Assembly: GCF_013170805.1 (NCBI RefSeq)
Contig: NZ_CP051293.1
Location: 5,214,001-5,278,000 of the forward strand
Source of the DNA: Mesorhizobium sp. NZP2077
GTDB taxonomy: Bacteria > Pseudomonadota > Alphaproteobacteria > Rhizobiales > Rhizobiaceae
Direction of reading: 5' to 3'
DNA: 64,000 nt
Below the pieces are notes generated by a model, which was not told the DNA's origin, searched no databases, and worked only from the letters and a program-made list of their open reading frames with translations. Below are positions 1 through 64,000 of the stretch, piece by piece. The translations under genes were made by a program, and so were the position numbers. How positions within the stretch are numbered: position 1 is the first letter of the stretch; each line of letters opens with the position of its first letter.

Positions 1-391
1 ATTCAATGGTTTCGCGGATCGACAGGCCGGTAGTGACGATATCCTCGACGATGACGACACGCGCGCCCCTGGCGATCTCGAAACGGCGCAGGCGGAACTC
101 GCCCCCTTCCCGCTCCACCCAGATCGCCGGCACGCCGAGATGGCGCGAGGTTTCGTAGGCCGGGATCAGGCCGCCGATCGCCGGGCCGACGACATAGTCG
201 ATCTTGCCTGGCACCGCGGCGCGGATCTTTGTCGCCAGCGCTTTGCACAGACGCTCGGTCTTGTCGGCGTGCATGAACACCCGTGCCTTCTGCAAGAAGA
301 CCGGGCTGCGCAGGCCCGACGTCAGGATGAAATGCCCCTCCAGAACAGCACCGGCCTCGCGGAAAATGCCCAGCACTTCATCGGTATTCAT
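1..391 (-). CDS. pyrE: Orotate phosphoribosyltransferase (partial, 3' end beyond window)
   Basis: Transfers orotate to PRPP to make OMP, the fifth step of cytosolic pyrimidine synthesis. The reverse strand from an ATG at 389-391 reads [20 protein letters not shown], then [15 protein letters not shown], and later the phosphoribosyltransferase PRPP loop [11 protein letters not shown] around residues 110-125. That loop with its two acidic residues is diagnostic of the type I PRTase fold, and the N-terminus is typical of bacterial PyrE. The reading frame runs off the left edge, so roughly the last third is missing. It lies 30 bp downstream of rsh on the same strand and may share its transcript. 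Confidence 0.9.
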
Positions 392-421
392 CTGCGTCTA
401 TCCCCTCACAGATCGGCCATG

Positions 422-2650
422 TCAGCCATTCACACGCCGCGCGTCGCTGACGCTCGAATTGTCCTTGAGCTGCGACAGCAGCCGGTTGAGGTGCTTCAGA
501 TCCCAGACTTCGAGATCGATCAGCATTTCGGTGAAGTCGGGCGCGGTGCGCACCATCGACAGCGTATGGATGTTGGCGTCGTTGGATGCAACGACCTGGG
601 CGATATCGGCAAGCGATCCCGGCGCATTGATGGCGGTGACCGAGACACGCGCGGGAAAGCGTTCCTTGGTGCGTTCGTCAATATCCCAGCGCACGTCGAT
701 CCAGCGCTCGGGCTGGTCGTCGAAGGCCTGCAGCGCCGGCGACTGGATCGGATAGATGGTGATGCCGGTGCCCGGCTGGACGATGCCGACGATGCGGTCG
801 CCCGGCACTGCGCCTTCCGGCGCGAAGCGCACCGGCAGGTCGCCGCGCACGCCACGGATCGGCACGGCACCGTCGCGCGGCTGGTCCTTGTCCTTGCGGG
901 CGGCGCGACCTGGAATCTGGAACAGCATGCCTGCGGCATTGCGGATCTTCGACCAGCCCTCCTCGCGCGGCTTGGGCGCTGCCGACGTGACACGTTCGTC
1001 CTTGTAGTCGGGGAAAACCGCCTTCATGACGTCGGTCGAAGCAAGTTCGCCACGGCCGACGGATGCCAGCACGTCCTCGATGTCCTTGCGCGCCAGCCGG
1101 TGCAGCACCGGCTTTAGGCTTTCCTTGGTAAAAGTCTTGCCGGCCCGTTCGAAGGCACGTTCCAGAATGCGCGCGCCGAGACCCGAATACTGCTTGCGGA
1201 TGGCGTTCTTGGTGGCGCGGCGGATGGCGGCGCGTGCCTTGCCGGTGACGACGACCGATTCCCAAGCCGCCGGCGGCACCTGGGCCTTGGAGCGGATGAT
1301 CTCGACCTCGTCGCCATTTTTCAGTTCCGTCATCAGCGGCATGATGCGGCCATTGACCTTGGCGCCGACGCAGGTGTCGCCGACATCGGTATGCACCGCA
1401 TAGGCGAAGTCGATCGGCGTGGCGCCACGCGGCAAGGCAATCAGCATGCCTTTCGGCGTGAAGCAGAACACCTGGTCCTGGAACAGTTCCAGCTTGGTGT
1501 TTTCGAGGAAATCCTCGGGATTGTCGCCTTCGGCGAGCTGCTCGATGGTGCGCCGCAGCCAGGCATAGGCATTGGTCTCCTTCGAGATCGCATGGCCGGC
1601 GCCATTCGTCTTTCCGCCAGTGTCCTTGTAGATCGAGTGCGCCGCGACGCCGTATTCGGCGATCTTGTTCATCTCGCGGGTGCGGATCTGCAACTCGACG
1701 CGCTGGCGCGAGGGACCAACGATGGTGGTGTGGATCGAGCGGTAGTCGTTCTGCTTCGGCGTCGAGATGTAGTCCTTGAAGCGGCCGGGTACCATCGACC
1801 ACGTGGTGTGGATGGCGCCGAGCGCGCGATAGCAGTCCTCGACGCTGTCGACGACGACACGGAAGCCGAAAATGTCGGACAACTGCTCGAAGGACAGCGC
1901 CTTGGCCTCCATCTTGCGAAACACCGACCAGGGCTTCTTCTGCCGGCTCTTCACGCCGGCGTTGATGGCATGCTTTTCAAACAGCGCCGACAGCGCCTTT
2001 TCAATGTCGGTCAGGACGCCCTTGTTGCGTTCGAATATCTCGGCGAGCCGGGCAGTGACGGCTCGATAGGCCTCCGGATTGATGAAGCGAAAGGCGATCT
2101 CTTCGAGTTCCTCGCGCATGCCTTGCATGCCCATGCGCCCGGCCAGCGGCGCGTAGATGTCCATCGTCTCCTCGGCAATGCGCAGGCGTTTGGCCTCGGG
2201 CATATGGTCGAGGGTTCGCATGTTGTGCAGACGGTCGGCGAGCTTGACCAGCAGCACGCGGACATCTTCCGAGATCGCCAGCAGCAGCTTGCGCAGGTTT
2301 TCCGCCTGCTCGGCCTTCTTCGAGACGAGATCGAGCTTCTTCAGCTTGGTCAGGCCCTCGACCAGCTTGCCCATTTCGGGGCCAAACAGATCGTCGATCT
2401 CGGCCCGCGTCGCCGTGGTGTCCTCGATGGTGTCGTGTAGCAGGGCGACTGCGATCGTCGCCTCGTCCATGTGCATTTCGGTGAGGATGGCCGCGACTTC
2501 GAGCGGATGCGAGAAATACGGGTCGCCCGAAGCGCGCTTCTGGTGACCATGTTTCTGCATGGCATAGACATAGGCCTTGTTGAGCAACGCCTCGTTGACG
2601 TCAGGCTTGTAGCGCTGGACGCGCTCGACAAGCTCATACTGACGCATCAT
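422..2650 (-). CDS. rsh: Bifunctional (p)ppGpp synthetase/hydrolase, RelA/SpoT family
   Basis: Makes and degrades the alarmone (p)ppGpp and so sets the stringent response. The 742-residue product has the full long-RSH architecture: an HD hydrolase domain near residues 45-150 with LHDTIEDT at about 71-78, a synthetase domain around 240-345 containing GRFKDYISTPKQNDYRSIHT, a TGS domain around 390-450 (VFCFTPKGMLIALPRGATP), and a C-terminal ACT domain from about 665. Both catalytic halves look intact, as expected for the single bifunctional Rsh of alphaproteobacteria. Two adjacent ATGs begin the frame. It follows rpoZ on the same strand, an arrangement widely conserved in this class. Confidence 0.95.
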   Translation of the reverse strand: MMRQYELVERVQRYKPDVNEALLNKAYVYAMQKHGHQKRASGDPYFSHPLEVAAILTEMHMDEATIAVALLHDTIEDTTATRAEIDDLFGPEMGKLVEGLTKLKKLDLVSKKAEQAENLRKLLLAISEDVRVLLVKLADRLHNMRTLDHMPEAKRLRIAEETMDIYAPLAGRMGMQGMREELEEIAFRFINPEAYRAVTARLAEIFERNKGVLTDIEKALSALFEKHAINAGVKSRQKKPWSVFRKMEAKALSFEQLSDIFGFRVVVDSVEDCYRALGAIHTTWSMVPGRFKDYISTPKQNDYRSIHTTIVGPSRQRVELQIRTREMNKIAEYGVAAHSIYKDTGGKTNGAGHAISKETNAYAWLRRTIEQLAEGDNPEDFLENTKLELFQDQVFCFTPKGMLIALPRGATPIDFAYAVHTDVGDTCVGAKVNGRIMPLMTELKNGDEVEIIRSKAQVPPAAWESVVVTGKARAAIRRATKNAIRKQYSGLGARILERAFERAGKTFTKESLKPVLHRLARKDIEDVLASVGRGELASTDVMKAVFPDYKDERVTSAAPKPREEGWSKIRNAAGMLFQIPGRAARKDKDQPRDGAVPIRGVRGDLPVRFAPEGAVPGDRIVGIVQPGTGITIYPIQSPALQAFDDQPERWIDVRWDIDERTKERFPARVSVTAINAPGSLADIAQVVASNDANIHTLSMVRTAPDFTEMLIDLEVWDLKHLNRLLSQLKDNSSVSDARRVNG

Positions 2651-2678
2651 GGGCGGAATCTCTCGGCGATGAAATGAA

Positions 2679-2708
2679 ACATGCGCCGCACTGCTGTACG
2701 GCGCATGT
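2679..2708. other. Perfect 10-bp inverted repeat between rpoZ and rsh
   Basis: ACATGCGCCG and CGGCGCATGT pair perfectly around a 10-nt loop in the 127-bp gap between rpoZ and rsh. There is no following T-run on the transcribed (minus) strand, so it is not a classical terminator. It could be an attenuator, a processing site or a protein-binding palindrome. Confidence 0.5.
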
Positions 2709-2777
2709 CATAGATAGCCACGAAACTGCTGATACGGAAGTGCCGGAAACGTATTCCAGGCAGTCCAGAGCCCTCGC

Positions 2778-3179
2778 TTAGTAGTCGTCGCTCTTTTCCG
2801 GCGGCACCAGACCCTCGATGCCGGCCAGCAGGTCCTCCTCGGTCATCCGATCGAACGTGACATTTTCCTCGGCGTCATCAGCGTCGGCGGCCGCAACGGC
2901 GGCGCCGGTCTGGTCGGCGATCACCTCGCCATCGGCTTCGGGCTCGTCGACCTCGACATGCTTCTGCAGCGAATGGATCAGATCTTCCTTGAGATCGTCG
3001 GGCGACAAGGTCTCGTCAGCGATCTCGCGCAAGGCGACGACCGGGTTCTTGTCGTTGTCGCGAGGAACGGTGATCTGCGCGCCCTGGCTGATCTGGCGAG
3101 CACGGTGGCCGGCCAAAAGCACCAGCTCGAAGCGGTTGTCGACCTTGTCGATGCAATCTTCAACGGTTACGCGGGCCAT
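2778..3179 (-). CDS. rpoZ: RNA polymerase omega subunit
   Basis: Smallest core RNA polymerase subunit, which helps fold and assemble beta-prime. The N-terminus [20 protein letters not shown] and the downstream segment ending [11 protein letters not shown] are the omega signature helix region, and [20 protein letters not shown] sequence follows. At 133 residues it has the acidic C-terminal extension usual in alphaproteobacteria (runs of D/E near the end). The ATG at 3177-3179 is the only sensible start. It lies upstream of rsh on the same strand, and the omega/RSH pairing is a conserved neighbourhood. Confidence 0.95.
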
Positions 3180-3505
3180 GGACTGCCCCTTTCATGCCTG
3201 GATTTGATGGAAAACAGGCGCGGTCCATAACCCGAACGCCGCCAAAATACAAGCATCATGCCAAAGTCGGCGCTGCTGGGCACGTAATGCTGCGGCCAAA
3301 CATCCGATTGAGGCACAACGCCGTTGCGTCCATGGCATCGGATGCCTCGATCACAATTGCTTGCGTTGCCTCATCTCGCCTTGGATTGCCGCCAAACTGG
3401 CGTTATCTCGAATGGCGAAGGTCAGCCGGTTTATTATGAGCCTGACCGATAGTCGCTACCGCATTTCGTTTAGACGGCCGTATTTTTCGAAAAGGAATAT
3501 TTTCC
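3180..3505. other. Divergent intergenic region, rpoZ / NYN gene
   Basis: About 325 bp between divergent genes with no coding signal that I trust. It must hold the promoters of both genes. A purine-rich ribosome-binding site (AAAGGAATATTTTCC) lies just before the NYN-domain gene. I see no strong hairpin or repeat. Confidence 0.4.
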
Positions 3506-4087
3506 ATGTTCGACCCTCGTGAAAAAATCGCGCTGTTCATCGACGGCGCCAACCTCTACGCCACGTCGCGGGCGCTCGGCTTCGACATCGACTATCGCAA
3601 GCTGCTGTCGAGCTTCCAGAAGCGCGGCTATCTCCTGCGCGCCTATTATTACACGGCGCTGGTGGAGGATCAGGAATACTCCTCGATCCGCCCGCTGATC
3701 GACTGGCTCGACTATAACGGCTTCAAGGTGGTGACCAAGCCGGCCAAGGAATTCACCGACTCGACCGGCCGCCGCAAGATTAAGGGCAATATGGACATCG
3801 AACTCACCGTCGATGCGCTGGAACTCGCCGATGTCGTCGACCACTATGTCATCTTCTCCGGCGACGGCGACTTCCGCACTCTGGTCGAGGCGCTGCAACG
3901 GCGTGGCCGCAAAGTGTCGATCGTCTCGACCATGGCCTCGCAGCCGCCGATGATTTCCGACGACCTGCGCCGCCAAGCCGACCATTTTATCGACCTGACG
4001 ACGCTGAAGAGCGAAGTCGGCCGCGATCCCTCCGAACGGCCCGTTCGGCGGCCCGAACCGGCCGAAGTCGACGAGGACGACTACTGA
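3506..4087 (+). CDS. NYN domain protein (LabA/DUF88-like, PIN-fold nuclease family)
   Basis: A 193-residue protein of the NYN/LabA family, predicted PIN-like metal-dependent RNases. The conserved acidic positions are visible: FIDGANLY at 11-18 (Asp13), KGNMDIELTVDAL at about 93-105 (Asp97) and IFSGDGDF at 116-123 (Asp120 and Asp122). A short charged, proline-rich tail ends the protein. Its substrate is unknown. It is divergent from rpoZ and 11 bp upstream of a uracil-DNA glycosylase gene, so the two are probably cotranscribed. The family call is firm; the biological role is not established. Confidence 0.88.
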   Translation: MFDPREKIALFIDGANLYATSRALGFDIDYRKLLSSFQKRGYLLRAYYYTALVEDQEYSSIRPLIDWLDYNGFKVVTKPAKEFTDSTGRRKIKGNMDIELTVDALELADVVDHYVIFSGDGDFRTLVEALQRRGRKVSIVSTMASQPPMISDDLRRQADHFIDLTTLKSEVGRDPSERPVRRPEPAEVDEDDY

Positions 4088-4098
4088 GGTCGGTCGCG

Positions 4099-4755
4099 TT
4101 GACCGCTCTTTCCGTTTCCGAGCCGAACCGCGACTGCCCGCTCTGCCCGCGGCTTCATGATTTCATTGCTGAATGGCGACAGCGCGAGCCATCGTGGTTC
4201 AACGCGCCGGTGCCGACTTTTTTGCCGCTCGAGGGCGATGAAGCCGTTCAGCTTTTGATCGTCGGATTGGCGCCCGGCCTGCGCGGCGCCAATCGCACCG
4301 GGCGCCCCTTCACCGGTGACTATGCCGGCGACCTGCTCTACTCGACGCTGATCGCGCACGGCTTTGCGCGCGGTGAGTTCAAGGCGCGGCCCGATGACGG
4401 GCTGGAGCTTGTCGGTACCGCGATCACCAATGCGGTGCGCTGCGTGCCGCCGGAGAACAAGCCGGTCGGCGCCGAAATCTCCACCTGCCGGACATTCCTG
4501 GTGCCGACGATTGCCCGGTTCCCAAACCTGCGCGCCGTGCTGGCACTGGGGTCGATCGCGCACCAGTCGACCGTGCGCGCGCTGGGCGGGCGTGTCGCCG
4601 CCTACCCGTTCAAGCATGGCGGGCAATTGCCGGCCGGCGGCATCACGCTGTTTTCGAGCTACCACTGCTCGCGCTACAACACCAACACCGGCGTCTTGAC
4701 GGAAGCCATGTTCGTCAACGTGTTCAGCGAGATCGCAGCGTTTCTGCGGACATAG
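4099..4755 (+). CDS. Uracil-DNA glycosylase, family 5 (UDGb type)
   Basis: Removes uracil and other deaminated bases from DNA as the first step of base excision repair. The 218-residue product shows the family motif IVGLAPG at 54-60 followed by LRGANRTGRPFTGDYAG. It has four cysteines positioned for a [4Fe-4S] cluster (Cys13 and Cys16 in CPLC, Cys115, Cys130), and SSYHCSRYN near 186-194 in place of the usual HPS loop. The start is TTG at 4099, the only initiator that keeps the N-terminal CPLC motif close to the preceding stop codon. It sits 11 bp after the NYN-domain gene, suggesting an operon. Confidence 0.88.
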   Translation: MTALSVSEPNRDCPLCPRLHDFIAEWRQREPSWFNAPVPTFLPLEGDEAVQLLIVGLAPGLRGANRTGRPFTGDYAGDLLYSTLIAHGFARGEFKARPDDGLELVGTAITNAVRCVPPENKPVGAEISTCRTFLVPTIARFPNLRAVLALGSIAHQSTVRALGGRVAAYPFKHGGQLPAGGITLFSSYHCSRYNTNTGVLTEAMFVNVFSEIAAFLRT

Positions 4756-4778
4756 CGCCGCGCCGTCGTTGTTATCAC

Positions 4779-4849
4779 GCAATTCCCAAGGCAAAGCGCT
4801 ACGCGCTTTTCCCGGGAAAACCGCTTCACACTTTTCCCTAGATTGCTCC
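4779..4849. repeat. Degenerate palindromic intergenic repeat (copy 1)
   Basis: Contains GCGCTACGCGCTTTTCCCGGGAAAACCGCTTCACACTTTTCC-like sequence read in two parts: AGCGCTACGCGCTTTTCCC then GGGAAAACCGCTTCACAC. The AAAACCG-TTC-CACTTTT core recurs at 7384-7433, 48545-48593 and 53107-53176, so I treat it as one degenerate family of intergenic palindromes. The ends here (GCAAT / ATTGC) pair only weakly. Confidence 0.45.
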
Positions 4850-4850
4850 A

Positions 4851-4934
4851 GAACCCCTCCAGCACGATCTTGCCCTTGGCCTTGCCGGTCTCGATTAGCG
4901 CATGGACGCGCTTCAGATTGGCGGCATTGATGGG
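4851..4934 (-). pseudogene. C-terminal remnant of a zinc-type quinone oxidoreductase/alcohol dehydrogenase
   Basis: The reverse strand reads PINAANLKRVHALIETGKAK followed by GKIVLEGF. This matches the C-terminal helix and last strand of MDR-family NADPH:quinone reductases. Nothing upstream on this strand resembles the rest of such an enzyme: GH25 coding sequence starts within about 110 bp. I read it as a gene fossil. The match is short, so confidence is moderate. Confidence 0.5.
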
Positions 4935-5044
4935 ACAAAGGTTTCGCCGGCAGCAGCCGGATCGTCAATATTTGCAACGGCATAGCCCGACCAGCGAAGA
5001 AACAGGTTCGGGCGTGCGGCCCCGAGCGCATCGGCCGGCAGGCC

Positions 5045-5755
5045 TCAATGTGCTGATGCTAGCAGCGCCGCCAATTTCTCCTGCCCGCCCTGAAGAACGT
5101 TCAGGTCCACATCGCCCACGATGCCGTCGACGTGCCCCCTGTTGTGGTACTGCCAATAGATCCAGTCATGGCGGTCCGGTTCCACCAGCAGTGAGCGAAG
5201 CCAGAGCGGGCGAGCGGCGATCTGCTCGGCATAGGCGGCCTCGGCCTCATCGGTCAGATAGACGATTGCCGTCTTGCCGAACGCCGCCTCGACGGGTCCG
5301 AGGAAAGACTGGAGTTCGACATTCAACTGTTCGGGCGCCGGACGCTGCGGACAATTGCCGCCGAACTCGATGTCGACGACCGGCGGCAGCAAGGGCTGAT
5401 CGTGCGGCACGACCGAGATGAAATTCTTCGCCTGATCGGCACCGGGCCGGCAGAAAGTAAAGAAGTGATAGGCGCCGACAGCGAGGCCGGCCGCGCGAGC
5501 CTCACGCAGATTCTTAGCAAAGGCGCGATCGACATGATCGCCGCCCTCGGTTGCCTTGATGATGGTGAAGGCGACATCGTCGGCGGCAACACGCTGCCAG
5601 TCGATCTGGCCCTGATGATGGGAAACGTCGATGCCTCTGAGCGGATATCTGCCACGGTCGGGAGAATAAGTGTGAAAATAGAAGAAGCCGCCGGCCACCG
5701 CCATCGCTGCAAAAACCAGACTGACCGATCCCCAGAGGATGATCCGGTTTTTCAA
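5045..5755 (-). CDS. GH25-family lysozyme (membrane-anchored or secreted)
   Basis: A 236-residue muramidase-type glycoside hydrolase of family 25, predicted to cut the beta-1,4 bond of peptidoglycan. Residues 7-27 form a single hydrophobic segment (signal anchor). The catalytic domain then begins with RGIDVSHHQGQIDW (Asp near 43), contains IIKATEGG, GAYHFF and PPVVDIEF (Asp-x-Glu pair), and ends with IYWQYHNRG. The start is TTG at 5753-5755, preceded by GAGGGG. It is monocistronic, between a degenerate region and smpB. Function in the host's own wall turnover is the simplest reading. Confidence 0.88.
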   Translation of the reverse strand: MKNRIILWGSVSLVFAAMAVAGGFFYFHTYSPDRGRYPLRGIDVSHHQGQIDWQRVAADDVAFTIIKATEGGDHVDRAFAKNLREARAAGLAVGAYHFFTFCRPGADQAKNFISVVPHDQPLLPPVVDIEFGGNCPQRPAPEQLNVELQSFLGPVEAAFGKTAIVYLTDEAEAAYAEQIAARPLWLRSLLVEPDRHDWIYWQYHNRGHVDGIVGDVDLNVLQGGQEKLAALLASAH

Positions 5756-5799
5756 AGCTATCCCCTCTGTATCTGCCGGATTCGCTTACCCGAAACTTG

Positions 5800-5818
5800 A
5801 AAGCCAACACTTGGCTTT
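5800..5818 (-). terminator. Possible terminator downstream of smpB
   Basis: AAAGCCAA / TTGGCTTT forms a perfect 8-bp stem with a CAC loop, 24 nt past the smpB stop codon on the minus strand, with a short T/C tail. It is weak but correctly placed. Confidence 0.4.
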
Positions 5819-5842
5819 TCCAGGGCTACCGCCTGATGTTTC

Positions 5843-6322
5843 TCACCCACGCTCCTTTAAGAGCCGGCCCTTCTCGCGCGACCAGTCGCGCTGCTTTTCG
5901 GTCTCGCGCTTGTCGTGCAATTTCTTGCCACGGCCGACAGCGAGCAGCAATTTGGCGCGGCCCTGATCGTTGAAATAGATCTTTAGCGGTACCAGCGTCA
6001 TGCCTTCACGATCGACGCTTTGCGACAGCTTGGCCATCTCGCGCTTGTTGAGCAGGAGTTTGCGGCGCCGGCGCGGCTCATGGTTGAAGCGGTTGGCCTG
6101 CAGATATTCCGGCAGATAGGAATTGATCAGCCAGATCTCGCCGCCCTCGACCGAGGCGTAGCTGTCCTGGATGTTGGCCTGACCCTGACGCAGCGACTTG
6201 ACCTCGGTGCCGGTCAGCACAAGGCCGGCCTCGACCGTGTCGAGCACCTCATAGGAAAACCGCGCCTTGCGATTTTCCGAAACAGTCTTGTTGTTGGGAT
6301 CGGCTTTTCTGACTTGATTCAT
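5843..6322 (-). CDS. smpB: SsrA-binding protein SmpB
   Basis: Binds tmRNA and brings it to stalled ribosomes for trans-translation. The 159-residue product contains the SmpB core: [20 protein letters not shown], then [19 protein letters not shown], and [12 protein letters not shown]. The basic tail with [14 protein letters not shown] folds on the ribosome. Length and motifs are normal for the family. It lies downstream of dapA on the same strand, a conserved alphaproteobacterial order, but is separated from it by a large fold-back structure. The tmRNA gene itself is not in this window. Confidence 0.96.
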
Positions 6323-6332
6323 ACGCCTAGAG

Positions 6333-6466
6333 TCCGTTTCGAGACTCGCTCCTGCGAGTCAGATGATGGTGCTACCGAGAACCGGCGCGGAGCGTACATA
6401 TAGTACGTGAGCACCGGAAGCGCAGGTAGCGCCTTCAGATGGCCGCAGGAGTAGAGTTTCCAAACG
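6333..6466. repeat. Long imperfect inverted repeat (about 134 bp) between dapA and smpB
   Basis: The left arm starts CCGTTTCGAGACTCGCTCCT and the right arm ends AGGAGTAGAGTTTCCAAACGG. They pair with a few mismatches, continue through GGTGCTACC / GGTAGCGCC, and close on CGTAC-ATATA-GTACG centred at 6400. The element fills almost the whole gap between smpB and dapA and would fold as one long stem-loop in a dapA-smpB transcript. It looks like a dispersed fold-back repeat, not a simple terminator. Confidence 0.7.
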
Positions 6467-6472
6467 GGCTCG

Positions 6473-7354
6473 TTAATTAATCAAACCGGCGTGCTTCAAT
6501 GCCGCGTCAAGCTTTAACGCAGTCGACTCCTCGACCGTGACAAGCGGCGACCGAAGCACGTTCTCGACCTTGCCGAGCTTCCAAAGCGCATACTTTGCGC
6601 CGGAAACGCCGGGTTCGAGAAAGATCGCCTTGTGCAATGGCAGCAGGCGGTCCTGCAATTCCAGCGCCTTGGCGCTGTCACCGGACAGGGTCGCCTCCTG
6701 AAACTCCGCGCAGAGCCGCGGCGCGACGTTCGAAGTCACCGAAATGCAGCCGACACCGCCATGCGCGTTGAAGCCGAGTGCCGAGGCATCCTCGCCGGAA
6801 AGCTGGATGAAATCCTTGCCGCAGGTCATGCGCTGCTCGGAGACACGCTCGACCTTGCCGGTGGCATCCTTGACGCCGACGATGTTCTTGAAGTCGTGCG
6901 CCAGCCGGCCCATCGTTTCCGGGCTCATGTCGATGACCGAGCGCGGTGGAATATTGTAGATGACGATCGGCAGCTTGGTCGCCCTGGCGACAGCGGCGAA
7001 GTGCTCGTAAAGGCCGCGCTGCGTCGGCTTGTTGTAATAGGGTGTGACGACCAGGGCGGCATCCGCGCCGGCCTTCTCGGCATATTGTACAAGCCCGACC
7101 GCTTCTTCGGTGTTGTTGGAACCGGCGCCGGCGACGACCGGGACGCGACCCTTGGCCACCTCGATGCAGACCTTGATGACATGGCGGTGCTCATCGTGCG
7201 ACAGCGTCGGCGACTCGCCGGTCGTGCCCACCGGGACCAGACCAGTCGTGCCTTCCCCTAGCTGCCATTCGACAAATGCGCGAAAGGCTTTCTCGTCGAA
7301 ACGCCCGCTCTTTTCGAACGGTGTCACGAGCGCAGTAAGCGAGCCTCTCAGCAT
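6473..7354 (-). CDS. dapA: 4-hydroxy-tetrahydrodipicolinate synthase
   Basis: Condenses pyruvate with aspartate semialdehyde, the first committed step to diaminopimelate and lysine. The product (about 293 residues) has the family motifs in order: [43 protein letters not shown] with the catalytic Tyr, and [10 protein letters not shown] with the Schiff-base lysine. The ATG at 7352-7354 is chosen because AAGGAG lies 9 nt upstream; a TTG three codons earlier also keeps the frame. No lysine riboswitch is evident upstream. It is followed by smpB. Confidence 0.96.
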
Positions 7355-7383
7355 GTCGTCCAACTCCTTGGGACTTCTCTGTT

Positions 7384-7433
7384 ATGCATGTCGTTGTTCC
7401 CAAAACCGGTATCCACTTTTGGGCGACATGCAT
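7384..7433. repeat. Palindromic intergenic repeat (copy 2)
   Basis: Perfect terminal inverted repeats ATGCATGTCG / CGACATGCAT enclose the shared core CCCAAAACCGGTATCCACTT. It sits about 30 bp upstream of dapA, where it could overlap the dapA promoter. See copies at 48545 and 53107. Confidence 0.7.
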
Positions 7434-7646
7434 CGGTGTTTTTTGTCGTGCGCGCCTTCTAACCGAAAGCGAAGCGGCGCACCATAGTCTCGACATGGTT
7501 GCGCGGCAAGCATTGCCATGGTGCCAGCAAGCGCAATTCGAACGACCTCGATAACCTTTTGTTTACGAGCCCTTCACGACCTAAGTTTAGGCTTCGAGGC
7601 TTCTTCGCCTGCTGATAAAATGCTGGATTAGGGAAAGACACGAGAT

Positions 7647-9677
7647 ATGCCGACCAGTCGGCCTCACCTCTTCGCACTGCTTGGCGCCATTGCCGGGCTG
7701 ATGCCCGGCGTGGCGATCAGCGGCAGCGTCGATGTGCGGGTCACCTCGGCGATTCCGATGCCGAGCCCGCAGGACAGCGCACAGCAGGTCCCCTCGCCCA
7801 GCGTCGCGCAGTTGAAGAGCGGGCTGGACGCTCTGGCGGCCGGCGATATTCCCACCGCTCGCGGCGTGCGCGATGCGCTTCCCGCTCAATCGCTCGACCA
7901 GCACATACTGGCCTGGGCGATCGCGCTTTATGGCGGCGACAAGGTGCCGAGCGGCGACATCGCCGCCGCCGCGAAGATGCTGCCCAACTGGCCGGGCACG
8001 GTTGCCCTGCGCAAGAACAGCGAGCGCGCGCTCTACCGCGAGAACCCCGCCGCCGACATCGTCATTGCGGCGTTCGATGGCAGCCAACCGCAGACATTCG
8101 AAGGCGTCATGGTTCTCGCCCGCGCCTACGTGGCGGCGGGCAACGCCAAGGCGGCGCGCTCGGTGCTGTCGCCGTTCTGGCGCACCACGATCCTGGAAGC
8201 CAAGGACGAGACGGCGCTGATCAAGGAATTCGGCAGCCTGATCCCCGCCGCCGACCACCGTTTTCGCATGGACCGCATGTTCTATGCCGACCGGGTGAAT
8301 TCCGCGCTGCGCATTGCCGGCCTTGCCGGCGCCCAGCAGTTTGCCGAGGCCTGGGCAGCAGCCGACAGAGGCGACAAGAATGCGTTGAAACTGCTGAAGG
8401 CGGTGCCGGCACCCCAGCGTTCGGCGGGTTATTTCTTCGCGCAAGCGGAATATTTGCGCAAGCAGGACGATTTTGCCGGCGCCGCTGCCGTCGTGATGAA
8501 GGCGCCGACGGATCGCGAGGCTCTGGTCGATCCGGATGGCTGGTGGGTCGAGCGCCGGGTGCTGTCGCGCGAACTGGTCGACCAGGGCGACATGAAGACG
8601 GCGTACAAGATTGTCGCCACGCATGCCGCCGAAAGCGCTGCCAATGCGGCCGAGGCCGAGTTCCACGCCGGCTGGTACGCGCTGCGCGGCCTGAACGACC
8701 CCAAGCTTGCGGCGACGCATTTTTCGCGCATCGTCGACCTTGCCCAGGGGCCGATGACGCTGTCGCGTGCCTATTACTGGCTCGGCCGCGCGGCGGAAGT
8801 CGGCGGCCCGGGCAATGCCAAGGACTATTTTGGGCGCGCCGCCGCTTTCGGCACGACCTTTTACGGCCAACTTGCCGCTGAGCGTGTCGGCCGGCAGGCG
8901 CTCAACATCGTCTATCCTACGCCAAGTGCCGCCGACCGGCAGAATTTTGCCGGCCGCGAGGCTGTCAGCGCCATCAAGCGGCTGCAGGAGGCGGGCTATG
9001 ACCGCTATGCCGAGACGCTCTATCGCGACCTTGCCGGTCAGTTGACGAGCCCAGGCGAACTGGCGCTGCTCGCTTTCCTTGCCGAAAAGCAGGACAACCA
9101 CTTTATGGCGCTGAAGGTTGGCAAGATCGCCGGGGCACGCGGCATTGATGTCGGTGCGCTGTCGCACCCGCTCGGCGTCATCCCTGATTCGGCCAATATT
9201 TCCGGCTCGGGCAAGGCGCTGGCCTATGCGATTGCCCGACAGGAGAGCGAATTCAACGTCGGCGCCGTATCAAGTGCCGGCGCGCGCGGTCTGCTGCAGC
9301 TGATGCCGGGAACCGCCAAGCAACTGGCGAAGAAGGCCGGATTGCAGTTTTCGCAGGCACGGCTGACCACTGATGCCGGCTACAATGCCACGCTCGGTTC
9401 AGCCTTCCTTGGCGAGCAGCTCGACCGCTTCAACGGCTCCTATGTGCTGACCTTCGCCGGCTACAATGCCGGCCCCAACCGGGCCAGCCAGTGGGTGGCG
9501 AAATACGGCGACCCGCGCGGCAAGGACATCGATGCGGTTGTGGACTGGATAGAGCGGATTCCCTACACGGAAACAAGAAGTTACGTGCAGCGCGTGATGG
9601 AGAATTACGAGGTCTACAAGATGCGTATTTCCGGCAAATACGACATCGTAGGAGATCTGGTGAACGGACGCAGCTGA
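7647..9677 (+). CDS. Soluble lytic murein transglycosylase (Slt70-like)
   Basis: Periplasmic enzyme that cleaves peptidoglycan glycan strands to 1,6-anhydromuropeptides. The 676-residue product begins with a signal-like segment (LFALLGAIAGLMPGVAISG). It continues with a long alanine-rich helical domain (about 50-500) of the U-shaped Slt superhelix, and ends with a GEWL-fold catalytic domain: AIARQESEFNVGAVSSAGAR with the catalytic Glu in QESEF, then GLLQLMPGTAKQLA and TFAGYNAGPNRASQW. Length and layout match Slt70. It is divergent from dapA, with roughly 290 bp between them. Confidence 0.92.
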   Translation: MPTSRPHLFALLGAIAGLMPGVAISGSVDVRVTSAIPMPSPQDSAQQVPSPSVAQLKSGLDALAAGDIPTARGVRDALPAQSLDQHILAWAIALYGGDKVPSGDIAAAAKMLPNWPGTVALRKNSERALYRENPAADIVIAAFDGSQPQTFEGVMVLARAYVAAGNAKAARSVLSPFWRTTILEAKDETALIKEFGSLIPAADHRFRMDRMFYADRVNSALRIAGLAGAQQFAEAWAAADRGDKNALKLLKAVPAPQRSAGYFFAQAEYLRKQDDFAGAAAVVMKAPTDREALVDPDGWWVERRVLSRELVDQGDMKTAYKIVATHAAESAANAAEAEFHAGWYALRGLNDPKLAATHFSRIVDLAQGPMTLSRAYYWLGRAAEVGGPGNAKDYFGRAAAFGTTFYGQLAAERVGRQALNIVYPTPSAADRQNFAGREAVSAIKRLQEAGYDRYAETLYRDLAGQLTSPGELALLAFLAEKQDNHFMALKVGKIAGARGIDVGALSHPLGVIPDSANISGSGKALAYAIARQESEFNVGAVSSAGARGLLQLMPGTAKQLAKKAGLQFSQARLTTDAGYNATLGSAFLGEQLDRFNGSYVLTFAGYNAGPNRASQWVAKYGDPRGKDIDAVVDWIERIPYTETRSYVQRVMENYEVYKMRISGKYDIVGDLVNGRS

Positions 9678-9832
9678 GGAAGCCGACGGCTCGAGAGGCG
9701 ACTCAGCCGAAACTGCCGATCCCCCAAAGGACCCCCAAGGGGGAGATTGCTACCCTAGCCCCGATTTGACGCTCCCCGCCCTCGGCTGTAGCAGTCAGAG
9801 AGGATTCGGCGGCGAGAAGGTAGCGTGTCCAG

Positions 9833-10723
9833 ATGTCGAGCGCTGAAGGCTTTTCCGACTTCTTTTACGCCGCGCCAGATGGGCTGAGACTTCACGCCCG
9901 CATCTACGGTGAAGCAAATTCCGGACACTGGCCGGTGGTCTGCCTGCCCGGCCTTACCCGCAACGCTCGAGACTTTCATGATCTTGCGCTCTATCTGTCG
10001 CAGCGCGCCGACACTGCGCGCCAGGTCGTGGCTTTCGATTATCGTGGGCGAGCGATGTCGGCCTACGATCCCGAGATCGCTCACTATAATGTCGGTGTCG
10101 AAGCCGGCGATGTCCTTGCCGGGCTCGCAGCACTTGGCATTGACCACGCCGCTTTCATCGGCACTTCGCGCGGCGGCCTGATCATCCATGTGCTCGGGGC
10201 ATTGAAGCCGGCCGCGCTGAAAGCCATTGTGCTCAATGACATCGGGCCAGCAATCGAAGCCGAAGGCCTTGCCAACATCCGCTCCTATCTTGAGCGCTCG
10301 CTGAAGCCGAAGACATTCCATGAAGCATTGGATGCGCAACGGCGCACCCATGGCGACGACTTTCCGGCACTAAGCCATGCGGACTGGGCGCGGATGGTGG
10401 GGGCCATCCATCGCAAAACGGACGCCGGGCTGATACCGGATTTCGATCCGGCCTTGGTCGACACCTTGGCCGGCGTCGACTTCAGCAAGCCGCTGCCGGA
10501 TCTATGGCCGCAATTCGATGCGCTGGCGGCCACCCCGCTGCTTGCCATACGTGGTGGCAAGTCGAAACTGCTCTCCGCCGCAACGCTCGAGGATATGCAA
10601 AAGCGCCATCCCGGCATGGACACGATCACCGTTAGTGGCCAGGGCCACGCGCCGTTCCTGGAGACCGGCGACCTGCCCCAGAGAATTGCTGAATTCATCG
10701 ACAAGGCAAACGCTCGTCACTGA
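9833..10723 (+). CDS. Alpha/beta hydrolase
   Basis: A 296-residue alpha/beta-fold hydrolase. After a short N-terminus the oxyanion strand VVCLPGLTRNARDF appears near 37-50, the nucleophile elbow GTSRGG near 113-118, and the catalytic histidine in SGQGHAPF near 272-279. RGGKSKLLSAATLEDM marks the usual acid-loop region. No lid features point to a specific substrate; esters, lactones or acyl-homoserine lactones are all possible. It stands alone, 155 bp after the transglycosylase gene and convergent with the next gene. Confidence 0.85.
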   Translation: MSSAEGFSDFFYAAPDGLRLHARIYGEANSGHWPVVCLPGLTRNARDFHDLALYLSQRADTARQVVAFDYRGRAMSAYDPEIAHYNVGVEAGDVLAGLAALGIDHAAFIGTSRGGLIIHVLGALKPAALKAIVLNDIGPAIEAEGLANIRSYLERSLKPKTFHEALDAQRRTHGDDFPALSHADWARMVGAIHRKTDAGLIPDFDPALVDTLAGVDFSKPLPDLWPQFDALAATPLLAIRGGKSKLLSAATLEDMQKRHPGMDTITVSGQGHAPFLETGDLPQRIAEFIDKANARH

Positions 10724-10783
10724 TCGAATTGGCTGCGCAAGACGCGAGTTGGGTTCGACCGGCGCGTCACCCGATACGAGCCC

Positions 10784-11173
10784 TTACGGGAAGCGTTTCC
10801 TTGCCTTCGCTGTCCCCACCGTTTTGCCGCTGGCATCGAGCGCCTTGACGGTGAACTGGTAGGTGTGCGGCGATGGAGGACATGGCCCTCTGTACGAAAA
10901 TGCACCGTAAGGCAGGGAATTTCCTGAAAATGTGACTCTGCCGCCGCCGTGAGTGAAATCCGGCGCGTCCAAATCAGACATGCGAATGTCAAGCTTGGCC
11001 GTCCCGGCCGGGACACCACTCAATTTCATAGGTGGTGACTTACTATCGAAGCACTTTTTGGTTGGTCCCCAGTCCACTGAAACTGACATTCCAGCCTGGG
11101 CCGCCGCAACAGAACAGCATAGCAGAACCGCAGAAACCAATACCTTCACGGACCTGCCCCCCCTCAAGGTCAA
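10784..11173 (-). CDS. Short secreted PEBP-like (YbhB/YbcL family) protein
   Basis: A 129-residue protein with a signal peptide (VKVLVSAVLLCCSVAAAQAG) and features of the phosphatidylethanolamine-binding/YbhB family: KLDIRMSDLDAPDFTHGGG near 65-80 and YRGPCPPSPHTYQFTVKALD near 100-120. Typical bacterial YbhB proteins are 150-190 residues, so this is a shortened member. The anion-pocket DPDAP motif is altered to DLDAP, and the central loop is reduced. Its ligand is unknown. It is convergent with the hydrolase and borders a decayed region to the right. Confidence 0.72.
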   Translation of the reverse strand: MTLRGGRSVKVLVSAVLLCCSVAAAQAGMSVSVDWGPTKKCFDSKSPPMKLSGVPAGTAKLDIRMSDLDAPDFTHGGGRVTFSGNSLPYGAFSYRGPCPPSPHTYQFTVKALDASGKTVGTAKARKRFP

Positions 11174-11379
11174 ATTACCCAGACAACACTATCACAGAAC
11201 TTTGACAAGATTATAGGTTACAACTTTATACCGCAAGCCACCCGCTCTATTTACTGCTAGAGTATTTCTCTGGCTCCTTCGCCGCTGAGTGTTTTCGCAC
11301 CTTGCCCACAGGGCGGCAGGCGACGCCGTGGTCAGGGGAGAGGCGAGAGGCGAACTCTCCGGCGATCGCGGCATGATGG

Positions 11380-11574
11380 CGGAGTTGCCGAAGTTGAAGT
11401 GGCTTTCGGTGTAGGTCTTCAAGGTACCGAATTCAGTTTCCTGACCGGTCCAGGTCTTCAGTGCGAAGGAGCGCGCTGCCAATACGTGTCCTGGGGATCG
11501 CCGTCCATGTGGTCCGGAGCGTTGTTCGACCCGGTGATCACGCCGGCATCGCCCACGCCCATGTCGTAACGACT
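11380..11574 (-). pseudogene. Remnant of a rhizobial outer-membrane porin (frameshifted)
   Basis: On the minus strand one frame reads SRYDMGVGDAGVITGSNN and ends ...DTYWQRAPSH-stop. One base out of register, the next frame continues SFALKTWTGQETEFGTLKTY and TESHFNFGNSA. The segment RTWTGQETE-GTLKTYTE-RFNFG is characteristic of the alphaproteobacterial porin (Omp2b-like) family as I know it. The frame changes around 11465 and neither end of a porin gene is present. This is a broken internal fragment about 65 codons long, downstream of tRNA-Ser. Confidence 0.65.
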
Positions 11575-11672
11575 GAGGGGCTTGCGGCCCTCCTTCGCCG
11601 AGGTTTCGGAGGGCATCCGGCTTCATATGGAGGGTTGAGCTTGTCCTGCGAAGCTCGGAGAGCGAAGCAGGA

Positions 11673-11763
11673 TGGCGGAGAGGATGGGATTCGAACCCAC
11701 GAGAAGCTTTTGACCTCTACTCCCTTAGCAGGGGAGCGCCTTCGACCACTCGGCCACCTCTCC
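11673..11763 (-). tRNA. tRNA-Ser (anticodon GCU)
   Basis: The reverse strand reads GGAGAGGTGGCCGAGTGG..., a serine-type long variable arm, the anticodon stem-loop CTCCC-CTGCTAA-GGGAG (anticodon GCU, reading AGC/AGU), the T-arm GTGGGTTCGAATCCCAT, and the acceptor 3' strand CCTCTCC followed by G and an encoded CCA. Its 91 nt are right for a class II tRNA. Decayed gene pieces lie on both sides, as often seen next to tRNA integration sites. Confidence 0.95.
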
Positions 11764-12060
11764 GTTGCGCCGCTGGATAAAGAAAAGCGCCGGCACAATC
11801 AACAAGCCCGCGTCATTATATGGAAAAATAAGAGCGTACAGAGCTGCCGCCTTCCCAGGTGCGGCGGTTCTGGGCAATTCCATCGACTCGAGGCCCTCCC
11901 TGGATTCCGTCCGTCGATCGCCGGATTCGGCTGGAAATAAACGGTTGCGGCGGGGCTGATGGTCAACAAGAGCTTTCTGAGTGAGGCCAAATCGTGTCAT
12001 TTGCGCAACAACGCTGGGTGATAGCTGCCGAACAGCCCTGTCGCCGGTACGATCGTTTGT

Positions 12061-12276
12061 TAGAGCGACGGGGTGATTTGGCGTGCGCGACAGAACTCGA
12101 AGGCACAGGTCCTGTGCTTCTTTGAGGCGCTTCGCCTGCTGGAGAGCGTAGGCCTGTTTCAGCAGCGCTTCATCGGCCTGCGCACGTGAAAGCGAATTAA
12201 CCGTCGGCAGATTCGGCTTCGGCGCGGGGCCAGGCTTGATGTGTTTGGACCAGGCAGGCGGCAGTCGACTGTTCAT
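12061..12276 (-). pseudogene. 5' remnant of a TPR-containing protein gene
   Basis: An ATG at 12274-12276 opens a frame with ADEALLKQAYALQQAKRLKE and AQDLCLRVLSRTPNHPVAL, one recognisable tetratricopeptide unit. After about residue 72 the frame loses all TPR character and runs low-complexity into the tRNA-Ser gene. I infer that the rest of the gene has been deleted. The N-terminal TPR identification is fairly clear; whether anything is expressed is not. Confidence 0.5.
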
Positions 12277-12395
12277 GGTGCATCGCCAGCAAAAGAGGCG
12301 ACTGAATCCGGCCTTGCGGCTGCGGACCGCTGGGTGCTTGCATGGCCAGTCTGGTCACGCTAGCAAGAAGTCCGTCTTCCAAGCGAGCCTCTGCC

Positions 12396-13508
12396 ATGCA
12401 CCAGCGCCCTCCCCTCACGTCGCTCATCGCCGCGCTTCCCTCAACGGTGCCGTTTGTCGGCCCCGAAGCGCAGGAGCGTGAGCGCGGGCGCCCTTTTCGT
12501 GCCCGCATCGGTGCCAATGAGAGCAGTTTTGGTCCTTCGCCGCGCGTCATCGCCCGCATGGCCGGGATCGCCCCCGACATGTGGATGTATTGCGATCCCG
12601 ACAATTTCGATCTGAAGGTCGCGGCTGCCGCGCATCACGACGTGGCGGTCGAGAATGTCGTTGTCGGTGAAGGCATAGACGGGCTGCTCAGCCTGGTGGC
12701 GCGCATGTATGTGGCGCCTGGCGATGCCGTGGTGACCTCGCTCGGCGCCTATCCGACCTTCAATTTCCATGTCGCCGGCGTCGGCGGGCGGCTGGTGACC
12801 GTCCCTTACGTGAACGACCACGAAAGCCTGGATGGTTTGCTCGCGGCGGTGGTCAAGGAGAAGGCACCGCTGGTCTATCTGTCCAACCCGGACAATCCGA
12901 TGGGCAGCTGGTGGGAAGCGGACGAGGTGATCCGCTTCATCGAAGCGTTGCCGCAGACCACCATGCTGGTGCTCGACGAGGCCTATGGCGAATTGGGGCC
13001 GGCCTCGGCTTTGCCGCCGATCGATATCTCGCGCCCGAATGTCATCCGTATGCGAACCTTTTCAAAGGCTTACGGGCTTGCCGGGATACGCTGCGGCTAT
13101 GCGGTGGCGGAGGCAGAGGTGATCCGCGACTTCGAGAAGATCCGCAATCATTACGGCGTCAGCCGCATGGCGCAGATCGCCGGCGTCGAGGCGCTTGCCG
13201 ACCAGGCCTATCTCGAGACGGTGGTGACGCGGGTGGCCGCCGGGCGGCAGCGCCTCGCTGATATCGCCGAGCAGAACGGGTTGAAGCCGCTGGCCTCGGC
13301 GACCAATTTCGTCACCATCGATTGCGGCCATGACAGCGCCTTCGCGCTGAAAGTGTTGCAGGGGCTGTTGTCGCGCGACGTGTTCATCCGCAAGCCAATG
13401 GCGCCGGGGCTCGACCGCTGCATCCGCGTCAGCGTCGGTCTTGATCATGAACTCGATATTTTCGCCGAGGAGTTGCCTGGCGCACTGGCGGCCGCACGAG
13501 GGAACTAG
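12396..13508 (+). CDS. PLP-dependent aminotransferase, histidinol-phosphate aminotransferase-like
   Basis: A fold-type I aminotransferase of about 370 residues related to HisC. Visible motifs are RIGANESSFGPSPRV near the N-terminus (substrate arm), VVGEGIDGLLSLVARMY, YLSNPDNPMGSWW (the PLP-contacting Asn-Pro), LVLDEAYGEL, and the Schiff-base lysine in TFSKAYGLAGIRCGY. Substrate specificity cannot be read from sequence; HisC paralogues act on aromatic amino acids or histidinol phosphate. The start at 12396 (MHQRPPLTS) is chosen by family length; an ATG 18 codons upstream is also open. Its stop overlaps that of the convergent MarR gene by 4 bp. Confidence 0.85.
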   Translation: MHQRPPLTSLIAALPSTVPFVGPEAQERERGRPFRARIGANESSFGPSPRVIARMAGIAPDMWMYCDPDNFDLKVAAAAHHDVAVENVVVGEGIDGLLSLVARMYVAPGDAVVTSLGAYPTFNFHVAGVGGRLVTVPYVNDHESLDGLLAAVVKEKAPLVYLSNPDNPMGSWWEADEVIRFIEALPQTTMLVLDEAYGELGPASALPPIDISRPNVIRMRTFSKAYGLAGIRCGYAVAEAEVIRDFEKIRNHYGVSRMAQIAGVEALADQAYLETVVTRVAAGRQRLADIAEQNGLKPLASATNFVTIDCGHDSAFALKVLQGLLSRDVFIRKPMAPGLDRCIRVSVGLDHELDIFAEELPGALAAARGN

Positions 13509-14035
13509 AGAGGTTCACCGCGCTCGGATTCCGGCGCGCCGCCGAGCAGATACCGGGCACGTGTCAAAATATCCGACAACTCGGCGGCTTCCTCGTCGTC
13601 CAGATCCGCGGTCAGGCGCGCGAGATCGCGATCCGCTGCCGCCTGGAGCCCGGCAAGCGCGGCTTGGCCGCGGCCGGTGAGCGAGGGGACGCGACCGCGC
13701 GGGGCATCGGGGCCGGCACGCGTTTCCGTCAGGCCGGCGGCAGCGAGTTTTCGAAGGATTCTGGTGACGTAGGTCGGCTCCAACTGGAGTTCCTGGCCGA
13801 TGTCGGACGCTGCTGGTCCGAAATCGATTCGAAACGCTCGTGCCAGAAAGCCTGCCTTGCCCTCAGGGGTGGCGGCAATATGGCCGGATCGACGGCCCAG
13901 TTCGAACAGCACCCTCGCCTCGGTCAGCGTATAGGCGCTGTGCGTCAAGGTTTCGTCGAGCAGCCCGATCAGACAGGTATAGAACCGGTTGAAGCACCTG
14001 AGGTCGCTGACCAAGGCATTCCGATCGGTTGACAT
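13505..14035 (-). CDS. MarR-family transcriptional regulator
   Basis: A 176-residue winged-helix regulator. The DNA-binding core is visible as LTEARVLFELGRR, then IGQELQLEPTYVTRILRKLA (recognition helix) and AAGLTETRAGPDAPRGRVPSLTGRG (wing), followed by C-terminal dimer helices. Length is normal for MarR proteins. It is convergent with the aminotransferase gene and has about 185 bp of upstream DNA before acylphosphatase, which may hold its operator. The ligand and targets are unknown. Confidence 0.85.
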   Translation of the reverse strand: MSTDRNALVSDLRCFNRFYTCLIGLLDETLTHSAYTLTEARVLFELGRRSGHIAATPEGKAGFLARAFRIDFGPAASDIGQELQLEPTYVTRILRKLAAAGLTETRAGPDAPRGRVPSLTGRGQAALAGLQAAADRDLARLTADLDDEEAAELSDILTRARYLLGGAPESERGEPL

Positions 14036-14221
14036 GGCAAGTGCCCCTGAAGATTTCCATGCTGCCGGATCATCGCGAAAAAGTTGACCGAGTCAACTAT
14101 CTATTGGTGCAGGTCATCTATATCTTCGGACGACACCGGTTCATCAATTTGATTGCATCCTCCATTCAAGCCGGTTGCCTTCGCTCGATCCTGCGCCAGA
14201 CTCTATGCGAGGGAGCGCGAG

Positions 14222-14506
14222 ATGAACGATCGGAAAAGGGCAGTGCAGGCCAGCGTACACGGCAAGGTGCAAGGCGTCGGCTACAGGATCTGGGTGAGAG
14301 GCGAAGCGACCGGGCTTGGATTGGTGGGCTGGGTGCGCAACGAAAGAGACGGTTCGGTAACGGCATGGCTTGCCGGTGCCGACGCGGCGGTTTCAGCCAT
14401 GATCGAACGGCTCTGGCGAGGCCCGGCGGGCGCTTCAGTCTCACGGATCGAGGTGGAGGTGATCGAGACCTGGACCACGCCTGGAGACTTCAGGATCGTC
14501 GCATAG
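14222..14506 (+). CDS. Acylphosphatase
   Basis: A 94-residue acylphosphatase that hydrolyses carboxyl-phosphate bonds of small metabolites. The catalytic motif ASVHGKVQGVGYRIWVR supplies the conserved arginine, and GLVGWVRNERDGSVTAWLAG supplies the conserved asparagine; both active-site residues are present. The ATG at 14222 follows GGGAGCGCGAG. An upstream in-frame ATG at 14153 would add an unlikely N-terminus. It is monocistronic between MarR and TetR regulators. Confidence 0.92.
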   Translation: MNDRKRAVQASVHGKVQGVGYRIWVRGEATGLGLVGWVRNERDGSVTAWLAGADAAVSAMIERLWRGPAGASVSRIEVEVIETWTTPGDFRIVA

Positions 14507-14590
14507 GCGCATGCGCGTCATTTGAATTCATTGGCAACTCTTGAATTAATTGAACGTTCGTTTTATTACTGTCGCCTTAATGAGGTGATC

Positions 14591-15241
14591 ATGGCGCGCA
14601 CCACGGGATCCGAAGGCGAGCGAACTGAAGCGGCGGTCCGCGAAGCGGCCGTGAACCTGATCGCGCGCTACGGCTACGAGGCAATGTCGATGCGCCAGCT
14701 AGCGGCCGAGGTCGGCGTCCAGGCGGCCGCGCTCTACCGCTATTTCCCGACCAAGGAAGACCTGCTGTTCACGCTCATGCGCGAACACATGGAGGGGCTT
14801 CGCGGGGCTTGGGAACATGCCCGGCCAGCCGGCGCCGATCCGACGGGCCAGCTCGCCGCCTATGTGCGCAATCATATCGCTTTCCACATCGAACGCCGGC
14901 ACGCCACGCATGTGTCGAACATGGAATTGCGCAGCCTGTCGCCTGACAGGCTGACACAGATCCTGCGCATGCGCACAGCCTACGAAAAGGAACTGCGCAC
15001 CATCCTGCGCGATGGCGCCGAGGCTGGCGCCTTCAAGATCGAGGACACCGGCCTGACGGCCATGGCGCTGATCCAGATGATGACCGGCGTCATTGTCTGG
15101 TTTCGCCCGGGCGAGCGGCTGTCGGTCCCTGAAGTGACGACGACATATCTTTCAATGACAATGCGCCTGGTTGGCGCGAGGATGGATACCTACGGCGCCG
15201 AGCGTCCCTTCGGGCGCGCAAAGGACGCTGTAACACTTTGA
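14591..15241 (+). CDS. TetR-family regulator, probably of the leucine-catabolism genes
   Basis: About 216 residues. The N-terminal HTH is clear: [20 protein letters not shown], then [20 protein letters not shown], the TetR recognition helix and the YRYF..K signature. The remainder is an alpha-helical ligand domain. The chosen ATG lies six codons before that domain, after GAGGTGATC. It ends 61 bp before isovaleryl-CoA dehydrogenase on the same strand, so control of that pathway by an acyl-CoA ligand is a reasonable inference, by analogy with other TetR regulators of acyl-CoA metabolism. Confidence 0.88.
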
Positions 15242-15244
15242 TTT

Positions 15245-15288
15245 GAGTATGACCCCGAAGATCGAGAGCGATCTTCGGGGTCATACTC
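15245..15288. repeat. Perfect 20-bp inverted repeat in the ivd leader
   Basis: GAGTATGACCCCGAAGATCG and its exact complement are separated by AGAG. The structure ends 14 nt before the ivd start codon, directly against the ribosome-binding site GGGGGAGG. The arm ends resemble the GAGCATGACC / GGTCATGCTC termini of the repeat at 53107-53176, so it may be a minimal member of that family. It could act as a TetR-gene terminator (though without a T-run) or restrain translation of ivd. Confidence 0.8.
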
Positions 15289-15302
15289 GGGGGAGGAACG
15301 AG

Positions 15303-16466
15303 ATGTACACGAACACGCTCAGCTTCGGGCATGACGAGGACATCGAGGCGCTGCGCGACCTGGTGCGCCGCTTCGCCCAGCACAGGATCGCGCCGATTGC
15401 CGGCGACATCGATCGCGACAACGAATTTCCGGCGCATCTGTGGCGCGAGCTCGGCGCGCTCGGCCTGCTCGGCATCACCGCCGATCCCGATTTCGGCGGC
15501 AGCGGCATGGGCTATCTCGCCCACGTGATTGCGGTGGAAGAAATTTCCCGCGCCTCGGCTTCGGTCGGCCTCTCCTACGGCGCCCACTCCAACCTCTGCG
15601 TCAATCAGATCAACCGCTGGGCAACGCCAGCGCAGAAGGAAAGATTCCTGCCGCCGCTGTGCTCGGGCGAGCGTGTCGGTGCGCTGGCGATGTCGGAATC
15701 CGGCGCCGGCTCCGACGTTGTCTCGCTCAAACTGCGCGCCGACAAGCGCAATGGCCGCTATGTGCTCAACGGCACCAAGATGTGGATCACCAACGGGCCG
15801 GACGCCGATACGCTGGTCGTCTATGCCAAGACCGATCCGGAGCGGAAATCGCGCGGCATCACCGCCTTTATCGTCGAGAAGACGATGGCAGGTTTTTCCG
15901 TGGCGCAAAAACTCGACAAGCTCGGCATGCGCGGTTCCAACACCGGGGAGTTGGTTTTTTCGGATGTCGAGGTGCCGTTCGACAATGTGCTGCACGAGGA
16001 AGGACGCGGCGTCGAAGTGCTGATGTCGGGCCTCGACTATGAACGCACTGTGCTCGCCGGCGGTCCGATCGGCCTGATGGCGGCGTGCCTCGACGTGGCG
16101 ATCCCCTATGTGCACGAGCGCAAGCAGTTCGGCCAGCCGATCGGCGAATTCCAGTTGGTGCAAGGCAAGCTGGCCGACATGTATACGGTGATGAACGCGG
16201 CTCGCGCCTATGTCTATGCCGTCGCCGCCGCTTGCGATCGCGGCCAGACCACCCGCAAGGACGCCGCCGGCTGCGTCTTGTTTGCCGCCGAAAAGGCGAC
16301 GCAGATGGCGCTCGACGCCCTCCAACTGCTTGGCGGCAATGGCTATATCAACGACTACCCGACCGGCCGGCTTTTGCGCGACGCCAAGCTCTATGAGATC
16401 GGCGCCGGCACCAGCGAAATCCGCCGCTGGCTGATCGGCCGCGAGATCATGGCGGAAGGGGTGTGA
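15303..16466 (+). CDS. ivd: Isovaleryl-CoA dehydrogenase
   Basis: FAD enzyme that oxidises isovaleryl-CoA to 3-methylcrotonyl-CoA in leucine breakdown. Electrons pass to ETF and then to the ETF:ubiquinone oxidoreductase encoded at 35.7-37.4 kb. The 387-residue product shows ACAD signatures: [20 protein letters not shown], then [18 protein letters not shown], and a C-terminal [20 protein letters not shown] block. The glutamate in [13 protein letters not shown] is at the IVD-type catalytic position. The ATG at 15303 is preferred because GGAGG lies just upstream; an earlier in-frame start would read through the fold-back. Downstream are the carboxylase subunits of the same pathway. Confidence 0.93.
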
Positions 16467-16483
16467 TGTCCTCCTCCGCCATT

Positions 16484-16875
16484 TCAGCCGAACGCCTTGG
16501 GCAGGTCATCGGTAGGCTTGGCAACGATCTGGTGCGCGTCGCGCCACAGAACCTCGCACTGGCGCGTCGAGGTGATCGAGCGCACCGGCAAACCGCCCTC
16601 CTCGATCAACCAGGCGCAATAGCGCGCCCGGCTGATCGCTTCCCTGGCGTCTGGATGAAACCAACAGATGCCCCAGATCGGGTTGCGCCGCCTGAAGTGC
16701 CGGCTAACCCGGCCAGGAAGCGGCAAATGCCGGTTGAACCGTCGAACTGCCCCTGCAGTTCGCCATGGATCCAGTCCGGGCAGCCGGTATGATGCAGATA
16801 CCAGGACGCATGAAAGAAGCCCGTTTCCACCCGGCTGTCGGGATGGATCAGGGGCGTTACAAACCGCACATACAT
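16484..16875 (-). pseudogene. Frameshifted conserved hypothetical gene
   Basis: Two overlapping minus-strand frames join into one plausible protein of about 130 residues. It begins MYVRFVTPLIHPDSRVETGF and FHASWYLHHTGCPDWIHGEL, switches frame after QGQFD near 16743, and continues RFNRHLPLPGRVSRHFRRRN, ...ICWFHPDAREAISRARYCAW and HQIVAKPTDDLPKAF. A single missing C at the junction (GACGGTTC for GACCGGTTC) would restore it. I recall a family of short hypothetical proteins with this pattern but know no function. It lies antisense between ivd and mccB. A sequencing error remains possible. Confidence 0.7.
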
Positions 16876-17133
16876 AATAACACCCGCAGTGCTTGCTTGC
16901 ACCGCGTTCCTCTCGCTCAAATTCGGAATATGGAAAGCCGCCCTCCGGCGGCGTTAGCCCATGGCCGGAGGGAGACATCTTGTGAAATGCATATCCATGC
17001 TTTTCATCGTTGCCTCCGAGGAGTGTCAGTTACAAAAGAACGCCGCGTATTGAACGAAGCCCGCAGCGTTCGGGCGTGGGCTGATACATGGGTTCCGATG
17101 CGGCATCAAGAGATTTGAGGAAGCGACGACAAG

Positions 17134-18741
17134 ATGGCCACGCTCCAAACCCAGATCTCCCCTTCCTCCGACACGTTTCGCGCCAACGCCGAACGCATGC
17201 GCGCACTGGTCGCCGACATCGCCGAAAAAGCCGCGGCCGTCGAGCGCGGCGGATCGGACGAGGCGCGCGAGCGCCACGTCTCGCGCGGCAAGCTGTTGCC
17301 GCGCGAACGCCTCGCCCAGTTGCTCGACACCGGCTCGCCTTTCCTCGAGATCGGCCAGTTTGCGGCGTGGTCCATGTATGGCGAGGAGATTTCGTCGGCC
17401 GGCATGATCGCCGGCATCGGCCGTGTCGAAGGCACCGAGGTGATGGTCGTCGTCAACGATGCGACGGTGAAAGGCGGCACCTACTACCCGCTGACGGTGA
17501 AAAAGCACCTGCGCGCACAGGAGATCGCGCTGCAGAACAATCTGCCTTGCATCTATCTGGTCGACAGCGGCGGCGCCAATCTGCCCAACCAGGACGAGGT
17601 GTTTCCCGACCGCGAGCATTTCGGCCGCATCTTCTACAACCAGGCCAACATGTCGGCCGCGGGCATCCCGCAGATCGCCTGCGTCATGGGCTCCTGCACC
17701 GCGGGTGGGGCCTATGTGCCGGCGATGTCGGACGAGACGATCATGGTGCGCAACCAGGCGACCATTTTCCTCGGCGGCCCGCCGCTGGTGAAGGCGGCCA
17801 CCGGCGAAGACGTCAGCGCCGAGGATCTGGGCGGCGCGGACGTGCATACGCGGCTTTCCGGCGTCGCCGACCACTATGCGATGGACGACGACCATGCGCT
17901 CGCAATTTGCCGTCGCATCGTCAAGAACCTGAATCGGAACAAGACCGTAAGCCTGAACTCTAGGAAAGCGATTCCGCCACTTCATCCGGCGGACGAACTC
18001 TACGGCATCGTGCCGACGGATCTGCGTCAGCCCTACGATGCGCGTGAGGTGATCGCGCGCCTTGTCGACGGTTCCGAGTTCGACGAGTTCAAGCAGAACT
18101 ATGGCACCACGCTGATCACCGGCTTTGCCCATCTCCATGGCATGCCGGTCGGCATCATCGCCAACAATGGCGTGCTGTTTTCCGAAAGCGCGCTGAAGGG
18201 CGCGCACTTCATCGAGCTGTGCTGTCAGCGCAGGATCCCGCTTGTCTTCCTGCAGAACATCACCGGCTTCATGGTCGGCCGGAAATACGAGGCAGGCGGC
18301 ATCGCCAAGGACGGCGCCAAGCTGGTGATGGCGGTTGCCACCGCCAGGGTGCCGAAGGTGACAATCATCATTGGCGGCTCGTTCGGCGCCGGCAATTACG
18401 GCATGTGCGGCCGCGCTTATTCCCCACGCTTCCTGTGGATGTGGCCGAACGCGCGCATCTCGGTGATGGGCGGTGAGCAGGCGGCAACCGTGCTTGCCAT
18501 GGTCAAGCGCGAAGGCATCGAACGTAAAGGAGGGGAATGGAGCACCGAGGAGGAAGCGAAATTCAAGAAGCCTATCCTGATGAAATACGAGCATGAGGGC
18601 CATCCGCTCTATTCGTCCGCCCGCCTCTGGGATGACGGCATCATCGATCCGGCGAAGACGCGCGAGGTGCTGGCGCTGAGCCTGTCCGCCGCGCTCAATG
18701 CCGAGATCGAGGAGACACGCTTCGGCGTGTTCAGGATGTGA
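17134..18741 (+). CDS. mccB: Methylcrotonyl-CoA carboxylase, carboxyltransferase (beta) subunit
   Basis: Transfers the carboxyl group from biotin to 3-methylcrotonyl-CoA, giving 3-methylglutaconyl-CoA in leucine catabolism. The 535-residue product has both crotonase-like carboxyltransferase halves: [24 protein letters not shown] N-terminus, [34 protein letters not shown], and in the C-half [20 protein letters not shown] and [20 protein letters not shown]. Length fits MccB better than propionyl-CoA carboxylase beta, and the neighbours support this. The matching alpha subunit follows after a small secreted-protein gene. Confidence 0.92.
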
Positions 18742-18861
18742 TGATGACCGCCATGGGTGAGATCATGCACCCGCTCACAAAATTGCGAGCCGCCTTCGCA
18801 GTGGAGGATATTCGCTACTGCTTATGCTTTAGCCACATCGCGCAATGGGGATCATGTAGAA

Positions 18862-19236
18862 ATGAAGCTGAAATATTTTCCGAAGGCATTCGCGTCAATA
18901 CTTTCAGCATTTCTTGTATTCTCAGCATCTGGCGCGAGCCTGGCCGGATCGCTGGCGGGAAGCGAGGGGGACAAGCGTTTTCCACCGACTTTGTCGGGCG
19001 ATCCGAAGTCGCCATGCACCAAGGCCTACAAGGCCTATGTGGCGGCCGGCGGCCATTCGGCCTACGCCACCACATCGTATTCCAGGGTGGTTTCGCTCTA
19101 CATCGTGTGCGGCGCGCGGCTGAATGCGCCATCGCAAAAGGTGCCGGAGGAGTTGGCGATGAAATCCTGCCTGGCCACACGCGCGCACGACAAGGTGACG
19201 AACGGCGGCGCCTGCGAGATCGCCGCTTCGACGTAG
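18862..19236 (+). CDS. Small secreted hypothetical protein inside the leucine-catabolism cluster
   Basis: A 124-residue protein of unknown function. The ATG at 18862 begins MKLKYFPKAFASILSAFLVF, a signal peptide, with likely cleavage after ASLAGS. The mature part (about 95 residues) has four cysteines, in PCTKAYKAY, YIVCGARLN, MKSCLATRA and NGGACEIAA, which could form two disulfides in the periplasm. It lies between mccB and mccA, in the same direction, with 120 and 48 bp gaps. I recognise no domain. A role in the carboxylase itself is unlikely because the protein is exported. Confidence 0.7.
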   Translation: MKLKYFPKAFASILSAFLVFSASGASLAGSLAGSEGDKRFPPTLSGDPKSPCTKAYKAYVAAGGHSAYATTSYSRVVSLYIVCGARLNAPSQKVPEELAMKSCLATRAHDKVTNGGACEIAAST

Positions 19237-19284
19237 GTTGGCGCCTGCCCAATGGCGCCGCCCGAGACAGACCCGGGAGGCTCC

Positions 19285-21258
19285 ATGTTTAGCAAGATCC
19301 TGATCGCCAATCGGGGCGAGATCGCTTGCCGTGTCCTCCGCACGGCCCGCAAGCTCGGCGTGCACACCGTCGCTGTCTATTCGGATGCCGACGCGAAATC
19401 CCTGCATGTCGAGATGGCCGACGAGGCTGTTCGTATCGGCCCCTCGCCTGTCGGCGAAAGTTATCTGCGCGGCGACAAGATCGTTGCGGCGGCCCTGGCG
19501 ACAGGGGCGCAAGCCATCCATCCCGGTTACGGTTTTCTGTCGGAAAATCCCGATTTCGTCGACCAGGTGGCGGCGGCGGGGCTCACCTTCATCGGCCCGT
19601 CAGCGGCCTCGATCCGTGCCATGGGACTGAAGGACGCCGCCAAGCGGCTGATGGAGAAGGCCGGCGTGCCGGTGGTGCCGGGCTATCATGGTGAGGCACA
19701 GGAGATCGTCCTGCTTGCGTCCAAGGCACGTGAGATCGGTTACCCCGTACTGATCAAGGCGCGCGCCGGCGGCGGCGGCAAGGGCATGCGACGCGTCGAG
19801 CATCCTGATGATTTCTCCGAGGCGCTGTCCAGCGCCCGGCGCGAGGCAAAGGCTGCTTTCGGCGACGACCGCGTTCTGGTCGAAAAATATGTCGACAAGC
19901 CCCGGCACATCGAAGTGCAGGTGTTCGGCGACAATTTCGGCAATGCGGTGCATCTCTACGAACGCGACTGCTCGGCGCAGCGCCGCCACCAGAAGGTGAT
20001 CGAGGAAGCGCCCGCCCCCGGCATGACGCCCGCTTTGCGCAAGGCGATGACGGAAGCCGCCGTGAAGGCCGCCAAGGCGATCAATTATTCCGGCGCCGGC
20101 ACCATCGAGTTCATCGTCGATGCCTCGCAAGGCCTGAAAGTCGACCGCTTCTGGTTCATGGAAATGAACACCCGCCTGCAGGTCGAGCATCCGATCACGG
20201 AAATGGTCACCGGCACCGATCTGGTCGAGTGGCAGTTGCGGGTTGCGTCTGGCGAAAAGCTGCCGAAGACGCAAAGCGAGATCGCGCTTGCCGGCCATGC
20301 CTTCGAGGCGCGCATCTATGCGGAGGACGCGGCAAAAGGGTTCCTGCCTGCAACAGGCACGCTGCATCATCTGAAGTTCCCCGAGCCCGACGCGGCGGTG
20401 CTGCGCATCGAGACCGGCGTGCGGGCCGGCGATGCCATCTCGCCCTTTTACGACCCGATGATCGCCAAGCTGGTCGTCCATGCAAAGGACAGGCAAGCGG
20501 CGCTGGAAGCTCTCGGCGCAGCACTCTCGCAGACCGAAATTGCCGGTTCCACTGTCAACTCCGCCTTTCTTGCCGCGCTTGCCGCCGATCCGGACTTCTG
20601 TGCTGGTGACGTCGACACCGGTTTGATCAGCAGGCATCAGGAGGCGCTGACCGCGGTCGCGCCGCCGACCGGCGAAATCATCTCGGCAGCCGCCCTTGCC
20701 GCCTCCGGTGCCGGAACCTTGTCATCATCGAATGATCCATGGTCTTCGCTTTCCGGCTACGCGCATTTCCACGGCGTCGTGCGGCGCACGCGGCTGAAGT
20801 TCGGCGAGGCCGATATCTCGGCAAAGGTTTCGGTGCGGCCGGACGGGCGCTTCCAGGTGACGCTCGATGCGCCCTACGACAGCGCCAATGCACATGACCT
20901 TCGCGCCGTTCCTCGCCTCGCCCGCTGGCCAGGCCACATCACGGTGTTCGAAGGCGCCGTCGGCTATACATTCGCGGTGCCGGATCCCTTGGCCAGGAGC
21001 GATGAGGCGGCTGCCGCTTCCGGCAGCCTGCGCGCGCCGATGCCCGGCCTGGTCAAGCTGGTGCGCGTGGCAAAGGGCGATGCGGTGATCAAGGGACAAC
21101 CGCTGCTGATCCTCGAAGCGATGAAGATGGAGCACACCATCGCCGCCCCACATGACGGGGTGATTGCCGAGATCGCCATGGAAGGCGCGCAAGTCAGCGA
21201 CGGGACCGTGCTGGTGCGGTTCGTCGAGGAACAAGCTTCGACTGCCGCAACTGGCTGA
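19285..21258 (+). CDS. mccA: Methylcrotonyl-CoA carboxylase, biotin-containing (alpha) subunit
   Basis: Carboxylates its own biotin with ATP and bicarbonate and hands the carboxyl to MccB. About 657 residues: a biotin carboxylase start (FSKILIANRGEIACRVLRTA), ATP-grasp segment (VLIKARAGGGGKGMRRVEHP), RDCSAQRRHQKVIEEAPAP and FMEMNTRLQVEHPITEMVTG, then a linker and the C-terminal biotinyl domain with EAMKMEHTI (biotinylated lysine). The ATG at 19285 is chosen because CGGGAGG lies 5-11 nt upstream. No hydratase or HMG-CoA lyase gene follows; a terminator ends the transcript. Confidence 0.93.
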   Translation: MFSKILIANRGEIACRVLRTARKLGVHTVAVYSDADAKSLHVEMADEAVRIGPSPVGESYLRGDKIVAAALATGAQAIHPGYGFLSENPDFVDQVAAAGLTFIGPSAASIRAMGLKDAAKRLMEKAGVPVVPGYHGEAQEIVLLASKAREIGYPVLIKARAGGGGKGMRRVEHPDDFSEALSSARREAKAAFGDDRVLVEKYVDKPRHIEVQVFGDNFGNAVHLYERDCSAQRRHQKVIEEAPAPGMTPALRKAMTEAAVKAAKAINYSGAGTIEFIVDASQGLKVDRFWFMEMNTRLQVEHPITEMVTGTDLVEWQLRVASGEKLPKTQSEIALAGHAFEARIYAEDAAKGFLPATGTLHHLKFPEPDAAVLRIETGVRAGDAISPFYDPMIAKLVVHAKDRQAALEALGAALSQTEIAGSTVNSAFLAALAADPDFCAGDVDTGLISRHQEALTAVAPPTGEIISAAALAASGAGTLSSSNDPWSSLSGYAHFHGVVRRTRLKFGEADISAKVSVRPDGRFQVTLDAPYDSANAHDLRAVPRLARWPGHITVFEGAVGYTFAVPDPLARSDEAAAASGSLRAPMPGLVKLVRVAKGDAVIKGQPLLILEAMKMEHTIAAPHDGVIAEIAMEGAQVSDGTVLVRFVEEQASTAATG

Positions 21259-21283
21259 CAGCCGGAACTGCATCCTGGATCAC

Positions 21284-21320
21284 AAAGAAAAATGGCCGGG
21301 ACGAACCCGGCCATTTCTTT
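21284..21320. terminator. Bidirectional terminator between mccA and the ABC binding-protein gene
   Basis: AAATGGCCGGG and CCCGGCCATTT form a perfect 11-bp stem with loop ACGAA, flanked by AAAGAAA on the left and CTTT on the right. It serves the two convergent genes in both directions. Confidence 0.88.
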
Positions 21321-21342
21321 AGATATCTGATCGCCAGAGTGA

Positions 21343-22464
21343 CTACTGCGCGATCGGCGCGTATTTGCCGTCATGCCACTGGTTGATGTCGTAGCTGGCG
21401 TTCTTGAGGTCACCCTTTTCGTCGAAGGTGACATCGCCGACTACGGTGCTGATCGGCGTGCCGTTCTTCAACGCTTCGGCAACCTTGGCCGGATCGTCGC
21501 TGCCGGCACGCTTGATGCCTTCGGCGAAAGCCTGGACCACGGCGTAGGAGAACAGCGTGAAGCCTTCCGGCACGAAGCCGCCGGCCTTGATCTTCTCGAC
21601 GGCTGCCTTTGCTTCCGGCTTCGCCTGCGGATCCGACGGGAAGACGAACATGGTGCCTTCACCGGCCGGGCCGGCAACCTGCCAGAATTCCGGCGAGGCG
21701 ATCGAATCCGGCATGATCAGCTGGAACTTGAGGTTCTGTTCGGCCGACTGACGCAGGATCAGGCCGGCTTCAGGATGGTAGCCGCCGAAATAGACGACGT
21801 CGGCCTTGAGATCCTTCAGCTTGGTGACGAGCGCCGAATAGTCCTTCTCGCCGGGGTTGATGGCGTCATAGTAGACTTCCTTGAGGCCGCCGGCGTTCAT
21901 GGTCGCCCTGACGGCGTCAGCCACGCCCTGACCGTAGGCGCTCTTGTCGTGCAGGACGACGACGTTCTTGCCGGCATATTTCTTGGCGATCCACGGGCCG
22001 ATGAAGGCGCCCTGGGCGTCATCACGCGTATAGAGACGCATGATTGTCGGCCAGCCGGCCTTGGCGGCCGCGTCGGTCAGAACCGGGTTCGAGGAAGCCG
22101 GGCTCATCATCAGCGCGGCGGATTCGGCATAGACGGCCGAGGCCGGAATGCTCGAGCCCGAGCAGGCGTGACCGTCGATGAACTTGACGCCATTGGCGAC
22201 GATGCGGTTGGCGACCGACACGGCCTGCTTCGGATCGCACTGGTCGTCCTCGATGTCGAGCTTGATCATCGAGCCGTTGACGCCGCCCGCGGCGTTGATG
22301 GCGTCGGCGGCGGCCTGTGCGCCCTGCTTGAACTGATCGCCGATGGTGGCGAGCTGTCCGGTCATTGGGCCGACCACCGAAACGGTGATATCATCGGCGA
22401 ATGCGACCGGCGCACTCATCATCAGGCCGAAAATGGCCGCGCTCAAAATACTCATTTTTTTCAT
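21343..22464 (-). CDS. Branched-chain amino-acid ABC transporter substrate-binding protein (LivK-like)
   Basis: Periplasmic type I binding protein of the HAAT family. The 373-residue product has a signal peptide (LSAAIFGLMMSAPVAFADD), then VSVVGPMTGQLATIGDQFKQ, GAQAAADAINAAGGVNG, KFIDGHACSGSSIPASAVYA, and a C-terminal NASYDINQWHDGKYAPIAQ typical of LIV-binding proteins. No permease or ATPase gene is adjacent, so it supplies a transporter encoded elsewhere. Its position facing the leucine-degradation genes is suggestive of branched-chain substrates, but the ligand is not proven. Confidence 0.9.
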   Translation of the reverse strand: MKKMSILSAAIFGLMMSAPVAFADDITVSVVGPMTGQLATIGDQFKQGAQAAADAINAAGGVNGSMIKLDIEDDQCDPKQAVSVANRIVANGVKFIDGHACSGSSIPASAVYAESAALMMSPASSNPVLTDAAAKAGWPTIMRLYTRDDAQGAFIGPWIAKKYAGKNVVVLHDKSAYGQGVADAVRATMNAGGLKEVYYDAINPGEKDYSALVTKLKDLKADVVYFGGYHPEAGLILRQSAEQNLKFQLIMPDSIASPEFWQVAGPAGEGTMFVFPSDPQAKPEAKAAVEKIKAGGFVPEGFTLFSYAVVQAFAEGIKRAGSDDPAKVAEALKNGTPISTVVGDVTFDEKGDLKNASYDINQWHDGKYAPIAQ

Positions 22465-22604
22465 GACAATAGAACTCCTCCACTCACGCGCGGCCGCCCC
22501 GGCCGCGCTTCTTCTCAGAGAGGCGGGACAATTTCATCCTTCATTGGGCCTGTCTAGGCGCATCGGCACCGCTCGATTGGGCCTGCGAGGCGACATCCAC
22601 ACGC

Positions 22605-22648
22605 AAAAAAGCCACGCCAGCCTTGTTCCGGCTGGTCGTGGCTTTTTT
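22605..22648. terminator. Strong bidirectional terminator upstream of the binding-protein gene
   Basis: AAAAAAGCCACGCCAGCC pairs with GGCTGG-T-CGTGGCTTTTTT (one bulged T) around loop TTGTTCC. A6 and T6 flank the stem, so it works in both directions. On the minus strand it could end the transcript of the Sel1 protein gene at 22893; no gene ends here on the plus strand. Confidence 0.85.
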
Positions 22649-22718
22649 GCCTGTCGGGCCATTTCCCCAGCGCCCCCGCGCCGCGAACCCCAACGTCGCC
22701 TTCCCTGTCTTCCTGCTG

Positions 22719-22751
22719 ACCATGATCTTACCCGATTTTCGGGATCATGGT
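22719..22751. repeat. Short palindromic repeat (ACCATGATC / GATCATGGT)
   Basis: Perfect 9-bp inverted ends around TTACCCGATTTTCGG. This resembles a shortened member of the intergenic palindrome family (compare the TTTTCGG core at 53161-53167). It lies between the Sel1 gene and the terminator at 22605-22648. Confidence 0.5.
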
Positions 22752-22892
22752 TCGTCGCACGGCCTGGACCTGTCGGCCTGCCGCATTCTTGTTGTTGATG
22801 GCCCGTGGCCTGGCTGTCTGCGCAGCCTTATCCCTGTTTTGGCCCGACCGTCTTCGAGCGGTCTTGGCCGGAGCGTCCCCGTCTGACTGAAC

Positions 22893-23159
22893 TCAGTGCA
22901 TGGTCATCCATTCGCGGGCTTCGCGCAGCGCCTTGGCGATCTCGACCTTCGACATGGCGGCCGACAGTTCAGAGCGTAGTTCCGCAGCGCGGGCCGAGCC
23001 CTTGATGGCGGCGATGTTGAACCATTTATGGGCGGCAACGACGTCGGTCTCGCAGTCGCGGCCGGTCGCATACATCATGCCCAGTTCGAAAAGAATGTCG
23101 GCCTGGGCAGTTGCCCCCATGGCGCCGAAACCTGCTTCAAGCATTTCAAAACGTGCCAT
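22893..23159 (-). CDS. Sel1-like repeat protein, small
   Basis: An 88-residue protein with one Sel1/TPR-like unit: ADILFELGMMYATGRDCETD, then VVAAHKWFNIAAIKGSARAA, then a helical tail. The A-x-x-WF-x-x-AA pattern is typical of SLR repeats, here as a single unit with no signal peptide. Such proteins usually mediate protein contacts; the partner is unknown. It is monocistronic with long intergenic regions on both sides. Confidence 0.8.
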   Translation of the reverse strand: MARFEMLEAGFGAMGATAQADILFELGMMYATGRDCETDVVAAHKWFNIAAIKGSARAAELRSELSAAMSKVEIAKALREAREWMTMH

Positions 23160-23597
23160 TTTAGTCCCCTGTCTGGCTCCCGAGAGCTGCCTCCGTTTGT
23201 CTTGTCCGGGCCGCTCTTTCGATGCTTTCGAGAATGCCTATCAGGCTTGAATCCGTCGTTAAATGGCGTGCTTAATTTGAAGAAAACAAAGCTAAAACAA
23301 GAGGTAAACGCGCAAATTCGTTAAGGATACGAAGCCAGCAATTCAGCCCATTTGCGCTAAATTTGACGAAAATTTTCGCGGGCGGAATCAACACTCCGCT
23401 AACCACGGGAAACAAACACGATGCGCCGGTCGTTTTCATTTCCTCTGCGATAGGCCGGATTCAGGCGCTTTCAAAATCCCAAACTCTTCCCTTGCGGCAC
23501 CGCTTTTGTTTTGCGGGGAGCTGGATTAGCTTACGTTTGCGTAAGCGGCAGACCGGCGAGGCGGAGAATTCGGCCGGCTATCCAAAGGGAGCAAGAC
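23160..23597. other. Intergenic region upstream of the DUF2147 gene
   Basis: About 440 bp, notably AT-richer than its surroundings between 23250 and 23400 (AAGAAAACAAAGCTAAAAC and similar). No protein-coding ORF is convincing. It should contain the divergent promoters for the Sel1 protein and DUF2147 genes. The palindrome GCTTACGTTTGCGTAAGC at 23528-23545 lies 53 bp before the DUF2147 start and could be an operator. Confidence 0.4.
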
Positions 23598-23939
23598 ATG
23601 TTTCGAAAAGTGAGCCTGGCTCTTGCAGCCACATTGATCATGGCGGGCGCGGCGTGGGCCGATCCGATCGAGGGCAACTGGAAGACGCAAGCCGGCGACA
23701 CCGCCGCCATCTCAGGCAGCGGCTCGTTTTCCATCACGCTCAAATCAGGAAAATATGCCGGCAAGACCATCGGCTCGCTGAAAGCGGCCGGCGACAGCAA
23801 ATATGCCGGCAGCATCACCGATCCGGCGAACGACAAGACCTATTCGGGCAAGGCGACATTGTCGGGCACCTCGCTCAAGATGAGCGGATGCGTGCTCGGC
23901 GGACTGATCTGCAAGAGCCAGACCTGGCATAGACTTTAG
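23598..23939 (+). CDS. DUF2147-like small secreted protein, 3' end rebuilt by an integrated element
   Basis: A 113-residue exported protein: signal peptide MFRKVSLALAATLIMAGAAW (cleavage near AWA-D), then DPIEGNWKTQAGDTAAISGS, the DUF2147 opening, and a cysteine pair in SGCVLGGLICKSQTW. DUF2147 proteins are lipocalin-like beta barrels of unknown role. AAGGGAGC lies before the ATG. The last codons TGG CAT AGA CTT TAG (W-H-R-L) lie at the left junction of the element at 23930-31623. A second W-H-K-L-stop at 31619-31633 is the presumed original ending. Confidence 0.82.
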   Translation: MFRKVSLALAATLIMAGAAWADPIEGNWKTQAGDTAAISGSGSFSITLKSGKYAGKTIGSLKAAGDSKYAGSITDPANDKTYSGKATLSGTSLKMSGCVLGGLICKSQTWHRL

Positions 23940-23956
23940 TTCTGCAGACTGATATC

Positions 23957-23989
23957 GGACGGTCTCCAAGACACCAACGGAGACCGTCC
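23957..23989. promoter_or_regulatory. Perfect 11-bp hairpin directly before the recombinase start
   Basis: GGACGGTCTCC and GGAGACCGTCC pair around an 11-nt loop, ending 4 nt before the recombinase ATG at 23994. This occupies the place of a ribosome-binding site. It may block read-through translation from the target gene, serve as an operator, or be part of the attachment site. Confidence 0.6.
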
Positions 23990-23993
23990 AGTC

Positions 23994-25514
23994 ATGCTAC
24001 AGCCTCGCGACCTCAAGGGACGCCGCGCGATTTCCTATGCTCGCTGGAGTTCTGGCAAGCAGGCGCAGGGCGATAGCTCGGCGAGGCAGACAAAGAATGC
24101 CAAGGCTTTCTGTGCGTCTTTTGGTCTGACCCTCGACAGTGAATTGGTAGACGATGGTGTGAGCGCATTCAAAGGCGCGAACCTTGAAGCCGAACTGGGC
24201 CAGTTCGTCGCGGACGTTCGTTCTGGCAAGATACCACGCGACGTAGTCCTGATCGTTGAGAACATTGACCGTATCACTCGCGTGAAGCCAACGCGGGCTA
24301 TCCGCTATTTCCTCGACCTCTTGGACACTGGGCTAACTCTGGTGACCCTGACGGACCAGCGGGTCCACACGAGCGAGGGCTATGACGACAACTTCTCTAA
24401 CCTGATGATGTCCCTCATGGCCATGCAAGCGGCTCACGAGTACAGCGCAAAACTGTCCTATCGGGTGAGCGAGGCCTGGGGACGTAAAGCGGACAAGGCG
24501 CGGGCGGCTGTCGCAAGCGGTAGCGGGGCAAAGATCAAGGTTGCGAAGGTCCCCTTTTGGATTGACCGCGAGACCAACGAATTGAATGTACGCGCCACCG
24601 ATGCGCGGCTTCTCTTTGAACTCGCTAAGGAAGGACACGGCCAGCAGACCATCACACAGATACTAAACACGCGCGGCATCCCTTCTCCCTCAGGGAACAC
24701 ATGGGCTCAAGCCGTTGTTGGTGAAGTCCTCCGCTCCCCAGCCGCCTATGGGTGCCTTGTGCTCAAGGGCGAGGAAGTCCCCGGCTATTTCCCGGCGCTG
24801 CTTAGCGAGACCGAATGGCTCGCCACCCGACAGCGCACCAAGGCCCGGCAGCACAGCAGACAGGTAGGCCGCACATCAAACCTGTTCTCCCGCATGGTCC
24901 ACTGTAGCCACTGCGGCTCTCCGATGGTCCTCACGTCTTCCAAGAAGGGCGGCATGTCATGGGGCTATTTCACATGCACGGGGAAGACGTTCAAGCGTAC
25001 GGAATGCACCGCGCCCAACTGGCGCTATGACCAATTCGAGCGGGAGTTGATTGACCGTATTGGGTTCCTGGCCGTTCCTGTACCGCAGGACCAGACGGCC
25101 CCCGATCTCACAAGGCAACTTGAGGAAACCATAGGTGCCCTTGAGGCCAAGCAATCCAACGTCCTTGCCGGTATCGCCGAGGCAGAAACCGCCGATGTCC
25201 GCAAGGTCCTCTTGGGCAAGGCCGATGAACTAGCCCGCCAGATCGAGGCGAAGCGGCGGGAGATCAGGGCTATCCGCGAGAATGACGCGAGGTTCCGTGA
25301 GAGCGCGGCGGCTGTCGACGACTTCGAGATGGATCAGGAAGAGATCAGGCGGCTGGCCAAGGAGGACCGGAAGGGAGCTCAAGGGCTGATCTCCAACCTC
25401 GTGAAGCGCATCGATCTTGAGAGCGACAGCAAGACTCTCAGGCGGGCGGTTGTCACCATGCGAAGCGGCTACAGCCACGCGCTTGTCTTCGACAGCACCG
25501 GCGAGCCGGGCTGA
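23994..25514 (+). CDS. Large serine recombinase (resolvase/recombinase-domain integrase)
   Basis: A 506-residue site-specific recombinase. The N-terminal resolvase domain has the nucleophile region AISYARWSSGKQAQGDSSAR (serine near 18-19) and VVLIVENIDRITRVKPTRAI. The recombinase domain follows (ITQILNTRGIPSPSGNTWAQ, AVVGEVLRSPAAYG). A zinc ribbon then appears (CSHCGSPMVL, with later cysteines in YFTCTGKTF and RTECTAPNW), and a coiled coil spans about 370-450 (LEETIGALEAKQSNVLAGIA). This architecture belongs to phage and ICE integrases that use short attachment cores. It is the only recombination gene at the left boundary of the element. Confidence 0.93.
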   Translation: MLQPRDLKGRRAISYARWSSGKQAQGDSSARQTKNAKAFCASFGLTLDSELVDDGVSAFKGANLEAELGQFVADVRSGKIPRDVVLIVENIDRITRVKPTRAIRYFLDLLDTGLTLVTLTDQRVHTSEGYDDNFSNLMMSLMAMQAAHEYSAKLSYRVSEAWGRKADKARAAVASGSGAKIKVAKVPFWIDRETNELNVRATDARLLFELAKEGHGQQTITQILNTRGIPSPSGNTWAQAVVGEVLRSPAAYGCLVLKGEEVPGYFPALLSETEWLATRQRTKARQHSRQVGRTSNLFSRMVHCSHCGSPMVLTSSKKGGMSWGYFTCTGKTFKRTECTAPNWRYDQFERELIDRIGFLAVPVPQDQTAPDLTRQLEETIGALEAKQSNVLAGIAEAETADVRKVLLGKADELARQIEAKRREIRAIRENDARFRESAAAVDDFEMDQEEIRRLAKEDRKGAQGLISNLVKRIDLESDSKTLRRAVVTMRSGYSHALVFDSTGEPG

Positions 25515-25590
25515 TTAGGTACCCATACAGAGGAGCGACGCGCTTGCTGCCTCGTGGCAACGCATATCCGCAACATGCTGATATTGCCCG

Positions 25591-25657
25591 CTCATATTGA
25601 GTGATAGACCACGAGAATTAGCGGCTGCTGAATAGGTACTCATATTGAGGGATAGAA
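25591..25657. repeat. Two direct repeats CTCATATTGAG(T/G)GATAGA
   Basis: CTCATATTGAGTGATAGA at 25591-25608 and CTCATATTGAGGGATAGA at 25639-25656 differ at one position and are spaced 48 bp apart. A partial third resemblance (CATAATGATAGACGG) lies near 25684. The CTCA-TATT-GAG core is nearly palindromic. They lie in the 445-bp gap between the recombinase and HTH-protein genes and could be binding sites for the latter. Confidence 0.55.
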
Positions 25658-25959
25658 CGCCCTCTATGACGATTACCCACCCATAATGATAGACGGACGA
25701 AGTTCCTCGCCACTTCGCCCCCATTTTGTTCCCCGCTCGTCGCCAAGGGCACCACGCCCCCACAACCAAGACCTGATGCCTGACTGGTTCACCCGCCGCT
25801 ATTCGGTCGATGAAACTGAGGCCCTTCGGGACGGCAACGCCGCCCGACCCCAGAGCGTGGCCTGAGACGCGTCAAGCCCTGGCCACTCCCTATACTGCCA
25901 ACCTCAGCCAATCGACTCCCAACATGCCCCTAAGGCCCGAAGAAAGGCATTCCATCGCC

Positions 25960-26484
25960 ATGAGTTTGCACCAGACCACCATCACCGCAGCCACTGTTAC
26001 GACGAGGCGTCAGAGAGCCAACGCCGACAATGCCGCACTTGCCACCACCGCCAAGCGCGACCAGTCCGACTTCAACCACAAGGCTGTCAAAGTCCTGACC
26101 GCCAAGGGCTTCAGACGCTCTACCATCGCGGCGACCTTAGAGTTATCCGAGAGGAGCGTCAGGCGCTATCAATCGACCCAGTGTCTCGCTTGGGACGCAG
26201 AGCGGGCCGTGGAGTTGCGGCGAATTTCCATTGCAGCCACCCTGGGCACGGTTCGCTTCCAGTCAGACGATGATGTTGAATGGGAAGATATGATGCTCGG
26301 TGCCCGTGGGGACACGCGGGCCTCCGTCTTCGACGCGCTGAAAGAGGGTCTATCGCAAGCCGACATTGCCAGACTGCTGGGAATATCACTGCCCGCCGTC
26401 TCACGGCACGTTAAGGAAATCGCCCGGAGAAGGCTGGCCAAATCCCAAGCCGAAAAATTCAATGAAAATCACCTAACCTATTGA
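25960..26484 (+). CDS. Protein with two helix-turn-helix motifs (element regulator?)
   Basis: About 174 residues from the ATG at 25960; an upstream in-frame ATG at 25810 would add 50 residues of low-complexity sequence. Two HTH-like segments are visible: KGFRRSTIAATLELSERSVR near the middle, and GLSQADIARLLGISLPAVSR near the C-terminus, the latter a clear recognition-helix pattern. The protein is basic at its end. I do not recognise a family. Its position after the recombinase suggests a regulator or excision factor for the element. Confidence 0.65.
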   Translation: MSLHQTTITAATVTTRRQRANADNAALATTAKRDQSDFNHKAVKVLTAKGFRRSTIAATLELSERSVRRYQSTQCLAWDAERAVELRRISIAATLGTVRFQSDDDVEWEDMMLGARGDTRASVFDALKEGLSQADIARLLGISLPAVSRHVKEIARRRLAKSQAEKFNENHLTY

Positions 26485-26853
26485 CATTAATAGGCATCCC
26501 TCGTTAACGCAGCTCCCTTAGGGAAACTCAAGCTGTCCTACTGGCGGCATATGTCGGCAAGCCCATAGCTGAGACGGCTTCGCCGTTCATGGGACAACCG
26601 ACGGCGCTGCCAGCTTCGCTTGGCGAGAGACCAGATTGATGGTCATTATTGATGATCATTTCTCTTGTCTCACCTCAGCCACAGCTTCAGGACCGTCAGG
26701 ACCCTCTATCGGTACGGGCGAAGCCCGTCTCTGCGATAGCCTACCTGACGATAACCTGAAGTTGGCTCACGGGCTCGCTTTACGTCCCGCGTCCTTTCCC
26801 CCACCTTTTTTATCCCTGGCTGGGCAGCACCACGACGGCGACGCCGGACGCAC
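26485..26853. other. Non-coding stretch inside the element
   Basis: About 370 bp between the HTH-protein gene and a convergent small ORF. I find no ORF with coding character. A short hairpin-like run GACGGCTTCGCCGTTC occurs near 26571 and a direct GATGGTCATTATTGATGATC pattern near 26637. It may contain terminators or a decayed gene. Confidence 0.3.
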
Positions 26854-27108
26854 TCACGCCAGACCTTTGGTCAGCCCAGCCCGCTTCCTGAGAATGTGAA
26901 AAGCTCTCAGAATTATCAGGTCATTCTCCCGCTCGGACTCCTCCACCCGCTCTTCGTACGAAGCTTCCTCGGCGTGAAAATCTTCCGCCCTTGAGGGCAT
27001 ATTTTTCCACCCCCATTGACATGCATCCCAGTAGCTCTCGCAGGGGATGGTGCGCTCCGCAACAACCCGGCCTCTGCTATCAAAAAACACGATCTTGAAG
27101 TGTGTCAT
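26854..27108 (-). CDS. Small acidic hypothetical protein
   Basis: An 84-residue ORF from the ATG at 27106-27108 (MTHFKIVFFDSRGRVVAERT), with SYWDACQWGWKNMPSRAEDF and a charged helix EERVEESERENDLIILRAFH. The balanced composition, and a start beginning with a strand-like FKIVFFDSRG, make it more plausible than a random frame. GGAG lies 12 nt before the ATG. It is divergent from hsdM. No family is recognised; small proteins beside methyltransferase genes are sometimes antirestriction or regulatory, but nothing here proves that. Confidence 0.45.
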   Translation of the reverse strand: MTHFKIVFFDSRGRVVAERTIPCESYWDACQWGWKNMPSRAEDFHAEEASYEERVEESERENDLIILRAFHILRKRAGLTKGLA

Positions 27109-27304
27109 CCTGTCGGCTCCCATCATTGGCATTATTGCCGACAGCCGATGTTTCACACATTTGAACAGGAAAAAAGAGCGACTACCATAGCCTCGCCGAT
27201 AACGCAGAAAACAACCGCCTTGCTTGAAAGTCGGTGCATTTCCGTTGCCATTGCCCAGTCTGTCCGCTTTAGTCTGCGCGAAATGGATTTGGGGGGTACC
27301 ACAG

Positions 27305-28996
27305 TTGAACCAGCAGGCATTGTCGGCATTCATCTGGTCCGTGGCTGATCTCCTCAGGGGCGACTACAAACAGGCCGACTACGGCAAGGTCATCCTTCCC
27401 TTCACCGTGCTGCGGCGTCTCGACTGTGTGCTGGAGCCGACCAAGGACGCTGTGCTCGCCGAACATGCGGCCAAGACCGCGCAGGGGATGAACCCGGAGC
27501 CATTCCTCCTGCGCAAGGCCAGGCAGACTTTCTACAACACGTCAAAGCTCGACATGCGCAAGCTGATGGGCGATCAGGACAACATTGCCCAGAACCTTTT
27601 CGCCTACATCCAGGCCTTCTCGCCGGATGTGCGCGACGTCTTCGAGCGGTTTGAGTTCGCGGTACAGGTGGACCGTCTCGCCAAGACCGGGCTGCTCTAT
27701 CAGGTCACCGAGAAATTCGCCCACATCGACCTACACCCGAGCAAGGTCGACAATCACCAGATGGGCCTCATCTTCGAGGAACTCATCCGCAAGTTCGCCG
27801 AACTATCCAACGAAACCGCCGGTGAACATTTCACGCCGCGAGAAGTCATCCGGCTGATGGTCAACCTTTTGTTCGTAGAGGACGACGCCATCTTGTCGAA
27901 ACCCGGCGTGGTGCGCACGATCTACGATCCGACCGCTGGCACGGGCGGGATGCTGTCAGTTGCCGGTGAGCATCTGGTCGAGCACAACGATAAGGCCTCG
28001 CTGGTCATGTACGGGCAGGAGTTGAACCCGGAGTCCTATGCCATCTGCAAAGCGGACATGCTCATCAAAGGGCAGGATGTCGCAAACATCGTCTTCGGCA
28101 ACACCCTCGCCGACGATGGCCAGCCGCATGAAAAATTCGACTACATGCTGTCCAATCCGCCTTTTGGCGTCGAGTGGAAGAAAGTAGAGAAGGCCGTTCG
28201 CACCGAACATGAGAGCCAGGGGTTCAACGGCAGGTTCGGCCCCGGGTTGCCCCGGGTTTCCGATGGATCGCTTTTGTTCCTCATGCACCTTCTGTCAAAG
28301 ATGCGACCGGCGGTCGATGGCGGCAGCCGCTTCGGCATCGTGCTGAACGGCTCGCCCCTGTTCACCGGCGCGGCTGGCAGCGGCGAGAGCGAGATCCGGC
28401 GCTACGTGCTGGAGAACGATCTGGTCGAGGCCATCGTCGCCCTGCCCACCGACATGTTTTACAACACCGGCATTTCAACTTATGTCTGGGTGCTGTCGAA
28501 CCGCAAGCCAATGCACCGTAAGGGCAAGTTACAGCTCATCGACGCATCGAGTTTCTGGCGCAAGATGCGCAAGACCCTCGGCTCCAAGCGCAAGGAAATG
28601 GGCGATGACGACATCGCCACCGTCACCAGACTGTTCGGCGGCTTCCACGAGGCCAGACTCGCAAGCGTGCTGGACGCCAATGGCAAGGAGATAGCGCGGC
28701 AGGTGCTTCTGGAGGGCGAACAGCCCCCGGCGACTCCACAGGGTGGCAAGGTCAGGCTCGCGCCTCTTTCACTGATCTTCTCAAACGAGGAATTCGGCTA
28801 TCGCACTATAACGATCGAGCGCCCGTTACGTGACATTAGGGGGCAGATCGTGCTTGGCGAGCGCGGCAAGGCCAAGGGCAAGCCTCAGGCGGACAGCGCC
28901 CTCAGGGACACCGAGAACGTGCCTCTGGGTGAGGATGTCGAGCTCTATTTCCGGCGCGAGGTTATGCCTCATGCCGAGGGTGCATGGATCTGTTGA
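27305..28996 (+). CDS. hsdM: Type I restriction-modification methyltransferase subunit, truncated by IS21
   Basis: N6-adenine DNA methyltransferase. From a TTG at 27305 (after GGGGG) it reads [20 protein letters not shown], the HsdM N-terminal helical domain. The SAM-binding motif I follows as [20 protein letters not shown], and motif IV as [13 protein letters not shown] (NPPF). [15 protein letters not shown] is the conserved linker. The protein stops after about 563 residues at AWIC, and the stop codon lies inside the left inverted repeat of the IS at 28991, so the natural C-terminus is lost. No hsdS or hsdR gene remains in the element. Confidence 0.85.
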
Positions 28997-29045
28997 TTTC
29001 CACTGAGAAGTGACCCGGCATTTCCACCGAGAAGTGACCCGCCTG

Positions 29046-29858
29046 TCATGTATGTTTCGGTTCGGGGTTTACGGTCAAGGTTCTGGCTTTCTCCTTCGCT
29101 TTTTTGGGCTCGTGTGCGGAGCTGTTTTTGAATCGGAAGCTATCGTTTCCGGTTTCCAGGATGTGGCAATGATGGGTCAGCCGGTCGAGTAGCGCGGTTG
29201 TCATCTTGGCATCGCCGAAGACGCTGGCCCATTCGCTGAAGCTGAGGTTGGTGGTGATAATGACGCTTGTGCGTTCGTATAGCTTGCTCAGCAGATGGAA
29301 GAGCAATGCTCCACCTGATGCACTGAACGGCAGATAGCCAAGTTCGTCCAGGACGACGAGATCAGAATGGACGAGGCGATTGGCGATCTGGCCGGACCTT
29401 CCCTGTGCCTTCTCCTGTTCCAGCGCATTGACCAACTCGACAGTCGAGAAGAAGCGAACCCGTTTGTGATGATGCTCGATGGCCTGCACGCCGAGAGCGG
29501 TCGCAATATGGGTTTTGCCTGTTCCAGGGCCGCCGACGAGCACGATGTTGTTGGCTTCGTCGACGAACTCGCAACGATGAAGTTGCCGCACCAGTGCCTC
29601 GTTTACCTCGCTGCTGGCGAAGTCAAAGCCGTTGAGATCACGATAGGCTGGAAAGCGAGCTATCTTGAGCTGATAGGCTGTCGACCTGACCTCGCGTTCT
29701 GCCGTCTCGGCCTTCAGCAGTTGCGACAGGATGGGAATGGCGGCTTCAAACGCCGGCGCTCCCTGTTCGGTGAGTTCGCCTACAGCTTGCGCCATACCGT
29801 GCATCTTCAGGCTCCTGAGCATGATGACGATTGCGCCACTGGCAGGATTATGACGCAT
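29046..29858 (-). CDS. istB: IS21 helper ATPase IstB
   Basis: A 270-residue AAA+ ATPase that assembles with IstA and directs target choice in IS21 transposition. Walker A is [17 protein letters not shown], followed by [20 protein letters not shown] and Walker [38 protein letters not shown] is the typical C-terminal block. Its start overlaps the end of istA by 11 bp, the usual IS21 arrangement. Frame and length are intact. Confidence 0.95.
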
Positions 29859-31386
29859 GGCGCACCTCCAAGGCCTTTCTCAAAGCATCGTAGCGTTCGA
29901 CATTGGCCTTCGGCTCGTTGGTAAGCGTCAAAGCCTGAGGAGCGTCGATGGTGGGGGGTGTGAGGGATTTGCCATCGACCAGGCGATGAAGCAGATTCAG
30001 CACATGGGTCTTGGTGGGAACACCGCCCTGCAATGCCATCTCCACGGCGGAGAGCACCGCCTGCTCGTCGTGCTGAAGGACAAGTGCCAGGATGTCGACC
30101 ATCTCGCGATCGCCGCCGGGCTTCTTGAGCAAATGCTGCTGCAAAGATCTGAATGCATCGGGAAGTTCGGCAAAAGGTGCTCCGTTGCGAAGGGCGCCTG
30201 GTTTGCGCTGAACAACAGCCAGATAGTGCCGCCAGTCATAGACCGTCTGTCCTGGCCGATCATGTGAGCGATCGATGATGCGGCGATGCTCACAGATGAT
30301 CAAACCTTCCGCGGCAACCACGACACGATCTGGATAGACCCGCAGGCTCACGGGCCGGTTGGCAAAGGACGCCGGCACGCTGTAGCGGTTGCGCTCCAGA
30401 TGTATAAGGCAGGTCGGAGACACCCGCTTGGTGTATTCGACAAACCCATCGAAGGACCGTGATGTCGGCATCAGAGACTGGACTTCTTCGGTCCAGACGT
30501 CATTGATGGTCCCCCTCATTCGCCCATGTGGCGTCTGCTGCCACAACACCCTGCAACGCTGCTCAAGCCAGTCGTTCAGGGCATCCAGCGAGGGAAAGCG
30601 TGGAATGGGCTGCCAAAGCCGGTGACGTGCGTCCTGAACATTCTTCTCGACTTGTCCTTTCTCCCAACCCGATGCGGGATTGCAGAACTCGGGTTCGAAC
30701 AGATAGTGGCTGGCCATTGCCATGAAGCGGACATTGACGTCGCGCTCCTTGCCTCGTCCGACCCTGTCGACCGCCGTCTTCATGTTGTCGTAGATGCCGC
30801 GCCGGGGAATGCCGCCAAACACACGGAAAGCGTGATTGTGCGCGTCAAACAGCATCTCGTGCGTCTGCAGCAGGTAAGCCCGAACAATGAAGGCACGGCT
30901 GTAGCTCAGCTTCGTATGGGCCACCTGCAGCTTGGTGCGCTCATTGCCGATGATTGCCCAGTCTTCGGACCAATCGAACTGGAACGCTTCGCCGGGCTCA
31001 AACACCAAGGGAATGAAGGTCCCACGGCCGGATGTCTGCAACTCCCTTTGCCGATCAGCTCTCCAATCCCGGGCAAAGGCCGCCACCCGATTGTATGAGC
31101 CCTCATAGCCAAGGCTGATCAGATCAGCGTGCAGCTGCTTGACGGTTCGCTTCTGCTTGCGAGACCTGTTGGCTTCTGTCTTCAGCCAGGCAGACAATCG
31201 GTCGGCAAAGGCATCGAGCTTGCTCGGCCGGACCGGCACCTTGAACTTCGGCTCGACGCCATCAGAACGCAGATATCTGCGAATGGTATTCCGCGACAGG
31301 CCGGTCCTGCGGCTGATCTCACGGATCGATAATTGCTCTCGAAAATGCCAGCGTCGGATCACGCTCAATAACGCCATGTCGATCAC
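29848..31386 (-). CDS. istA: IS21 transposase IstA
   Basis: A 512-residue DDE transposase. The N-terminal HTH reads [20 protein letters not shown]. The RNase H-like catalytic core begins at [14 protein letters not shown] (first Asp), with [14 protein letters not shown] supplying the second, and the glutamate lies downstream near [12 protein letters not shown]. The C-terminal domain includes [20 protein letters not shown]. The gene is complete, and istB follows with an 11-bp overlap. The element may be active. Confidence 0.95.
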
Positions 31387-31618
31387 TCCATAACCCCCGC
31401 TGAGACAGCAAGGGGTGGTTCAAACATGGGTCAATTCTCGATGGAAATATCCTCCAATGCCGGGTCACTTCTCAGTGGAAATCAACAGGATGCACACCTC
31501 GCGGCCTACGTAGGGCATTTGTCCCTGTAAGGGATGGCTGCAAGACCCCCTCCGGTGCCTCAGAAATCCCATGTTCGAGCTATGCGTCCAACACATTCCG
31601 TAAAATAAAAGCTAAATC

Positions 31619-31633
31619 TGGCACAAGCTCTGA
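31619..31633 (+). pseudogene. Displaced original last codons of the DUF2147 gene
   Basis: TGG CAC AAG CTC TGA encodes W-H-K-L-stop, matching W-H-R-L-stop at the intact gene's end (23925-23939) but with different codons. It directly follows the shared core CTGGCA and precedes a strong terminator by about 30 bp. I read it as the attR-side remnant of the target gene. The match is only four residues, and is supported mainly by its context. Confidence 0.6.
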
Positions 31634-31663
31634 TCGACCCTACCTCATCCTTCTGACATGATG

Positions 31664-31692
31664 ACGGGGCCTGGCGGGCCCCGTTTTCGTTT
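31664..31692 (+). terminator. Rho-independent terminator
   Basis: ACGGGGCC / GGCCCCGT stem with a TGGCG loop, followed by TTTTCGTTT. It lies 30 bp after the displaced DUF2147 stop codon, so it is probably that gene's original terminator, now separated from it by the 7.7-kb element. Confidence 0.85.
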
Positions 31693-31853
31693 CATCTGCA
31701 CCCCGAGAACGGTGCCATTGCCTTGGTCGCCGCGCAGCCGGCGCCCGCATGGTCAGATCCCGTCAATCAATTTGAACCGCAGATGAACGCCGGCATCAGA
31801 GCCGGTTCAGAGGCGTTGGGGCATTCTCTCCCGTGTTGAAGGAGACACGACCA

Positions 31854-32006
31854 ATGCTTGCTCGCCGCTTCACCATCGTCTGCCTGCTGATGAGCCTGTT
31901 TGGAATGTTCTTCGCCATCCTCGTCGCCGAAGCGGGCCGTCCTGCCCGCGCCTGGGACAAAGCCAGTTCCTGCCAATTCGATTGCGTGAACCATTTTCGC
32001 CACTGA
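31854..32006 (+). CDS. Small membrane or secreted protein (50 aa)
   Basis: An ATG at 31854 with GAAGGAGA 8-15 nt upstream opens a 50-residue ORF: MLARRFTIVCLLMSLFGMFF followed by AILVAEAGRPARAWDKASSC and a short tail with two cysteines. The N-terminal half is a hydrophobic segment or signal peptide ending near AEA/ARA. The well-placed ribosome-binding site is the main support. No family is recognised. Confidence 0.55.
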   Translation: MLARRFTIVCLLMSLFGMFFAILVAEAGRPARAWDKASSCQFDCVNHFRH

Positions 32007-32045
32007 AGCGACAAAGATACAGATCCAAAGAGAAGAGCAAAAGCC

Positions 32046-32240
32046 ATGAACCGCATCGCCGCCAATACCCTACAGACCCTCCGGCTCCTGCCGCGGGCGG
32101 CGCTTGTCCTGATGGCTCTTTCAGCGCCGGTTCTGGCGGTGCCGATGATGCGCGCCGATGCCGGCTCGACGATCGAGGCGCCGGCCCTGAGACAGTCCGG
32201 CGTGGGTTTCGTCCTGCTGGTCAGCCTGCAGCGGGGATAA
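32046..32240 (+). CDS. Small hypothetical secreted protein (64 aa)
   Basis: ATG at 32046, 39 bp after the previous small ORF, preceded by AAGAGAAGAGC. The product has a basic start (MNRIAANTLQTLRLLPRA), then a hydrophobic run ALVLMALSAPVLAV consistent with a signal peptide and cleavage near AVP or ADA, and only about 30 mature residues. It may form an operon with the ORF at 31854. No function can be proposed. Confidence 0.45.
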   Translation: MNRIAANTLQTLRLLPRAALVLMALSAPVLAVPMMRADAGSTIEAPALRQSGVGFVLLVSLQRG

Positions 32241-32314
32241 AGAAAATTGGCGCTTAGGGCACCTTAGACAGCGACACCCCTCCCAACCGCCCGTCCAAGT
32301 CTCTATATTGAGCC

Positions 32315-33820
32315 ATGGAAAAGCGAATCTACCCCCAAGCCATTGAATCTGTCGTCATGCCCGAGCCTTTTGGCAGGCAAAGCTTTGACAACGCCGAAAA
32401 AGCCGTTGCCGCACTGCAGGTCCTCTACGACCGCAACACCAAGTTCCTGCGCGACTCCTTTGCGGCGCTTGCCGCGGCGGGCGGCGACAATGGCAAGCGC
32501 TACCGCGCCTTCTATCCCGAGATCGGCGTCACCACCAATTCGTTCACCCAGATCGACTCGCGGCAGGCCTACGGCCACATGCCGACGCCGGGGCATTTTT
32601 CAACCACGATCACCCAGCCAGCTCTGTTCGAAAGCTATCTGGTCGAGCAGTTGCGCCTCATCATGCGAAATCACGGTGTCGCGGTCACGGTGTCCGAATC
32701 GACAACGCCCATCCCGCTGCATTTCGCCTTCCTCGAAGGCACCCACGTCGACGGCGCGGCGGCCGAGCGCATCAAGCGGCCGATCCGCGACCTGTTCGAT
32801 GTGCCCGACCTCGACGGCACCGACGACCAGATCGCCAATGGCACTTTTGAAGTGGTCTTAGGCGAACCGAGGCCACTGGCGCCGTTCACCGCCCAGCGCA
32901 TCGACTATTCGCTGCATCGCCTGTCGCATTACACGGCGACGACGCCACAGCACTTCCAGAACTTCGTGCTGTTCACCAATTACCAGTTCTACATCGACGA
33001 ATTCGTCGCCCGCGCTCGCGTGCAGATGGCGGAAGGCGGCGGCGGATACTCCGAGTTCGTAGAACCGGGCAATGTGATCACCAAGGCCGGAGAAAGCGCA
33101 CCCAGTTCAGGTGTGGCACCGCCGCGCCTGCCGCAGATGCCGGCCTATCATCTGAAGAAGCCCGGCCATGGCGGCATCACAATGGTCAACATCGGCGTCG
33201 GCCCTTCGAACGCCAAGACGATCACCGACCACATCGCCGTGCTCAGGCCGCATGCTTGGGTGATGCTTGGCCATTGCGCCGGGCTGCGCAACACCCAGGC
33301 GCTCGGCGACTATGTGCTGGCGCATGCCTATGTGCGCGAGGATCACGTACTGGATGACGACCTTCCCGTCTGGGTGCCGATCCCGCCACTGGCCGAGATC
33401 CAGGTCGCGCTGCAGGAGGCAGTTGCCGAAGTCACCGGCCTGTCGGGCTATGACCTGAAGCGCATCATGCGCACAGGCACGGTCGCCACCATCGACAACC
33501 GCAACTGGGAACTGCGCGACCAGCGCGGACCGGTCCAGCGCCTGTCGCAGTCGCGCGCCATCGCGCTCGACATGGAGTCGGCGACGATCGCCGCCAATGG
33601 CTTCCGCTTCCGCGTGCCCTACGGCACGCTGCTGTGCGTTTCCGACAAGCCGCTGCATGGCGAGCTGAAACTGCCTGGCATGGCGACCGAGTTCTACAAG
33701 CGGCAGGTGGCGCAGCACCTGACCATCGGCATCAAGGCGATGGAGAAGCTGGCCGAGATGCCCATGGAGCGGCTGCATTCGCGCAAGCTCCGGAGTTTTT
33801 CGGAGACGGCGTTCCAATAG
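32315..33820 (+). CDS. amn: AMP nucleosidase
   Basis: Hydrolyses AMP to adenine and ribose 5-phosphate, which controls adenylate pools. The 501-residue product has the N-terminal AMN domain (YPEIGVTTNSFTQIDSRQAY, GHFSTTITQPALFESYLVEQ) and a C-terminal nucleoside phosphorylase-like domain (MVNIGVGPSNAKTITDHIAV, VMLGHCAGLRNTQALGDYVL, ALDMESATIAANGFRFRVPY). ALDMESATIAANG carries the purine-binding Met-Glu of this fold. Length is normal. It is monocistronic, with roughly 75 bp upstream to the preceding small ORF. Confidence 0.94.
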   Translation: MEKRIYPQAIESVVMPEPFGRQSFDNAEKAVAALQVLYDRNTKFLRDSFAALAAAGGDNGKRYRAFYPEIGVTTNSFTQIDSRQAYGHMPTPGHFSTTITQPALFESYLVEQLRLIMRNHGVAVTVSESTTPIPLHFAFLEGTHVDGAAAERIKRPIRDLFDVPDLDGTDDQIANGTFEVVLGEPRPLAPFTAQRIDYSLHRLSHYTATTPQHFQNFVLFTNYQFYIDEFVARARVQMAEGGGGYSEFVEPGNVITKAGESAPSSGVAPPRLPQMPAYHLKKPGHGGITMVNIGVGPSNAKTITDHIAVLRPHAWVMLGHCAGLRNTQALGDYVLAHAYVREDHVLDDDLPVWVPIPPLAEIQVALQEAVAEVTGLSGYDLKRIMRTGTVATIDNRNWELRDQRGPVQRLSQSRAIALDMESATIAANGFRFRVPYGTLLCVSDKPLHGELKLPGMATEFYKRQVAQHLTIGIKAMEKLAEMPMERLHSRKLRSFSETAFQ

Positions 33821-33923
33821 GCGGCCGCGAGGCCGCGGCGAGGCAATTCGTCGTCTTGCTCAGGCCGCAATTTGACCGGTAAGCAGATCGAACGCAGGGC
33901 GGCACTCAGCAGACACGACCTCA

Positions 33924-34958
33924 ATGACAACAGGCGCGCGCTTGAAAATGACGGCTGGGTTGGCATTCCTGGCGATGACGGCACTGTCGGCGGCGCTGTT
34001 GGCCGGGTTTTTCGGCACGCTGCATCCGGCGTTCGATTCCTTCTCGCATTTCCGCATTCACTTCAGTGTGCTTATGGCGCTTCTGGCGCTGCCGCTGCTA
34101 GCCAGTTCGTTTCGACTGCAAGCGGCAGCGGGGCTGGTCTTTGCCATCGCCTGCCTGGGCACGACGGCAAGCGCCCTGCCGAGGCTTTGGCCGCAGCCGG
34201 CGATTGCCAAGCCCTCTGATCAGGCGGTCTACAGCCTGCTGCAGATGAACCTGCGCTTCAACAACCCGACACCGAAGAAAGTGCTCTCTCTGATCGGCCG
34301 CACCAATCCGGATGTGATCACCCTCGATGAGGTGTCGGAGATGTGGACGACCGAGCTTGGCACCATCGCCAGCGCCTACCCCTACCGCATCCTGTGCCCA
34401 TACCCGAACGGCATGTTCGGGGTGGCGCTGCTGTCGCGGCGGCCGTTCGCCGCCGACACCGCACCACGCTGCGAGCCGCGCGGCGCGATGGCGACCGCCA
34501 CCGTCGATTTCGGCGGCATCAGCGTCGATGTCGCCGCGATCCATTTGAGCTGGCCGTGGCCGAAGGAGCAATACTGGCAGATCGGCGAACTGGCGAAAAC
34601 GTTGGCCGGGCTTGGCCAGACCGCGATCATGGCCGGCGATTGCAACGCCGTGCCGTGGAGTGCGGCGGTGCGGCGGGTCGCTGCTCTCGGCGGCCTGACA
34701 CTCATGCCTTCGGCTGGTTCGACCTGGATCCACCGGACACTGCCTGACGTCCTGCGCCGCTATGCAGGCCTGCCGATCGACCAGGTCTTCAGCAAGGGCG
34801 GGTTGACCATTCTGTCTTCCACCCGGCTGGAGGATACCGGCTCCGACCATCTGCCGGTGCTGGTCGAATTCACGCTAAGGCCTGACGACAAGCAGCCTGA
34901 GAATGGGCACGCCACAGCGCTCGCGGCGAGCGATTTGCCAGCCAAGCCGCACGGCTGA
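33924..34958 (+). CDS. Membrane-anchored endonuclease/exonuclease/phosphatase family protein
   Basis: A 344-residue protein with three hydrophobic N-terminal segments (roughly 10-32, 43-62 and 66-85), then an EEP (DNase I-like) domain: YSLLQMNLRFNNPTPKKVLS with the Asn, NPDVITLDEVSEMW with the catalytic Glu-like position, MAGDCNAVPWS, and the closing GSDHLPVLVEF. The typical EEP metal residues (N, E, D-x-N, D-H) are present. The catalytic domain would face the periplasm. The substrate could be nucleic acid, phosphoinositide or another phosphodiester. Confidence 0.85.
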   Translation: MTTGARLKMTAGLAFLAMTALSAALLAGFFGTLHPAFDSFSHFRIHFSVLMALLALPLLASSFRLQAAAGLVFAIACLGTTASALPRLWPQPAIAKPSDQAVYSLLQMNLRFNNPTPKKVLSLIGRTNPDVITLDEVSEMWTTELGTIASAYPYRILCPYPNGMFGVALLSRRPFAADTAPRCEPRGAMATATVDFGGISVDVAAIHLSWPWPKEQYWQIGELAKTLAGLGQTAIMAGDCNAVPWSAAVRRVAALGGLTLMPSAGSTWIHRTLPDVLRRYAGLPIDQVFSKGGLTILSSTRLEDTGSDHLPVLVEFTLRPDDKQPENGHATALAASDLPAKPHG

Positions 34959-35020
34959 CCGTCCATCGAACGGAGCAGCCGCGACGTCGCGAAGCGTTGC
35001 TATGGCGAGGGATTGCTCGT

Positions 35021-35617
35021 TCATGGTTTTCCGACCAAGGCAGCGATCAGATGCTCGACATGGCCGCCATTGCTGTGCTCGCGCCGATCGAAGGCAATCT
35101 GTTTGGCCTCATATTCGGCATAGACAGCCTTGATGCGACGCTGCGCTTCGCGGCGCGTCTTGTAGCAGGACGGGTCGTTGGCCATCCGCAGGCCGGTTAT
35201 CAACCTTTCCGTAGCGCGCATCATCTCCCTGGCGATGCGTCCATGTGTTTCCTCATGGGCGCGAACACCGGCGAAAAACCTGACCCAGCGCCTCTTCAGC
35301 GCCGGCGTCGCGGGCGAGGCAAAGCGAGGGAAGGTGTAGAAAAGATTGAGCGTGCCATTGACACTCCGCATCCGACAAAAGCCGTTGTCCTCACCGGCAT
35401 TGAGGTTCCAGTCGACGGTATAGGCGGTTGTGGCGATGGCATGCGTCATGAAGCCGTGCCTGGGGCCTTTGCTGTCCATCGTCTCGACGAGGGCGGCGCC
35501 CGAGCTTCCCGTAACGTCGTAGGTCCGCGTCTGGACCACCGCCCTGGTGCCGGCCAAGGCTTCTGGCGCACACAGCGCTCCGATAGCGACGAGGCATGTC
35601 ATTACCATCCGGCGCAT
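35021..35617 (-). CDS. DUF922 family secreted zinc-dependent protease-like protein
   Basis: A 198-residue exported protein: signal peptide MRRMVMTCLVAIGALCAPEALAG (shown in part), a DUF922 domain with TRTYDVTGSSGAALVETMDS and TAYTVDWNLNAGEDNGFCRM, and the metal motif AHEETHGRIA (HExxH type). Two further cysteines (NGFCRM, DPSCYKT) may form a disulfide in the periplasm. The family is predicted to be protease-like but is little characterised. It is followed downstream by a convergent EEP-family gene and preceded by ETF-QO. Confidence 0.82.
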   Translation of the reverse strand: MRRMVMTCLVAIGALCAPEALAGTRAVVQTRTYDVTGSSGAALVETMDSKGPRHGFMTHAIATTAYTVDWNLNAGEDNGFCRMRSVNGTLNLFYTFPRFASPATPALKRRWVRFFAGVRAHEETHGRIAREMMRATERLITGLRMANDPSCYKTRREAQRRIKAVYAEYEAKQIAFDRREHSNGGHVEHLIAALVGKP

Positions 35618-35701
35618 GGGCCTTCTCCCCTATCCCGGAGAAGGAACCATAGACCGGTGGCCGTTTCAACGGTTTTGCTGCCGCCGCCCGGCCGCGCGAG
35701 G

Positions 35702-37381
35702 TCACATACCCAGGTAGACCGGGCCTTCGCCGCCCTGCGGCGGCACCCAGTTGATGTTCTGGTTCGGGTCCTTGATATCGCAGGTCTTGCAGTGGACGCA
35801 GTTCTGCGCGTTGATGACGAAGCGCACGTCTTTCGCCGCCGGGTCGGCGGCCGCGTTGCCGTCTTTGTCGACCCATTCATAGACGCCTGCCGGGCAATAG
35901 CGTGTCGAGGGCCCGGCAAAGACATCGTGCTCGGACCGCTTCTGCAAATCCATATCGCCGACCAGCAGATGGACCGGCTCGTTTTCTTCGTGATTGGTGT
36001 TGGACAGGAACACCGAGGACAGGCGATCGAAGGTGAGCACGCCGTCCGGCTTTGGATAGGCGATCTTCTTGTGCTGGGCAGCGGGCTCGAGCGTGGCATA
36101 GTCGGCCTTACCGTGCTTCAGCGTGCCGAAGGGCGAGACGCCGAACAGCGTGTTCAGCCACATGTCGAGGCCACCGAGGCCGATGCCGACGATGGTGCCG
36201 AAGCGCGACCATAGCGGCTTGACGTTGCGCACCTTCTTCAAATCCTTGCCGATATCGGTCGCGCGCCAGGCGTCCTCGTAGGAGGTGAGCTCGTCATTGG
36301 CGCGACCTGCGGCAATTGCTTCACTGACATGCTCGGCGGCCAGCATGCCCGACAGCACCGCATTGTGGGAGCCCTTGATGCGCGGCACGTTGACGAAGCC
36401 CGCGGCACAGCCCATCAGCGCACCGCCTGGGAAGGACAGTTTCGGCACCGACTGCCAGCCGCCCTCGGTGATGGCGCGCGCGCCATAGCCCAGCCGCTTG
36501 GCGCCCTCGAAGGTGCCGGCGATTGCTGGATGGGTCTTGAAGCGCTGGAATTCCTCGAATGGCGACAGATAAGGGTTCTTGTAATTGAGGTGGAGGACGA
36601 AGCCGACGGCCACCTGATTGTCCTCAAGGTGATAGAGGAAGGAGCCGCCACCGGTCTTCATGTCGAGCGGCCAGCCGAAGGAGTGCTGCACCAGGCCCGG
36701 CCGATGGTTTTCCGGCTTGACCTGCCAGAGTTCCTTGAGACCGATGCCATATTTGCCGGGCTCGCGGCCATCGGAAAGCTTGTGTCTGGCGATCAGCTGC
36801 TTGGCGAGCGAGCCGCGCGCACCTTCGCCGATCAGCACATATTTGCCCATCAACGCCATGCCCGGCGCGAAGCCCGGTCCATGCGTGCCGTCCTTCTCGA
36901 CGCCCATGTCGCCGGTGACGACGCCGGTGACAGCACCTTTTTCATTGTAGAGCAGGCCTGCGGCGGCAAAGCCCGGATAGATCTCGACGCCGAGCGCCTC
37001 GGCCTTGGTTGCCAGCCAGCGGCAGACATTGCCGAGCGAGACGATGTAATTGCCATGATTGTTCATCAGCGGCGGCATGAAAATGTTGGGCAGACGGAAC
37101 GAGCCGGCAGGGCCGAGCACCAGGAAATGGTCCGCCGTGACCGGCGTCTTGAAAGGATGGCCTTCCTCTTCGCGCCAGCCGGGCAGCAGCCGGTCGATGC
37201 CGATTGGATCGACGACGGCGCCGGACAGGATATGGGCGCCAACCTCGCCGCCCTTTTCCAGCACGACGACGGAAAGCTCGGGATTGACCTGCTTGAGGCG
37301 GATGGCGGCGGCAAGGCCAGCCGGGCCGGCACCGACGATGACCACGTCGAATTCCATGCTTTCGCGTTCAATATCGCTCAT
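35702..37381 (-). CDS. Electron transfer flavoprotein-ubiquinone oxidoreductase
   Basis: Inner-membrane flavoprotein that passes electrons from ETF to ubiquinone, serving acyl-CoA dehydrogenases such as the one at 15.3 kb. About 559 residues: an N-terminal FAD fold MEFDVVIVGAGPAGLAAAIR, the quinone/membrane region, KTGGGSFLYHLEDNQVAVGF, and a C-terminal [4Fe-4S] segment with CPAGVYEW and NAQNCVHCKTCDIKDPNQNI. The ATG at 37379-37381 is chosen because GGAGGGG lies just upstream; the frame extends further back without a comparable signal. Confidence 0.94.
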   Translation of the reverse strand: MSDIERESMEFDVVIVGAGPAGLAAAIRLKQVNPELSVVVLEKGGEVGAHILSGAVVDPIGIDRLLPGWREEEGHPFKTPVTADHFLVLGPAGSFRLPNIFMPPLMNNHGNYIVSLGNVCRWLATKAEALGVEIYPGFAAAGLLYNEKGAVTGVVTGDMGVEKDGTHGPGFAPGMALMGKYVLIGEGARGSLAKQLIARHKLSDGREPGKYGIGLKELWQVKPENHRPGLVQHSFGWPLDMKTGGGSFLYHLEDNQVAVGFVLHLNYKNPYLSPFEEFQRFKTHPAIAGTFEGAKRLGYGARAITEGGWQSVPKLSFPGGALMGCAAGFVNVPRIKGSHNAVLSGMLAAEHVSEAIAAGRANDELTSYEDAWRATDIGKDLKKVRNVKPLWSRFGTIVGIGLGGLDMWLNTLFGVSPFGTLKHGKADYATLEPAAQHKKIAYPKPDGVLTFDRLSSVFLSNTNHEENEPVHLLVGDMDLQKRSEHDVFAGPSTRYCPAGVYEWVDKDGNAAADPAAKDVRFVINAQNCVHCKTCDIKDPNQNINWVPPQGGEGPVYLGM

Positions 37382-37601
37382 CGACCCCTCCGCACTGGCT
37401 TGCCGCTGTTGCGTATCTTGCTGGCTCCTGCGCTGCATAGCGCATCAATTGGCGACAGGAAACCGGCGCAGACGTGACAATGCGGATTTGGCCAAAAAGT
37501 CGCGCATCTTGCGCCAGGGCAGCCGTTTGTGCCCGACAAGACCCACAGTGCTTGCGTTTTTTAATTGTTCGGCGGCTTGCTTATCGGCCATACTTCCCGC
37601 C

Positions 37602-38246
37602 ATGCGCATTCCCGGGCCTGCCGGCTTTCCTTCGACGCGCTTTCTTTTCCCGCCCGGCCGGGCCTGCCGGGCGATTCTTCTGGCCCTTCTGATGGCGCTA
37701 CCAGGGCACGCCACCGCGGACGAGGTGAAGGTCTGGGCAACGGGCGCCTACTCCTTCTCCGACGAGCTTGGCGGCTTTCGCATCACCGGAGCCTCCGGCA
37801 TCGGAACCAAGGATGATCCGCTGGTCATCACCGAAGAGCTGAATTCGGCGACACCGGTGACGCTGACCATCCGCACCACCAAGCCGATCCAGACATTCGG
37901 CAAGGCGGGCGAGTTCGCCAACGGCATCATGTACATGCGCATCGACGTGCTCAACAACAGCGGCCAGGCATGGATCGAATTCCAGTTCGAGCTTCAGGAA
38001 ATCCTGGATCAGCCAAGCGTGTTCGGCGACGGACTTTCGTTCGACCAGCGCAACAAGACGCCGGACAACATCTGGTCGAGCAACTTTGCCGATTTCGACC
38101 GGGAGTTCGAGCCTTATGATCGGCTGCTGTTCAAGAACGGTAAGGTCGACCCGCTGAAGACGGCCAGCTTCGAGTTCCTGATGACCGATTACACGCCGCG
38201 ATGGACTTTTTATCTGGTGCAGGATCCGCGCATTCCGACGGGGTGA
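37602..38246 (+). CDS. Secreted hypothetical protein with 3' end duplicated downstream
   Basis: A 214-residue exported protein of unknown function. The ATG at 37602 gives an N-terminal basic region and the hydrophobic run AILLALLMALPGHATA (signal peptide), then DEVKVWATGAYSFSDELGGF, a beta-rich body with MYMRIDVLNNSGQAWIEFQF, and ends DYTPRWTFYLVQDPRIPTG. I recognise no domain. The last 42 codons (38121-38246) recur with 89% nucleotide identity at 39017-39142, on the far side of an AT-rich insertion, so one of the copies came from elsewhere. Confidence 0.75.
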   Translation: MRIPGPAGFPSTRFLFPPGRACRAILLALLMALPGHATADEVKVWATGAYSFSDELGGFRITGASGIGTKDDPLVITEELNSATPVTLTIRTTKPIQTFGKAGEFANGIMYMRIDVLNNSGQAWIEFQFELQEILDQPSVFGDGLSFDQRNKTPDNIWSSNFADFDREFEPYDRLLFKNGKVDPLKTASFEFLMTDYTPRWTFYLVQDPRIPTG

Positions 38247-39016
38247 AATATGCCGGTATTTGAGCAATGCCGGCACGCGAACGGTAGCTCAACGGTGGCT
38301 CCCTGCGCTCCCGGCTGCGGCAAAGATGCTGGCGCCACTGCGCGAATATTCGACCGCGATCGCCAGCTAGACCCCCGTGGCGGCAGGGTGGGTAACTACA
38401 TGTCGTCTATTTCAATAGTTTTGAACATAAAACTAATACTGCCATGATCTCGTCCCCAACTAGAGCTACCATCTCCAAGATTAAGATTAATATTTGCCAA
38501 AATCGAGTCGCCTATGATATTTGCTCTTATGTCTCCTATTCTTACTCCTTCCAAATCAGTAACATCTATAAAATACGCGGTCGTCCAGCCAAATATTAAG
38601 CTGCACGGCCTCTTAACATATCCAAAACTTCCTTCGTAATTCCAATTCATATCTGGTGTAACCAGCTTCGCAGTCTGACTATCGAAATCGATATTTATTC
38701 GGTCTAAACTAACATCGTGGAATGAAAAAGAATTTATGAAATCCTCTGGTTTGTCAATTTTCTCCGTCGCCATTACAATATCCGATCCCTATAAATGCAG
38801 ACACCCGCACACCTGTCTTTTACTCCGAATCTCAGCCTGCCCCCAGCGCGCCGCCCAAGTATGCGCTGACAGTGCACTATTTCTTTTGGCCGCTGTCCAG
38901 CAATTCCGTTGTTCGCCTCACGTTTGGAACGCATGCATTCGGTGAAGATGAGCATTCCGGGTTCCACTCTCGATGCATGGACGCGTGGGATAAAAGTGCA
39001 CTGTCACCGTATTACC
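38247..39016. mobile_element. AT-rich inserted segment between two copies of a gene's 3' end
   Basis: About 770 bp whose middle (38400-38800) is strikingly AT-rich compared with the rest of the window. It contains one minus-strand ORF and no recombinase. It is flanked by 126-bp copies of the 3' end of the secreted-protein gene. The copies differ at 14 positions, mostly third codon positions, so they diverged under selection before being brought together. I infer horizontally acquired DNA; the mechanism (homologous recombination or a lost integrase) is unknown. Confidence 0.6.
38396..38773 (-). CDS. Orphan AT-rich hypothetical protein
   Basis: A 125-residue soluble protein with no signal peptide: MATEKIDKPEDFINSFSFHD, VSLDRINIDFDSQTAKLVTP, then YFIDVTDLEGVRIGDIRANI and a strand-rich end. 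Codon use (many A/T third positions, AGA, ATA, TTA) is unlike every neighbour, which indicates recent acquisition. The FHDVSLDRINIDFDSQTAKL pattern recalls small beta-rich proteins of the polymorphic-toxin immunity type, but that resemblance is weak and I assign no function. Confidence 0.6.
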   Translation of the reverse strand: MATEKIDKPEDFINSFSFHDVSLDRINIDFDSQTAKLVTPDMNWNYEGSFGYVKRPCSLIFGWTTAYFIDVTDLEGVRIGDIRANIIGDSILANINLNLGDGSSSWGRDHGSISFMFKTIEIDDM

Positions 39017-39142
39017 CGCCTGCTGTTCAAGGACGGTAAGGTCGACCCGCTGAAGACCGCCAGCTTCGAATTCCTGGTGACCGACTACACGCCGCGCTGG
39101 ACCTTCTATCTGGTGCAGGATCCGCGCATACCGACCGGATAG
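39017..39142 (+). pseudogene. Second copy of the secreted gene's last 42 codons
   Basis: Reads RLLFKDGKVDPLKTASFEFL then VTDYTPRWTFYLVQDPRIPTG and a stop codon. It differs from the copy at 38121-38246 by N-to-D and M-to-V changes and about ten synonymous changes, plus a different stop codon (TAG for TGA). It has no start and is headless. It most likely is the original chromosomal 3' end of the gene, or of an allele of it. Confidence 0.8.
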
Positions 39143-39192
39143 GGCAAGCCGCCAGCTTGCAAATTGCGGTCATGCGGACGAATGTGCGCACC

Positions 39193-40071
39193 ATGACTGC
39201 CGCCTCCCCCAACAGCCCAACCGATATTGCCGACATCCTGGCCTTCTATGCCAGCGCCGGCGTCGATAAGGCGCTGGAAGACGCCCCGGTGAACCGCTTC
39301 GCCGAAGCGGCGCTGAAGGCCGTCGAACGCGCACCGGCGCCTGCTGGGCCGCCTCGTGAAGAGAAGGCGCCCGAGCGGCAAGCGGCATCGCCTGGCCTGG
39401 ATGCGAGCAACGTGCCGGATGCACCGACGCGCACCATATCCGCCACTGCCGCCATACCCGACGAGGCGCAGGCCGCCCTTGCCCGGCAAATGGCGACAAG
39501 CGCCTCTACACTCGAAGAGCTGCGCCAGCGTATGGCTGCCTTCGACGGCTGCAATCTCAAGGCCACCGCCAAGAACCTGGTGTTCGCCGACGGCAACCCG
39601 GAGGCCGCGGTGATGCTGGTGGGCGAAGCGCCGGGACGGGACGAGGACATCGAGGGCCTGCCCTTCGTCGGCCGCTCGGGCCGGCTGCTCGACCGTATGC
39701 TGGCCGCGATCGGGCTTGACCGCACTTCGGTCTACATCGCCAACGTCATTCCGTGGCGGCCGCCGGGCAACCGCACGCCGACGCCGCACGAGACGGAAAT
39801 CTGCCGGCCGTTCATTGAGCGGCAGATCGAGCTGGTGAATCCCAAAGTGCTGGTCAATCTCGGCGGACCTTCGGCCAAAACCTTGCTCAAGACCAGCGAG
39901 GGTATTTTGCGGCTGCGCGGCAACTGGCGTGTCCACACCACCGCCTCGGGCACCGCCATTCCGGCGATGCCGACGCTGCATCCGGCCTATCTGTTGCGCA
40001 CGCCTGCGCACAAGAAGCTGGCATGGCGGGATTTTCTCGAGGTGAAGGCGAAACTGCGGGCGCTCTCCTAG
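39193..40071 (+). CDS. Uracil-DNA glycosylase, family-4-like, with a reduced cysteine set
   Basis: About 292 residues from the ATG at 39193 (an ATG 12 codons earlier is also open). A low-complexity N-terminal third is followed by the glycosylase domain: MLVGEAPGRDEDIEGLPFVG (the water-activating motif GEAPGRDE), YIANVIPWRPPGNRTPTPHE, ICRPFIERQIELVNPKVLVN and MPTLHPAYLLR (HP loop). The family-4 cluster normally uses C-x2-C plus two more cysteines. Here only FDGCNLKAT and EICRPF are seen, so the [4Fe-4S] cluster is probably absent. It follows the duplicated gene fragment by about 50 bp. Confidence 0.85.
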   Translation: MTAASPNSPTDIADILAFYASAGVDKALEDAPVNRFAEAALKAVERAPAPAGPPREEKAPERQAASPGLDASNVPDAPTRTISATAAIPDEAQAALARQMATSASTLEELRQRMAAFDGCNLKATAKNLVFADGNPEAAVMLVGEAPGRDEDIEGLPFVGRSGRLLDRMLAAIGLDRTSVYIANVIPWRPPGNRTPTPHETEICRPFIERQIELVNPKVLVNLGGPSAKTLLKTSEGILRLRGNWRVHTTASGTAIPAMPTLHPAYLLRTPAHKKLAWRDFLEVKAKLRALS

Positions 40072-40117
40072 CGATAACCTCGCAGGTAATTGAAATCCCT
40101 CTGCCATCGCCCTAGTC

Positions 40118-40933
40118 ATGGGCGCTATGACAACAGCCCAAACCTCCGCCGGCAGCCTCATTCGCGAATGGCGCACGCGCCGCCGCATGAGCCAGCTCGA
40201 CCTTGCCATGGAAGCCGAGATTTCGCAGCGCCATCTGTCCTTCGTCGAAAGCGGGCGGGCCGCGCCCTCGCGCGATATGGTCTTGCATCTGGCTGAGCAG
40301 CTTTCGATCCCGCTGAGGCAGCGCAACCAGTTGCTGCTGGCCGCGGGCTTTGCGCCGAGCTTCGGCGAACGGCCACTTACCGACACGACGCTGGCACCGG
40401 CGATGGCAGCGGTCGAGATCGTGCTCAAGGGCCACGAGCCGTTCCCGGCGCTGGCGGTGGACCGGCACTGGAACCTGGTTTCGGCGAATGCCGCGATTGC
40501 TCCCTTCCTTGCCGATGTCGGCGAGGCTTCCCTGCTGGCGCCGCCGGTCAACGTGCTTCGCCTCAGCCTGCACCCAGGCGGCATTGCACCGCGCATCGTC
40601 AACCTGCAGGAATGGCGCACGCACCTGCTGGAACGGCTGAAACAACAGAACGACGCCAGCGGCGATCGGGTGCTGGTCGAATTGGAGCGGGAATTGCGCA
40701 GCTATCCGTCCGGGCTGAAGGGCAGCAGGCCTATGCCTGTCGAGCCGAATGCGATCGTGCATCCACTGCGCCTCGCCCATGGTGATCAGGTACTGTCGTT
40801 CATCACTACCATCACCGTGTTCGGCACACCGCTCGACGTGACGCTGTCCGAACTGGCGATCGAATCCTTCTTTCCAGCGGATGAGCAGACGAGGGCTGTA
40901 CTGGTGCGGCTGGCGAAAGAGCGGGCTGGCTGA
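40118..40933 (+). CDS. XRE-family regulator with MmyB-like ligand domain
   Basis: A 271-residue regulator. The HTH at about 10-65 reads SLIREWRTRRRMSQLDLAME and AEISQRHLSFVESGRAAPSR. The remainder matches the MmyB-like PAS-fold ligand domain: PALAVDRHWNLVSANAAIAP, LRLSLHPGGIAPRIVNLQEW, TTITVFGTPLDVTLSELAIE, SFFPADEQTR. Such proteins usually repress nearby oxidoreductase or transport genes. The glutathione transferase gene starts 55 bp downstream and is the obvious candidate target. Confidence 0.9.
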   Translation: MGAMTTAQTSAGSLIREWRTRRRMSQLDLAMEAEISQRHLSFVESGRAAPSRDMVLHLAEQLSIPLRQRNQLLLAAGFAPSFGERPLTDTTLAPAMAAVEIVLKGHEPFPALAVDRHWNLVSANAAIAPFLADVGEASLLAPPVNVLRLSLHPGGIAPRIVNLQEWRTHLLERLKQQNDASGDRVLVELERELRSYPSGLKGSRPMPVEPNAIVHPLRLAHGDQVLSFITTITVFGTPLDVTLSELAIESFFPADEQTRAVLVRLAKERAG

Positions 40934-40988
40934 CCCTTGACGGGCTGGCCGCGCACCCTGTTACCGTTCGCGGAGTAGGAGAAACCAC

Positions 40989-41618
40989 ATGCGTCTACTG
41001 TCCCGCTGGCAGAATTCGGCCGGCGAACGTGTTCGAATCGCGCTTCGACTGAAGGGATTGCAGTTCACCTATGTGCCGGTGAGATCCCTGGCGCCGGGGG
41101 AATACAAAACCCTCAATCCGCAAAGCCTGCTGCCGGCCCTCGACATCGAAGGCCGAATTATCGCCCAATCGCCCGCCATTCTCGAATATCTTGAGGAGAT
41201 GTACCCGACGCCAAGCCTGTTGCCCGTAGACCCACTAACGCGCGCTCAGGCCCGGGCTTTCGGAGCGCACATTGCATCGGAAATGCACGCGATCACGGTG
41301 CAGAGGGTTCGTCGATTCCTGCAATCCGAGTTGTCAATCGACGAAGCCGGTGTCGACCGCTGGGTGCAGAACTGGCTGAGCCTGGGCTTCACCGCCTTGG
41401 AGGAAACGCTGACTGGACGCGCGACCCAATGGCCATTCTGCTTCGGAGACACACCGGGATGGGCGGACCTGCACCTTGTGCCTCAAATGAACAATGCCCG
41501 TCGTTTCGGCGTCGATCTCTCGCCCTACCCTTTGCTGATTTCCGTGGATCGTCTTTGCAACCAACTGGATGCCTTCCGCCTGTCACGGTCCGAGGCGCAG
41601 TCCGATTTTCCCGGCTGA
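40989..41618 (+). CDS. Glutathione S-transferase, maleylacetoacetate isomerase-like (zeta class)
   Basis: A 209-residue GST-fold protein. The N-terminal thioredoxin-like domain includes MRLLSRWQNSAGERVRIALR; the zeta-class SSCSxRVRIAL motif is altered to NSAGERVRIAL, losing the catalytic Ser/Cys pair. LNPQSLLPALDIEGRIIAQS and PAILEYLEEMYPTPSLLPVD follow. The C-terminal helical domain ends CFGDTPGWADLHLVPQMNNA. Family membership is clear; because the SSC triad is changed I do not claim MAAI activity. It follows the XRE regulator. Confidence 0.82.
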   Translation: MRLLSRWQNSAGERVRIALRLKGLQFTYVPVRSLAPGEYKTLNPQSLLPALDIEGRIIAQSPAILEYLEEMYPTPSLLPVDPLTRAQARAFGAHIASEMHAITVQRVRRFLQSELSIDEAGVDRWVQNWLSLGFTALEETLTGRATQWPFCFGDTPGWADLHLVPQMNNARRFGVDLSPYPLLISVDRLCNQLDAFRLSRSEAQSDFPG

Positions 41619-41639
41619 CGAAAGCAATCGAGGGCATTC

Positions 41640-42659
41640 TCAGCCTTGCGGCAGCGTCACCTTGCGCGCTCGCTGTCGCTCCAGCCCGAGTTGCCGCTCG
41701 CGCCAGATGATGAAGATGCCGGCGGCCACCACGATCACGCCGCCGATCAGCGTGCTGAGCGAGGTCACGTCGCCGAAAACGAAATAGCCGACGACAACGC
41801 CGAGGATCATCGAGGTGTATTCGAACGGCGCCACCACCGACGCCTCGGCATGACGATAGGCCGAGGTCATCAGGATCTGGCCGAGGCCGCCGCAGAAGCC
41901 GGCCATGATAAGCAGTGCGGCTTGCGCCGGCGTCAGTGCTTGCCAGCCAAAAGGCAGCGTCAGCAGCGAGAGCACGCTCGCGGTCGACGAGAACCACAAG
42001 ACGATGGTCGCCGTCTTCTCCGTTTGCACGAGATTGCGCACAAGCAGCATGGCGACAGCCGAGATCGCCGCGGCCACCAGCGCGGCCATGACGCCCAGGA
42101 CCTCCTGGTCGTCCAGCCCTTCGTCGGAGTTGAGCAGGGTCAACTCCGGCCAGGAAATGATCAGCACTCCGATCAGACCAACCGCCACCGCGCTCCAGCG
42201 ATAGACCCGGATCGTCTCGCCAAGGAAGACCGAGGAAAACACCACGACCAGCAGCGGCTGCGCATAGTTCAGGGTGATCGCTTCCGGCAGCGGCAGCCTG
42301 GTCAGCGCGAAGAAGCCAAGCCCCATGGCGCCAACGCCGACAATACCGCGTGCGACATGGTTGAAGGGACGTTTGGTGACGAATGCCGTCGAAAGCCGTC
42401 CCTTCAATGCCAGGAAGGCAATGATCGGGAATATGGCGAAGAAGGAGCGGAAGAAGACGATCTGCCCGGCCGGCACGTCGCCGGCCGCCTTGATGCAGGT
42501 TTGCATGCCGACAAAAACCGCGACGGAGACGATCTTCAGGGCGATGCCCCTTAGCGCACCGTGGCCGCTCGTTTCTGGTTGAGCCCCGGCTCCTGATGTC
42601 ACGCTGGTGATGCGTCCCTGATCGTTGCCTGTATGCCCGGCAACGCTGGCATTCAACAT
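41640..42659 (-). CDS. DMT-superfamily (EamA) transporter
   Basis: About 339 residues with ten predicted transmembrane segments in two EamA repeats: VGMQTCIKAAGDVPAGQIVF, FFALTRLPLPEAITLNYAQP and LLVVVFSSVFLGETIRVYRW in the first, AFGLIGVLIISWPE-like and TSAYRHAEASVVAPFEYTSM in the second. The Y-A-x-x-x-E/P-x-E signatures are typical of metabolite exporters. The start at 42657-42659 is taken because upstream sequence lacks membrane character and overlaps the promoter of the divergent pepN. The substrate is unknown. Confidence 0.85.
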   Translation of the reverse strand: MLNASVAGHTGNDQGRITSVTSGAGAQPETSGHGALRGIALKIVSVAVFVGMQTCIKAAGDVPAGQIVFFRSFFAIFPIIAFLALKGRLSTAFVTKRPFNHVARGIVGVGAMGLGFFALTRLPLPEAITLNYAQPLLVVVFSSVFLGETIRVYRWSAVAVGLIGVLIISWPELTLLNSDEGLDDQEVLGVMAALVAAAISAVAMLLVRNLVQTEKTATIVLWFSSTASVLSLLTLPFGWQALTPAQAALLIMAGFCGGLGQILMTSAYRHAEASVVAPFEYTSMILGVVVGYFVFGDVTSLSTLIGGVIVVAAGIFIIWRERQLGLERQRARKVTLPQG

Positions 42660-42807
42660 GCTTTGGCCGCGATGCCGCAAAGAAGGCCTCGATAGACCCT
42701 CTCGCAGTTTTGTCGAGGGACCGTTTCGTGTAAAGAGCGCTGACTTCAAATTTCTTGGACCAGCGGAACTGTCCGCTCCCGAGGCAATCGACAGGAAAAA
42801 CAACGGA

Positions 42808-45453
42808 ATGCGCACGGACACCGGCCAGGTCTTCAAACTCGAAGACTATCGCCCCAACGACTATCTCATTCCGCAGACCAACCTCACCTTCCGCCTTTCG
42901 CCCGAGGCCACAATCGTCACCGCAATCCTGACGGTCGAACGCCGCGACGGCGTGTCCGCGTCGGCGCCGTTGGTGCTCGACGGCGACGGGTTGACGCTCA
43001 GGCGCATCGCTATCGACGGCAAGAAAGCAAAGCCGGCGGATCTGCTGGTGACACCTGACCAGCTCACCATTCTCAAGCCACCGGCCGCACGCCGCTTCCA
43101 GTTGCTGATCGAAACCGAACTGGCACCGGTCGGCAACGAAGCCCTGATGGGGCTCTACCGCTCGAACAATGTCTATTGCACGCAATGCGAGGCCGAGGGC
43201 TTCCGCCGCATCACCTATTTCCTCGATCGCCCCGATATCCTGTCCGTCTACACCGTGCGCATCGAGGCACTGCGCGACGAGGCGCCGCTGCTCCTGTCTA
43301 ACGGCAATCCCGTCGACAAGGGCGATCTCGGTGACGGCCGGCACTATGCCGTGTGGCACGACCCCTTCCCCAAGCCGTCCTATCTGTTCGCGCTGGTGGC
43401 CGGCAATCTCGGCCGGGTTGCCGACAGTTTCGTCACCCTATCCGGCCGCGAGGTCGAGCTCGGTATCTATGTCGAGCCTGGCAAGGATAAGCTTGCCGCT
43501 TACGCCATGGACGCGCTGAAGCGGTCGATGAGATGGGACGAAGAGGCGTTTGGCCGGGAGTACGACCTCGACGTCTTCAACATCGTCGCCGTGTCCGACT
43601 TCAACATGGGCGCGATGGAGAACAAGGGGCTCAACATCTTCAACGACAAATATGTGCTGGCCGACCAGGAGACCGCGACGGACGCCGATTTCGCCAATAT
43701 CGAGGCGATCATCGCACATGAGTATTTCCACAATTGGACAGGCAACAGAATCACTTGCCGCGACTGGTTCCAGCTTTGCCTGAAGGAAGGGCTGACGGTC
43801 TTCCGCGACCACGAATTCTCCGCCGACCAGCGCTCGCGGCCGGTCAAGCGCATCGCCGAGGTACGCCTGCTGCGCGCGCATCAGTTTCCCGAGGATCAGG
43901 GCCCGCTGGCGCATCCGGTGCGGCCGCGCCGCTACCGCGAGATCAACAATTTCTACACGGCAACGGTCTACGAAAAGGGCTCCGAAGTGGTGCGCATGAT
44001 CCGCACCATCCTTGGGGCCGAGACCTTTCGCGCCGGCATGGACCTCTATTTCGAGCGCCATGACGGCGACGCGGCGACGATCGAGGATTTCATCAAGGTG
44101 TTCGAGGATGCTTCGGGCCGCGACCTGTCGCAGTTCGCGCTCTGGTATCATCAGGCGGGCACGCCCAACCTGACGGTCAGTTCGACGCACAATGCGGCCG
44201 CGCAGGAATTCACGCTCGAGATCGAGCAGTCGGTGCCGCCGACACCCTCCGAAAGCCGCAAGCGGCTGATGCATATTCCGCTTGCCTTCGGGCTGATCGG
44301 CGCCGGCGGCAAGCCTGTCGAATATAGCGGCGTCGAGGGCGCCAGCGTCGAGGGTGGTGTCATCCATCTTCGCAAGCGCCGCCATATGGTGCGTTTCTCA
44401 GGCGTTGCCGAACGCCCGGCGGTGTCGCTCAATCGCGGCTTTTCGGCACCGGTGACGCTGTCGGTCGAGCAGAAGGCCGATGACCAGTTCTTCCTCGCCC
44501 GCCATGACAGCGACGCCTTCTCGCGCTGGCAAGCCTTCAACACGCTGCTTACCGATGCGCTGATCGCTGCCTTCCGCGAAATCCTTGGCGGCAAGCAGCC
44601 GGTCTTCGCGACGCGGCTGACCGAGCTTGCCGGCGGCATTGCCGCCGATGAGACGCTGGAACCTGCCTACCGGGCTCTGGCACTGGCGCTGCCCGGCGAT
44701 GCCGACATCGCCCGCGACATCGGCAAGAACATCGATCCCGACGCTATCCATACGGCCCGGCAGGCCCTTGCGCTCGCGATCGCCACGGCCAATGGCGAGG
44801 CATTTTCCAGCCTCTACCACAGCCTTGCCGACAAGACCGCCTTCAGCCCTGACGCGGCGAGCGCAGGACGGCGCGCCTTGCGCAACACTTTGCTGGATTA
44901 TCTCTCGCTGCTGCCGGGCGGAGCGGCATTGGCGGCCGGGCATTTCCAGTCCGCGACCAACATGACCGACCGCGCGGCCGCACTTGGCGCGCTCGCTCAT
45001 CGCCACCATGGTTCGCCCGAGGCCATCAAGGCGCTGGCGGCTTTCGAGAAGACTTATGGGTCCGACCCGCTGGTCATGGACAAATGGTTCCAGATCCAGG
45101 CCAGCGTGCCGGGGCCGCAGGCCGTGGACACCGTTCGGGCACTGTCAGCTCATCCGGCCTTCTCGATGGCCAATCCAAACCGGGTGCGTTCGCTGGTCGG
45201 CACCTTCTCCAGCGCCAACCAGACCGGCTTCCATCGCGCCGACGGCGAAGGCTACCGATTCTTCGCGCAGACGGTGCTCGAGGTCGAAAAACGCAATCCG
45301 CAAGTGGCGGCAAGACTGGCGACGGCACTGCGATCATGGCGTTCGCTTGAGCCGGGCCGGCAAGCCAAGGCCCGGGAAGCGCTGCTTTCGATCGCCAATG
45401 CCGAAAGCCTGTCGGCGGATCTGCGCGATATCGTCGAGCGCACGCTGGCCTAG
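42808..45453 (+). CDS. pepN: Aminopeptidase N
   Basis: M1-family zinc aminopeptidase, 881 residues, for cytosolic peptide turnover. It shows the exopeptidase motif NMGAMENKGLNIFNDKYVLA, the zinc site IIAHEYFHNWTGNRITCRDW (HExxH-x18-E, with the later Glu in LKEGLTVFRDHEFS), the Tyr-containing RTILGAETFRAG region, and the PepN-specific C-terminal helical domain (KWFQIQASVPGPQAVDTVRA, HPAFSMANPNRVRSLVGTFS). MRTDTGQVFKLEDYRPNDYL is a typical N-terminus; upstream in-frame ATGs lie in the divergent promoter region. Confidence 0.95.
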   Translation: MRTDTGQVFKLEDYRPNDYLIPQTNLTFRLSPEATIVTAILTVERRDGVSASAPLVLDGDGLTLRRIAIDGKKAKPADLLVTPDQLTILKPPAARRFQLLIETELAPVGNEALMGLYRSNNVYCTQCEAEGFRRITYFLDRPDILSVYTVRIEALRDEAPLLLSNGNPVDKGDLGDGRHYAVWHDPFPKPSYLFALVAGNLGRVADSFVTLSGREVELGIYVEPGKDKLAAYAMDALKRSMRWDEEAFGREYDLDVFNIVAVSDFNMGAMENKGLNIFNDKYVLADQETATDADFANIEAIIAHEYFHNWTGNRITCRDWFQLCLKEGLTVFRDHEFSADQRSRPVKRIAEVRLLRAHQFPEDQGPLAHPVRPRRYREINNFYTATVYEKGSEVVRMIRTILGAETFRAGMDLYFERHDGDAATIEDFIKVFEDASGRDLSQFALWYHQAGTPNLTVSSTHNAAAQEFTLEIEQSVPPTPSESRKRLMHIPLAFGLIGAGGKPVEYSGVEGASVEGGVIHLRKRRHMVRFSGVAERPAVSLNRGFSAPVTLSVEQKADDQFFLARHDSDAFSRWQAFNTLLTDALIAAFREILGGKQPVFATRLTELAGGIAADETLEPAYRALALALPGDADIARDIGKNIDPDAIHTARQALALAIATANGEAFSSLYHSLADKTAFSPDAASAGRRALRNTLLDYLSLLPGGAALAAGHFQSATNMTDRAAALGALAHRHHGSPEAIKALAAFEKTYGSDPLVMDKWFQIQASVPGPQAVDTVRALSAHPAFSMANPNRVRSLVGTFSSANQTGFHRADGEGYRFFAQTVLEVEKRNPQVAARLATALRSWRSLEPGRQAKAREALLSIANAESLSADLRDIVERTLA

Positions 45454-45650
45454 GCACCCCTTGCCTTCTCCCTTGCGGGAGGAGGCCCGAGCCGCCGCAC
45501 CTCCAAAACCGATTATTTTAGTCGATTTTTAATCTTTTTTCGCCGGACCACTAGACAAGGCGAATCACCTTTGATTCTTTACTGACGATTCGGATGTGCG
45601 GCGTTTGCCGGATCACCAAGCAGCATAGGCAAATTCGGGGAGTGCCATTT
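45454..45650. other. Intergenic region pepN to PleC-like kinase
   Basis: About 197 bp. CCTTCTCCCTTGCGGGAGGAGG at 45463-45484 folds as a short hairpin after pepN and may terminate it. It is followed by an AT-rich tract (AAAACCGATTATTTTAGTCG) that probably includes the kinase promoter. Confidence 0.4.
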
Positions 45651-47972
45651 ATGGCGAAGGCGGACGCGTGGGGCGCGCCCGGTGGGATGGCTTTTGCGCG
45701 TCGCAAGACGCGCAGCGATGGCCTTGCCGGGAATACGCGGCTCATTGCCGAACCGGCCTACAAGCGGCTTCTGGCCGCCGAGCCGCTGCTGCGCCGGTCG
45801 ATACCGGCCCTTATCATCATCTTCCTTCTCGTCATCGCGGCGCTGCGCGTGCTGTCGCTGATGAACGAACGCGACGATGTCGAGCGTGATGCCAAGGCGA
45901 TCCTGACACTGGCGGCGGGGCAACTGGCCAGTTCGCTCGCCACCACCTCGGATACCGTGCCCGGCGCCATTCAGGATCTGCTGGAAACCACCAGCCGTCA
46001 GGGCTCGATGAGCCGCAGCCATGTGCTCGTCATCACCGACAGCGCCTTCAAGATCGCCGCGGTCACGCCACGCTCGATGCCTTGGCAAGGCCATGCGCTC
46101 GACGGCCTCGTCGAGGGTGGCCAGCCGCTGTTCATGTTTGGCGACCGCGCCGGCGTCATGGAGGTCAATATCGGCGGCCAGGACTGGTACGCCGCGGTCA
46201 GCGTGGCCAAGGAGCGGAAGGGAGCGGCGGCGGCCTTGGTGCCGCAGGACGCCGTCTTCGACACGTGGCGCAAGACCGTCTCGCTCAACGTCACCCTGTT
46301 CGTGCTGACGGCCGGCGTGCTGATCATCATCCTCTACGCCTATTTTGGACAGGCGGCGCGCGCGCAGGCCGCCGACCGCATCTATCTCGAAGCGCATCAG
46401 CGTATCGACATGGCGCTGGTTCGCGGCCGCTGCGGCCTGTGGGACTGGGACATGGTGCGCGGCAAGATGTACTGGTCGCGCTCGATGTACGACATGCTGG
46501 GCTACGAGCCCTGCGACACGATGCTGTCCTTCGGCGAGGTCGACGAGATCATCCATCCCGAGGACGGCGACCTGTTCGAGCTCGCCAACAGAATTGTCGC
46601 CCGCGAGATCGACCACATCGACCAGGTGTTCCGGATGCGGCATGCCGACGGCCAATGGGTGTGGATGCGCGCTCGTGCCCAGGTCATGGATCCGGAAGCA
46701 CCGGAAATCCAGCTGATCGGGATCGCTGTCGACGTCACCGAGCAGCGCCATCTGGCGCTGCGTTCCGAGGCGGCCGATCTTCGCCTCAGAACCGCGATCG
46801 AGAACATCAACGAATCTTTCGTGCTTTGGGATTCGGCCCAGCGGCTGATCATGTGCAATTCCAAATATCAGCAGGACAACGGGCTCTCGGATCGCGACGT
46901 GATGCCGGGCGTGACGCGCGCTTCCCTGGACGAGCGGATGCTGGCCTTTGCTTCCGAGCGCCGGCTTGCCAACACCAATGGTCCGCAAGGCGGCGCCACT
47001 TTCGAACGTCAGCTGTCCGACGGCCGCTGGCTGCAGGTCAACGAACTCAGGACCAGGGACGGCGGCATTGTCTCGGTCGGCTCCGACATCACGCAGATCA
47101 AGCTGCATCAGGAAAAGCTGGTCGACAGCGAACGCCGGCTGATGGCAACGATCCATGATCTCAGCCTCGCCAGGCGCTCCGAAGAGGAGCGCTCCAGCGA
47201 GCTGGTCGACCTCAACCGTAAGTACATGAAGGAAACCGAACGGGCCGAAGCGGCGAACCAGGCCAAATCCGAATTCCTGGCCAACATGTCGCATGAATTG
47301 CGCACGCCGCTGAACGCCATCATCGGCTTTTCCGAACTGATGGAACAGGGGCTGTTCGGCCCGCTGGGTTCGGAGCGCTACGAGGAGTACGCCACCGATA
47401 TCAACAGCAGCGGCAAGTATCTGCTGGGCGTCATCAACGACATACTCGACATGTCCAAGATCGAGGCCGGCCAGTTCTCGCTGGACCAGGAGCAGATCGA
47501 CCTCGGGCCGCTGATCAGCGAGACGGTGCGCGTCGTCTCGCTGCAGGCCGCGCAAAAGGCGATCACCGTGGAAACGCGTATCGCCGACGCACTGACGTTG
47601 TTCGCCGATCGCCGGGCGATCAAGCAGATCGTCATCAACCTCCTGTCCAACGCGGTGAAGTTCACCGGCCAGGGTGGCCATATTTCGGTCAGGGCCCGCA
47701 ACACGTCCGGCGCGTTGGTGCTGACGATCGAAGACAATGGCTGCGGCATCCCGAAGGCGGCGCTCGGCAAACTCGGGCGACCCTTCGAACAGGTGCAGAA
47801 CCAGTTCTCCAAGAACCATGCCGGATCCGGTCTTGGCCTTGCCATCTCGCGCTCGCTTGCCGAACTTCAGGGCGGCGCGCTGAAGATCCGTTCGACCGAA
47901 GGCGTCGGCACGATCGTGTCGGTGCGAATACCGGTGAAAAAGGCGCCGGCGGCCGTCAAGGTCGCGGCTTAA
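45651..47972 (+). CDS. PAS-domain hybrid-free sensor histidine kinase, PleC-like
   Basis: About 773 residues. Two membrane segments (about 50-70 and 222-242) bracket a periplasmic domain. Two PAS domains follow (DWDMVRGKMYWSRSMYDMLG; NINESFVLWDSAQRLIMCNS), then the phosphoacceptor helix EFLANMSHELRTPLNAIIGF and the ATP domain (NLLSNAVKFTG, EDNGCGIPKAALGKLGRPFE, GSGLGLAISRSLAEL). HELRTPLNAIIGFSE-MEQ with GRPFEQVQNQF is typical of the PleC/DivJ/PdhS group that controls DivK and cell-cycle polarity. From memory, rhizobial pleC lies near pepN and glnE, but I leave the symbol off. Confidence 0.85.
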   Translation: MAKADAWGAPGGMAFARRKTRSDGLAGNTRLIAEPAYKRLLAAEPLLRRSIPALIIIFLLVIAALRVLSLMNERDDVERDAKAILTLAAGQLASSLATTSDTVPGAIQDLLETTSRQGSMSRSHVLVITDSAFKIAAVTPRSMPWQGHALDGLVEGGQPLFMFGDRAGVMEVNIGGQDWYAAVSVAKERKGAAAALVPQDAVFDTWRKTVSLNVTLFVLTAGVLIIILYAYFGQAARAQAADRIYLEAHQRIDMALVRGRCGLWDWDMVRGKMYWSRSMYDMLGYEPCDTMLSFGEVDEIIHPEDGDLFELANRIVAREIDHIDQVFRMRHADGQWVWMRARAQVMDPEAPEIQLIGIAVDVTEQRHLALRSEAADLRLRTAIENINESFVLWDSAQRLIMCNSKYQQDNGLSDRDVMPGVTRASLDERMLAFASERRLANTNGPQGGATFERQLSDGRWLQVNELRTRDGGIVSVGSDITQIKLHQEKLVDSERRLMATIHDLSLARRSEEERSSELVDLNRKYMKETERAEAANQAKSEFLANMSHELRTPLNAIIGFSELMEQGLFGPLGSERYEEYATDINSSGKYLLGVINDILDMSKIEAGQFSLDQEQIDLGPLISETVRVVSLQAAQKAITVETRIADALTLFADRRAIKQIVINLLSNAVKFTGQGGHISVRARNTSGALVLTIEDNGCGIPKAALGKLGRPFEQVQNQFSKNHAGSGLGLAISRSLAELQGGALKIRSTEGVGTIVSVRIPVKKAPAAVKVAA

Positions 47973-47977
47973 GCAGC

Positions 47978-48004
47978 AGGCTCCGGCCGGCGTCGCCGGA
48001 GCCT
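47978..48004. terminator. Probable bidirectional terminator between the kinase and EF-hand genes
   Basis: AGGCTCCGGC and GCCGGAGCCT form a perfect 10-bp stem with a 7-nt loop between two convergent genes. The T-tracts are weak, so it may be only partly efficient. Confidence 0.6.
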
Positions 48005-48017
48005 TCCTCGAACAACC

Positions 48018-48464
48018 TCACTGCACGCTGCCGTCGTTGCCTTCGTCATCCAATAGCTCGCTCTTCTCGATCTTGCCGTCATTGTTCCTGTCGAGCATAG
48101 CGAAGACCTTGTTCTCGCGACCGGTGATGTCATCTGACGTCAGCGTGCCGTCGCCCTTGGAGTCGTAGCGGGCGATGATGCGCTTGGCCATCCGCTCGAA
48201 GCGCGCCTTCTCCAGCGCGTCGGCGAGCTGGGCGACGGTCAACTTGCCGCCATTGGCGGCAACGAGCTTCTTCAGCCGCGCGTTCATGGCGTCGGAGAAC
48301 TGGTCGAAGGTGATGGCGCCGTCCGAATCGCTGATCGCCTTGTTGAGGCGCATCATCGTGTCCTCGCGCATTTTCGCGCTGGCATTGTTTTCGGCATAGG
48401 CCGTGGTGCCGACGGCGCCGGCAAGTGCTGCGAAGGCAAGGGCAAGCTTGGTTGACTTTCTCAT
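48018..48464 (-). CDS. Secreted EF-hand calcium-binding protein
   Basis: A 148-residue exported protein: signal peptide KLALAFAALAGAVGTTAYA, then an alpha-helical body with two clear EF-hands near the C-terminus: ARYDSKGDGTLTSDDITG (about 98-115) and MLDRNNDGKIEKSELLDD (about 121-138). An N-terminal degenerate hand may be ISDSDGAITFDQF. Loop positions 1, 3, 5 and 12 are acidic as required for calcium. The partner is unknown; it could buffer periplasmic calcium. It is convergent with the PleC-like gene. Confidence 0.88.
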   Translation of the reverse strand: MRKSTKLALAFAALAGAVGTTAYAENNASAKMREDTMMRLNKAISDSDGAITFDQFSDAMNARLKKLVAANGGKLTVAQLADALEKARFERMAKRIIARYDSKGDGTLTSDDITGRENKVFAMLDRNNDGKIEKSELLDDEGNDGSVQ

Positions 48465-48544
48465 GGGTCTTCTCCTGTAGCATCGTCACCCCCGATGCCA
48501 GAGCGGCGGATCTTCGATCCTGTTGCCGCTCTATCTCTTTGTTT

Positions 48545-48593
48545 GAGCACCGGACTTTCCCAAAACCGGTTTCCACTTTGGGGTCCGATGCTC
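48545..48593. repeat. Palindromic intergenic repeat (copy 3)
   Basis: GAGCACCGGAC and GTCCGATGCTC pair with one mismatch around the shared CCCAAAACCGGTTTCCACTT core. It lies 16 bp past the glnE stop, between glnE and the EF-hand gene. Confidence 0.7.
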
Positions 48594-48609
48594 TAGCGGA
48601 CCAACTATT

Positions 48610-51570
48610 TCACGGTCGTCCGGCACGAAGCAAAAGGTCGAAGTCATTCCTGACCTTTTGCGACGTCTCCTTGAGATGTGCTTCCAGCACACCGAAATCC
48701 GGCAGGTCGGTCACCGCCAGAAGCAGATCTGAAAGCCCCGGTGGAACGTCGTCGCGCTCGAAGGCTCCCGTGAGGCACAGCCGGGTCACCTGGGTCAGCG
48801 CCAGATAGAGCGCGAAGGCGGCGCCAAGTTCCTGCCGGATGCCGGCATCGGCGAAGACAGGCGCGAGGCGGGACAGTATCTCGGCCGTGCCGGTGACACG
48901 CGGCCCAGCCTCGACCTGTCCGGTGATGACAGCCACCTGGGCGATGAATTCGAGATCGATCAGACCGCCGGGGATCAGCTTGATGTCCCAGAGGTCACGC
49001 GGCGGCTTTTCCTTATCGATCATGGCGCGCATGTCCACGGCTTCCGTGCTCACCTTTGCCGCGTCGCGCGGCTGGCCAAGCACCACAGCAACTTCCGCTT
49101 CGACCTCAGCGCACAGGGCGCCATCGCCGGCAATGGCGCGTGCCCGCGACAGCGCCATGTGTTCCCAGGTCCAGGCCTCTTGGCGCTGGTATTTCTTGAA
49201 GGCATCGATATGGGTGGCCACCGGACCCTTGTTGCCGGACGGCCGCAGTCGCAGGTCGAGTTCGTAGAGCACCCCCTCGGCCGTCGGTGCTGACACCGCC
49301 GCGATCAGCCGCTGCGTCATGCGAGTGTAGTAATGCGAAGGCGCCAGCGGCTTGTCGCCGTCGGAGTCTTCGGCATCCGCGTCGTGGTCGTAGAGCAGGA
49401 TGAGGTCGACATCCGATCCCGCGGTCAACTCGCGGCTGCCAAGCTTGCCCATGCCGAGCAGCGAAACCACACCGCCGGCGATCGTACCGTGGCGCGCCGC
49501 GAACTCGGCGGTCACTGCCTGCAGAGCTGCCTCGATGGTGAGATCGGCCAGATCGGAAAAGGCGCGGCCGGCCCGGGCCGGATCGATCGAGCCAGCAAGC
49601 AGCCGCACACCGATGAGGAATTTCTGCTCCGAGGCAAAGATGCGCAGCCGGTCGAGCACATCCTCGTAAAGTCTGTCGCCTTCGACAAAGGCGGAAAGCC
49701 GTGCCGACAGATACGCGCGGTCCGGCAGTTCACTCAGCAAGGCCGGATCGAGCAGGCCGTCGAACACATGCGGCCGGCGTGTGATGATCGCCGCCAGCCG
49801 AGGTGCTGCGCCCATGATCGTCGCCATCAGCTTGAGCAGCGCCGGGTTTGACTGCAGCAGTGAAAACAGCTGGATGCCGGCCGGCAGGCCGGCTAGAAAC
49901 TCGTCGAAGCGGATCAAGGCCTCGTCCGCCCGGCGCGTCTGGCCGAATGCCTTAAGCAGCGCCGGCGTCAATTCCGTCAGCCGCTCGCGCGCCTCCGCCG
50001 ACTGGGTGACGCGATAGCGGCCGAAATGCCAACCGCGAATGACACGGCAGATGTCGCTCGGCCGCTGAAAGCCGAGACCGTGCAAGGTCTGCAGCGTATC
50101 GGGGTCATCGACGTCCCCAGTGAAGACCAGATTGCCGATACCCGCCGAAAGCTCCGGTGCTGTTTCAAACAGCGCCGCATAGTGGCGCTCGACCTGTTGC
50201 AACGAGGCGCGGAATGCCTGGGAAAAGGCCGCTGCATCGGCAAAGCCCAGCATGCGGGCGATGCGCTCCAGCCCCTCATCGTCTTCCGGCAGCGTGTGGG
50301 TCTGCTCGTCGGCCACCATCTGGATGGCGTGTTCGACACGGCGCAGGAACCAGTACTGGCGGGCGAGTGCGTCACGCGCCTCGGAGGTGATCCATCCGCG
50401 GGCCGCGAGCTGGCCGAGCATCGGCACGGTCTCGCGGCCGCGCAGTTCCGGAAAGCGACCGCCGGCGATGAGCTGCTGGGTCTGGACGAAGAACTCGATC
50501 TCGCGGATGCCGCCACGGCCGAGCTTGACGTTGTGGCCTTTCACGGCGATCTCGCCATGGCCTTTGTGGGCGTGGATCTGGCGCTTGATCGAATGGACGT
50601 CGGCAATCGCCGCGTAGTCCATGTATTTGCGCCAGATGTAGGGCTGCAACTCCTTGAGGAAGGCAGCACCCGCGTCCATGTCGCCGGCCACCGGACGCGC
50701 CTTGATCATCGCCGCACGTTCCCAATTTTGGCCCCGCGCTTCGTAGTAGCGCAGCGCGGCTTCAACGGGGATCGCCAGCGGGGTCGAACCGGGATCCGGG
50801 CGCAGCCGCAGATCTGTGCGGAAGACATAGCCGTGCTCTGTACGGTCCTGCAGGATGCGCACCAGCCGTCGCGTCAGCCGCGAAAACAGTTCGGTAGCAT
50901 CGAGAGGATCGACAATTGCGGGTGCTTCCGGATCGAAGAAGACGACAAGGTCGATGTCGGAAGAGAAATTCAGCTCGTGCGCGCCGAGCTTGCCCATGCC
51001 GAGCAGTATCCAGCCCGACTGCCGCGACGGCTTGTCGAGATCGGGCAGCTTGAGCTTGCCCTGGCCGTGCGCGTCGCGCAGCAGGAAGTCGACGGCCGCG
51101 CGGGTGCAGGCATCGGCAAGATCGCTCAGCCGCCGCACCGTCAGCGACGTTTCCGCTTCACCGGCGAGATCGGCGAGCGCGATCAGGAAATGCGCCTCGG
51201 CCTTGCAGTGGCGCAGCTCCATCATCAGCCCGGATTCGGAGACCGCTTCGGCCAGCGGTGCCTGTTCGATCGCGGCGGCGATCGCTTTCAGCCGCGCCGC
51301 GACCGGTTGGTCGAACAGGCCGTCCAGGATCTGCGGCCGGCGACGCGCCGTGTCACGCAGGAATGGCGAGAGGTCGAAGACAGCGGCTAGGAAATCCTGG
51401 CCCTCCCCCTTGCCGGCCAGGAACTTGACCAGCCGCGCCAACCCTTCTTCACGTGCCACAGCAGTGATTTCGGCCAGTTCGTGCCGCGCCCGGCCTTCGT
51501 CGAGAGGGGTAAGCCCAACCGCCGGCTTCAGCAGCCAGTCCGTGAGCGTCCTTTTCGCAACCGCAGCCAT
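48610..51570 (-). CDS. glnE: Bifunctional glutamine synthetase adenylyltransferase/deadenylase
   Basis: Adenylylates and deadenylylates glutamine synthetase according to nitrogen status, with signals from PII. The 986-residue product carries two nucleotidyltransferase domains, each with the G-x-G/S-E-L-x-x-x-S-D-x-D-L motif: ILLGMGKLGAHELNFSSDID in the deadenylase half and LLGMGKLGSRELTAGSDVDL in the adenylylase half. Helical regulatory parts are in between and at the end. The start codon overlaps the histidine-kinase stop by one base (TGATG), so translation is probably coupled. Confidence 0.96.
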   Translation of the reverse strand: MAAVAKRTLTDWLLKPAVGLTPLDEGRARHELAEITAVAREEGLARLVKFLAGKGEGQDFLAAVFDLSPFLRDTARRRPQILDGLFDQPVAARLKAIAAAIEQAPLAEAVSESGLMMELRHCKAEAHFLIALADLAGEAETSLTVRRLSDLADACTRAAVDFLLRDAHGQGKLKLPDLDKPSRQSGWILLGMGKLGAHELNFSSDIDLVVFFDPEAPAIVDPLDATELFSRLTRRLVRILQDRTEHGYVFRTDLRLRPDPGSTPLAIPVEAALRYYEARGQNWERAAMIKARPVAGDMDAGAAFLKELQPYIWRKYMDYAAIADVHSIKRQIHAHKGHGEIAVKGHNVKLGRGGIREIEFFVQTQQLIAGGRFPELRGRETVPMLGQLAARGWITSEARDALARQYWFLRRVEHAIQMVADEQTHTLPEDDEGLERIARMLGFADAAAFSQAFRASLQQVERHYAALFETAPELSAGIGNLVFTGDVDDPDTLQTLHGLGFQRPSDICRVIRGWHFGRYRVTQSAEARERLTELTPALLKAFGQTRRADEALIRFDEFLAGLPAGIQLFSLLQSNPALLKLMATIMGAAPRLAAIITRRPHVFDGLLDPALLSELPDRAYLSARLSAFVEGDRLYEDVLDRLRIFASEQKFLIGVRLLAGSIDPARAGRAFSDLADLTIEAALQAVTAEFAARHGTIAGGVVSLLGMGKLGSRELTAGSDVDLILLYDHDADAEDSDGDKPLAPSHYYTRMTQRLIAAVSAPTAEGVLYELDLRLRPSGNKGPVATHIDAFKKYQRQEAWTWEHMALSRARAIAGDGALCAEVEAEVAVVLGQPRDAAKVSTEAVDMRAMIDKEKPPRDLWDIKLIPGGLIDLEFIAQVAVITGQVEAGPRVTGTAEILSRLAPVFADAGIRQELGAAFALYLALTQVTRLCLTGAFERDDVPPGLSDLLLAVTDLPDFGVLEAHLKETSQKVRNDFDLLLRAGRP

Positions 51571-53042
51571 CAGTGATCCTCCCGCGCGGGGAAAGTCATG
51601 ACCACGGATAGCCCCGGATTGCCAGGCAACAGATCAAGCCGTCCATAGTGGAAGGTCATGACCGCCTTGGCGAGGCTGAGGCCAAGGCCGGAGCCCGGCT
51701 GAGAACGGCTCTTTTCCAATCGAACGAAACGTTCGGTCGCCCGGGCTCGATCGGCATCGTCCGGAATGCCCTGGCCGTTGTCGGCGACACAAAGCCTGAT
51801 CTCGCCATGTGTCCGCTCAAGCGTCACACGAACCGCCGGCTTGGACGTGGAATCCGTCGAATATTTGATCGCATTGTCGACGATGTTGGACAGCGCCTGG
51901 CCGATCAGCTCGCGGTTGCCGTCGACGATAAAAGCGCCGCTCACCTCGGCTTCGAGCGAAACACCGGCCTCTTCCGCCACCGGCTCGTAGAGCTCGACGA
52001 CATCACGCACGGCCGCGGCCAGATCGACGCGATTGGTGTGCTCCGACGAATATCCGGCCTCCAGCCGCGAGATCATCAGGATGGCGTTGAAGGTCTTTAT
52101 CAGCTGGTCGGACTCGGCAATGGTGCCTTCCAGCGCCTGGCGGTAATCGGCGGGCTTGTGTTTGCCGGAAAGTGTCGCCTCAGCGCGGTTGCGCAGCCGG
52201 GTCAGCGGCGTTTTCAGGTCATGCGCGATGTTGTCGGAAACCTGCTTCAAGCCTTCGTTGAGCGTAGCGATCCTGGCCAGCATGGAATTCAGGTTTTCCG
52301 AAAGCCGGTCGAACTCGTCACCGGCGCCGGTCACCGGCAGCCGGCCCGAGAGATCACCGCCCATGATGCGGCGGCTGGCCTCCGACACGCTGTCGATGCG
52401 CTTCAGCGCGGCACGGCCGACAAAGAACCAGATGAGCAGTCCGCCGAGCCCCATCATGCCAAGCGCCAGCATGAGGGCGCGGCGGATAACGGCGCGAAAG
52501 CGCTCCGGTTCGCCAAGATCGCGCCCGACCAGCAGGATCATCTGATTGGGCAGCCGCAGCACCAGCGCAATGGCGTTGTGACCTTTCTCGCCCTCTGTTT
52601 GCGCCGCATCGTTTGAAGGGGATGGCGTCGGGTCGGACGCCCCACTGCGCAAACGATCAAGCTCGCCTTCGCCGAAGCGCTTGTAGGAGAACGGCTCGGT
52701 CGTCCAGCCCTCGGTATCGATCACACCAGGTTCCAAGGCCTGCACATTGCCGGTCAGTATCTGGCCATTGGTGTCGGCGATCAGATAGAGGTTAGCGCCA
52801 GGCTGACGGGAGCGGTTTTCGACCACGCGCACCAGCAACGGCAGGCCGCCTTTCTTGTAGGCGCTGGCCAAGCCTATTATCTCATCATTTATTGTGTCCT
52901 GCGTCTGCCCGGTCAGCATGCTCGCTGACAGCGACGTCATGTAGAAGACCAGCAGCACGGCGCACAGCGCGAAAAGCAGGAAATAGAGCGCCGAAAGCCG
53001 CGCTGCCGTCGTCTTCATGATGGCCGGCACGGAAAGAGCCAT
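51570..53042 (-). CDS. Sensor histidine kinase (HAMP type)
   Basis: A 490-residue membrane kinase, partner of the response regulator just upstream. Membrane segments lie near 14-36 and 190-212 with a periplasmic domain between. HAMP follows (RRIMGGDLSGRLPVTGAGDE), then the phosphoacceptor helix VSDNIAHDLKTPLTRLRNRA and the ATP site (NIVDNAIKYSTD, CVADNGQGIPDDADRA, GSGLGLSLAKAVM). Gene order is response regulator, kinase, glnE, with a one-base overlap into glnE. The stimulus is unknown; coupling to glnE makes nitrogen or membrane stress possible. Confidence 0.9.
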   Translation of the reverse strand: MALSVPAIMKTTAARLSALYFLLFALCAVLLVFYMTSLSASMLTGQTQDTINDEIIGLASAYKKGGLPLLVRVVENRSRQPGANLYLIADTNGQILTGNVQALEPGVIDTEGWTTEPFSYKRFGEGELDRLRSGASDPTPSPSNDAAQTEGEKGHNAIALVLRLPNQMILLVGRDLGEPERFRAVIRRALMLALGMMGLGGLLIWFFVGRAALKRIDSVSEASRRIMGGDLSGRLPVTGAGDEFDRLSENLNSMLARIATLNEGLKQVSDNIAHDLKTPLTRLRNRAEATLSGKHKPADYRQALEGTIAESDQLIKTFNAILMISRLEAGYSSEHTNRVDLAAAVRDVVELYEPVAEEAGVSLEAEVSGAFIVDGNRELIGQALSNIVDNAIKYSTDSTSKPAVRVTLERTHGEIRLCVADNGQGIPDDADRARATERFVRLEKSRSQPGSGLGLSLAKAVMTFHYGRLDLLPGNPGLSVVMTFPAREDH

Positions 53043-53050
53043 GCTGTCGC

Positions 53051-53093
53051 CTAGATCAGCATGACGATTGGTCGAATCGTCATGCTAATCTAG
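53051..53093. repeat. Near-perfect 19-bp inverted repeat
   Basis: CTAGATCAGCATGACGATT and AATCGTCATGCTAATCTAG pair with one mismatch around loop GGTCG, nine bases upstream of the kinase start codon. It is directly followed by the longer palindrome at 53107-53176. Confidence 0.75.
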
Positions 53094-53106
53094 CTCTTTG
53101 TTGTTG

Positions 53107-53176
53107 GAGCATGACCTCTGGACAAACGAAACCGTTTGTCTGAGAAAACCGGTTCCCACTTTTCGGGGTCATGCTC
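53107..53176. repeat. Palindromic intergenic repeat (copy 4, longest)
   Basis: Terminal GAGCATGACC / GGTCATGCTC are perfect. An inner palindrome GGACAAACGAAACCGTTTGTC precedes the shared core GAAAACCGGTTCCCACTTTT; the quoted inner palindrome spans 53120-53140. The right end abuts the stop codon of the response-regulator gene. Length is 70 bp. Confidence 0.75.
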
Positions 53177-53850
53177 TAGCCGCCCTTCAGCATGTAGCCG
53201 GAGCCGCGAACCGTGTGCAGGATCGGCTTGTCGAAGCCCTTTTCGATTTTGCCCCGCAACCGCGAGACATGGACGTCGATGACATTGGTCTGCGGATCGA
53301 AATGATAATCCCAGACATTTTCGAGCAGCATGGTGCGCGTCACCACCTGGCCGGCATGGCGCATCAGATATTCGAGCAAGCGGAATTCGCGCGGCTGCAG
53401 CGTGATCTCGCGCGCCGCCCGGCGAACCGAATGCGACAGTCTGTCGAGTTCAAGGTCGCCAACCCGGTAGACGGTCTCGGCCTCCTTGGCGCTGGCGCGA
53501 CGGTTCAACACCTCGACGCGGGCCAGAAGCTCGGAAAACGCATAGGGCTTGGTCAGATAATCATCCCCGCCGGCGCGCAGGCCGGTGACCCGGTCATCGA
53601 CCTCACCCAGCGCCGAGAGGATCAGCACCGGCGTGGTGTTGCCCCGGGAGCGAAGGCCGGCAATGACCGACAACCCGTCGCGGCGCGGCATCATCCGGTC
53701 GATGACCATGACATCATAGTCGCCGGCGTCGGCAAGCGCGAAGCCGGTTTCGCCATCACCGGCGACATGCGCGGTATGACCCGCCTCGGTGAAGGCTTTC
53801 TGCAGATAATCCGCAGCCTCGCGATCGTCTTCTATGACGAGAATCTTCAT
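53176..53850 (-). CDS. OmpR-family response regulator
   Basis: About 224 residues. The receiver domain has MKILVIEDDREAADYLQKAF, the phosphorylation aspartate in DYDVMVIDRMMPRRDG (Asp51) and DDYLTKPYAFSELLARVEVL (Lys). The winged-helix output domain ends DPQTNVIDVHVSRLRGKIEK. The ATG at 53848-53850 is preferred over a further upstream one because MKILVIEDD is the canonical receiver start. It is cotranscribed with the kinase downstream, with two fold-back repeats between them. Confidence 0.92.
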   Translation of the reverse strand: MKILVIEDDREAADYLQKAFTEAGHTAHVAGDGETGFALADAGDYDVMVIDRMMPRRDGLSVIAGLRSRGNTTPVLILSALGEVDDRVTGLRAGGDDYLTKPYAFSELLARVEVLNRRASAKEAETVYRVGDLELDRLSHSVRRAAREITLQPREFRLLEYLMRHAGQVVTRTMLLENVWDYHFDPQTNVIDVHVSRLRGKIEKGFDKPILHTVRGSGYMLKGG

Positions 53851-54215
53851 GGGGCCGTTATACGCGATTTCGCTGGAAGGTTGAGTAGCCGGCATCTGCA
53901 TTTTAGCCTTTGCCAAAGCGCGTCGCGATCAAGATGATCGGGACCGCGCGCGATGAAATCTTGTTCTCTGGTTGTCTTCATCCCGGACAAGCCTGTTTCG
54001 GGCCTGTTTCGGGGCATGATCCTGCAATCATGACGTTCTCTCGGCCCAGGCCCGAGGGAGCGCTTTTAGGCGACTTCCAAAATGTGCGGCAGCGGGCGAT
54101 GGGAGGCCCGCTGCCGCTGGAGGAGAGCACGATGACTGACTAACGCACCCGGCTCCATGCTTTCCCATGCGGTGGCTCGGGGGTGTTTGAAACCGCCGCA
54201 CCGGAAAAGTCGTTG
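53851..54215. other. Intergenic region between degP and the response-regulator gene
   Basis: About 365 bp. No gene is evident. A perfect 12-bp inverted repeat GCGGCAGCGGGC / GCCCGCTGCCGC (54086-54117) lies about 100 nt downstream of the degP stop codon on its strand and is followed there by ACATTTTGG, so it may terminate degP. The response-regulator promoter should lie left of it. Confidence 0.5.
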
Positions 54216-55766
54216 TCAGCCCTTGGCGACGGGCAGCGCGACGAAGCGGTTGTTGTCGTCGCGGGTGATCTGCATCAGCACGGCCTTCCGTCCAGCCTTC
54301 ACCGCGTCGGTCATCGCCTTGGTGACGTCGTCGGTGCCATTCACTTCGACCGAATTGACTGCGGTGATGATGTCGCCCGGCTGGATGCCGCGGTCGGCGG
54401 CATCGCTGTCGGGATCGACATCGGTCACCACGAGACCCTTGCCGTTTTCGGACTTGGTGACCTTGAGGCCGAGATCGGCCAGCGTGTCGGGCTTGGCCGG
54501 AGCGGCGGGCTGCGGCTGCTGGTCGTTCGAGGCCTGCTTGTCACTCACCGGCAGCTTGCCGAGATCGACTTTGATCGTCTGGCTCTTGCCGTCGCGCCAG
54601 ACGGTGACGTCAACCGACTTGCCCGGCGAATAGGCGCCGATCAGGCGGGCGAGTTCCTTCGGCGAAGCGACGTCCTTGCCCTCGACCTGGGTGATGACGT
54701 CACCAGCCGCGATGCCGGCCTTCTTGCCGGGGCCATCGTCCTGGGCGCTCGACACCAACGCGCCATTGTTGGACTTCAGACCGAGCGATTCGGCGATGTC
54801 AGAGGTAACCGGCTGGATTTCGACGCCGAGCCAGCCGCGCTGCACCGCACCGTTCTTCATCAGGTCTTCGACAACCTGCTTGGCGGTCGAGGCAGGAATG
54901 TCGAAGGCGATACCGACGCTGCCGCCGGAAGGCGAGAAGATCGCGGTGTTGATGCCGACCACCTGGCCGTTGAGATTGAAGGTCGGGCCACCCGAATTGC
55001 CGCGGTTGACCGAGGCGTCGATCTGGAGGAAATCGTCATAGGGGCCGGCGCCGATGTCACGGCCGCGTGCCGACACGATGCCGGCGGTGACAGTGCCACC
55101 GAGGCCGAACGGATTGCCGACCGCCACAACCCAGTCGCCGACACGAACCTTGGAATCGTCGGCGAAGTCGACATAGGTGAACTTGCCGCTGCCTTCGACC
55201 TTGAGCACGGCGAGATCGGTGCGCGGGTCGGTACCGACCAGCTTGGCATCAAATTCCTTGCCGTCATTGGTCACCACGGTGAAGGCGGTGCCCTCTTCGA
55301 CGACGTGGTTGTTGGTGACGAGATAGCCGTCATCGGAAATGAAGAAGCCGGAGCCCTGCGCCACCGGGCGCGGCTGGTCGTTGTTACGGTCGCGATGACC
55401 GAAGCGGCGATGGCCGTCATCGTTCTGGCCGTTCTGATCGCCAAAGCCCCGGAATTCCTTGAAGAAGCGGCGCAGCTGCGGATTGTTGGGAAGATTGTCG
55501 AGACCGTCCTGATCATCGGAGCCATCATCGGCGGTCGGCTGGATCTTGGCCTTCACCTTGACGCTGACGACGGCCGGCGAAACGCGCTCGACGACATCGG
55601 CGAAGCCTTGCACCTGCGGCGCCTCGACGCGTACGGCATCGGCCAGAACGGGACTGGTTCCGCCGGTCAGCGCGCCAACGCCGATCACGCCGGCAACGGC
55701 GACGGAAGCGGCGGCAGCCAGGAGACGCTTACGGGTGCGGGAATATGAAATGGGGGCAATATTCAT
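54216..55766 (-). CDS. degP: Periplasmic serine protease DegP/HtrA (Do family)
   Basis: A 516-residue envelope protease-chaperone. The signal region is LLAAAASVAVAGVIGVGALT. The trypsin-like domain carries the triad: SDDGYLVTNNHVVEEGTAFT (His), DPRTDLAVLKVEG (Asp) and NRGNSGGPTFNLNG (Ser). Two PDZ domains follow (GWLGVEIQPVTSDIAESLGL; KGLVVTDVDPDSDAADRGIQ). A charged, Q/D/N-rich loop near 80-115 (FGDQNGQNDDGHRRFGHRD-like) is unusual. It sits next to the cytochrome c maturation genes, transcribed in the same direction. Confidence 0.95.
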   Translation of the reverse strand: MNIAPISYSRTRKRLLAAAASVAVAGVIGVGALTGGTSPVLADAVRVEAPQVQGFADVVERVSPAVVSVKVKAKIQPTADDGSDDQDGLDNLPNNPQLRRFFKEFRGFGDQNGQNDDGHRRFGHRDRNNDQPRPVAQGSGFFISDDGYLVTNNHVVEEGTAFTVVTNDGKEFDAKLVGTDPRTDLAVLKVEGSGKFTYVDFADDSKVRVGDWVVAVGNPFGLGGTVTAGIVSARGRDIGAGPYDDFLQIDASVNRGNSGGPTFNLNGQVVGINTAIFSPSGGSVGIAFDIPASTAKQVVEDLMKNGAVQRGWLGVEIQPVTSDIAESLGLKSNNGALVSSAQDDGPGKKAGIAAGDVITQVEGKDVASPKELARLIGAYSPGKSVDVTVWRDGKSQTIKVDLGKLPVSDKQASNDQQPQPAAPAKPDTLADLGLKVTKSENGKGLVVTDVDPDSDAADRGIQPGDIITAVNSVEVNGTDDVTKAMTDAVKAGRKAVLMQITRDDNNRFVALPVAKG

Positions 55767-55900
55767 GGGGTCTCGTATCCTCTTTCAAACGGACGCTGCT
55801 TGATTGGCATCCTCGGGGAGAGAGACTTAGAGAGGCGCACATTACGGCGCCATTTCCGACACATGAAACTTTGGTAATGTTGGCGGGGCGGTCGCCGCCG

Positions 55901-56368
55901 TCAGTCGCGGTGAAGGATGGCGTCCAATGCCGCCTGTTCCTCTGAAGACAGGGACTTTGTCGCCAGTGTCCGGCGCGACCGCGCAGTCAACACAATGAAT
56001 ACGCCTCCGACCAGCAGCAACAGTACGGGCGTGCCCCAAAGCAGTGCGTTGCGCAGGTCGAAACGCGGCTTCAGCAGCACGAATTCGCCGTAGCGCGAAA
56101 CGACATAGTCCATGACCTGCTTGTCGGTATCGCCGGCGACCAGGCGCTGGCGCACCAGGATGCGAAGATCGCGGGCAAGATCGGCATCGGATTCGTCGAT
56201 CGACTGGTTCTGGCAGACCATGCAGCGCAAGCCTTCCGACAGCGCCCGCGCCCGCGCCTCGAGCGCCGGATCGGCCAGCATCTCGTCAGGCTTCACCGCC
56301 ATTGCCGTACCGGCAAACAACAGCGCCAGCAAAAGGAAAATCGAGGTCAATGAAAGGCGTGCGCTCAT
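55901..56368 (-). CDS. ccmH: Cytochrome c-type biogenesis protein CcmH/CycL
   Basis: A 155-residue membrane-anchored thiol protein that reduces apocytochrome c for heme attachment. It has a signal peptide (TSIFLLLALLFAGTAMA), the active-site motif ARALSEGLRCMVCQNQSIDE (LRCxxCQ), LVAGDTDKQVMDYVVSRYGE and a C-terminal transmembrane helix (ALLWGTPVLLLLVGGVFIVL). The ATG at 56366-56368 overlaps the ccmF stop by 4 bp, consistent with translational coupling in ccmIEFH order. Confidence 0.93.
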   Translation of the reverse strand: MSARLSLTSIFLLLALLFAGTAMAVKPDEMLADPALEARARALSEGLRCMVCQNQSIDESDADLARDLRILVRQRLVAGDTDKQVMDYVVSRYGEFVLLKPRFDLRNALLWGTPVLLLLVGGVFIVLTARSRRTLATKSLSSEEQAALDAILHRD

Positions 56369-58356
56369 GGCAGGGCCGCGGGCGCCACGGCGCTGGCCTG
56401 CTTGCGCCGGCGCGAGGGCGCGCCGACACGCAGACGCCTGTCCATCAGCGACATGGCAGCACCCGCCATCATCACCAGGCCGCCGCCCCAGATCAGCGTC
56501 ACCAGCGGTTTCCACCACAGGCGCACCACGACGGAGCCGTCCTTGTTCTCATCACCGAGCGAAATGTAGAGCTGCGAAAAGCCAAGGGTCTTGATGCCGG
56601 ACTCCGTCGTCGTCGTCTGCCGCACCGGAAAGAAACGCTTGGCGGAACTGATTTCGCCGACAGGACTGCCGCTCACGCCGATCAGTTCGAAGCGGCCGCG
56701 GTCCTCGCTGTAGTTTGGCCCTTGCGCCGGATAGAGCCCGACGAAACGCAGCGTATGGCCTGACAATTCGACTGTCTCACCGGCACGCATGCTGAGTATC
56801 TTCTCGGTGCCGAAGGAGAGCGTGGCGACGATGCCGAGCAATGTCAGGCCGAGGCCGAGATGGGCCAATGCCGTGCCGAAGACCGAGCGCGGCAGGCCGG
56901 CGAAGCGCCTGAACATGACGGCCGGTGCGACCGATCCGACGCCGGACTTGACGGCAAGGTCGGTGAGCGCGCCGGCGACCAGCCAGACGGCAAGGCCGAT
57001 GCCGAGGGCAGCAAACACCGACGCACCGTCGATAAACAGGCCGGTGACCAGCATCGCCGCCAGGGCTACGGCGAAGGCCGCCATCAGGCGTTGCGATGCG
57101 GCGAAGATATCGCCGCGCTTCCATGCCAGCAGCGGCCCGAACGGCACGATGGCCAGAAGCGGCAGCATCAAGGGGCCGAAGGTGAGGTCGAAGAACGGCG
57201 CCCCGACCGAGATCTTGTCGCCGGTGAGTGCCTCCAACGCCAGCGGGTAAAGCGTGCCGACGAACACCGTGGCGGTCGCCGTGGTCAGAAACAGATTGTT
57301 GAGGACGAGCGCGCCTTCGCGCGAAATCGGGTGAAACAGGCCGCCGGCCGTCAGCCTCGAGGCGCGCAGCGCAAACAGCGCCAGCGAGCCGCCGATGAAC
57401 AGTGTCAGGATGCACAGGATGAAGACACCACGCGTCGGATCGGTGGCGAAGGCGTGCACCGAAGTGAGCACGCCCGAGCGCACCAGGAAGGTGCCGAGCA
57501 GCGACAGTGAGAAGGTGAGGATGGCGAGCAGCAGCGTCCAGATCTTCAGCGCCGAGCGCTTTTCCATGACGATGGCCGAATGCAGCAGCGCGGTGCCCGC
57601 CAGCCACGGCATGAAGGAAGCGTTCTCGACCGGATCCCAGAACCAGAAGCCACCCCAGCCGAGCTCGTAGTAGGCCCAGTACGATCCCATGGCGATGCCG
57701 CCGGTCAGGAACATCCAGGCGACCAATGTCCATGGCCGCACCCAGCGCGCCCAGGAGGCGTCGATGCGGCCCTCGATGAGGGCGGCGACCGAGAAGGAGA
57801 AGCAGATCGAGAAGCCGACATAGCCGAGATAGAGCAGCGGCGGATGGATGGCTAGGCCGAGATCCTGCAGGACCGGGTTGAGGTCACGACCTTCAATCGG
57901 TGCCGGATTGAGCCGGATGAAGGGGTTGGACGTCGCCAGGATGAACAGGAAGAAGGCAGCGCCAATGGAGCCCTGCACCGCCAGCACATTGGCACGCAGC
58001 GTCGCCGGCAGGTTGGAGCCGAAAGCTGCGACCAGCGCGCCGAAGAAGGTCAGGATCAGCACCCAGAGCAGCATCGAGCCTTCGTGATTGCCCCAGGTTC
58101 CGGTGATCTTGTAGATCATCGGCTGCAGCGAATGCGAGTTTTCCCAGACGCTCGCCACGGAGAAATCGGAGTTCGCGTAGGCACCCGCCAGTGCCGCGAA
58201 GGACAACGCCGTCAGCGCAAAGCCGGTCACCGCGACGGGACCGCCGACAGCCATCAGGCGCTGGTTGTTGAGGCGCGCGCCAAACAGCGGCACGATCGTC
58301 TGCACCAGCGAAAGCGCGAACGCCAGGACCAGCGCGAAGTGTCCGGTTTCAACCAT
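56365..58356 (-). CDS. ccmF: Cytochrome c heme lyase subunit CcmF/CycK
   Basis: A 663-residue multi-pass membrane protein that, with CcmH, ligates heme to apocytochrome c. The tryptophan-rich heme-handling motif reads ELGWGGFWFWDPVENASFMP, followed by WLAGTALLHSAIVMEKRSAL. KITGTWGNHEGSMLLWVLIL and GFLASNPFIRL-like loops are also typical. Around 15 hydrophobic segments can be counted. Length is normal. It lies 32 bp after ccmE. Confidence 0.95.
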   Translation of the reverse strand: MVETGHFALVLAFALSLVQTIVPLFGARLNNQRLMAVGGPVAVTGFALTALSFAALAGAYANSDFSVASVWENSHSLQPMIYKITGTWGNHEGSMLLWVLILTFFGALVAAFGSNLPATLRANVLAVQGSIGAAFFLFILATSNPFIRLNPAPIEGRDLNPVLQDLGLAIHPPLLYLGYVGFSICFSFSVAALIEGRIDASWARWVRPWTLVAWMFLTGGIAMGSYWAYYELGWGGFWFWDPVENASFMPWLAGTALLHSAIVMEKRSALKIWTLLLAILTFSLSLLGTFLVRSGVLTSVHAFATDPTRGVFILCILTLFIGGSLALFALRASRLTAGGLFHPISREGALVLNNLFLTTATATVFVGTLYPLALEALTGDKISVGAPFFDLTFGPLMLPLLAIVPFGPLLAWKRGDIFAASQRLMAAFAVALAAMLVTGLFIDGASVFAALGIGLAVWLVAGALTDLAVKSGVGSVAPAVMFRRFAGLPRSVFGTALAHLGLGLTLLGIVATLSFGTEKILSMRAGETVELSGHTLRFVGLYPAQGPNYSEDRGRFELIGVSGSPVGEISSAKRFFPVRQTTTTESGIKTLGFSQLYISLGDENKDGSVVVRLWWKPLVTLIWGGGLVMMAGAAMSLMDRRLRVGAPSRRRKQASAVAPAALP

Positions 58357-58388
58357 GGTTGTTTCCGAAATCCACGTTTGCTCTCCCG

Positions 58389-58832
58389 CTACTCACTCTT
58401 GCTCTCCTGCCAGACGCCCTTGGCCTTCAGGCCCTCGGCCACTTCCTTGGGCATGTAGCGCTCGTCATGCTTGGCCAGCACGCTGTCGGCAACAAAGACA
58501 CCGTCGGGGCCGAAGGTGCCCTCGGTGATGACACCCTGCTCCTCGCGGAAAAGGTCGGGTAGGATGCCGGTATAGGTGACCTTGATCGATTTATGCGTGT
58601 CGGTAACCGAAAAGGCGACCGTCGCCCCCTGCCCGCGCTGGATGGTGCCTTTTTCAACCAGACCGCCGAGCCTGATACGCTGGCCTGGCTGGACGCTTGC
58701 CGTGGTGATGTCAGCCGGCATGTAGAAATAGGATGCCTTCTGGCCAAGCGCGTAGAAAGTCAGCCCGGTGGCGGCGCCCAGGAAAGCCAACCCACCCAAA
58801 ATCACCGACAATCGTTTCTGCTTGCGCGTCAT
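58389..58832 (-). CDS. ccmE: Cytochrome c maturation heme chaperone CcmE/CycJ
   Basis: A 147-residue membrane-anchored heme chaperone. One N-terminal transmembrane helix (LSVILGGLAFLGAATGLTFY) is followed by a beta-barrel domain with RIRLGGLVEKGTIQRGQGAT. The covalent heme site is DSVLAKHDERYMPKEVAEGL, with histidine in HDERY. All family features are present. Gap of 2 bp from ccmI upstream. Confidence 0.95.
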   Translation of the reverse strand: MTRKQKRLSVILGGLAFLGAATGLTFYALGQKASYFYMPADITTASVQPGQRIRLGGLVEKGTIQRGQGATVAFSVTDTHKSIKVTYTGILPDLFREEQGVITEGTFGPDGVFVADSVLAKHDERYMPKEVAEGLKAKGVWQESKSE

Positions 58833-58834
58833 GT

Positions 58835-59968
58835 CTACTCCGTCACCGTCAGGCCGAGCGAGGCGGCAAAGGCGGTGAATTTCTTGGCTTCGTCACTGCC
58901 GGCGCCAAAGACGGCGATGGCGCGACCCAGCGCCTCGCGAGCCTGATCCGCCTTGCCCAGCACCACATAGGAACGAACGAGCCGCATCCATCCTTCCGGG
59001 TCACGCGGATTTTGCCGCAATTTCTCGTCGAGGCCGGCGACCATGGTGCTGATCATGGCTTCGCGATCCTGCGACGACATGGAGGAAGCGGCGTCGACGT
59101 CCGCAGCATCGGGGCCTTTTCCAGGCGCACCGGAAGCAACTTCGCCGGATTTGGCCAACGCCTGCTCGACCGCACTGCGCCATGGCGAACCTGGCGGCAA
59201 GGTGCCCAGCATCGCCTGCCAGGCCGCGGCTGCGTCCTTGGCCCGGCCCTCCTGCGCCAAGGCAACGGCCAGATAGAAGCTGGCTTTCGCATTGGCCGGA
59301 TCGAGCTTCAGCGCCGCCTCGAAGGCATCCTGGGCATCGGCGGAAACAATGCCGCCCGCCGCGCCGGCGATTGCCTCGCCGAGGCCAGCCTGGCGAACGG
59401 CGCTGTCGCCATCGAAGCGGATGGCGTTGCGATACGCCGCCACCGCGTCGGAAAAGCGCTGCATGCGCAGATGGACCGGGGCCAGCACGTCCCAGCCCCG
59501 GCCGTCGGAAGGGTTGGCGGCAAGATGGGCCTCGGCCCGCGCCACCAATTCGTCGACCGAACTGTCGGCCGGGTTCTTGGCCAGACGTTGGCTGAGCGGC
59601 TGCGACGGCAGGTCAGGCGAGCCGATCTGGCTGTAAAGGCCCCAGCTGACCAGCGGCACCGCCAGCACGGCCACTGTCGCGACAAGCCGAGCGGTGACCG
59701 AGACCTGCCCGGCCGATGCCTTGCCGGCCGTATCCGCAGTGTCGAGGCGAAGGATGCGGCGCGCGATTTCGGCGCGCGCCTCGGCCGCTTCCGCCGGCTG
59801 GATCAGGCCGCGCGCGGCGTCGCGGTCAAGCTCGGATAATTGATCGCGATAGACTTCCAGGTCGTGATCGCCGCTCGACGACGCGCCCTTGGCTCCTGCG
59901 GCCAGCGGCAGCAGCACCGCCAGGCTCGCACCCAGCGTCAGTATCGCGGCTATGACCCAGAACAGCAT
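58835..59968 (-). CDS. ccmI: Cytochrome c biogenesis protein CcmI/CycH
   Basis: About 377 residues. Two N-terminal transmembrane segments (MLFWVIAAILTLGASLAVLL; VTARLVATVAVLAVPLVSWG) flank a coiled region with LEVYRDQLSELDRDAARGLI. A TPR-rich C-domain follows (LVARAEAHLAANPSDGRGWD, KASFYLAVALAQEGRAKDAA) that holds apocytochrome c. The ATG at 59966-59968 is chosen as the natural start of the first membrane helix. It is the first gene of the ccmIEFH operon. Confidence 0.92.
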   Translation of the reverse strand: MLFWVIAAILTLGASLAVLLPLAAGAKGASSSGDHDLEVYRDQLSELDRDAARGLIQPAEAAEARAEIARRILRLDTADTAGKASAGQVSVTARLVATVAVLAVPLVSWGLYSQIGSPDLPSQPLSQRLAKNPADSSVDELVARAEAHLAANPSDGRGWDVLAPVHLRMQRFSDAVAAYRNAIRFDGDSAVRQAGLGEAIAGAAGGIVSADAQDAFEAALKLDPANAKASFYLAVALAQEGRAKDAAAAWQAMLGTLPPGSPWRSAVEQALAKSGEVASGAPGKGPDAADVDAASSMSSQDREAMISTMVAGLDEKLRQNPRDPEGWMRLVRSYVVLGKADQAREALGRAIAVFGAGSDEAKKFTAFAASLGLTVTE

Positions 59969-60085
59969 GGTTCTTCCAATAACGACAGAGCCTTGCCCTG
60001 CCAACACAAGCATCCTGCGACGCTTTGACGGTCGCAGCGCCTGACGTCCTTGATCGACATCAACCGGACGGAGCCGGTCTGGATA

Positions 60086-60523
60086 TCAGGTCAGCGGCGT
60101 CCAGCTGCCATCGGCGTTGCGGCAAGCGGTTCCGCGCGCCGTGACGCCCGCTCCGCCGGTGAAGACCGTCTGCGTGTACTGGCGGCAATCCTGCGAACCG
60201 ACGCGATAGGGTTGGGCCGGAACCACCTCGCCATAGCGTGAAGGCTGATCGCCCTTCCATGTCACCTTTTGGCCGCTCGTCGTATATTCGAGCGCCTTGT
60301 ATTCCGCCTCGAGAGCGCTGCGCTTTTCCGTTGCGCTGAGGCTGCTGCCGATCGAGCCGCCAATCAGGCCACCGCCCATCGCTGATATGATTGAGGTGGT
60401 GACCTTGCCGCTTGACGGAGGCGTCGAGGCCGGTGTCGGCGCGAGCGTTGGGCCCTTGCCGCTCAAGGTGGAGCAGCCGGACACGGCCAGCAAGGCGGAA
60501 ACAAGCGCGACGCGAATCTTCAT
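60086..60523 (-). CDS. RT0821/Lpp0805 family (17-kDa antigen-like) lipoprotein
   Basis: A 145-residue lipoprotein. MKIRVALVSALLAVSGCSTL has a lipobox with cysteine at 17. SAMGGGLIGGSIGSSLSATE is the glycine-zipper segment, then EKRSALEAEYKALEYTTSGQ. The C-terminal domain ends QDCRQYTQTVFTGGAGVTAR and GTACRNADGSWTPLT, as in the RT0821/Lpp0805 surface protein family. It is probably in the outer membrane. Function is unknown. It is monocistronic between ccmI and the feuQ-like gene. Confidence 0.88.
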   Translation of the reverse strand: MKIRVALVSALLAVSGCSTLSGKGPTLAPTPASTPPSSGKVTTSIISAMGGGLIGGSIGSSLSATEKRSALEAEYKALEYTTSGQKVTWKGDQPSRYGEVVPAQPYRVGSQDCRQYTQTVFTGGAGVTARGTACRNADGSWTPLT

Positions 60524-60647
60524 GCCAACAACCGGTTTTCTTGAGTTGGAGCCTGCCATGGATGCGCCGGGGGCCGCGTCATCGGAGAAGTAGGTGTGGC
60601 CATAGTATTGATATTTGTCGGAAATTTGGCCGCTGCCGACCGCATCA

Positions 60648-60667
60648 GGAGCAATTGATATTGCTCC
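60648..60667. promoter_or_regulatory. Perfect 8-bp inverted repeat upstream of the lipoprotein gene
   Basis: GGAGCAAT-TGAT-ATTGCTCC lies about 125 bp upstream of the lipoprotein start and 65 bp past the feuQ-like stop. It is AT-rich and T-run-free, more like an operator than a terminator. Confidence 0.4.
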
Positions 60668-60731
60668 GGGATTAATCGATATGCCGCCATAACATATGCC
60701 GTCCACCGCGTCGATTGGCCCCGACAAAGCG

Positions 60732-62180
60732 TCACTGTAGGCTCCGCAATCGTACTACCGCCTTCAATCCACCCAGGCGGGATCGTTCGAGCGCGAGAAC
60801 GCCTCCATACTCGTTGACGAGATCGGCGACAATGGCCAGCCCCAGACCTGTTCCCGGCTTTGTCTCGTCGAGGCGCCTTCCACGCTTCAGCGCGTCGCGC
60901 GCCTGGTCCTCGGGAATGCCCGGGCCGTCGTCGTCGATGCTGATCTCGAACAGATTGTCATCCTTGCCGGCCAAGGGGGCCACCGTGACCGACACCGCGC
61001 TTTTTGCCCATTTCATCGCATTTTCGAGAAGATTGCCGAGCAGTTCCTCGAGGTCTTCGCGTTCGCCGGCAAAGACGATCTCGGTGACCGGAAGCGTCAG
61101 CGACAGGCTGGTCTGCGGGTTGAGCTTCTGCAAGACCCGCACCATGCGCTGCACCAGCGGCGCCACCGGTGTGCGGTAGACGACGCTGTCGCGTTGCGCC
61201 GCGACGCGGGCGCGTTGCAGATAGTGGTCGACCTGCTTCTGCATCGAGGCGGCCTGTTCGGCGATCAATTGTCCCTTGGCGCCGCCAAGCGCCCGGCCTT
61301 CGTTGAGCAGCACCGCGAGCGGTGTCTTCAGCGAATGGGCGAGGTTGCCGACCTGGGTTCGCGAGCGCTCGACGATGCGTTTGTTGTTCTCGATCAAGGC
61401 GTTGGTTTCGTTGGCCAATGGTTCGATCTCGGCCGGGAAGCGACCGTCGAGCCGCTGCGCCGTGCCTTCGCGCACCATGGCAAGTGCGTTGCGGACCCGG
61501 CGCAGCGGCTGCAGGCCGAGCAGGATGGCGATGGCGTTGATGGCGATCATGCCAATGCCGAAAAGGCCGAGATAGGTCAGCAAGCGGCGCTGGAAGGTGG
61601 AGATTTCCTGTTCGAGTTCGCTCTGGTTGCCCATGACGCGGAAACGCGCGGCGCGGTTCTTGGCGTCGAGCACGAATTCGCTCTCGAACACTTCCAGCCG
61701 CTCGCCGTCGATGCCTTCGGTCGCATAGCTGCGCTGGAAGCTCGCATTGAACGGCACTTCGGCAACGCCGGGCGATGGGATCGTCGTGGTCATCGAGGAC
61801 GAATGAAGATCGCCATGCACGCCTTCCGAGGCTGGCTCGACCGACCAGTACCAGCCTGAATTCGGTTCCGAGAAGCGGAGGTCGCCGAGGTCGGGAGCGC
61901 CGGTCAGCGCTCCCGTGTCGGAAATGCCGATGGACCCGATCAGGTTGAACAGATGCGCCGACAACAGGCTGTCGAAGCCGCGCTCGCTGGCCTGGCGATA
62001 AAGCGTGGTGATCAAAGTGAAGATGACGACAAGGGTCAGGATCGCCCACACCGTGGAAAAGGCGATGACTCGGAACGTCAGCGAACGCGGCCACAAACGC
62101 AGCGAAAACGGCGCCCTTGCGGTTGGTTTGAGCGGTTCCGAGTTACGCCTCCGGCTCGCGCATGCGGTAGCCCATGCCAC
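60732..62180 (-). CDS. feuQ: Sensor histidine kinase, FeuQ-like
   Basis: A 482-residue membrane kinase. Two membrane segments lie near 38-60 (VIAFSTVWAILTLVVIFTLI) and 190-210 (YLGLFGIGMIAINAIAILLG) around a periplasmic domain. The phosphoacceptor helix is VGNLAHSLKTPLAVLLNEGR, the AHSLKTPL variant seen in PhoQ-like kinases. The ATP site follows (NLLENAMKWAKSAVSV, DDDGPGIPEDQARDALKRGR, GTGLGLAIVADLV). The start is a GTG at 62180 inside the end of feuP; the true start could be slightly downstream. In Sinorhizobium FeuPQ controls periplasmic glucan export; I infer orthology from layout. Confidence 0.82.
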   Translation of the reverse strand: MAWATACASRRRNSEPLKPTARAPFSLRLWPRSLTFRVIAFSTVWAILTLVVIFTLITTLYRQASERGFDSLLSAHLFNLIGSIGISDTGALTGAPDLGDLRFSEPNSGWYWSVEPASEGVHGDLHSSSMTTTIPSPGVAEVPFNASFQRSYATEGIDGERLEVFESEFVLDAKNRAARFRVMGNQSELEQEISTFQRRLLTYLGLFGIGMIAINAIAILLGLQPLRRVRNALAMVREGTAQRLDGRFPAEIEPLANETNALIENNKRIVERSRTQVGNLAHSLKTPLAVLLNEGRALGGAKGQLIAEQAASMQKQVDHYLQRARVAAQRDSVVYRTPVAPLVQRMVRVLQKLNPQTSLSLTLPVTEIVFAGEREDLEELLGNLLENAMKWAKSAVSVTVAPLAGKDDNLFEISIDDDGPGIPEDQARDALKRGRRLDETKPGTGLGLAIVADLVNEYGGVLALERSRLGGLKAVVRLRSLQ

Positions 62181-62808
62181 GCACGGTTTCGATCATGTCG
62201 ATGCCCATCTTCTTGCGCAGCCGCCCGACAAAGACCTCGATGGTGTTGGAATCGCGGTCGAAATCCTGATCGTAGAGATGCTCGACCAATTCGGTCCGCG
62301 AGACCACCTCGCCCATATGGTGCATCAGATACGCAAGCAGGCGGAATTCGTGCGAGGTTAGCTTAAGCGGCACGCCGTCGACGTCGGCCTTTGAGGCCTT
62401 GGTGTCGAGGCGCAGCGGCCCGCAGGTGAGTTCGGACGAAGCATGGCCGGCGGCGCGACGGATCAGGGCCCTGAGCCTCGCTAGCACCTCCTCGATGTGG
62501 AACGGCTTGGTGACATAGTCGTCCGCGCCGGCATCGATGCCGGAGACCTTGTCGCTCCAGCGGTCGCGTGCGGTCAGGATCAGCACCGGCATCTTGCGGC
62601 CGGCGCGGCGCCAGCGCTCGACCACGCTGATGCCGTCCATCTGCGGCAGGCCGATATCGAGCACGACGGCGTCGTAGGGTTCGGTGTCGCCGAGGAAATG
62701 ACCTTCCTCGCCGTCAAAGGCACGGTCGACGACATAGCCGGCGTCGACCAGCGCGTCCGCTATCTGCCGGTTGAGATCCTTGTCATCCTCGACGACGAGT
62801 ACACGCAT
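62143..62808 (-). CDS. feuP: Response regulator, FeuP-like
   Basis: A 221-residue OmpR/PhoP-type regulator. The receiver domain has MRVLVVEDDKDLNRQIADAL, the phospho-aspartate in YDAVVLDIGLPQMDG and DDYVTKPFHIEEVLARLRAL. The output domain ends DSNTIEVFVGRLRKKMGIDM and IETVRGMGYRM. It overlaps the feuQ-like kinase gene and follows a small exported protein that may be FeuN. The paralogue at 53.2 kb is clearly distinct. Confidence 0.88.
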   Translation of the reverse strand: MRVLVVEDDKDLNRQIADALVDAGYVVDRAFDGEEGHFLGDTEPYDAVVLDIGLPQMDGISVVERWRRAGRKMPVLILTARDRWSDKVSGIDAGADDYVTKPFHIEEVLARLRALIRRAAGHASSELTCGPLRLDTKASKADVDGVPLKLTSHEFRLLAYLMHHMGEVVSRTELVEHLYDQDFDRDSNTIEVFVGRLRKKMGIDMIETVRGMGYRMREPEA

Positions 62809-62896
62809 GCGGTGATCGATACCTGTTGAAGGACTTGCTCAGATATAGGCCGATTCCGGCGGCCTGGGAAACGTGCCTCTAGGAGGGAAGATTGGG

Positions 62897-63196
62897 TCAG
62901 TTCTGCGGAACGACGATCTCGGAGCGTCGCGGACGCTGCCCGTCCTTGCCGGGCACGAGCACGACGATGACGCAGACCGGCTGGCCACCGCGTGTCGACT
63001 GCGAGGCCTTGGCCAGCGTCCCGCCATTCTGCTCGGCCACCTGCTGGCCGATCGCGTAGCAGTCGGATGCGGCCAGGACGATCGGGCTGGCCTGGTCAGG
63101 CGCGACCATCGGCATCGCTGTCGCCTGAGACGCGAACAGCCCGGCAGCACAGAGCGCCAGGGTCGCGGTTCGAAAGTGGGAGCGAAGCGTTTTCAT
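62897..63196 (-). CDS. Small exported protein, possible FeuN homologue
   Basis: A 99-residue protein with a signal peptide (RTATLALCAAGLFASQATA), then MPMVAPDQASPIVLAASDCY, two cysteines (ASDCYAIGQ, QPVCVIVVL) that could be a disulfide, and a basic end GKDGQRPRRSEIVVPQN. It lies 88 bp upstream of the feuP-like gene on the same strand. In Sinorhizobium a small exported protein, FeuN, encoded before feuP restrains FeuPQ signalling. Size, export and location fit; I cannot check sequence similarity, so I do not give the symbol. Confidence 0.72.
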   Translation of the reverse strand: MKTLRSHFRTATLALCAAGLFASQATAMPMVAPDQASPIVLAASDCYAIGQQVAEQNGGTLAKASQSTRGGQPVCVIVVLVPGKDGQRPRRSEIVVPQN

Positions 63197-63368
63197 GATC
63201 GGCGTTGTAACGCATCGGTGCTGAACGTGAAATGAACAGTGATCGATGCGAAAAACATGTTCGCTGCACCCCTGAACACGAGACGACCGATGGTGATTTC
63301 GACGCCCCAATCCGACGAAATCCCGCAGACGCCAATCTAGACTCCGTTACGGTCAGATTGAAAGCGTG

Positions 63369-63776
63369 TCAGGCATTTTCCCGCGTCAGCGCGCGAAACC
63401 GCAGCAGTCCGTGGTGCACGAGAAGTTCCTCGTCATAACGGGCCTCGGTGAACTCAAGCGACAGCCGCGTCTGGCCGCGCGGGCCGATCACCAGTGCGGC
63501 GTCGGCGAGACGAGCCTTGATGGCATCCATGATGGCAAGCGTTTCGTCGTCGCCGTGGGCTTTCGACCAGACATGCAGCGTGATCAGCTGATCATCGTTG
63601 TTGTCGGCGCCGGTGTTCCAATCAAAGGCGCTGGTCTGGCCGCAGGTCACATAGGGAAAGGCGGCATTGTCGGTTGCCTGTTCGAGCAGGCCAGCGCCGC
63701 TTAGCAACGCCGACAGCGACTTATCGCTTTTCAGCCTCAGAAAAAGTGCCTGCAGCAAATCGCCGGGCGCGGTCAT
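63369..63776 (-). CDS. DUF3168 family protein (gene-transfer-agent or phage head-tail component)
   Basis: A 135-residue protein: MTAPGDLLQALFLRLKSDKS, LSALLSGAGLLEQATDNAAF and PYVTCGQTSAFDWNTGADNN, then QLITLHVWSKAHGDDETLAI. The pattern (ALF-RL; PYV-x-G; HVWS) is that of DUF3168 tail-completion proteins found in phages and in alphaproteobacterial gene transfer agents. The ATG at 63774-63776 is preferred; the frame continues upstream without family character. The remaining structural genes, if present, lie beyond the right edge. Confidence 0.82.
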   Translation of the reverse strand: MTAPGDLLQALFLRLKSDKSLSALLSGAGLLEQATDNAAFPYVTCGQTSAFDWNTGADNNDDQLITLHVWSKAHGDDETLAIMDAIKARLADAALVIGPRGQTRLSLEFTEARYDEELLVHHGLLRFRALTRENA

Positions 63777-64000
63777 TTGTCGTCCCCCTCGCCTGTCACG
63801 CCTTGTGCAAGCCGTTCGCCATACCGGCAAGTTTGCGCGCAGCGTACCCGGCTCACCAAGCCTGCGCCATACCGCACGATTCGTCTCGTCGCGATCATGA
63901 ACGCCGATGATCTCGAAAATACGACTCTGTTATGAACAGATTGCCATGCCGGGCAACCCTAGAGAACCAATCTGCTCAGCCGGCAGATTGCGCGAGCGCC
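63777..64000 (-). other. Possible decayed head-tail adaptor remnant at window edge
   Basis: No intact ORF. On the minus strand, after an in-frame stop, one frame reads SRIFEIIGVHDRDETNRAVW and RRLGEPGT. This resembles the C-terminal R-x-x-EI-x-x-V-x-D-x-DET of phage head-tail adaptor proteins, which usually precede DUF3168 genes. Other short frames are uninformative. The call is tentative. Confidence 0.3.

Follow-up and report, generated by a model that had tools for sequence, protein, structure and literature searches.

Recoded codons that restore the end of a protein gene are known from e14 and phage 21, tyrosine-integrase elements at icd, and SCC elements carry restriction-modification cargo. 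SCC inserts in the terminal nucleotides of orfX, which remains functional, with the codons for ESYHK or EAYHK repeated at each junction (PMC4723332), and SCCmec excision at orfX has also been reported (PMC13296057). The targets of large serine recombinases (LSRs) were described as enriched in competence genes (PMC10083194), and Acinetobacter comM loci interrupted by elements with CBASS have been described (PMC11472951). For Mesorhizobium, integration sites named in a genus survey include tRNA genes, guaA, radC and dusA (PMC8627217). Literature searches for DUF2147 with integration or recombinase returned no relevant title.

In this study, a locus was analyzed at which an LSR element was predicted, from the sequence alone, to lie in the last codons of a DUF2147 gene and to rebuild the end of that gene. 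Such 3′-end regeneration is known for some integrases, and SCC at orfX provides the serine-recombinase precedent (PMC4723332). In the searches made, no paper treating DUF2147 as an integration target was found, in line with the novelty suggested for it.

Two junctions at the 3′ end of the DUF2147 gene

The window, that is, the whole 64,000-nt stretch analyzed, is a part of contig C1 of a two-contig, 7.69 Mb genome of a Mesorhizobium-type soil bacterium, and the element is an island of mobile DNA within it. DUF2147 was assigned by Pfam in 23598–23936 (PF09917, E 6e-14). The left junction (23924–23939) reads CTGGCATAGACTTTAG with the codons TGG CAT AGA CTT TAG at 23925–23939, and the right junction (31618–31633) reads CTGGCACAAGCTCTGA with TGG CAC AAG CTC TGA at 31619–31633, both exactly where the original prediction had placed them. 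The terminator predicted directly after the right junction is also there, as a G+C-rich hairpin with a T-run, ACGGGGCC-TGGC-GGGCCCCGTTTT. Between the two CTGGCA sites lies the LSR element, with the integrase starting 54 bp 3′ of the DUF2147 end (Table 1).

Table 1. Features of the DUF2147 locus in the window and the evidence for each.
Feature	Position	Strand	Basis
DUF2147 target gene	23598..23939	+	PF09917; left junction followed by H-R-L-stop codons of the element; relatives W-H-K-L
attL, left core CTGGCA	23924..23929	.	CTGG is the common part of all eight complete pairs
Element P′ half-site, putative source of replacement codons and stop	23928..23949	+	Nine left ends compared; limits approximate
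Promoter-like TAGACT-17-TATCGG	23930..23958	+	Putative; spacing read, start point assumed
Predicted leader hairpin, 3′ arm with integrase Shine-Dalgarno GGAG (23979–23982)	23957..23989	+	Fold prediction
Large serine recombinase, 506 aa	23994..25514	+	PF07508, PF13408; 75–88% identity to six others
Helix-turn-helix protein	25810..26484	+	HTH_23 among several HTH models
Small orphan protein, 89 aa from inner ATG	26857..27123	-	Common to several related elements
hsdM, cut at insertion sequence	27305..28996	+	HsdM_N, N6_Mtase, Type I methyltransferase; tool's frame from 27224
IS21-family insertion sequence	28991..31487	-	IstB_IS21; istB 29046–29858, istA-like 29848–31386
Remaining right end of element, 130 bp	31488..31617	.	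Match to other right ends
attR, right core CTGGCA	31618..31623	.	Junction sequence read
Native tail (rest of H-K-L-stop), displaced, with native terminator (31664–31687)	31624..31687	+	Sequence; empty sites

DUF2147 was found in 145 of the 146 genus genomes (one genome had no match), and the right flank likewise in 145 of 146. Among the 145 gene ends gathered, 132 were parsed by an anchor pattern; the 13 unparsed ends comprise six that look like ordinary W-H/T-K-L (G023, G108, G117, G003, G069, G020), one W-T-K-R (G086), four diverged ones (G006, G112, G070, G013), and those of G114 and G085. The gene end carries no element in 123 of the 132 parsed loci, while the other nine hold an element or a remnant. 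Native ends (n = 123) fall into eight kinds, with 107 W-H-K-L, 7 W-T-K-L, 4 W-H-R-L and 5 others; the uninterrupted W-H-K-L ends of relatives read CACAAGCTCTGA and run into the terminator region, and a terminator-like hairpin starting within 110 nt of the gene end was found at 101 of the 123 empty loci, in which G134 and G115 were included despite extra DNA further downstream. Uninterrupted relatives ending in W-H-K-L and then a terminator had been anticipated, and these counts agree with that. Neither a native CAT AGA CTT TAG running on into the sequence from 23940 nor an absent right junction, the two outcomes that would contradict an insertion, was seen; the right junction is common to other elements.

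The integrase search matched 30 of the 146 genomes at E ≤ 1e-10, and seven of them encode a full-length integrase: the window's, 131-2-1 (G147), G146, Mesorhizobium sp. M7A.T.Ca.US.000.02.2.1 (G014), M7A.F.Ca.US.008.03.1.1 (G030), the MAG N.Ca.IN.013.02.1 (G130) and CA8 (G154). The six others are 75–88% identical to the window copy and the remaining matches 58% or less; in 7/7 genomes the integrase starts 51–55 bp 3′ of the DUF2147 stop. The two remnants are 1.07 kb (G009) and about 1.2 kb (G160, right junction lost). Measured from CTGG to CTGG, the elements span 7,694 bp in the window, 12,762 in G014, 13,173 in G146, 13,607 in G030, 13,813 in G154 and 18,704 in G147, the G130 element being split over two contigs. 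The right end of the window element matched five other loci at 91–96% over 60–67 bp (≤44 bp of element and up to 23 bp of flank), G014 at 79% over 150 bp and G134 at 86% over 44 bp, with no match to G154 at E 1e-4.

Eight junction pairs were compared, including that of G130 with its ends on different contigs and omitting G160. As G147, G154 and G130 have CTGGAC on the left but CTGGCA on the right, the core shared by the eight pairs is CTGG only; the six-base core originally proposed is therefore present at both window ends but is not general. Although a six-base match by itself would be weak evidence, the junction stands above chance, because the left junction falls at the same codon in nine genomes and 123 of 132 loci are without an element.

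Two further loci were observed. In G134 (L083, G134:C98:12700-18200, about 600–4860), an intact W-H-K-L end with its terminator is followed about 4.2 kb further by a right-junction-like site, a second native tail and a terminator, perhaps a relic or a stacked insertion. In L084 (G156:C1:523500-527500; match C1:524415-524999), a sequence 58% identical to integrase residues 1–202 lies far from the DUF2147 of that genome.

Comparison of the genomes shows that sites without an element exist, that the junctions recur, and that a single integrase clade occupies this site with varying cargo; defined attL and attR sites and an empty attB, as expected of an LSR integrative element, are all present. The locus very probably holds a site-specific LSR integrative element in the DUF2147 3′ end that supplies a replacement tail, in line with the insertion by a serine recombinase first suggested. 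The recombination reaction itself we infer from the junctions: the LSR would join attP to an attB made of the last codons of the DUF2147 gene, and exchange within CTGG would replace the native H-K-L-stop with the H-R-L-stop of the P′ half-site, leaving the gene with as many codons as before. Its native tail and terminator would be moved to the far end, to be restored on excision. A joined attP was found in none of the viral contigs, plasmids or 146 genomes searched, nor was an excised junction.

A predicted hairpin over the integrase ribosome-binding site

Integration separates DUF2147 from its native terminator, and by the same test as applied to the empty loci, a terminator-like hairpin within 110 nt was found at 0/9 left ends. 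A hairpin covering the integrase ribosome-binding site (RBS) was predicted in 12/12 leaders, eight from the DUF2147 site (G160 outside the set) and those of the outgroup integrases L090–L093, with energies lower than those of shuffled sequences by 2.0 to 5.1 standard deviations (least for G014 and L091). Among the eight leaders, some rows change both partners of pairs 7, 8 and 9 (G-C to C-G, C-G to G-C and G-C to A-U), while pairs 6–8 are broken in G130, pair 10 fails in three rows and pair 11 in two. Pairs were counted by position, as MAFFT misplaced some hairpin arms, and one extra G009 pair was removed by hand.

The RBS was predicted to be closed on read-through RNA in 12/12 leaders. On RNA from an assumed own start (7 nt after the -10-like hexamer, which lies 17 nt from TAGAC/TTGAC), the unpaired share was 0.36–0.57 in nine leaders, 0.18 in G154, 0.04 in L092 and 0.02 in L093; the -35-like hexamer of G009 is only AAACTT. 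The proposal is that the hairpin hides the integrase RBS on transcripts reading in from DUF2147, and that the integrase's own promoter starts a transcript inside the hairpin. We regard this combined lock and promoter as an evenly balanced proposition; a literature search on hairpins against read-through found no relevant paper.

Somewhat less probably than not, the leader inverted repeat is instead a DNA operator of a repressor or a stabilizer of the DUF2147 mRNA 3′-end. Symmetric changes are also expected in a dimer binding site, and the element encodes helix-turn-helix proteins; however, the RBS lies in the 3′ arm of 12/12 leaders, and in several rows G-U replaces G-C, a change that an RNA stem tolerates and a DNA palindrome does not; both points count against these alternatives.

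Replacement codons and the half-sites of distant relatives

After TGG, the left ends read CATAGACTTTAA/G in four cases (H-R-L), ACTAGACAGTAA in two (T-R-Q), ACTAGACTTTAA in one (T-R-L) and CACAAACTTTAA in both remnants (H-K-L). The native codon number after the tryptophan is kept in 9/9 left ends with the pattern W-[HT]-[KR]-[LQ], so the DUF2147 protein stays full length because the element brings its own replacement codons. The synonymous replacements of the original prediction need one correction, in that one of the codon changes, K to R, is conservative rather than synonymous.

The window integrase carries Recombinase (PF07508) and Zn_ribbon_recom (PF13408) domains in 23994–25511 (Pfam) and has the ~500-aa size of an LSR. 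The catalytic Resolvase domain (PF00239) was not reported for it by Pfam, even at E 10, and was reported for the G147 and G154 integrases; R17, S19, S20, R93 and R96, which we take to be the catalytic residues, are invariant in the seven aligned integrases. The PDB match of the window integrase is A118 integrase, a weak one (E 0.0094). Integrase matches in plasmids and phages were all under 60% identity, and no relatives were found in viral contigs.

A contig scan for integrase relatives gave 38 loci. Three outgroup integrases lie inside dprA: L090 (M. sediminum, 62%), L091 (M. microcysteis, 60%) and L093 (Rhizobium MAG, 41%), each preceded by a dprA frame with DprA_N and DNA_processg_A up to position 110 of the 212 in the domain model. 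The downstream dprA part was absent from the 10-kb flanks and was located by genome search. For L090 and L091 it shares a contig with the integrase, whose start is about 12.5 and 13.5 kb away, respectively, and it lies behind an A+T-rich end resembling the DUF2147-element ends; for L093 it is on another contig. A fourth, L092 (51%), lies in a short frame whose end was read by eye as N-D-V-P, presumably an M19 dipeptidase. More distant relatives (about 30%) lie in what is probably comM, judged by ChlI and Mg_chelatase domains in the three proteins tested; dprA and this probable comM are both competence genes. In the midpoint-rooted tree, the seven DUF2147-site integrases form a clade (96/100), which L090 and L091 adjoin (82/89). 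Concerning the crossover dinucleotide, comparison gave CTGG as common to the DUF2147 pairs and CC to both complete dprA pairs.

L090–L093 all have TTGACG as half-site (4/4), with a TGA that terminates the frame they interrupt; if set after the tryptophan codon of DUF2147, the outgroup half-sites would stop after one residue. At the DUF2147 left ends the half-site reads TAGAC (arginine) in 7/9, the frame continuing to the native-position stop, and CAAAC in both remnants (G009 and G160). Since the half-site stop of the dprA relatives ends the gene, the DUF2147 half-site looks recoded to complete a new target, a direction of change that we infer. That the half-site has been under selection to keep its target intact is the probable reading.

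It is unlikely that the element is as described and the codon fit accidental, DUF2147 tolerating varied short tails and the half-site never having been selected. The nine related ends amount to few independent cases, the native ends themselves vary (8 kinds in 123), the Q of the T-R-Q ends is absent from all 123 of them, and the native length is kept by 6.1% of random 12-mers with like composition. Nevertheless, only 1.0% keep the length with K/R in second place and 0.1% with L in third as well, odds that are only a guide because the nine ends are related; and the outgroup half-sites would stop after one residue, yet 0/9 DUF2147 ends do.

Cargo and reduced state of the window copy

The 7.7-kb insert was confirmed as an element but not as an intact one: hsdM ends at the insertion sequence (IS), relatives carry hsdS and hsdR beyond it, and the five complete relatives are 12.8–18.7 kb long, so the window copy is reduced. 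It is best described as a derivative that lacks the distal genes and has an IS21-family copy in hsdM. Three full-length IS copies, the window's included, are 100% identical in the genome, so the event looks recent; no target duplication was seen at the IS edges, which would fit an IS-linked deletion. That the whole interval came from IS activity or homologous exchange, with the serine recombinase as a passenger, is very improbable, for although the three identical IS copies and the mixed G134 locus, in which about 4.2 kb separates a native gene end from a right-junction-like site, can be cited in its favor, the left junction recurs at one and the same codon, in seven genomes next to an integrase of this clade, and the same IS was not seen among the relatives' frames listed.

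Intact 611-aa hsdM frames are present in G147, G146 and G014; hsdM, hsdS and hsdR were found in G147 and G146, and by homology in G014. In G154 the element encodes a cyclase of CBASS type (SMODS, AGS_C) together with a 2TM (SLATT_4) effector. No anti-phage defence family was found among the few proteins scanned in G030 (three) and G130 (one), so that 5/7 elements have a recognized defence gene, the window's being the cut hsdM. Six homologues of the small orphan at 26857–27123 were found in the protein database (E ≤ 0.001); that it is a directionality factor would be a guess. Orphan backbone proteins are common to G030, G154, G130 and L090–L092. Among the proteins scanned, a subset of the frames, no relaxase, conjugation or transfer gene was recognized; no clear structural PHROG for virion genes was found, a T7_gp14 match in one L077 frame being sub-threshold (E 0.039).

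Orphans of ~245 and 257 aa without Pfam match occur in L076, L077, L079 and L090–L092, whose targets differ, and their named homologues are mostly from Mesorhizobium. The modelled 257-aa orphan (mean pLDDT 79.0) had no PDB match at E ≤ 0.001; the other four structure models reached mean pLDDT 49.7–61.6. An Hsp70-like protein (PF00012) is encoded in the largest related element, G147 (L073:13061-15601, minus strand).

Discussion

Tentatively, this lineage may have shifted from a truncating half-site, as in dprA, to a C-terminal cassette that completes DUF2147, with a hairpin silencing the integrase on the read-through that insertion creates. If so, a single attachment site would combine three functions, in recombinase binding, protein coding and gene control. 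The truncating and completing half-sites provide a comparative series for the cost of integration to the host gene, and the DUF2147 elements offer, besides a benign landing site, a clade of integrases whose att sites can be read.

Compared with e14 and phage 21 at icd, the elements share a recoded 3′ end but differ in recombinase chemistry. With the Mesorhizobium ICEs and IMEs they share the genus and the integrative habit; conjugation or relaxase genes, which those carry, were not recognized here among the proteins scanned. The competence-gene elements are closer, L090, L091 and L093 in integrase family and right-end resemblance and L090 and L091 also in orphan backbone proteins, whereas L090, L091 and L093 interrupt dprA, where the half-site TGA ends the frame at once.

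Similar to SCC and SCCmec, a serine recombinase uses the terminal codons of a protein gene, with variants, and leaves the gene whole. Identity with SCC was rejected, as the target is DUF2147 and not orfX/rlmH, the host belongs to another phylum and the core is shorter. Unlike SCC with its Ccr proteins and 15-bp repeats, the DUF2147 element has a single LSR, an unrelated target, a shared core of 4–6 bp, putative attP-supplied codons that differ from the native ones, and a leader hairpin. An LSR clade at DUF2147 was not found described. The SCC-like lifestyle, with a serine recombinase, a benign 3′-end site and defence cargo, would thereby extend to Alphaproteobacteria and an unrelated target; an ordinary class of enzyme follows a strategy with a precedent in SCC, and these elements stand out by their conserved leader hairpin and apparently recoded half-site.
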